The notes beneath the pieces are model-generated. The model was not told the origin of the DNA, made no database searches, and saw only the letters and a list, made by a program, of their open reading frames with translations. The translations under genes and the position numbers were made by a program. A DNA stretch of 23,967 nt from a virus, in IMG/VR virus record IMGVR_UViG_3300050821_002693, positions 1 to 23,967 of that record; one strand, 5' to 3'. This document shows positions 1 through 23,967 of the stretch, in pieces. Numbering within the stretch: the stretch's first letter is position 1; each line of letters starts with the position of its first letter.

Positions 1-2090
1 ACAAACTCGACATTAGGAGTAGTGCTGGCACCCACAGGAGCACCCACATGGATTCTCTTGTTGGTGGTATCCACAGTGACATAGATGGTGTGGTCATAGT
101 TCCAATTAACCATATCCCAATCAGGTTGAATCTCTTGGCTAATCTTGACAGGCTCACTGCCCCAGAATATGTATATGCCAGTCTTGTGGGCTATGATAGC
201 CCAACTCTCGCCTACCCCTACCCCACGGGCTGATCCTGTGCCCATAGTAGCTGAGACTTCCGTGACAGGCCACAGATCAGGCTCATTCTGCCCGTCATCC
301 TGTGTAGCATATAGCCCCAATTCTCTGACAAAGTAGAGCTTACCATCTAGGAGATTGAATATGGAACGAACGGGGTATCCGTCATCCGCTCCTACTACTA
401 GGTCCCCTGTTTCTTGGTCGAAGCTCTCCGGGTCTAAAGCATAGGACCCGCGAACAGTGGTATTGATGAATGGCTGGAGAGTGGGAAAGAACTCAATGTT
501 CTCTATGAGTAGGAATATCCCATTACTCACTGTTCCTTTAGTATAGACCCGTAGCTGTAGGTCCATAGGGATCACAGCTTGAGCTGCGAGTATAGGCAGT
601 ATGAATTCTATATACTGTCCCTGTAATTGGCTAAAGGACACAGTGGCAATACCGAGACTACCTGCTGTTGGGCTATACAACTCTATTACTAGAATACCAG
701 AGGTACCTTGACCGCTTACCCCATGTGCCGCCCTGAACCTGACACTATAAGCCGTATTAATATCTATAATGGGGACACCAAGCCAGTCTTGGAAAGCACT
801 CTGAGTTATCAGCCCTCTAACAGTTGTAGCCCCATCCCCCTCGATAGCATAGGCATCTCCATAGTATGGAGTTTGACCCTGAGCTATGGCAGAGCCTCCA
901 CCAGCCCCACTAATGGGGTCCAGTAGCCATCCAAGAGGAAAGGTCTTAGTGGCATCGAACCCGCCATCAAACGTAGTATTGGTGAAGTTAGCAACTTTGT
1001 TCCTCTCCCCACACCAGAACGTTCTCTCATTGTAGGCAGCAGTGCAAGCACACTCTCCAAGCTCCAGCAGATTAAATAGATTGGTTGCAGATACCGCATT
1101 CTCCAAAGTAGCATCCATGAAGTCAAGGATTATGGAGGTGGTGACATTATCATTGATGACCATTGAGGCAAACGTGCCAGCAGTAGGAGTGTCCACTGGG
1201 CCGTCAAAGTAGAAGAATGGGCCAGAAGTAGCTGGGGGGATAATAGTGGGGGTAAATATCAGTATCCTTCCTATGATGTTGGGGGCTAGACTTGTGGCTA
1301 TCCCAGTCAACTGTAGGAGTTGTCCACCATTTGCAATGAATGTGACTGCTGGGGAGGGCTTGGTAATGTACTGCTCTCTAGTAATGAAACACACAGCCAC
1401 TTGATGAGGGCCAGGGGTTACATTTCCAACGATAGTGGCGGTACCCGCAGCTACCGTCTGATTATTAGGAGCTATCTGGGTATAGGTAAAGCTAGAAGGT
1501 GTAGGGACAGCCGTAATCGAGTATGTCCCATTCCAAGGAATGGTTGTGGTCCCACCCGAAGAAGCCGCTGTAGCTGTGCCGTTGGGTAGTATATATGTAT
1601 AGGTAGTTGGAGTTGGAGCAGAGGCTACAATAATACCATTGGGGGTATTGAAGGTATCGTCAGTAACCCCTGCCACAATCACTCTAGTACCCGGACTTAG
1701 CCCATGAGCACTGGTAGTGGTGACAAGGATCACATCATCTTGCTGGGTGACACTAACAATAGCTCCACCCACAGCTACTCCAGCAAACCCGCCTATGACA
1801 ACAGACCATCCAACTTGGAACCCGTGTGGGGCTGTAGTTACAGCAGTCACAACATTGTTGATTAGACTCAAGGATGCAACAATAGGGGTAGCTGTGCCAG
1901 CTCCACTCTGTATTAAAACATAGGAGATAAGGGCATACTTAAAAGAGGTTGGAGATAGCACAGCTATGACAGTGAACCCATTCCCATTGAACGCGGGATT
2001 AGTGACCCCCGCAATGTTAACAATCTGCCCCACCACTAAGCCGTGAGGGGCTGTGGTGGTAATTGTGGCCGTACTGTAGTAGCTAGCCAT
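1..2090 (-). CDS. Large tail or receptor-binding protein, partial (C-terminus beyond base 1)
   Basis: Read by hand on the minus strand: the frame opens at ATG 2090-2088 and stays open to base 1 without a stop, giving at least 696 residues. The first ~170 residues hold two or three repeats of the pattern TTAPHGL..G..V.IAGVT...FNG...V, each ending in a phrase such as SPTSFKYA. This resembles the short beta-rich repeats ('..HGLs.GD.V.ISGV..') common in phage tail proteins. The rest is rich in Thr, Gly and beta-type sequence. The start overlaps the previous stop as TAATG, and no Shine-Dalgarno is visible, so translation is probably coupled to the upstream gene. A structural tail, stabilisation or fibre role is inferred from composition and position; the exact family is not recognised. 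Confidence 0.85.
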   Translation of the reverse strand, partial: MASYYSTATITTTAPHGLVVGQIVNIAGVTNPAFNGNGFTVIAVLSPTSFKYALISYVLIQSGAGTATPIVASLSLINNVVTAVTTAPHGFQVGWSVVIGGFAGVAVGGAIVSVTQQDDVILVTTTSAHGLSPGTRVIVAGVTDDTFNTPNGIIVASAPTPTTYTYILPNGTATAASSGGTTTIPWNGTYSITAVPTPSSFTYTQIAPNNQTVAAGTATIVGNVTPGPHQVAVCFITREQYITKPSPAVTFIANGGQLLQLTGIATSLAPNIIGRILIFTPTIIPPATSGPFFYFDGPVDTPTAGTFASMVINDNVTTSIILDFMDATLENAVSATNLFNLLELGECACTAAYNERTFWCGERNKVANFTNTTFDGGFDATKTFPLGWLLDPISGAGGGSAIAQGQTPYYGDAYAIEGDGATTVRGLITQSAFQDWLGVPIIDINTAYSVRFRAAHGVSGQGTSGILVIELYSPTAGSLGIATVSFSQLQGQYIEFILPILAAQAVIPMDLQLRVYTKGTVSNGIFLLIENIEFFPTLQPFINTTVRGSYALDPESFDQETGDLVVGADDGYPVRSIFNLLDGKLYFVRELGLYATQDDGQNEPDLWPVTEVSATMGTGSARGVGVGESWAIIAHKTGIYIFWGSEPVKISQEIQPDWDMVNWNYDHTIYVTVDTTNKRIHVGAPVGASTTPNVEF

Positions 2091-2770
2091 TAGAAGTAGT
2101 TAGGCCCATGCGGTCCAGGCGGTGGAGGCGGGGGTGGAGGCGGGTTAGGCACAGTGATAAAGTCTGTGGTAACAGCCCCATTAGGGGCGGCTGCTATATT
2201 GATGGCAGCTCCAGCTCCAGCCCCAGTAACGGTAGCTGGAAGAGGGAGGAAGTTAGTGACTATGGGAGGTGCCCCAGGACCTACTTGGCTCACTCGGTCG
2301 AAATACTTCCCATTCCATTGTCTGGGTATATCAATCCCAAACCCATCTGTAGGGTCTGATATTGCCATCCACTCCCGGCCTAGTAGGGAATCCGACTGGA
2401 CTAAAGAGGCTGCCAGTACACTACCTATGACAGCAGGCGCTCCAAGAACAGTAGGGCAGGGGGATTCATCTCTCACAGTCCCCAGCCCATCTACAGATAG
2501 GAGGTGGATAATGTCCTGTAGGTCTACAAACGTCTTAAGATAATTGATTGTAGGATTACCTACAAATGGATTAGCATAGAACGGCTTCATCCCCGGACGG
2601 GTAGCCACAGCAGCTACAATAGGTTCCCCAGAAGGGTCCACCCCAGAGAACACCACATCTTGATTATAGGGGGATGCACCTAGCGGTAGAGCCTGTGGGC
2701 TGTACTGTGTAACACGCCCACCGAAGGTCATCAACGGCAGGTCTACGCTACCAGCATCAGGAGACGCCAT
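2090..2770 (-). CDS. Phage structural protein with poly-proline C-terminus
   Basis: A 226-residue protein starting at ATG 2770, with AGAAAGGG about 5 bases upstream. The palindromic motif (2787-2799) lies 16 bases before the start. The N-terminus, with FGGRVTQYSPQALPLGASP followed by a PGM phrase, resembles the N-terminus of larger phage tail proteins that open with '.G...SP..LP.GAS..N.DV'. The C-terminus holds nine consecutive prolines followed by GPHGPNYF. The TAA stop overlaps the ATG of the next tail gene (TAATG), so the two are probably translated together and may act in one complex. It could be the detached N-terminal domain of the downstream protein. The function is inferred from context only. 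Confidence 0.85.
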   Translation of the reverse strand: MASPDAGSVDLPLMTFGGRVTQYSPQALPLGASPYNQDVVFSGVDPSGEPIVAAVATRPGMKPFYANPFVGNPTINYLKTFVDLQDIIHLLSVDGLGTVRDESPCPTVLGAPAVIGSVLAASLVQSDSLLGREWMAISDPTDGFGIDIPRQWNGKYFDRVSQVGPGAPPIVTNFLPLPATVTGAGAGAAINIAAAPNGAVTTDFITVPNPPPPPPPPPGPHGPNYF

Positions 2771-2786
2771 CGGACCCTTTCTGGGA

Positions 2787-2799
2787 TGTAATGATTACA
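2787..2799. repeat. Palindromic junction motif, copy 1
   Basis: TGTAATGATTACA on the plus strand; in the gene direction it is AAAG-TGTAATCATTACA-TCCC. It lies between the stop of the 2839-3270 gene and the start of the 2090-2770 gene, 16 bases upstream of the ATG at 2770. This copy has C at the centre in the gene direction. Confidence 0.95.
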
Positions 2800-2812
2800 C
2801 TTTCGAGGCAGG

Positions 2813-2842
2813 GTACTAGTAGTACTAGAGCAGTAGTACTAG
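2813..2842 (-). repeat. Short direct/inverted repeat TAGTACTAC after a structural gene
   Basis: Directly after the end of the 2839-3270 gene, and including its TAG stop, the minus strand reads TAGTACTAC, five bases, then TAGTACTAC again, then TAGTACC. The units are partly self-complementary (CTAGTAC/GTACTAG), so the RNA can fold back. There is no following T-run, so a classical terminator is not supported. The palindromic motif follows a few bases later. Confidence 0.5.
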
Positions 2843-3270
2843 CGCAGCCAGTATACTTCAGCTTGGATGAAGTCTCCAAGAGCATCTGCCCCATAAGCGC
2901 CATTAGCGTACTCCACAGCTATGTCCAGCATGAGCTTTAGCTTTAGGGCATTAACTGCTGAGAAGGGTACAGGAACTACACCACCAGGGACGATAATCTC
3001 ATACTGGCCAGCAGCAGCAGCAAAGCTAGAAGTCAACTTACTAAGTGGCCGTACATCTATGGACGCTATCCCCCTAACTTGAGCAGGGGGTACAGCATTG
3101 GGGGCCGCTAGAGTGCCTCCCCCATTGGTGAAGTCAAGAGTATCTCCACCTGTAGGGTAATTTCCAGAGAGAACAAAGCGATAGAGGCACTTTATGAAAC
3201 GGTCCCCCCACGCCATAATGCTGGATTGGTCAAACGGGTTTCCATCTGCACCAAGTATTGTTACTGCCAT
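2839..3270 (-). CDS. Small structural protein (unknown family)
   Basis: A 143-residue protein starting MAVTILGADGNPFDQSS. The start at ATG 3270 is chosen because AGGAGG lies four bases upstream (AGGAGGCAATATG). The frame extends further upstream, but only through the palindromic motif and without an ATG preceded by a ribosome binding site. The sequence is rich in Ala, Gly and Val, has no visible export signal or catalytic motif, and ends VYWLR. It lies between the neck-like protein and the tail proteins, which suggests a minor head, decoration or tail-connector role. I do not recognise the family. Confidence 0.8.
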   Translation of the reverse strand: MAVTILGADGNPFDQSSIMAWGDRFIKCLYRFVLSGNYPTGGDTLDFTNGGGTLAAPNAVPPAQVRGIASIDVRPLSKLTSSFAAAAGQYEIIVPGGVVPVPFSAVNALKLKLMLDIAVEYANGAYGADALGDFIQAEVYWLR

Positions 3271-3287
3271 ATTGCCTCCTGTCGAAG

Positions 3288-3300
3288 TGTAATCATTACA
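3288..3300. repeat. Palindromic junction motif, copy 2
   Basis: In the gene direction: TAGA-TGTAATGATTACA-CTTCGACAGGAGG. It starts two bases after the TAG stop of the 3302-4084 gene and ends eight bases before the AGGAGG ribosome binding site of the 2839-3270 gene. Confidence 0.95.
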
Positions 3301-3301
3301 T

Positions 3302-4084
3302 CTAATGGTTGTGTGGCGGGATGAAATTTCTCCCACCAGTTGGACTGCCATAGGACCTTCTGGTGATAGGCTCCCTCTGCTTCATTCGGGCACTGCGAGT
3401 AGCTATCTGATTCAGGCGCTCATTAGCTCTACTCTCAGCTTGAGTGGCTGCTTGCGGGTTCTTGCTCATCAGGTAGGAGCTTACCATGTAGTAGGCTAGT
3501 GCCCCAGTAGCTCCACGGAAGTACAGGGTGTCCTGAGCAGATACGAACTGTGCTAATGACCCTGTATACCGTAACCGTATATCATTCTCTTGGACAGCCC
3601 CAGGCATGTAGATAGAGTCCTGTCTCCATTCCCATATCCTGAATCTTGCGGAAGGTAATACAGAGGGAAGACCGTCCGGCCTTTCTACCATCTCTACCCA
3701 ATCCTCTGTACTTCCTGTTTGCCGTTCCCAGAGGAATAGTGGCGTAAGAAGGTCGGGGGGGACGAATTGTTGCGGTCCAGTATTAAGCTGTACCCCATCG
3801 AAGTATCCACTGTCACTGAAATTAACCTGTACTCCGGGGTCAACTGGAGCCTGAGTAGGAGTGAGGGGGGTGATGACTGTTTCTTTAGTGAATGTTCCAA
3901 TGCCATGATTATTGCATTCATTCTGGAAATACTCCAAAGCGTCATTCAAAAGCGGGAGCATAAAATTTGCATTGTCAGTAAGAATTTCCCCCGCTTGGCT
4001 GAAGATCATATCATTAGCTATTGCTCGAATGAGGGTAGTGACTGTCTCCACCGAAACATAGGCTGAACTCTGGACTACAGGCAT
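3302..4084 (-). CDS. Phage head-tail adaptor / neck-like protein
   Basis: A 260-residue protein starting at ATG 4084 with TAGGAGA seven bases upstream. It has a helical N-terminus with a phrase like LLNDALEYFQNECN, a central WEWRQDSIYMPGA, then IRLRYTGSLA and a helical region that ends in a basic, Ser/Arg-rich tail. This overall pattern (helical start, beta middle, 'I.LRY' element, helical end) is seen in podovirus neck/adaptor proteins that dock under the portal. Its place after the capsid genes and before the tail genes agrees. The assignment is by pattern and position; a different minor virion protein cannot be excluded. Confidence 0.7.
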   Translation of the reverse strand: MPVVQSSAYVSVETVTTLIRAIANDMIFSQAGEILTDNANFMLPLLNDALEYFQNECNNHGIGTFTKETVITPLTPTQAPVDPGVQVNFSDSGYFDGVQLNTGPQQFVPPDLLTPLFLWERQTGSTEDWVEMVERPDGLPSVLPSARFRIWEWRQDSIYMPGAVQENDIRLRYTGSLAQFVSAQDTLYFRGATGALAYYMVSSYLMSKNPQAATQAESRANERLNQIATRSARMKQREPITRRSYGSPTGGRNFIPPHNH

Positions 4085-4130
4085 CTGAATCTCCTAATTC
4101 CAGCTACATGGCTGGTGGGGTTGTCAAGCT

Positions 4131-4901
4131 TTATTCCTTATCGAGAGCTTCTGCCATCTGCTTACGGGTGCGTAGGCCGTTCTTGACTGCCAGGGGCCAA
4201 TCAAACACGTACCCACAATATGGAGTGGCATGGACGGCTGCCCCCTCACGGACCTTCTCCTTACAGCCGGGGCAATCGACCATCTTCTCTTGGGGCTTAT
4301 CCCAGGTCACTGTTTGACCCAAGTACTGGGCAGCCCTACGGTGCATCTCGTTAATCTCATTGAGCTGATTAGCTGAGGCATAGCGGTTGGCTTCCTGAAA
4401 CAGCCGCTTACACTCGGCTGTATAGAGAGTGTTGGCATGAGCAATCTCATCATCCGCCGGGGGATTGGAGTCAGATACAAACCACCCCAAGCGGCGACGA
4501 TCCATTGAGGCATTCATGCCAGGGCCAATCCGAAGGATAGCCTCAACAATCTGCTTGCCGCTAGTGAAGGTGTGCTCCGTCACGTCAACCTTAGCCTCTT
4601 CAAAGAAGTTGAATGGGAGGACAATGCAAGGCTCCCCGTAGGGCTTACCAGCAGGGCAGGGCTTGACTTCATACCCTGAGAATCCGGGTCCAAGATTCAC
4701 CTGTTCCCCATACTCAGAGATGCTGTAGATGTAGAGCTTGGGTTCAGTGGGGAAGTCACTGGGGACCATCTTCCGGGTGAACCCATACATCCTCTTGGAG
4801 TTGGTGGTAATCTTCTCTACGGCTGTGTTGGCATCAATGATACCAGCCCGTGCAGCTTCACTACGGGTCATGGTTGCTGCAATTTCATTCTTGCTTGGCA
4901 T
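4131..4901 (-). CDS. Phage protein of unknown function with C-terminal zinc-ribbon-like CxxC
   Basis: A 256-residue protein starting at ATG 4901, preceded by GAGGAGAAGAAG. The start overlaps the end of the upstream gene by 17 bases, so the pair is co-translated. The N-terminal ~180 residues show no motif I recognise. Near residues 212-232 there is CPGCKEKV and, 18 residues after its second Cys, a further Cys (HATPYCGYVFDWP), which looks like a short zinc ribbon or an incomplete one. Its placement between the endonuclease gene and the neck gene suggests a virion-assembly or accessory role. No function is claimed. Confidence 0.75.
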   Translation of the reverse strand: MPSKNEIAATMTRSEAARAGIIDANTAVEKITTNSKRMYGFTRKMVPSDFPTEPKLYIYSISEYGEQVNLGPGFSGYEVKPCPAGKPYGEPCIVLPFNFFEEAKVDVTEHTFTSGKQIVEAILRIGPGMNASMDRRRLGWFVSDSNPPADDEIAHANTLYTAECKRLFQEANRYASANQLNEINEMHRRAAQYLGQTVTWDKPQEKMVDCPGCKEKVREGAAVHATPYCGYVFDWPLAVKNGLRTRKQMAEALDKE

Positions 4902-5679
4902 TCTTCTTCTCCTCTACTTTTGATGGTGCTCCTACTTGATTGAATCCCAAAGATACACTCTTACGGGGAACCTGTAAAACTTGGTGGGCTTTAGGCTCAG
5001 GTACAGCACAGCGGGTGCCATCCTGCCATGAGGTAGGCTGAGTGGCAATCTTTGGCCGCATAGCCCCACGCACTCTCTCACCCACTACCTTATTGCGAAT
5101 ATTGCGCTTGATATGTTCCCGCATGAATAGGGAAGCCATCTCAGCACTCTTCGATATGTCCTGGGACTTCAGCAGGGCGTATATCTGCATCTCAAGGACA
5201 TGCACGTTTTCTTCAAGGGGGATATACTCACCCATCCCCACTTGGCAGGGCATACACCAATCCTTATCCCCAGGAACCATGTGGGGACATTGAGCCAAGT
5301 AGAATACATGCTCATAGTCACCCTCAGTAGGGTAGGGTCCCATCGTGTGTAGCTTGGCTACATCATCCCAAGTGTTCTGGAACCACTCCTCTTGGGTGCC
5401 GTAGAACTCAGGACCCATCCACAGTTCCATGTGCCAACGGTGGGGATGATAACGGAGCATGGTCCGTAGGTCAGGGACTTCCATCACAAAGGCTCTATCC
5501 CGGCCCTCAGCATCCTTGAAGGTGGTGACATCCTTGAACATACCACCCACAAGGTAGGTGCGATTGCCGCCCCAGATGACCCGGAAATTGGGCTTGCCAA
5601 AAGGGTTAAGTCCACCCTTGCGGGTGATGATGTGCTCTACCCAAGCGGGAACTTCTCGTTTTTCGATGATTGTGTCCAC
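4885..5679 (-). CDS. Conserved-looking phage protein, unknown function
   Basis: A protein of up to 264 residues. The likely start is GTG 5679, immediately after the palindromic motif (the motif ends at 5680), giving MDTIIEKREVPAW. No Shine-Dalgarno precedes it, so it may be translated by coupling from the endonuclease gene, whose stop lies eight bases upstream. There is no good ATG until residue 47. A phrase GKPNFRVIWGGNRTYLVGG near residues 28-46 looks like a conserved phage signature. The middle holds CPHM...WCMPCQVG, a possible metal site, and the C-terminus is basic and low in complexity. The function is unknown. Confidence 0.75.
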   Translation of the reverse strand: MDTIIEKREVPAWVEHIITRKGGLNPFGKPNFRVIWGGNRTYLVGGMFKDVTTFKDAEGRDRAFVMEVPDLRTMLRYHPHRWHMELWMGPEFYGTQEEWFQNTWDDVAKLHTMGPYPTEGDYEHVFYLAQCPHMVPGDKDWCMPCQVGMGEYIPLEENVHVLEMQIYALLKSQDISKSAEMASLFMREHIKRNIRNKVVGERVRGAMRPKIATQPTSWQDGTRCAVPEPKAHQVLQVPRKSVSLGFNQVGAPSKVEEKKNAKQE

Positions 5680-5692
5680 TGTAATGATTACA
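5680..5692. repeat. Palindromic junction motif, copy 3
   Basis: In the gene direction: CTGAAAG-TGTAATCATTACA-GTGGAC. The TAA inside the motif is the stop codon of the endonuclease gene (5688-5690), and the GTG start of the next gene follows directly. The centre is C in the gene direction, so no ATG is created. Confidence 0.95.
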
Positions 5693-5999
5693 CTTTCAGG
5701 TATTGCCGAATAGCCCCAAGAAGGTTGTCAGTTTCGATATAGCCCAACATTGCATTGCACCTCTGACAGATTAGCCCCCGGAGGCATTTGCCACAAGACT
5801 TACGTCCGGGACAACACTTGTGGTCGTGATCCACAGACAGACGGATGAGCATTGGAGGCTGCTTGCAGATAGCACAAACTCCACCTTGAGACTCCAACAT
5901 CTCATCATACTGTTCTAGCGTAATCTTGAAGTAAAACTTCAGCCTACCTTGCCTTCTAGCTCTGACAGACTTGGTTGTGTAGTATTGAGGATGTGACAT
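5688..5999 (-). CDS. Endonuclease VII-type HNH endonuclease (free-standing)
   Basis: A 103-residue protein from ATG 5999 (MSHPQYYTTKSVRARRQ). It carries the recombination endonuclease VII signature: a basic N-terminus, the helix LEQYDEMLESQGG, CAIC (Cys 42 and 45), SVDHDH (residues 55-60, the HNH catalytic core), then GLICQRCNAMLGY with Cys 78 and 81 completing the zinc site. Family members cut branched DNA or act as homing nucleases. It directly follows a group I intron, so it may mobilise that intron. An upstream ATG at 6026 would give 112 residues but lies inside a hairpin without a ribosome binding site. The start at 5999 has AGAGG nine bases upstream, held in the same hairpin. The stop is the TAA of a palindromic motif. 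Confidence 0.88.
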   Translation of the reverse strand: MSHPQYYTTKSVRARRQGRLKFYFKITLEQYDEMLESQGGVCAICKQPPMLIRLSVDHDHKCCPGRKSCGKCLRGLICQRCNAMLGYIETDNLLGAIRQYLKV

Positions 6000-6075
6000 G
6001 AATCTGGCCTCTACCCACAGTAGCATAGAGGCCAGAACATGTCAAGTACGTGATGAAGGAAGCTATAAGCTCCTT
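5956..6075 (-). CDS. Candidate 3' exon of the major capsid gene
   Basis: If the group I intron is spliced out after capsid codon ATT (6425-6423), the frame can resume at 6075. It then reads KELIASFITYLTCSGL and continues for 39 codons to TAG 5956-5958. The reading contains SFITYL, the same peptide as the second copy of the 19-base repeat within the intron 5' region. It overlaps the first 44 bases of the endonuclease gene in another frame. The exact splice sites are not determined: G6076, G6073 and G6070 would all keep the frame. Treat this as a hypothesis that explains why coding-like sequence lies between intron and endonuclease. Confidence 0.4.
   Translation of the reverse strand, partial: KELIASFITYLTCSGLYATVGRGQIHVTSSILHNQVCQS
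6004..6035 (-). promoter_or_regulatory. 10-bp hairpin covering the endonuclease ribosome binding site
   Basis: CTGGCCTCTA (6004-6013) and TAGAGGCCAG (6026-6035) are perfect complements with a 12-base loop. In the mRNA (minus strand) the 3' arm contains the AGAGG that would serve as Shine-Dalgarno for the ATG at 5999, so long transcripts should hide it. Nothing like a U-run follows, so a translational control hairpin fits better than a terminator. Confidence 0.75.
6046..6064 (-). repeat. 19-base direct repeat, 3' copy
   Basis: GTACGTGATGAAGGAAGCT on the plus strand, identical to 6372-6390. On the minus strand it can pair with the preceding GAAGGAGCT to form a hairpin. It lies just beyond the predicted 3' end of the group I intron, in the presumed 3' exon. 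Confidence 0.9.
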
Positions 6076-6422
6076 CTAGCGTCCGAAGTCAGATTGTTAC
6101 TCAGCCTTAAAAGACTGGGGTAAGTCATTTCTGCTCACCTCTGCACCTTCATATTCGGTGCAGCTCAGACTATCGCATCACCCTCTCGGGTGTTCTCTCG
6201 CTTAGTCGTTCAGGCTGCCTTTCGGCTTGCCCCTTGTTGGCTTCTCAGCGTTCAAGTCAATCAGAGAGAATTTATACCGGGCCACTCTCGAAACCCGGTA
6301 GGAATTCCATTGCCAGTTGAATAGCACCCCGCACGGAGGTTTTCACTGGCAAGGTTCCAGCCCCACCATAGGTACGTGATGAAGGAAGCTGCAAGCCCTC
6401 CATCATTACCATAGCATTAGTT
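6076..6422 (-). ncRNA. Group I intron in the capsid gene region (ORF-less); explains the 357-base gap before the endonuclease locus
   Basis: Read on the minus strand, the region shows the ordered core of a phage-type group I intron. P2: arms at 6345-6352 and 6310-6317 (8 bp). A further 6-bp hairpin is ACCGGG 6276-6281 with CCCGGT 6294-6299. P3: 6264-6270 with 6193-6199 (TTCTCTC/GAGAGAA). P7: the R element CTGAACGACTAAG (GACTA, 6203-6207) pairs with the S element GCGATAGTCTGA (TAGTC, 6168-6172). P8: 6179-6183 with 6188-6192. P9: 6141-6147 with 6157-6163, followed by a TGACTTACCCC stretch as in phage td-type introns. A possible P1 pairs exon CCATT (6427-6423) with GATGG (6404-6400), with a U-G pair at the splice site. 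The core is very likely. Both ends are provisional. No endonuclease is encoded inside. Confidence 0.85.
6372..6390 (-). repeat. 19-base direct repeat, 5' copy
   Basis: Identical to 6046-6064. It lies between the capsid stop codon and the P2 stem of the intron. Similarity continues weakly a few bases further upstream on the minus strand (GGnCTTnnAGCTTCC). In the capsid frame it reads AASFITY. See the findings on the capsid 3' end. Confidence 0.9.
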
Positions 6423-7562
6423 AATGGGGAACAAGGTCTGCCCGTTGACTTCATAGAAGTCCAAGGGTTGAATCTCAGCCCTGAACCAGTGTTCCAGCGG
6501 GAGTCCATCAATCCGCCCAGGTTGCGCGTGAATGTTGGCAAAGATGGGACGCCCACCAAAGGTCTTGGGAGGCATCTTCTTCAGCATGTCCTCAGATGCA
6601 TCACCCTTGAGCTGATTCTGGATGATGTTGGACACGATGAGGCCGATATTCTCGATAGCAGCCTCTTGGTCAACATTCATGTGCCACACAAACTTGGACG
6701 CATCGGGGGACTCAATACCCATTGCGGTGCGGACCAAATTGATGAGAGCACGGCCACGCTGAGGCGTGATGAAGGAGTTATTCCCAGCTATGAAGGGGGT
6801 AGACAAACGGCCAGGGTAAGCTGCCCGCTGAATACCGAGATAGTTCCCAACGCTGGAGCTAATCTGAAGAGTATTGACACCGTTCAGGGAAGAGGAAGCC
6901 ACAGAAGGGCCAACGCAACCATTGACTGATAGGAAGTTACCAGCAGCCATCCCCAACGGGAGAGGAGTGCTGGGATCAGCAGTCAAGGTATTAGCGAGGG
7001 CGTCCGCAGTGAGTACTTGGAAGATGCCCAGTAGGACACCAGCCGCAGTAAACACTTGGATAATCTGGTTATCAAAGAATTGATTGGCATTGTTGACAGT
7101 TACGACCTGCCCAGCCACGCTAACTACTGTGTCAAGGGTACCGGAACTGTCTCCGTAAGCCAAGATTGCTTCGATACCAGCATTAAACTGCTCCATCATG
7201 CGGGTCATTTGACGGGTGACGTAATTCTCAACCGCCTTCTCTTTATCATCAGTTGCAATCTCAGCCAGTGCGGTATACTCTACCGCAAAGTTGAAATAGA
7301 ACTGATTGATAAGCATGACTTCCGTTTTGAGGGCAGAGCCGCGTCCCAAGTTCCCGCCATCCGGGTTAAACTGGTTGATTGCTCCACCTGCGGTAATCTC
7401 AACCGGGGCACGATAGGCACGGGATGAGACTGTTTGAAGACCTTTGGCCTTCTTCTTAATCATGCCCAGTAGGGTCTTATCCAACTGGTAAAGAAGAGGG
7501 ACTTCAGGTCGAACTGCCTCAATCTGCAAGGCAATCGCGTTATTGTTTGTTCCTGGTGCCAC
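6417..7562 (-). CDS. Major capsid protein (unspliced reading, 381 aa; probably truncated by an intron)
   Basis: Starts at GTG 7562 with AAAGGA about seven bases upstream and the palindromic motif (7591-7603) before that. It follows the scaffold gene, the usual capsid position. The N-terminus, with RPEVPLLYQLDKTLLGMIKK, then KTEVMLINQFYFNFAVEYTAL, resembles the N-arm and E-loop of HK97-type capsid proteins of short-tailed phages. A long beta-rich insertion (VVSVAGQVVTVNNANQF, residues ~145-205) follows. The C-terminal part has ANIHAQPGRIDGLPLEHWFRAEIQP and ends GQTLFPIN. The TAA stop comes right after a likely 5' splice site, so the true C-terminus is probably encoded beyond the intron. The main product is expected to form the procapsid shell with the scaffold. 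Confidence 0.88.
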   Translation of the reverse strand: MAPGTNNNAIALQIEAVRPEVPLLYQLDKTLLGMIKKKAKGLQTVSSRAYRAPVEITAGGAINQFNPDGGNLGRGSALKTEVMLINQFYFNFAVEYTALAEIATDDKEKAVENYVTRQMTRMMEQFNAGIEAILAYGDSSGTLDTVVSVAGQVVTVNNANQFFDNQIIQVFTAAGVLLGIFQVLTADALANTLTADPSTPLPLGMAAGNFLSVNGCVGPSVASSSLNGVNTLQISSSVGNYLGIQRAAYPGRLSTPFIAGNNSFITPQRGRALINLVRTAMGIESPDASKFVWHMNVDQEAAIENIGLIVSNIIQNQLKGDASEDMLKKMPPKTFGGRPIFANIHAQPGRIDGLPLEHWFRAEIQPLDFYEVNGQTLFPIN

Positions 7563-7590
7563 TGTCAGTCCTTTCTGGCTAGGCCAGAAG

Positions 7591-7603
7591 TGTAATCATT
7601 ACA
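7591..7603. repeat. Palindromic junction motif, copy 4
   Basis: In the gene direction: CAAAG-TGTAATGATTACA-CTTCTGG. It is 13 bases after the TAG stop of the scaffold gene and 28 bases upstream of the capsid GTG start. Confidence 0.95.
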
Positions 7604-7616
7604 CTTTGCAGTTACA

Positions 7617-8933
7617 CTACTTGACCTTAGACCAATCCACTTTCTTACCATCTTTGAGTATGGCCCTCTTGGAGAGAATCATCTCATTGGTGGTTCTGCC
7701 ACGGTCTATGTCCATTCCATCGGGCCGTGCATTGACAGCAACAAACCCACCTGCTGGCTGTGTTCCACCACCAGCGGGCTGTTGCTGTTGTCTCTGTGTT
7801 CCGTTAGCAGGAGTACCGGAAGCCATGCCATAGCGCCGTGCTATGCGCTTGACAGCATCCGGCAATTCACGGGAAAACCGCGCTTTGGTCAGTTGCAAAG
7901 CAGAGTGACGGTCCCCAAGTTCAAGATGCTTCTCTCGCTGCTCCATGAAAGCCTTATCAGCCTCCACTTTAGAGTTAGCGAGTTTGACTGCATCCCGAAG
8001 CAAGTCTAGCCTATCTTCCGGGTCTAGCTTGCGTCCCTTAAAGAAGCTATCGAACACCTTCTCAGCTTCACCTACAACAGTGTTGATGGCTTCTCCACGG
8101 TATGACTTGAGGAACTCGTTATGCTCTGTCTGTGTCTGAGTCTCACGCGCTTTAGCCCGTTCAGCCAGGAGAGACTTAACCCGTGGGTCCTCAGCCTTCT
8201 TTGCAATATCCCCGATGCTGTTGTACCAAGAGACAAAGTTAGACGGATTGCCCCGCGCATCCACGCCCTTAACGAGAATGTTTAGAGCTGTCTCCTTATC
8301 CCCCTTCTCAACAGCATCAATGAGATTCTTCAAAGCAGGCCCGAATCCCACAGCTTGTAACTCCGTGTCCTGCATTCGTGCGATAGTAGTCCGATAGCCC
8401 TCAAAGTCCTTAGTCTTGAAGGCTTCTAGCATAGGCTGAACGTGGAGGGCAGCAGCAATCGGGTCCTCATCCCACAGGTCCTTGACGAATGCTGGATCAC
8501 CCTTTAGGAATTGATTGGCAGCTTCCTTGAAGAAAGTAGCATCTCCTCGGAGACTCTCAATCCCTTCCTTCCCACCTACGGACTGTATCAAATCATGTTC
8601 CTCACGGGCTGCTTGGACAGTCGGATGGATAGACCTACGGCCCTGCAAGTCAAATAAGTCCGTCTTGGCACGCTTGAACGCTTCAGGATCGGTGTCCTTT
8701 AGCGCACGCATCCATTTAGGAATTACCCGGCCATCTTCCCGTATGTCTCCCTTATCATCTCCTGGCTTCCCTATAACCTCCGGCTCTGTGCCATCTGGTG
8801 TAGGGGTTGTATCACCATCCTGGACTCCTTCATCTGGAGTAGATGACGGTTCCAGCTCAGTATCGGGGATAATCGGCTCCTCCGTGACGCTTGAGCCTCC
8901 TCCTGATAATGAGGTTGGTCCTGTGACTGACAT
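7617..8933 (-). CDS. Capsid scaffold protein
   Basis: A 438-residue protein from ATG 8933 with AGGAGG six bases upstream. The first ~65 residues are acidic and low in complexity (Ser, Thr, Pro, Asp, Glu). The central part is long, charged and helical, and the C-terminus is basic (DGKKVDWSKVK). Length, charge pattern, helix content and position between portal and capsid genes are typical of podovirus scaffold proteins, which bind the coat through a basic C-terminal helix and leave the head during packaging. There is no protease or MuF signature. The assignment rests on composition and gene order, since scaffold sequences are poorly conserved. Confidence 0.82.
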   Translation of the reverse strand: MSVTGPTSLSGGGSSVTEEPIIPDTELEPSSTPDEGVQDGDTTPTPDGTEPEVIGKPGDDKGDIREDGRVIPKWMRALKDTDPEAFKRAKTDLFDLQGRRSIHPTVQAAREEHDLIQSVGGKEGIESLRGDATFFKEAANQFLKGDPAFVKDLWDEDPIAAALHVQPMLEAFKTKDFEGYRTTIARMQDTELQAVGFGPALKNLIDAVEKGDKETALNILVKGVDARGNPSNFVSWYNSIGDIAKKAEDPRVKSLLAERAKARETQTQTEHNEFLKSYRGEAINTVVGEAEKVFDSFFKGRKLDPEDRLDLLRDAVKLANSKVEADKAFMEQREKHLELGDRHSALQLTKARFSRELPDAVKRIARRYGMASGTPANGTQRQQQQPAGGGTQPAGGFVAVNARPDGMDIDRGRTTNEMILSKRAILKDGKKVDWSKVK

Positions 8934-9008
8934 TTACTGCCTCCTGTGAGCCTCGGTTTCCCTGTTTTACAGGCTGGGGTCCGTTCCCAGATGGCCCAAA
9001 GATCGTGG

Positions 9009-9021
9009 TGTAATCATTACA
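9009..9021. repeat. Palindromic junction motif, copy 5
   Basis: In the gene direction: GGTGGAA-TGTAATGATTACA-CCACG. The portal gene ends ATG TAA TGA here, so the motif provides its stop codon (9017-9019) and a second tandem stop. The scaffold start is 76 bases further downstream. Confidence 0.95.
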
Positions 9022-11299
9022 TTCCACCTGCTGGTGGAGTTGCTGGAGGGGCACTAGGCGGTACATGCCCTGGTGCCCCAGCAGCGGGTGCCCCATGATG
9101 TGGGGCTGTCGCGGGTGCCGTAAGAGGCGGACCCGGAGGTGGTGCCATAGCCTTCATTATCTCAGCTTTATGCTCTAGGCCATGCAATCTCACGTTCATA
9201 AACCCGACTGGATTCTTGACTTTGGCAGTCTGCCCTTTTTTACTATTAATCCAGATAGTTACCGTCAGGAACTCAGCAACATGGTTGTCATAGTCTGGGT
9301 CAATGGGAACAGTGCTCTTAGGTGGAGTGGGTGGAGGCTGAATAGTCTCAATCGTCTGAGGCTGTAACGGATTGGGGACTTGTACAGGAGGTTGCTCTCG
9401 AGGAGGTGATGGAGGCTCCTCCAGCATAAAGTTAATCTCAACCATCTGCTTATCCCAGCTAGCCGCATCTGGGATAGTCAATTCCTGTAACCCAATCAAC
9501 CTCTTAGCCAAGTTCTGATTCTCAGGGTTAGCCAGGATAGCCTTCATGGTTGGGTCTGTATTCCCTTCCTGAAGTAACTGCATGTAGGTAGCCCGCTTGG
9601 AAGTCCAACTCTCTGGATAGTTCTCATCCTTATCAGGATAGCAGCGGACCTTACCAGCCAAGTCACCTACCCGGACAGCAATCGTCTCTATGTTCCCGTT
9701 CTGATCGGGGATACCCTTCACAAAGTCTTCCTTACGGTTACGCCCACCACACCGGATAGCCAATTCCATCATCCCGGCATAGAACCTCTTCATAACCCGG
9801 AATGGCAAACCAATACGGCCCATAGCGGCTGCTTGCTGAATGGACAGAGCCTTACCACTCTTGTCCCCGCTGGAATCAGACCCAAACAGAATAGCGGAGA
9901 TACCAGTCAGGAACTCCGGTATGTCTGTCATCAACTCCTTTAGGTACTGGAGCATATCAGGGCTAACCATAGCAGCAGGCTCAAAGAATACGTGACCCGC
10001 TAGTTGGTCCCCGGCAGGCAACTCACCCTGATTGATGCCATACCTAGCCCCTGGCATAGACCGCTGCCGTTTCATCCCATCTAAATCATATAGCTTGTCA
10101 TCCCAATGAGAGGCGGGCTGTGTCTTCTCATAAACATCCTGGGTGACATTGATAATATCGTTGGAGCGTTCTTGTACTGAGACTAAACAGGTCCCCTTTG
10201 CATTCCTGAATGACCCGTCACCCTCCATGATATTCTCAACGGTCCATTCATCGTCCATCGTGGCATTACGGGAACCCGTGTACGTCCCATTGTCCACTTC
10301 TAGATAGACACCCAATGGGTACAGCTTCACCAAGTCATCGTAAATCTCTTCACACCCACACTCTTCATCTAAGAAGCAATCGGGCCGCATCCACGTTCTC
10401 TGAGTAGTGACTAGGGCCGCATAGGTATCCCCACCAGCAGAGCGCATGGATATGCCCTGCTTCACAGAGATACGGGCAGTACGCTCCCATATATCCTGCC
10501 CATTACCGTGGCTACCACCCCTAATCTTCTTATAGTAATCCTTATCCTTGAAGGCCCTCTTCTTCACCTTAGCCCGTACAGTGGCGACGGCATACTCATT
10601 AGAGTACTGGAGGTAGTTATACTCACACAGTTCCTCATGGATGATGGGAACCTTAACCTCCATTGACCCCTCAATGGACTGCATTTCACGGGGCTGCCCG
10701 GTACGCTTATCCACTTCCCATCGAGTCCACCCGTGAATCCTACCATCCGTCCAAGCGTAGTAAGCTGCCTTAGTCATCAGCTTAATGGGATCGTTTTCAT
10801 GCTGGATGAGCTTCCGCATGGACTCGGCATTGGCAGCAGTCTCTATATCAGCAGCATCCTCTGGGTCCTCTGGCTCAAAGCGCAGACTAGGGACAGTCTG
10901 GGTGACAATAGCCATAAAGGACTCCCCAAACCCTTGGTACATATTGGTGGAGTACAGTACAGCACTGTCACGCTTGGTAGTCTCACTAGAAGTGTTAGCA
11001 CCAGCAGGCCCAAGAACATCCCAGCAATCTCCATCCCAGTTCCAGCTCAGGTGTTGTAGTTCCCGCCAGAAGGACCGGGCACGCCATGCCTGCATCACCT
11101 CTAAGCGGCGGGGATACCGGAACTCATCGCAATACTTGCGGGCCAGTTTGAGTAAACAGTCCTGCCACTGCTGGGGAATGTTCTCATTCCAAGGGCCGTA
11201 ATCAGGCTGTTCACCTTCACCAGCCTGTTGCTCTTGGTCTGGTAGAGCCTGCTCTGAATCGTCAGGCAGCTCAGAAGGCAGTACAGCAGTAGTGGACAC
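9017..11299 (-). CDS. Portal protein
   Basis: A 760-residue protein from GTG 11299, with AGAGGTGAT just upstream; the start overlaps the previous TAG by one base. The first ~40 residues are acidic. The core has the helical and wing pattern of large podovirus portals: YPRRLEVMQAWRARSFWREL near residue 65, STNMYQGFGESFMAIVTQTVP near 120, a phrase EFLTGISAILFGSDSSGDKSGKALSIQQAAAMG (given here only as its key elements LTGISA, SGDKSGKALS and QQAAAMGR) near 470-500, and MKRFYAGMMELAIR after it. The last ~150 residues are rich in Pro, Ala and Gly. The protein forms the ring at the head vertex through which DNA is packaged. Its stop lies in the palindromic motif. Confidence 0.9.
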   Translation of the reverse strand: MSTTAVLPSELPDDSEQALPDQEQQAGEGEQPDYGPWNENIPQQWQDCLLKLARKYCDEFRYPRRLEVMQAWRARSFWRELQHLSWNWDGDCWDVLGPAGANTSSETTKRDSAVLYSTNMYQGFGESFMAIVTQTVPSLRFEPEDPEDAADIETAANAESMRKLIQHENDPIKLMTKAAYYAWTDGRIHGWTRWEVDKRTGQPREMQSIEGSMEVKVPIIHEELCEYNYLQYSNEYAVATVRAKVKKRAFKDKDYYKKIRGGSHGNGQDIWERTARISVKQGISMRSAGGDTYAALVTTQRTWMRPDCFLDEECGCEEIYDDLVKLYPLGVYLEVDNGTYTGSRNATMDDEWTVENIMEGDGSFRNAKGTCLVSVQERSNDIINVTQDVYEKTQPASHWDDKLYDLDGMKRQRSMPGARYGINQGELPAGDQLAGHVFFEPAAMVSPDMLQYLKELMTDIPEFLTGISAILFGSDSSGDKSGKALSIQQAAAMGRIGLPFRVMKRFYAGMMELAIRCGGRNRKEDFVKGIPDQNGNIETIAVRVGDLAGKVRCYPDKDENYPESWTSKRATYMQLLQEGNTDPTMKAILANPENQNLAKRLIGLQELTIPDAASWDKQMVEINFMLEEPPSPPREQPPVQVPNPLQPQTIETIQPPPTPPKSTVPIDPDYDNHVAEFLTVTIWINSKKGQTAKVKNPVGFMNVRLHGLEHKAEIMKAMAPPPGPPLTAPATAPHHGAPAAGAPGHVPPSAPPATPPAGGM

Positions 11300-11499
11300 T
11301 ACAGATCACCTCTTTGGTACATACGCTGGACAGCCCTGCCACGGTCACGGGCATGACGCATAACATGGGAGTGCTTGCGTGTAATCATTACATTTGCCTT
11401 GTCGGGTACTGGTGGTATTGGTAGTAATGTTACGCTCTGGGCGAGTAGCTCTCGTTTAATGTCAATCAGAACTGACAAGGCTTTAGGTGGTAGAGTCAT
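11299..11499 (-). CDS. Small basic protein with the junction motif in frame
   Basis: A 66-residue protein starting MTLPPKALSVLIDIKREL. The start at 11499 overlaps the previous stop as ATGA, and the stop (TAG) overlaps the portal GTG. The palindromic motif (11380-11392) lies in the middle and is translated as VMITR. The N-terminal 36 residues and the basic C-terminal 26 residues look like two different peptides joined by the motif. An internal start at the motif ATG would give a 29-residue basic peptide beginning MITRKHSHVMRHARDRG. The function is unknown. Confidence 0.65.
   Translation of the reverse strand: MTLPPKALSVLIDIKRELLAQSVTLLPIPPVPDKANVMITRKHSHVMRHARDRGRAVQRMYQRGDL
11380..11392. repeat. 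Palindromic junction motif, copy 6 (inside a reading frame)
   Basis: In the gene direction: GCAAA-TGTAATGATTACA-CGCAAG. Unlike most copies it is read through in frame (codons GTA ATG ATT ACA). It is 80 bases upstream of the portal start. Confidence 0.95.
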
Positions 11500-11846
11500 G
11501 TAACGAATGGAGCCAAATGGATTACGATGAATTCCGGTATCCCGTGCAACTCAAACACTAACTTAGTGGTGTCCGCTTTAGGGTCCTTAAGTATCTGGAT
11601 ACCATCACTAACCCCGATGGGGGGCTTAATACAATTCACCTTTAATATCATTCGGCCTAGCATCCCCGGAACAGCGCCAACCTGAATGGACTCTGGAACA
11701 TCAGCCAGCTTATATAGGTCATTATAGCGGTCCGGGTGTATCCTCAATGTGAGGAAGCGTGCCGGGGCAATCTTCAGTACCTCCCTAAATATACTAATGA
11801 ATAATTTAGGGTGGAGAAATTGCCCCGATACGTCAAACGTTTGCAT
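11496..11846 (-). CDS. Small phage protein, unknown function
   Basis: A 116-residue protein starting MQTFDVSGQFLHPKLF at ATG 11846, directly after the TAG stop of the upstream gene (TAGATG). GAAGGAAAG provides the ribosome binding site. The sequence mixes beta-like segments (ILKVNCIKPPIGVSDGIQI) with hydrophobic stretches, and has no Cys clusters or export signal. It ends FVT and overlaps the next gene by four bases (ATGA). Its placement upstream of the portal gene suggests an accessory or minor structural role. The family is not recognised. Confidence 0.72.
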   Translation of the reverse strand: MQTFDVSGQFLHPKLFISIFREVLKIAPARFLTLRIHPDRYNDLYKLADVPESIQVGAVPGMLGRMILKVNCIKPPIGVSDGIQILKDPKADTTKLVFELHGIPEFIVIHLAPFVT

Positions 11847-12185
11847 CTACTTTCCTTCTAGGGCAGCAACACGGGCTGCAAGTTCCAAGACAAACTTGGT
11901 CAGTTCCGCCACGTTCTGTGGACCCATAGCCGGATGCACTCCAACCCCATGCAGCTTGGGATCAAAGTCTACTTGGGCAGCACGGCGAGCCTCTTCCACA
12001 GCATGGGCAGCAGCCGCTACTTCCTGGGGGGACTTCACGGGGGCATCCACAGCTGGAACATCGACTACGGGTGCCCCTTCCTGCTTGGCTACTACTTGAG
12101 CCTGTTGATTCTCAGCAGCCTCAGCAGCAGCACTTTTCTGTGCCTGCAAATCTGCGACTGTGAGTGGTGTACCAGTTTCACTCAT
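11847..12185 (-). CDS. Ala-rich phage protein, unknown function
   Basis: A 112-residue protein from ATG 12185 with AAGGAGGAGAG directly upstream; the longer frame through the palindromic motif (12203-12215) lacks a ribosome binding site and is rejected. It is rich in Ala, Val and Gln, with a helical N-terminal half (LQAQKSAAAEAAENQQAQVV), a Pro/Asp/Val linker and a C-terminal helix ending LELAARVAALEGK. It may be a coiled-coil or oligomerising accessory protein. It opens the segment 11847-11299 that leads into the portal gene. Confidence 0.72.
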   Translation of the reverse strand: MSETGTPLTVADLQAQKSAAAEAAENQQAQVVAKQEGAPVVDVPAVDAPVKSPQEVAAAAHAVEEARRAAQVDFDPKLHGVGVHPAMGPQNVAELTKFVLELAARVAALEGK

Positions 12186-12202
12186 CTCTCCTCCTTCTGA
12201 AG

Positions 12203-12215
12203 TGTAATGATTACA
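12203..12215. repeat. Palindromic junction motif, copy 7
   Basis: In the gene direction: CTGGA-TGTAATCATTACA-CTTCAGAAGGAGG. It is 11 bases after the TAG of the 12227-12397 gene and 17 bases upstream of the ATG at 12185. The centre is C in the gene direction. Confidence 0.95.
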
Positions 12216-12226
12216 TCCAGACTTCA

Positions 12227-12397
12227 CTACTTTTTGTGCATGTGGCTCAAAGTGATGCCCATACGTGCAGCATGTCCCAATGACCCACCTTTACTCTTGT
12301 CCCGCTGCAATTCCTGTTGGGTGGAGATACCGTGTTTCTTGGCTAGGTTCTTCATCCTGCCAGGGTGTTTAATTGCAGCTTTAATCCAATTAGCCAT
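12227..12397 (-). CDS. Small basic phage protein (56 aa)
   Basis: Read by hand: ATG 12397 to TAG 12227, starting MANWIKAAIKHPGRMKNLAK and ending GITLSHMHKK. GAGGAGAG lies eight bases upstream. The N-terminal phrase 'WI..AI..PG....AKK.G' is typical of very small basic proteins found near structural genes in many phages; their role is unknown. The start overlaps the end of the upstream gene by eight bases. Codon-by-codon reading shows no interruptions. Confidence 0.72.
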   Translation of the reverse strand: MANWIKAAIKHPGRMKNLAKKHGISTQQELQRDKSKGGSLGHAARMGITLSHMHKK

Positions 12398-12608
12398 GTG
12401 AGGCTCTCCTCACCCACGTCTTCCTCTTGAATCGTTTGCACCAGTCCGGTCCTCTGATCGGCGATTGTACACTTTCGCAACGAGGCGTTGAACCGGAGAT
12501 AAAGTGTACGCAAGCAGAGCACCGTTCATCATCATGGTGTGATGGGTGTTCATAGTGGACTTCCGCGTGCGTGTACTTTTCTTTTTCGGGTTTCTCATCT
12601 CGATGCAC
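12390..12608 (-). CDS. Small Cys-containing phage protein (four-Cys, HiPIP-like type)
   Basis: The chosen start is GTG 12608, preceded by GGGGTGGAG, giving 72 residues; an ATG 60 bases upstream is possible but overlaps the upstream gene more. The C-terminal half has Cys 30 and 33 (CSAC), Cys 44 (PRCESV) and a WCKRF at 56-60. This spacing, with 'CxxC.HF....CE.V...I....WCK.F', matches small phage proteins that resemble high-potential iron-sulfur proteins and often sit near terminase or portal genes. Metal or cluster binding is inferred from the Cys pattern. Another frame here has an ATG at 12598 but lacks these features. Confidence 0.68.
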   Translation of the reverse strand: MHRDEKPEKEKYTHAEVHYEHPSHHDDERCSACVHFISGSTPRCESVQSPIRGPDWCKRFKRKTWVRRASHG

Positions 12609-12774
12609 GTCTCCACCCCGGCTTGGCCTTATACTCCTCATCCCCAGAATTAGCCTTACGTTTCTCACTAAGCATAATGGCTACAGCCTGTTTCTGATTC
12701 TTCACAGGCTTGCCGGAACCTCCAGACTTTAAGGCCCCGGCCTTCCATTTATGCATGACCTGATTCCAAGGCAT
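12595..12774 (-). CDS. Small phage protein resembling DUF6496
   Basis: Read by hand: ATG 12774, one base after the TAA stop of the upstream gene, to TGA 12595; 59 residues. It starts MPWNQVMHKWKAGALKSGGS and contains GKPVKNQKQAVAIMLSEKRK. The pattern 'V...FK.G.LKSGSG..V..RKQAIAI.LSE' is characteristic of small phage and bacterial proteins grouped as DUF6496, whose function is unknown. The basic C-terminus ends GWRRASR. It is probably translated by reinitiation from the 587-residue gene. Confidence 0.72.
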   Translation of the reverse strand: MPWNQVMHKWKAGALKSGGSGKPVKNQKQAVAIMLSEKRKANSGDEEYKAKPGWRRASR

Positions 12775-12775
12775 G

Positions 12776-14539
12776 TTAGATTTGCTTGATGGTCAGGTGT
12801 TGCATCGTCCAACCTGCACCATCAGTAGCGGTTTGGTGCAGATAGATAATGTTGATACGGCTATCCAATGCCAAGTTGAGAAGGGCCGTACCACCATTAG
12901 TAGCCCCCGTCATGGCATCAGCCAGTACCCCACCAGCAACAGCGGTTAGCCCAGCAACACCGCCATAGCTATTAGTGTGGTTGATTGACCCTCCAGTCAC
13001 CGCTGCACTCGTTACAGTTGTCATAAAATCCTGACAGAAGGTAGCGTGCCCAGCAGTAACTAAGGCAGTGACAGTAGCCGTCTCATCACCAATGAGAACA
13101 CCTTTACCAGCTGTATCAATACCCATTGCATCATACTGAAATTGTATATCAACAATGGTTGCCGTTGATGCGGTCGTAGTCATGTCTCCACAAATCTGGA
13201 ACTTACGACCAAGCACATTGGCAAACTGTGGAGGTAGATTAATTGTAGCTACCACATTGGGGACCGTAGTAGCAGCAGCAGCACCAATGACGAACGGAAG
13301 CCAAGCGGACGGCATACCACCAGGAGCACCTAGACCCGCTGTCGGTGCATAGGTGTAAGTTGTACGCCCACCAGGATTAGGGACATATACGGTAGTCGAG
13401 GAGGTAGTAGTGGATTCCGGCTGAATTGGAGATGTGGATAAGGTGATAGCCGTCACAGTCGCAGTTGATCCAACCTGATTGAAGGTAGTGTTAGCTACTG
13501 CACAGGCTGGAGTCACTAGCTCCACAGTAGTCAGTGCTGCACATACGCCATTCGTCAGCGGGTAAGCACCAACAACAGTAGGCTGCAAGACTAGCGGGAC
13601 CTTATATTGAAGGGTGGTAGACCCGGCAGCAGTCAACCCAATATAGATGGTGTAGCCCACAGCACCAGGGGATGCAGCAGGCGCAGAGAAGATAAAAGAG
13701 CTAGTAGCCCCAGCTCCCGTATTGACAAATGATGTTGAACACGGCCCCTCTTGCCCCAGTATGTCCACATAGGCAATGCACATATTGTAGGCAGTAGCCG
13801 TAAATGTGCCTACTGGAGTGGTAGAGGGAAGTGCTGTAACTGCCGTCAAAGTAGCAGGAGCAGCAAGGGTGGTAGCTCCAGCTAGAGGCTCCCATAGAGT
13901 GGGTTGGCCTGTACGATCATCCTCAAGGCATACCCCAGGAACTACGTTGGCAGCCGCCATAGCAGTAGTGATAGTTTGAGCACTCCCAGCATAGAAGTTC
14001 TCACTAGGGTCCACAGAGACAACACCACCACCCCAAAAGATAGCGTCATTGATTGCCTCTTGGATGCCAAAGCTACCAGAGGTGACTAGCTCTCCAGTGC
14101 CGTGGGCATTGGCGAAGGTAGCCGTGATCTTGCAGCTAATATCCTGTGGGGCACCAATGAAGCAGCCAGAGACAGCCGTAGGAGTCACAAGTTCACGGGT
14201 AGTCCCAGCTCCTACATAGATAGGGATAGCTGGGGCTGCGGTAGGCCCCGGATTGCCAAGGATGTTCTGCCCACCAGCCGAGAACGGCACAATAGTACGG
14301 CCATCCTGCAACCTAACCTGTCCAGTATGGAGGGTAATGGTAGCCACGCCAGCCGGGTTATTTACCCCAGGTGCGATAGTGACACCAGGGTAAGCATACT
14401 GACGGGCCACGAACTTCCCACCAACAAAGGACTGATTGCTAGGCGGGTTCTGCTGTGCTTGTGCGGTTGGTACTGTTGACCCGAATACGAGTGCCCAACC
14501 AACAAGCAGTACTGATACCTGCTTTAAGAGTCTTCGCAT
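12776..14539 (-). CDS. Large beta-rich structural protein with N-terminal signal peptide
   Basis: A 587-residue protein from ATG 14539, with AAGGAGAT nine bases upstream. Residues 1-29 form a clear Sec-type signal peptide: MRRLLK, then a hydrophobic core VSVLLVGWALVFGSTV and a cleavage-like AQAQQ. The mature part is rich in Thr, Ala, Gly and Val, with repeated beta-type phrases and a central TVGTFTATAYNMCIAYVDI-like segment also seen in fibre proteins. A likely role is a spike, fibre or surface-exposed virion component. Export signals are unusual for virion proteins, so it could instead be exported to the host surface. It ends with TAA one base before the next gene. Confidence 0.8.
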   Translation of the reverse strand: MRRLLKQVSVLLVGWALVFGSTVPTAQAQQNPPSNQSFVGGKFVARQYAYPGVTIAPGVNNPAGVATITLHTGQVRLQDGRTIVPFSAGGQNILGNPGPTAAPAIPIYVGAGTTRELVTPTAVSGCFIGAPQDISCKITATFANAHGTGELVTSGSFGIQEAINDAIFWGGGVVSVDPSENFYAGSAQTITTAMAAANVVPGVCLEDDRTGQPTLWEPLAGATTLAAPATLTAVTALPSTTPVGTFTATAYNMCIAYVDILGQEGPCSTSFVNTGAGATSSFIFSAPAASPGAVGYTIYIGLTAAGSTTLQYKVPLVLQPTVVGAYPLTNGVCAALTTVELVTPACAVANTTFNQVGSTATVTAITLSTSPIQPESTTTSSTTVYVPNPGGRTTYTYAPTAGLGAPGGMPSAWLPFVIGAAAATTVPNVVATINLPPQFANVLGRKFQICGDMTTTASTATIVDIQFQYDAMGIDTAGKGVLIGDETATVTALVTAGHATFCQDFMTTVTSAAVTGGSINHTNSYGGVAGLTAVAGGVLADAMTGATNGGTALLNLALDSRINIIYLHQTATDGAGWTMQHLTIKQI

Positions 14540-14801
14540 CTTTACGTATCTCCTTGATTTGATTTACTGTCCCGATTCGGAAATTCAACCGCACTGTCAA
14601 CTGTGTAGCTTGCCTCACACAGAAGGCTCCATGTATATCCCACCTCCATATTTCCCAGGTGGTAGCATACAGGAAATCTCTGGCACTCATTCTGGGCATG
14701 ACTTCAGGGGAGAATCCCACCCAGAACTTACGAGGGTCCTGCCAATAGGGATTGGCTGTGCTAAATTGTGGCTTTGGCAGGAATTGTTGACCTAGGCCCA
14801 T
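14439..14801 (-). CDS. Small phage protein, unknown function, overlapping the next gene
   Basis: A 120-residue frame from ATG 14801 (MGLGQQFLPKPQFSTANPYW) with AAGGG nine bases upstream. The first ~85 residues look like a genuine protein, with several Trp and the phrases DPRKFWVGFSPEVMPR and WEIWRWDIHGAFCVRQ. The last 33 codons overlap the start of the 587-residue gene in another frame, a long overlap for this window. It fills what would otherwise be a gap of about 330 bases, which supports it. The function is unknown. Confidence 0.55.
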   Translation of the reverse strand: MGLGQQFLPKPQFSTANPYWQDPRKFWVGFSPEVMPRMSARDFLYATTWEIWRWDIHGAFCVRQATQLTVRLNFRIGTVNQIKEIRKDAKTLKAGISTACWLGTRIRVNSTNRTSTAEPA

Positions 14802-14932
14802 CTGAAATAACCCTTGACAAACCTTTCTTTTAGTTCTACAATCTCTTTGTTCGCCAGAGAGCCAACCCAACGGCTAGCCCTGGCTTGGCTGGTTGCCGCC
14901 GATTCCCCCAAGGGACTCTCCAAACTCATCAT
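14792..14932 (-). CDS. Possible very small phage protein (46 aa)
   Basis: A frame from ATG 14932 (MMSLESPLGESAATSQ) to TAG 14792. The C-terminal half, ASRWVGSLANKEIVELKERF then VKGYFRWA, looks protein-like and helical and covers bases 14802-14873, which no other gene uses. The start overlaps the end of the His-rich gene by 59 bases and lacks a clear ribosome binding site; a later start is possible. It is a weak call based on sequence texture and on filling a gap. Confidence 0.4.
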   Translation of the reverse strand: MMSLESPLGESAATSQARASRWVGSLANKEIVELKERFVKGYFRWA

Positions 14933-15296
14933 CTGGCAGGTGTTGAGCACTCTCCATGTCTCCCTGCCCAGCCGGGAATGCTTGCTCATGGGCATCCTTC
15001 ACTTCAGCCTCATTGTCATGTTGGCGAGTCTCCACATCCCCGCCATCATGGTGAGTATGACTGGTGAACTTCCCACCTCCAGTATGATGAACGTGGAAAG
15101 CATGTACTCCAGTCTGAGGGTGAGGCTGAGTCACTCCGGGGTGAGTTTTGGTGATATGTTCCTCAGTACTTCCCCCACCATGAGGCTCTTGGGCCTTCCC
15201 GTGGATCATTTCCTTGGTCTTGTCCATAGACTTCTCAGCAGGAGCAGGCTTGGGACCCTTTTCGCCAGTTGACCTAAATTTGCCGTGCTGATACAT
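14874..15296 (-). CDS. His-rich phage protein
   Basis: A 140-residue protein from ATG 15296 with AAGGAGAT six bases upstream (AAGGAGATAGAAAATG), overlapping the previous gene by 23 bases. It is rich in His, Gly, Lys and Asp/Glu. The central element GVHAFHVHHTGGGKFTSHTH is followed by an acidic Gln/His region and a C-terminus with PDDEFGESLGG. Short His-rich proteins with 'HSFHVHH..G..YTSHTH' elements are common near packaging genes of phages infecting diverse bacteria; their role is unknown. Metal binding is possible from the His spacing, but is inference. Confidence 0.7.
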   Translation of the reverse strand: MYQHGKFRSTGEKGPKPAPAEKSMDKTKEMIHGKAQEPHGGGSTEEHITKTHPGVTQPHPQTGVHAFHVHHTGGGKFTSHTHHDGGDVETRQHDNEAEVKDAHEQAFPAGQGDMESAQHLPDDEFGESLGGIGGNQPSQG

Positions 15297-15615
15297 TTTC
15301 TATCTCCTTAACTAGTAGGGCAGCACCAACAACAGACTTCAAATGCTCAATAGTCTCTCCATCATCCCAGAAGTACTCAAACTCAATAGCTATTAGAGCT
15401 GGATTGCAGCTACCTTCTCGGCCCAAGTCCTCCCCGTCACGGGGAACCTTATACCCTGAGTCGGGATTGACAAAGTAGGTGATATACTTGGTGGCAAGTC
15501 CTCCACTCGCAGCATAGATGGGGAAAAGCCATTGCCCCATAATCTCATACACCTCCAGATTCTTCCCTTCAGCATAACCCCTGATTAGGGCAGCTTGGAC
15601 CTCATTTCTCCTCAT
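15274..15615 (-). CDS. Small phage protein containing a capsid-C-terminus-like segment
   Basis: A 113-residue protein from ATG 15615, overlapping the upstream stop as ATGA; GAAGGCGG lies upstream. It starts MRRNEVQAALIRGYAEGKNL and contains, near residues 22-48, EVYEIMGQWLFPIYAASGG followed by LATKYITYF. This resembles the end of the capsid protein (YEVNGQTLFPI) joined to the segment read after its stop codon (GGLAASFITYL). The rest (FEYFWDDGETIEHLKSVVG) is not recognised. The function is unknown. Confidence 0.72.
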   Translation of the reverse strand: MRRNEVQAALIRGYAEGKNLEVYEIMGQWLFPIYAASGGLATKYITYFVNPDSGYKVPRDGEDLGREGSCNPALIAIEFEYFWDDGETIEHLKSVVGAALLVKEIENVSARQI

Positions 15616-15950
15616 ACAGTGCCGCCTTCCTTCTTCACTTTAGCTTCTAATTGCTTTGCGGAGTCCCCAGCAACCGGAATAGTGGCCTCACTCATCATTT
15701 GTGCTCTAGTCCTCCACCCAGAACGGCCAGAGAACACAGGATCAGCCATTTTCTTCTTTTCGGTAGCCTCTGGAGTGTAATCATTACACTTCTTAGACTC
15801 CAAAGTTAGCTTGAGAGCCAAAATTTCACTATCTCTTAGCTTAATAATGTCCTTGAGCTTCATAATCAACTCTGCCCGTACATCCAGGTTGGCAACTAGA
15901 GCTGTCACCACGGAATCATGCCGGGAACGGAGGATGAATGGCAATTTCAT
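15612..15950 (-). CDS. Coiled-coil phage protein fused through the junction motif
   Basis: A 112-residue frame from ATG 15950 (MKLPFILRSRHDSVVTALVA), overlapping the preceding stop as ATGA. Residues 1-57 match the texture of small phage proteins that open MKLPF.SR and continue as a charged coiled coil (LKDIIKLRDSEILALKLTLE). The palindromic motif (15776-15788) is read in frame as CNDYT. After it comes EATEKKKMADPVFSGRSGWR and a short Ala/Lys-rich end. An internal start at ATG 15750 (MADPVF) would give a separate 45-residue protein, but with only a weak ribosome binding site (GAAAAGAAG). It may be one gene, a fusion, or nested starts. Confidence 0.65.
   Translation of the reverse strand: MKLPFILRSRHDSVVTALVANLDVRAELIMKLKDIIKLRDSEILALKLTLESKKCNDYTPEATEKKKMADPVFSGRSGWRTRAQMMSEATIPVAGDSAKQLEAKVKKEGGTV
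15776..15788. repeat. Palindromic junction motif, copy 8 (inside a reading frame)
   Basis: In the gene direction: AGAAG-TGTAATGATTACA-CTCCAG. It is translated in frame as part of CNDYT, and lies 25 bases upstream of the internal ATG 15750. The ATG inside the motif also opens a 29-codon frame (MITLQRLPKRRKWLILCSLA). Confidence 0.95.
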
Positions 15951-16054
15951 TTCCAACACACCTTGCAGACTTCAGAACGATGACCAAACCACTTTAGAAT
16001 GTCATGCTCTGTGACTTTATTGCAGAGCTTACACCATTTGAACAATGTTTTCAT
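15947..16054 (-). CDS. Tiny zinc-knuckle-like protein (35 aa)
   Basis: Read by hand: ATG 16054 to TGA 15947, reading MKTLFKWCKLCNKVTEHDIL and ending HRSEVCKVCWK. Two CxxC pairs (Cys 8/11 and 30/33) form a compact zinc-finger pattern. The start overlaps the terminase stop as ATGA and the stop overlaps the next start as ATGA, a perfect chain of couplings that supports the call despite its size. It could bind DNA or RNA, or assist the terminase; this is inference. Confidence 0.7.
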   Translation of the reverse strand: MKTLFKWCKLCNKVTEHDILKWFGHRSEVCKVCWK

Positions 16055-17649
16055 GATGCATACCGCCTATACCTGCCCAAACTACGGCTGTTTATCATCC
16101 CGGCCATGTTCATTTTCTTGGTCTTCTCGCTATTCAGCTTCATAAGCTGGATAGCCCGATTGGTTGGGTCCTTCAAGTGGGATACCTTGTGCATAAACAC
16201 CACATTGTCAGACTCTTTCTTGGGGGCATACTCAGAATAGACCCCGTAACGGAGAGAATCTAACACGTCATCATACATCGTATTGGTCTTGAGTATGTCT
16301 TCTTCCTTACCGGGGTGCTTATCATCCACTACAGCAGTGGGAATAGCTCGGCAAGCATTCTTACAGTTCTTAGTGATGATCCACTCGCCCTCATCCAAGG
16401 CCCGGTGGAGGAATCTCCACCCATCTACCCGGTCGATAGTGGCTTTCTTCATGGTGGGCAGGCCATTCCTACGGAATACCTCAGACATGGCAGCCTCTTT
16501 GGTGCTCTTATTCGATTCTTTCTTCCACAGGTCGTGCCCAGCATAGATGTTCTGGAGGACTAGACCATCATTGACGGCTGAAATCTCCTCGGCAAGAGCA
16601 CGCTCACTCATGTGGTCAGTCACAAACTCACGGAAGGTGATGATGAGACGGTGATACCTGCCATTATCGTCTTGATACCCGGCCTGAGTATGCCACAGGA
16701 ATACGGAAGAGTGAACAAAGCCCCAGTCAAACCCGCCCCAGATAGGCCAATGCTCCTGTCTAACTATCTCTTCTAGGTTCCAAGCATGGACATTCTCATC
16801 AAAGTTGGAGAAGTACTGTCCAGAGAACTTTTTGAAGTCCCCTAAGAGTTGGCCTGCCCGCATGTGGGCCGGGAGGCGATTCTGTTCTTGGCCGTATTGA
16901 CTACGAGTGATGTAATACTCGAAACGTTTCTCGTCAGACCATGAGTAGTAAACACAGGAAGCACACTTACCACACTCCTTACCCAAACAGTCACCGGGAT
17001 ACCCATCGGCTGAGAGGGCGGCACGGGACCATTCGATATTGTCCCATCCAAAAGCGGGGAGAAACGCATAATCCGTTTGTGTTTCACGCTCATGGTACTC
17101 CTTCAAGTAAAAGATACGCTGTAGGAAGGCTGCCCCTTGGCCCCCAGGGTTGAATCCCAACAGGAACTTGCACGAATGCTCTGGAGTATTAGGCCAGCGG
17201 CAAATAGTCTTGAGCTGTGTAAGCTCAAACTCGGAGAACTGTTCTGCTTGGTCCGTCATCACATCATAGTATTCGGGACCAAAGGCTTTGCGCTTTACGT
17301 CTGTCTCATTCTCAGCCCCATCAAAGAATATCCGGCCTCCACCTAGACTCTCTGGGAGTTCGATAACCTTCGATTGGACCTTATAATACTCATGGAGGGC
17401 CGGAAACTCTTCCCACATCTTATTGACATGGTTCTTCTCAACATCATCCCATACCCGGCGAAGGATTAAGCCATTAGTATGGGGATGCTGTAAGCGCCTA
17501 CGTAACATGATACGACGCATCCCCCCCGACTTACCTCCACCACGGGAGCCTCCATACCCTAGCCAAGAGGCTTTGGAGTTCTCCATTAGCCAATCCATTA
17601 GAGATTGCTTGGGTTGGAGCTTAATTTGAAATGGGGTGCGTGTAATCAT
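16051..17649 (-). CDS. Terminase large subunit
   Basis: A 532-residue packaging motor. The start is the ATG inside the palindromic motif (MITRTPFQIKLQPKQSLMDW); the upstream stop overlaps it as TAATG. LQPKQ is the adenine-binding Q element normally found just before Walker A, so a later start is unlikely. Walker A: GGSRGGGKSG (33-42). The Walker B region: YYDVMTDQAEQF (127-138), where the usual DE reads DQ. Coupling motif: LGFNPGG (164-170). The nuclease domain shows GGFDWGFVH, YAGHDLW and DDVLDSLRYG with its acidic residues. Cys 221, 226, 229 and 232 form an extra cluster between the two domains. It cuts and translocates DNA into the head through the portal. Confidence 0.95.
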   Translation of the reverse strand: MITRTPFQIKLQPKQSLMDWLMENSKASWLGYGGSRGGGKSGGMRRIMLRRRLQHPHTNGLILRRVWDDVEKNHVNKMWEEFPALHEYYKVQSKVIELPESLGGGRIFFDGAENETDVKRKAFGPEYYDVMTDQAEQFSEFELTQLKTICRWPNTPEHSCKFLLGFNPGGQGAAFLQRIFYLKEYHERETQTDYAFLPAFGWDNIEWSRAALSADGYPGDCLGKECGKCASCVYYSWSDEKRFEYYITRSQYGQEQNRLPAHMRAGQLLGDFKKFSGQYFSNFDENVHAWNLEEIVRQEHWPIWGGFDWGFVHSSVFLWHTQAGYQDDNGRYHRLIITFREFVTDHMSERALAEEISAVNDGLVLQNIYAGHDLWKKESNKSTKEAAMSEVFRRNGLPTMKKATIDRVDGWRFLHRALDEGEWIITKNCKNACRAIPTAVVDDKHPGKEEDILKTNTMYDDVLDSLRYGVYSEYAPKKESDNVVFMHKVSHLKDPTNRAIQLMKLNSEKTKKMNMAGMINSRSLGRYRRYAS

Positions 17650-17653
17650 TACA
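17641..17653. repeat. Palindromic junction motif, copy 9
   Basis: In the gene direction: CGAAAG-TGTAATGATTACA-CGCACC. The TAA is the stop of the 57-residue gene (17649-17651) and the overlapping ATG (17647-17649) is the terminase start. Confidence 0.95.
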
Positions 17654-17822
17654 CTTTCGGTTTCACTCTAACTATCAATTCCGCATCCTCTAGAGGTTCT
17701 CTACCATTCAGAATCCTCTGAATGTTCTCTTTATCCTTACCATTTAATTTCACGGGAATACGGAAGTAGTCAGGCTCTTTGTCTAGTACTTCTTTGAGCA
17801 CGGCCCTTGGTTCCGTAGCCAC
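17649..17822 (-). CDS. Small protein directly upstream of terminase (57 aa)
   Basis: Read by hand: GTG 17822 to TAA 17649, starting (M)ATEPRAVLKEVLDKEPDYF, with IPVKLNGKDKENIQRILNGR next and ending RVKPKV. The GTG lies five bases after the stop of the malectin gene. It is short, charged and without a recognisable domain. Its stop overlaps the terminase ATG, so the two are translationally coupled. A terminase accessory role is possible from position only; it seems too short for a complete small terminase. Confidence 0.68.
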   Translation of the reverse strand: MATEPRAVLKEVLDKEPDYFRIPVKLNGKDKENIQRILNGREPLEDAELIVRVKPKV

Positions 17823-17826
17823 ATCA

Positions 17827-18540
17827 TCACGGCTGCGTCACTGTCACGACCGGGATCGTAAGCACTTGCGGATTGGGTAGGCTCGATGTCTTGATGAGAT
17901 ATAGCGAGCCTGTATTGCCAGTCGTACAATTATTGTTCATGTCGCAAATCATAATCGTGATAGAGCACGCGCCGTCGCTAGGTCCGCAAGCAGGCGGGAC
18001 GTACATCGTGAAAGTAGCTGTGCCGAGACCGGGCATAACCCAAACGAATGGCGGTGGAGTTCCCGGCTCAACGTCGATAGCATTCAGAATAGGACTCTGC
18101 GTAACGGCGACAGACCGAATCACGATGCTTCCGTTCGTCACCGTGACAGGAAATGTTTCTATGTCGGCGGCATTCTTTCCTACCTTGGCGAATACATCGA
18201 AGTTCGTCAGCACGGAAACGCCGTTGATCTGCATACTGAATACGCGCACGCCAGCGGCGTTGGCCCATGTCTCGGCAAACTCAAGATTGACGCTGTAGCT
18301 GCCATTTGGCACGGCAATCGTATAGGTGAAAACGCCGTAGCGGAGAGAGTCGAATAGCCCAGAGTTAGGCGTACCGGAAATGGGAGCTGTGACGCTGTAC
18401 GGCGTGCCGCCAGAGACACTATTATCGGCGGCCCAGACATTCCCCATCGAATCGGTGTAGGGAGCTGAATGTCCGCAGGCGATGCGCGTCTGGGCCGCGA
18501 GCGGCGAAGCGAGCAAGAGTGCTAAAAGTAGTTTTCTCAT
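17827..18540 (-). CDS. Secreted malectin-domain protein
   Basis: A 237-residue protein from ATG 18540, overlapping the previous stop as ATGA; the longer frame lacks a ribosome binding site. Residues 1-17 are a signal peptide (MRKLLLALLLASPLAAQ). Residues ~20-150 form a malectin-type carbohydrate-binding domain: ACGHSAPYTDSMGNVWAADN, then GTPYSV, SLRYGVFTYTIAVPNGSYSV, FAETW, GVRVFSMQINGVSVLTNFDV and a final IDVEPG. Such domains occur in secreted proteins of Acidobacteriota and in some phage spikes, where they bind sugars. The C-terminal ~80 residues (YVPPACGPSDGACSI..CDMNNNC) are a second beta-type unit. CpG is high compared with the packaging genes. It is probably exported to the host surface, or part of the adsorption apparatus. 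Confidence 0.87.
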   Translation of the reverse strand: MRKLLLALLLASPLAAQTRIACGHSAPYTDSMGNVWAADNSVSGGTPYSVTAPISGTPNSGLFDSLRYGVFTYTIAVPNGSYSVNLEFAETWANAAGVRVFSMQINGVSVLTNFDVFAKVGKNAADIETFPVTVTNGSIVIRSVAVTQSPILNAIDVEPGTPPPFVWVMPGLGTATFTMYVPPACGPSDGACSITIMICDMNNNCTTGNTGSLYLIKTSSLPNPQVLTIPVVTVTQP

Positions 18541-19265
18541 TGTTTCACGTAAGCCGCAATGCCCATCAACCAGTGGCTCCCCCCGCCGTTGTATCCGGTA
18601 AGGTCGTTCCATTGCATCGAGCCGATATAGCTACTTCGCACTGGCGCAATCATGTCCTCGATGGCGAAGTTGCCGCCGTTACCTTCGATGTTCCAGCCAA
18701 AGCCGGGAACGGCGATACCAGAGTTATAAGTATTTGCATTGTCCCAAGTGATTAACAGTTCTCCGGGGTCAACTTCTACGGGTAGTGTCCAGTGGTATGG
18801 GCAATCGCCGCCGTTTGTGCAATCAGAGAACGCTGAGTTTTGCTGATCGTAAGTGCCGATTTGCCCTTGGTCGAATGTCCAATTCCCGCTGTACATGAGC
18901 AGAAATACTTCAAAGCCTTCGCCAGCAGGGAATGTTACTGTTGGGCCGCCAGTTTCATATGACACATTGAAATGCGTGCTATACGCACAATCGCCGTTAT
19001 CGAACGGTGAGCATTGGTCTTGATGCCACACATCGCCGTGATTATCCACGGGAGGTGACGCTTGGCACTGACGGCAAATCAGGATGCCAGTAGTGTTGGG
19101 CAAAACGAAAGGATAGGAGCAGGCGTTCACGACGCCAGCGCCAACCTTGCCCATGCAATACACTGGAGCGCGGAACGGCAAGGACATAGTTCCCTGCGGC
19201 TGGGCGGGAAGCAAAAAAAGCGAAGTAAGTAGGGTTAAGAATAGGAGTGACCTATATTTTATCAT
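18537..19265 (-). CDS. Secreted Cys-rich beta protein resembling acidobacterial surface proteins
   Basis: A 242-residue protein from ATG 19265, overlapping the spike stop as ATGA. Residues 1-24 are a signal peptide (MIKYRSLLFLTLLTSLFLLP then AQPQ). The mature part has CRQCQASPPVDNHGDVWHQD, an element like the 'DN.GN.W' repeat of acidobacterial secreted proteins, several Cys (likely disulfides), and a C-terminal phrase FAIEDMIAPVRSSYIGSMQW followed by WLMGIAAYVKQ. The combination 'G..LI.W......G...E......G.......W...IAAF' recalls a beta-sandwich family common in Acidobacteriota; this is from memory of the pattern. Role: an exported surface or adsorption-related protein. CpG-rich, like its two neighbours. 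Confidence 0.78.
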   Translation of the reverse strand: MIKYRSLLFLTLLTSLFLLPAQPQGTMSLPFRAPVYCMGKVGAGVVNACSYPFVLPNTTGILICRQCQASPPVDNHGDVWHQDQCSPFDNGDCAYSTHFNVSYETGGPTVTFPAGEGFEVFLLMYSGNWTFDQGQIGTYDQQNSAFSDCTNGGDCPYHWTLPVEVDPGELLITWDNANTYNSGIAVPGFGWNIEGNGGNFAIEDMIAPVRSSYIGSMQWNDLTGYNGGGSHWLMGIAAYVKQ

Positions 19266-21172
19266 TTTGCCCCACAGGTATAGTCAATACGATATGGAGA
19301 AGAAACAGCAAGAGGTGTAAGCGCGATAGATGCAATGTTCACCCAAGCGATAACTGGTGCCGTGGTGGACTGGGTATTAATTTGAACGAGAGACTCAGCA
19401 CCCCAAGCTGTGCCACTATTGTTTATTGTGAAAGTACATGATGGTACAGCACCACTGGCACCCGCAAATGTTCCTGCAAAAGTGAGAGTGATGGTTCCCG
19501 ATGACTGAGGAGAACCTGTTCCCGTACTAGCGATGATCGTACCCTTTTCATTGGTGCTCCCGGCTTGCAAGGTGCAAGAAGGCGTTGTCCCCCCGCCAGA
19601 AGTAAATACGCAAGTTGGTAAAATTGTGCCCGCTGCCGGACCTGTATTGAAAGTGTTTCCGCCAAGATCGAAGAACGTACCCATTACGCTCTGGCCGATA
19701 TCGTGATTTGCCGATCCTCCGGTATATTGCGTACCGAGCGACCACACTTTGGCTGATGCCGAGGTGAAAAATAGGGCCGTATCGTTGGCCGTGCCTGTCG
19801 TTTTCAAAATGGCATTGGTAAGATAAGTGAGCGAGTTCGCGTTCGCCACCACAAGTGCCTGTGTACCAGCCCCCGTATACCCGCTTGCAAACAGTGTCCC
19901 TATTCCTTTGAAAGTGCCGTTTTGCGTCAGCGTTGAATTAGAGGTAGTTCCACCATTATAAAATCCCCCATAATCCGTCAGGGTTGCACCAGAGGCTACG
20001 TTCAGTGCAACGCCACCAGTATTACCGCAAAAACTATTGACGAAAACGTTATAAATACCGCCGATGACATTACAGGAAGGGTCCGCTAGCGTAAACCCTC
20101 CAAATCCATCAACAATCATCGTGGATGGCGTTTGGCCGCTTGATTCAAATTGCACACCGATCATCGTGCCAGCACCAGAAGCTAACCCAGCAAAGAGTGT
20201 ATTTAGCAAGTAAGAATCAATGCCAACATCGACAAATATTTTCCCATTAAAGTTCGTTGTGTTGCCGTACTCACCACCCCAGATGCCAGCATTAATGAGT
20301 TGAAAACCTTGGCCGGGACCGAAGCATACATTGTTGAGTCCTATTTGACCTGTTCCGTTACAAGTCGCGGCATTGAAGTTTGGTGTCGGAACAAACTGGC
20401 TCGCCTTGTAGCCGAGGCCGACGATAGAAGCGCCCTGAGAACCGGTCCCCGTAATCCCGGTGTTGCAAACAGTGGAAAGGAATTTACCTGTCTGAATAAG
20501 AGACATCCCGCCGCCCATTTGAATCGGGAAGCAATGTCCCGCTGTCCCTGTCGCAGCCGTCCATACATTATCCCAAGCTGTACTGTCATCTGTGCCCCAG
20601 ATGAGTAGGCAACCAGAAGCACCAGCCGCGCAAGTCGTCACAGTCCCGGCACTACCTACGGTAACGTTTGTTGAGCTATTAACGGTAAGAATGGTAGATT
20701 GAGGAAGAATTAGTGTGGACGCTGGATGATTAGCCCCCCCATTCAGGCCACAGCAAGTACCAAAAATAATTTTGCCAACATCGGCAGAAGTGAAATTCGC
20801 AGTAGGGCACGTTACGCTCGTTGTCGTAGTGAACTGAGCGTTCGAGTCACGGCACATCTTGGCGTTCATCGTCACGCCGTAGGCAGACGGCTGGATGGCG
20901 TTCTCTAAACCCCCAGTATAAGAAGTCCCATTCGCCGCACAGAATACTACGCCGCCAGTTGGCAACGAGTATCCCTGCCCTGGGGTGCAAGTAGCAGGCA
21001 GCGAACTTACTTGGCTTATTCCCCCACCTGAGCTGGTAGGGAAGTTGCCCTGCTGATAAGCTAAATGTCCCAACCATCCCACTCCAATCATATTGAATAG
21101 CAACAAGATTGTACCAAAGAGGGGATGATTCCCAAAACCTCTCTGTAGGAGCCTTTTTCCAAGTGTAATCAT
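19262..21172 (-). CDS. Tail spike / fibre with N-terminal membrane segment and beta-helix body
   Basis: A 636-residue protein. The start is the ATG within the palindromic motif (MITLGKRLLQRGFGNHPLFG), overlapping the upstream stop as TAATG. Residues ~17-40 form a hydrophobic segment (LFGTILLLFNMIGVGWLGHL) that could span a membrane or act as an uncleaved signal. After a Gly/Ser linker, residues ~85-520 hold parallel beta-helix-like repeats (Gly, Asn and Thr-rich rungs), as in pectate-lyase-fold spikes. A C-terminal beta domain contains VPSCTFTINNSGTAWGAES and ends DYTCGAK. CpG rises sharply after about residue 60, so the body looks imported onto a native N-terminal anchor. Role: receptor binding or polysaccharide degradation, inferred. 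Confidence 0.83.
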   Translation of the reverse strand: MITLGKRLLQRGFGNHPLFGTILLLFNMIGVGWLGHLAYQQGNFPTSSGGGISQVSSLPATCTPGQGYSLPTGGVVFCAANGTSYTGGLENAIQPSAYGVTMNAKMCRDSNAQFTTTTSVTCPTANFTSADVGKIIFGTCCGLNGGANHPASTLILPQSTILTVNSSTNVTVGSAGTVTTCAAGASGCLLIWGTDDSTAWDNVWTAATGTAGHCFPIQMGGGMSLIQTGKFLSTVCNTGITGTGSQGASIVGLGYKASQFVPTPNFNAATCNGTGQIGLNNVCFGPGQGFQLINAGIWGGEYGNTTNFNGKIFVDVGIDSYLLNTLFAGLASGAGTMIGVQFESSGQTPSTMIVDGFGGFTLADPSCNVIGGIYNVFVNSFCGNTGGVALNVASGATLTDYGGFYNGGTTSNSTLTQNGTFKGIGTLFASGYTGAGTQALVVANANSLTYLTNAILKTTGTANDTALFFTSASAKVWSLGTQYTGGSANHDIGQSVMGTFFDLGGNTFNTGPAAGTILPTCVFTSGGGTTPSCTLQAGSTNEKGTIIASTGTGSPQSSGTITLTFAGTFAGASGAVPSCTFTINNSGTAWGAESLVQINTQSTTAPVIAWVNIASIALTPLAVSSPYRIDYTCGAK

Positions 21173-21176
21173 TACA
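21164..21176. repeat. Palindromic junction motif, copy 10
   Basis: In the gene direction: GAGAAAG-TGTAATGATTACA-CTTGG. It contains the TAA of the 189-residue gene (21172-21174) and the overlapping ATG of the spike gene (21170-21172). Confidence 0.95.
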
Positions 21177-21741
21177 CTTTCTCCTCAATCAATTCTGGCT
21201 TTATCTCAATCGGAGATGGGGCTTTCCTAATTCCCAGCAAGCCCTGAGCCTCAGCTTGAGATTGGAACAGTTGGGGGTTAGCTCCAATAGTGATAATCTC
21301 CACGACTTTCTGGCCCTTCTCAGTATTGTCCTCTACAGTTACGAGAGGCATACCCCGCTTATACTCCACAGCCCGCTTGAAAGCGTTCCAAGATATAGGG
21401 TTCAGCTCTATATCTACCATAACTATCTGCCCATTTTCATCTAGAACATTCTTCCCCCACGGGTCTAACTTGGGAACCTTACCCGTTATAAAGGCCATCC
21501 ACAGATGCTTCTCCACCTCATCACTCAAAATACTTTTGAAATATTCGAGAGTGCTAAGTTTCCTCAGGGCTTTCTGGGCTTCCACAACTGGCCGAAACTT
21601 CTTGAGTCTACGGGGTCGATCCTTCTCTCTCACCCTGGGAGTGAAGTTAGGGATAGGCTCTACAGTAGGCTCCCCACGCTTGGCCTTGAGAAAGCTCTCC
21701 TCAGCCTCAAGGAAAGTCTTCGATTTGTAGACAGATTCCAT
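21172..21741 (-). CDS. Charged helical protein, possible terminase small subunit
   Basis: A 189-residue protein from ATG 21741, one base after the stop of the upstream gene; no Shine-Dalgarno, so coupled translation is likely. The sequence is charged and mostly helical: a basic stretch RVREKDRPRRLKKFRPVV near 50-68, then LSTLEYFKSILSDEVEKHLW, then NPISWNAFKRAVEYKRGMPL near 130 and an acidic end. The order (helices followed by a 'W..A......Y..G.P' element) resembles small terminases, which bind DNA and recruit the large subunit, but the match is loose. The spike cassette separates it from the large terminase. Alternative: an unknown accessory protein. Confidence 0.7.
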   Translation of the reverse strand: MESVYKSKTFLEAEESFLKAKRGEPTVEPIPNFTPRVREKDRPRRLKKFRPVVEAQKALRKLSTLEYFKSILSDEVEKHLWMAFITGKVPKLDPWGKNVLDENGQIVMVDIELNPISWNAFKRAVEYKRGMPLVTVEDNTEKGQKVVEIITIGANPQLFQSQAEAQGLLGIRKAPSPIEIKPELIEEKV

Positions 21742-21742
21742 A

Positions 21743-22234
21743 TCACACGTAAACTATTTTAGCTGTGTAAGTCGCAGCATTAGGATTGGCAATGACCTTT
21801 AGGGTGATGAATCCTGCCCCTTCAGGCTGAAGTTGAGTGGTGCTAATATACCGCCCAGAGCCGTCCATGAGAGCTGTCCACACAGTCATCTTATAGGCTG
21901 CGGAGGTAGTCTGAGTCAGATATGCCCCATCTGCATCTACAGCCGCGTCCTGTACATCAATCTCAGCGACTCCGGGGTTAGCTGAAGCTATCACCTGAAC
22001 CATACACCCAGGAGGTGCTCCCCCACCCGGACGGGCAGCCAAAACCACCGCTATACTACGCTCCCCGACTTGGACAGCCTCAGTGATTACGTTACTGTCA
22101 TTGGGGGTGGAGATTTGTCCTGGGTTATTGGGAGATGTGCCAAATACATACTTCTGATCCCCTGGCCATAGCACTGTAGGGGGTATGGGGTTAGGAAGCA
22201 TCGTGCCCAACCCAGAATTGGCATAAGAAGGCAT
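21743..22234 (-). CDS. Small structural protein, unknown family
   Basis: A 163-residue protein from ATG 22234 (MPSYANSGLGTMLPNPIPPT), with AGAGAGGTG seven bases upstream; a TTG three bases earlier is less likely. It is rich in Ala, Gly, Pro and Val. Beta-type phrases include SIAVVLAARPGGGAPPGC and ITLKVIANPNAATYTAKIVY, as expected for a virion decoration or fibre-associated protein. It has no export signal or catalytic motif. It lies between two spike genes and is preceded by the palindromic motif. The family is not recognised. Confidence 0.78.
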   Translation of the reverse strand: MPSYANSGLGTMLPNPIPPTVLWPGDQKYVFGTSPNNPGQISTPNDSNVITEAVQVGERSIAVVLAARPGGGAPPGCMVQVIASANPGVAEIDVQDAAVDADGAYLTQTTSAAYKMTVWTALMDGSGRYISTTQLQPEGAGFITLKVIANPNAATYTAKIVYV

Positions 22235-22253
22235 CAAAACACCTCTCTCAAAG

Positions 22254-22266
22254 TGTAATCATTACA
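22254..22266. repeat. Palindromic junction motif, copy 11
   Basis: In the gene direction: ACCTAG-TGTAATGATTACA-CTTTGAGAGAGG. It abuts the TAG stop of the upstream spike (22267-22269) and ends 19 bases before the ATG at 22234. Confidence 0.95.
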
Positions 22267-23967
22267 CTAGGTACCACAGGCTATGAATGAAATGTTGTCT
22301 GTACCTGTTCCAGTAAAAGTAATTGATGTTCCACTAGCAGGTACACCCTTACTAGGATTCGCAATTGTTGTGAGATCATTAGTGCTCACGAAAAAAGTAC
22401 TTGAACTTGTGAATGCGGGATTAAGCCCAGTAATCGTGGATGTACCACCAGAAAGTGTAGCAATCCCGGCAACACAGTGAGCTTTCTGTCCAGCAACATT
22501 CGTGCATCCCCCATTCGTGGCAATCGTACCGCAAGTCGTAACTGAATTTACGTAAGACTCCCCTGCGGTACTTACATTCCCTACCGCAACTGGGGCTGGG
22601 GTATACCCTGCATTCCATAGGAGGGGAACTGCTGCTGAGTTGATATTAGTATTACCTACAAAACTCCCTATCGCCCCCCCACTGAAGGCCACAAATTCAG
22701 TGGCCGTCTCTCCTCCGTAAGTGGCTAGGTAGTTATGGTTGAACATCAACTGCCCACCCGTCTGAGTGGCGAAGGATGTTGGGGAACCTGTTGTACGTGC
22801 ATCCTCAAAGTGTGAAGAGGCTATGTCCGTCACACCATTGCTGGTAAACCAATTTGTCACTACACCAGCAGCTTGGTTGAACCAGTGGCATTCAACACAG
22901 TGGAATATTCCACTAGATAAATCACTGACCCATACAGATGAGGCATTCGCCATGAGTAGCTGCTCAATCCACACGGGATTGCTATTGGTGATATTCACTA
23001 GTGTGGCACAATTGAAGGCTTGCCCGCCCTCTACCTTATTGTCATCAGCAGACCCACCAACTTGTAGTGCGACACTACTTGCAGCACTAGAGCACGCACC
23101 AAAGACTACATCGCTAAACTTTGCGCTATTAGCATTTGATAAGGTTTCCGTTTGGAACCCAATGATCGTTGCATTCTTAACTTTGCAATGTACACACCCG
23201 TTTGACGGGCCAACAGAAATACCTGTGGCCGTAGCCCCTGCGCTAGTCTCAATCAACTCAAGGTCTTCTACAGACCCATTGATACTGTAGGACGCACCAG
23301 TATCAATAGTGAGGGCAATACCAGTGTTAGGAGTATACTGTAGACAGGTAGAGGGTACACCTTGCCCCTTTAGATAGACAGGCTTCCCGTTTGTATTGAG
23401 TAGGATTGGTGTTGAGTAGGCATAGCAGGTGGGAGATGCTGCTACATCAATTGTACCCCCAGTAGAGCCAAGCCCAGAAGCGTAAGCGGAGTTTATCCAT
23501 CCTCCAACATCCGTGCCAGCCCATAATTGGGGATTAGATGGGGATACACATGGGCGGGCATTAACTACCGTACAGGTGATGGTCCCCGTAAAGGTAGTGA
23601 GGCCAGAGAAGCTAGAGCTACTTGAGAATGAGTTACTTCCAACCCAGGTATTATTTAGGGCCAATCCAGGTAGGCCACTTAGGGATGGAAGTGATACTCC
23701 TATAATCTTGACTGTAGGGGTGATGGTAGGGGAATAGAACTGTACGTAGTATATACCAGATGCGGCGAACACATTCCAGTTTCCAAGTTGGTCACTGGTG
23801 GTAGGGTTAATCGCGGGGATGGATAGTGCGGGGTCCTGGAATATGGAAGACAATCCCGCGCACGGTGTAACTCCATTACCCTCTTGTAGCACTGTGCCGT
23901 TAGTGGATGCTGAAGCATTGGCGTGGACTAGCTGAAAAACTATTGTGGTGGGGGATACGGTGAGGAT
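22267..23967 (-). CDS. Tail spike with beta-helix body, partial (N-terminus beyond the window end)
   Basis: The frame is open from base 23967 to TAG 22267, giving 566 residues. The first in-window GTG (23892) has coding-like sequence upstream (VSPTTIVFQLVHANASASTN), so the gene probably starts outside the window. The N-terminal part contains QLGNWNVFAASGIYYVQFYS, like the beta-sandwich 'NG.Y.VQF.SP' units of phage fibres. The middle opens with WINSAYASGLGSTGGTIDVA, the usual entry to a pectate-lyase-fold spike, followed by right-handed helix-like rungs (VYLKGQGVPSTCL, IDTGASYSINGSVEDLELIE). The C-terminus is a small beta domain ending DNISFIACGT. Role: receptor binding or sugar depolymerisation, inferred. 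Confidence 0.85.
   Translation of the reverse strand: MLTVSPTTIVFQLVHANASASTNGTVLQEGNGVTPCAGLSSIFQDPALSIPAINPTTSDQLGNWNVFAASGIYYVQFYSPTITPTVKIIGVSLPSLSGLPGLALNNTWVGSNSFSSSSSFSGLTTFTGTITCTVVNARPCVSPSNPQLWAGTDVGGWINSAYASGLGSTGGTIDVAASPTCYAYSTPILLNTNGKPVYLKGQGVPSTCLQYTPNTGIALTIDTGASYSINGSVEDLELIETSAGATATGISVGPSNGCVHCKVKNATIIGFQTETLSNANSAKFSDVVFGACSSAASSVALQVGGSADDNKVEGGQAFNCATLVNITNSNPVWIEQLLMANASSVWVSDLSSGIFHCVECHWFNQAAGVVTNWFTSNGVTDIASSHFEDARTTGSPTSFATQTGGQLMFNHNYLATYGGETATEFVAFSGGAIGSFVGNTNINSAAVPLLWNAGYTPAPVAVGNVSTAGESYVNSVTTCGTIATNGGCTNVAGQKAHCVAGIATLSGGTSTITGLNPAFTSSSTFFVSTNDLTTIANPSKGVPASGTSITFTGTGTDNISFIACGT

Follow-up and report, generated by a model that had tools for sequence, protein, structure and literature searches.

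The window analysed here, the whole 23,967-nucleotide stretch of viral DNA in IMG/VR record IMGVR_UViG_3300050821_002693, carries on its minus strand a predicted major capsid gene split near its 3′ end by a short intervening sequence and followed by a small endonuclease gene. Exon 1 of the capsid gene (6293–7562, minus strand) was delineated from its homologues, and its product matched PHROG 14242 (major head protein) in a profile comparison (E 5e-5). The window capsid is 96–98% identical to intact 424-residue proteins from other IMG/VR contigs, and a structure model of the homologue from locus L002 (mean pLDDT 63.8, moderate confidence) returned HK97-fold phage capsids as its top fold matches. 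By these sequence and model comparisons, the gene 5′ of the intron is predicted to encode a phage major capsid protein with an HK97 fold. Its frame in exon 1 is broken by a TAA codon at 6417–6419. Exon 2 (6076–6089, minus strand), which was placed by homologue comparison and a test of splice junctions, finishes a tyrosine codon and adds phenylalanine, glycine and arginine before the stop; intact capsid homologues end in FPIYGNDGGLAASFITYLWWGWNLASENLRAGVYSTGNGIPTGYFGH followed by a stop codon. No match to the capsid was found among annotated phage records. The carrier is a soil-type phage, for which an acidobacterial host is plausible because capsid homologues from cellular assemblies sit mostly in Acidobacteriota metagenome assemblies.

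Between the exons lies a 203-nt group I intron (6292 to 6090, minus strand), supported by the effect of its excision, its fold and the existence of related introns. It is preceded by CCTACCGGGT (ending at 6293) and followed by ACTTCGGACGCTAG (6089–6076), and its boundaries were set by alignment to more than 80 intronless capsid homologues. A preliminary description of this DNA had recognized a group I intron in the capsid gene, as the junction, covariation and fold now support, and had extended it from 6422 to 6076. The 5′ boundary so assigned was wrong because the codons of exon 1 continue for about 125 nt past it, running beyond the apparent stop to 6293 and resuming at 6089; position 6076, taken as the lower boundary, is the end of exon 2, with its stop codon. 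A junction near 6422 was accordingly rejected, joining at this site yielding FPITSDA instead of the conserved C-terminus. Comparison of the C-terminus with those of intronless homologues, a check that had been proposed at the outset, showed that excision of 6292–6090 gives back the conserved end GIPTG/YFGR (the slash marking the junction) and its stop. Among all splice choices tested, this one fitted the homologues best (42 of 43 residues), with T as the last base of exon 1 and G as the last base of the intron; the predicted joined-exon sequence across 6293/6089 reads CCTACCGGGTACTTCGG. As expected of a group I intron, the insertion is precise and its removal restores the homologous frame locally, the upstream TAA being a separate defect. 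The C-terminus is uninterrupted in the more than 80 homologous capsid genes, and the core of the window intron was not seen at any of these loci.

On the minus strand, the intron RNA adopts a stable minimum-free-energy fold (z about −4.5 to −4.6) in which a P3–P9 core is organized around a P3/P7 pseudoknot. In P1, the exon side UACCGGGU (6293–6300) pairs with the internal guide sequence GCCCGGUA (6275–6282), the exon-terminal U forming a U-G wobble at the 5′ splice site; this wobble, together with the G that ends the intron, is in keeping with group I chemistry. P3 is formed by UUCUCUC (6264–6270) and GAGAGAA (6193–6199). P4 (6256–6253 with 6236–6233) encloses P5 (6249–6247 with 6242–6240), the two occupying 6233–6256, and is followed by P6 (6231–6229 with 6215–6213) and P6a (6226–6224 with 6219–6217) within 6213–6231. 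The R element TGAACGACTA supplies the 5′ strand of P7 (GACUA, 6203–6207) and the S element GATAGTC its 3′ strand (UAGUC, 6168–6172), so that the two elements pair with each other, in agreement with their earlier recognition from the sequence. The hairpins P8 (CACCC-GAGA-GGGUG, 6179–6192) and P9 (CUGCACC...GGUGCAG, 6141–6163), the latter taken from the fold, complete the structure. The preliminary description had listed P2, P3, P7, P8 and P9 in order; this held for P3, P7, P8 and P9, and P2 is absent, just 5 nt separating P1 from P3. Phage group I introns usually belong to subgroup IA, which is characterized by P7.1/P7.2 hairpins between P7 and P3. These hairpins are not present here, and the intron was not filed as IA because the 3 nt (AGC) between P7 and the 3′ strand of P3 leave no room for them.

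The core was next compared with an alignment of 58 related introns. Over P3, P4, P6, P6a, P7 and P8, 99.1% of the cells in this alignment were paired, as against 38–50% in controls in which the partners had been slid, and 17 of 26 pairs had changed on both sides, a level of covariation matched by none of 500 shuffles. Changes on both sides affected all seven pairs of P3, all five of P8 and, with 100% pairing, four of the five counted pairs of P6/P6a; P4 was likewise 100% paired and mostly invariant. P5, which is present in the fold, was omitted from the pair count, the alignment being unsure in that part. P7 was paired in all 58 introns and carries no covariation evidence, its invariance arising from its inclusion in the search pattern. 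Covariation thus bears on P3, P4, P6 and P8, and chance origin of the fold, core and junction is excluded. As far as sequence can tell, the evidence that a group I intron interrupts the capsid gene is strong.

A match to Rfam model RF00028 is a usual aid to the identification of group I introns rather than one of their defining features. A search of the window against Rfam at gathering and lax thresholds returned chance hits only, and the intron was not found by RF00028. In 112 kb of sequence from 12 loci holding about 20 introns with the same core, this model recovered a single site. The missing match is a limit of the model, and the want of a covariance-model hit, which the preliminary description would have held against the intron, loses its force because RF00028 misses nearly all related introns.

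The TAA codon belongs to a 9-nt in-frame insert, AACTAATGC (6414–6422, minus strand), which was delineated by homologue comparison and ends the open reading frame at FPIN. The capsid stop, earlier thought to fall four bases into the intron, therefore lies within exon 1. None of the homologous capsid genes read contains the insert, and a pattern containing it had no other match in viral_contigs, a set that may lack near-identical records. Over the 45 codons 3′ of the TAA, across the junction, the window has synonymous differences from L001 and L002 at 28–31 codons and non-synonymous ones at 1–2. These codons look conserved by selection, so little non-synonymous change implying translation that continues today or ceased only very recently. 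Reassignment of the stop was rejected, given that TAA, TAG and TGA each terminate genes within the window. Since the TAA breaks the frame even after splicing, this copy of the gene, as written, cannot give a full-length capsid; the portion lost comprises two strands predicted in the L002 homologue model (residues 390–403 and 410–413). As read from the sequence of window positions 6412–6430, the insert creates an inverted repeat with perfect 5-bp arms around a 2-nt loop (CATTA-AC-TAATG), such as a template-switch mutation might leave.

In one rival reading there is no functional intron: the capsid gene merely ends at FPIN, and the structure downstream belongs to a 3′ untranslated region or folds by chance. 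It is true that the open reading frame stops there and that no Rfam match to the intron was found. This explanation is nevertheless very hard to sustain: the sequence past the stop retains the codons of the conserved C-terminus with almost exclusively synonymous differences, homologous capsids run some 35–45 residues beyond FPIN, and both the exact junction and the covarying core contradict it.

With the intron accepted as real, the insert itself can be read in three ways. The capsid copy may be dead or dying, through a genuine nonsense insertion in a defective phage or decaying provirus in which the intron is a passenger. That the insert is unique to this record and deletes the last predicted strands of the protein fits such decay; elsewhere in the capsid gene, its C-terminal codons included, no further damage is seen, and the adjoining structural genes are open, leaving this a substantial possibility of somewhat less than even probability. 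Much the same may be said of an artefact of assembly or sequencing, in which case the gene would in truth lack the insert, as the intronless homologues do, and its capsid would be normal once spliced: the insert is known from one record, with no second contig carrying it found in viral_contigs (within the same limits of that set), yet a clean 9-nt in-frame insertion is atypical of short-read errors. Finally, the stop might be functional, most ribosomes terminating at FPIN and a minority passing it by bypass or readthrough to give short and long capsid forms in a ratio set by the low rate of passage, with the stop also shielding the folding intron from ribosomes. The continued constraint on the codons past the stop and the perfect inverted repeat would suit this proposal. 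In contrast, the insert occurs in no homologue, the part lost looks like an integral piece of the capsid fold and not like an appended domain, and the matching take-off and landing codons that translational bypass would call for were not found beside the insert; both the two-form scheme and its shielding variant are therefore improbable. The TAA is most likely either a very recent nonsense insertion in a single genome or an assembly error; we assign these two similar probabilities and regard programmed bypass as unlikely. The presence of the intron does not depend on the insert.

Other features of the region were recorded. Across capsid codons 380–424, synonymous divergence from L001–L003 is about twofold higher, and the window shares its allele with the intronless locus L004. 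An old recombination event probably produced this tract; co-conversion with the intron was rejected as the source of the divergence, the allele of these last 45 codons not pointing to homing because L004 has it too. A 25-nt piece of exon 1 (6372–6396, minus strand) is duplicated, with 92% identity, 3′ of the exon 2 stop (6046–6070, minus strand); L004 is without the downstream copy. The palindrome TGTAATSATTACA occurs at 11 sites in the window (2787, 3288, 5680, 7591, 9009, 11380, 12203, 15776, 17641, 21164 and 22254), compared with about one predicted by shuffling; most of these sites lie where two genes meet or at a start codon, and the palindrome also stands ahead of the post-capsid gene in several of L001–L004. 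It is possibly an operator or another regulatory site used along the genome.

The intron contains no endonuclease reading frame, as had been noted, and the endonuclease said to stand alone just downstream proved to be a free-standing Endonuclease VII-type HNH gene for a protein of 112 residues (5688–6026, minus strand, with a later ATG at 5999). Its product matched PF02945 (Endonuclease_7; E 5.3e-18), PHROG 2914 (E 1e-24) and, in the PDB, T4 endonuclease VII (E 9e-5). Four of 67 relatives of this gene, at L235, L237, L238 and L248, adjoin capsid genes related to that of the window. At L237 and L238, introns with the same core lie near the 3′ end of the homologous capsid gene and are followed by the HNH relative; at L248, the relative (40% identity) lies within a sequence that interrupts a homologous capsid gene and in which group I R- and S-like elements were read by eye. 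From its gene position and the L248 arrangement, the HNH protein probably acts as a homing endonuclease on this region of the capsid gene.

Scanning viral DNA for a pattern made of the R and S elements retrieved at least 120 stretches and at least 131 distinct introns. The hosts of compact relatives were assigned at 74 loci by comparing the longer flanking exon with PHROGs and Pfam and then clustering the exons; each host was thus read from one exon, and the loci are not fully independent. Among the matches listed, major capsid genes were interrupted at 60 of the 74 loci, and these came from about six capsid families: 25 fell in a cluster matching PHROG 1357 (18 by direct match, the others through linkage), 19 in the P22 coat family and 13 in PHROG 9953, with one each for L114, L015 and the window. 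The other listed loci had ribonucleotide reductase, tape measure and portal genes as hosts. In 28 of 37 longer relatives, again among the matches listed, the downstream exon was related to the PHROG 1357 cluster. The preliminary remark that introns are uncommon in capsid genes does not apply to these listed compact and longer relatives. A second scan with a different group I motif (CAGAGACTA...GATATAGTC) served as a control for whether capsid enrichment is specific to this family; its listed matches also often fell in capsid genes, and the enrichment is therefore not special to the family of the window intron. Introns with this core number up to three per locus at L024, L036 and L110, and P22-type coat protein exons flank at least two of those at L110. 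Phage introns have been said to favor genes for DNA polymerase, ribonucleotide reductase and terminase (PMC3984707), a view that is older than most environmental genomes. Among the open-access papers searched, none was found to report capsid genes as the main hosts of phage group I introns.

Taken together, the locus very probably consists of a compact group I intron splitting a capsid tyrosine codon (IPTG-YFG), with the HNH gene as its probable homing partner and an independent TAA of most likely recent or artefactual origin. Once transcribed, the intron would fold and P1 present the U-G splice site; an external guanosine held at P7 would attack after U6293, and the freed exon would then attack after the terminal G6090, leaving joined exons that encode ...GIPTGYFGR. 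The intron and the HNH gene may spread together by collaborative homing.

Phage capsid genes serve as diversity markers. Group I introns split such genes unflagged by Rfam's model. Because introns sharing this core have, among the matches listed, mostly major capsid genes from several unrelated families as their hosts, annotations of capsid genes from the environment may in many cases show a truncated or split gene. Homing directed at capsid genes becomes amenable to testing through the association with HNH genes of the Endonuclease VII type.

Introns in capsid genes, small introns with separate endonuclease genes, and endonuclease genes near capsid genes (PMC10448857) have all been published before. 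A close precedent for the host gene is mycobacteriophage LittleE, in which a probable group I intron of the major capsid gene was likewise recognized through intronless homologues, is preceded by U and ends in G, and was supported by RT-PCR, which showed splicing, and by protein evidence (PMC3706429); that paper also cites a capsid-gene intron in phage Tuc2009. The LittleE intron differs in its length (819 bp, compared to 203 nt), in carrying its own endonuclease reading frame where the window has a separate HNH gene, and in residing in another capsid. In size and arrangement, the window intron resembles those of the Jug phages, whose many small introns (mean ~206 nt) are associated mostly with stand-alone endonuclease genes and whose splicing has metatranscriptome support (PMC12363816); the hosts highlighted there were terL, nrdD and DNA polymerase, whereas major capsid genes dominate among the matches listed here. 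The downstream gene shares its HNH domain with the T4 endonuclease VII family (PF02945) and, in this comparison of sequences, differs from T4 endonuclease VII in being a short free-standing gene adjoining an intron. As for the core itself, an unannotated group I intron of the same family lies at 3001–3211 of Caudoviricetes sp. ctn9Y15 (MW202674.1), between two annotated P22 coat coding sequences; it shares 77.8% identity with the window intron over half the query and, as here, interrupts a capsid gene, although the capsid family and insertion site differ.
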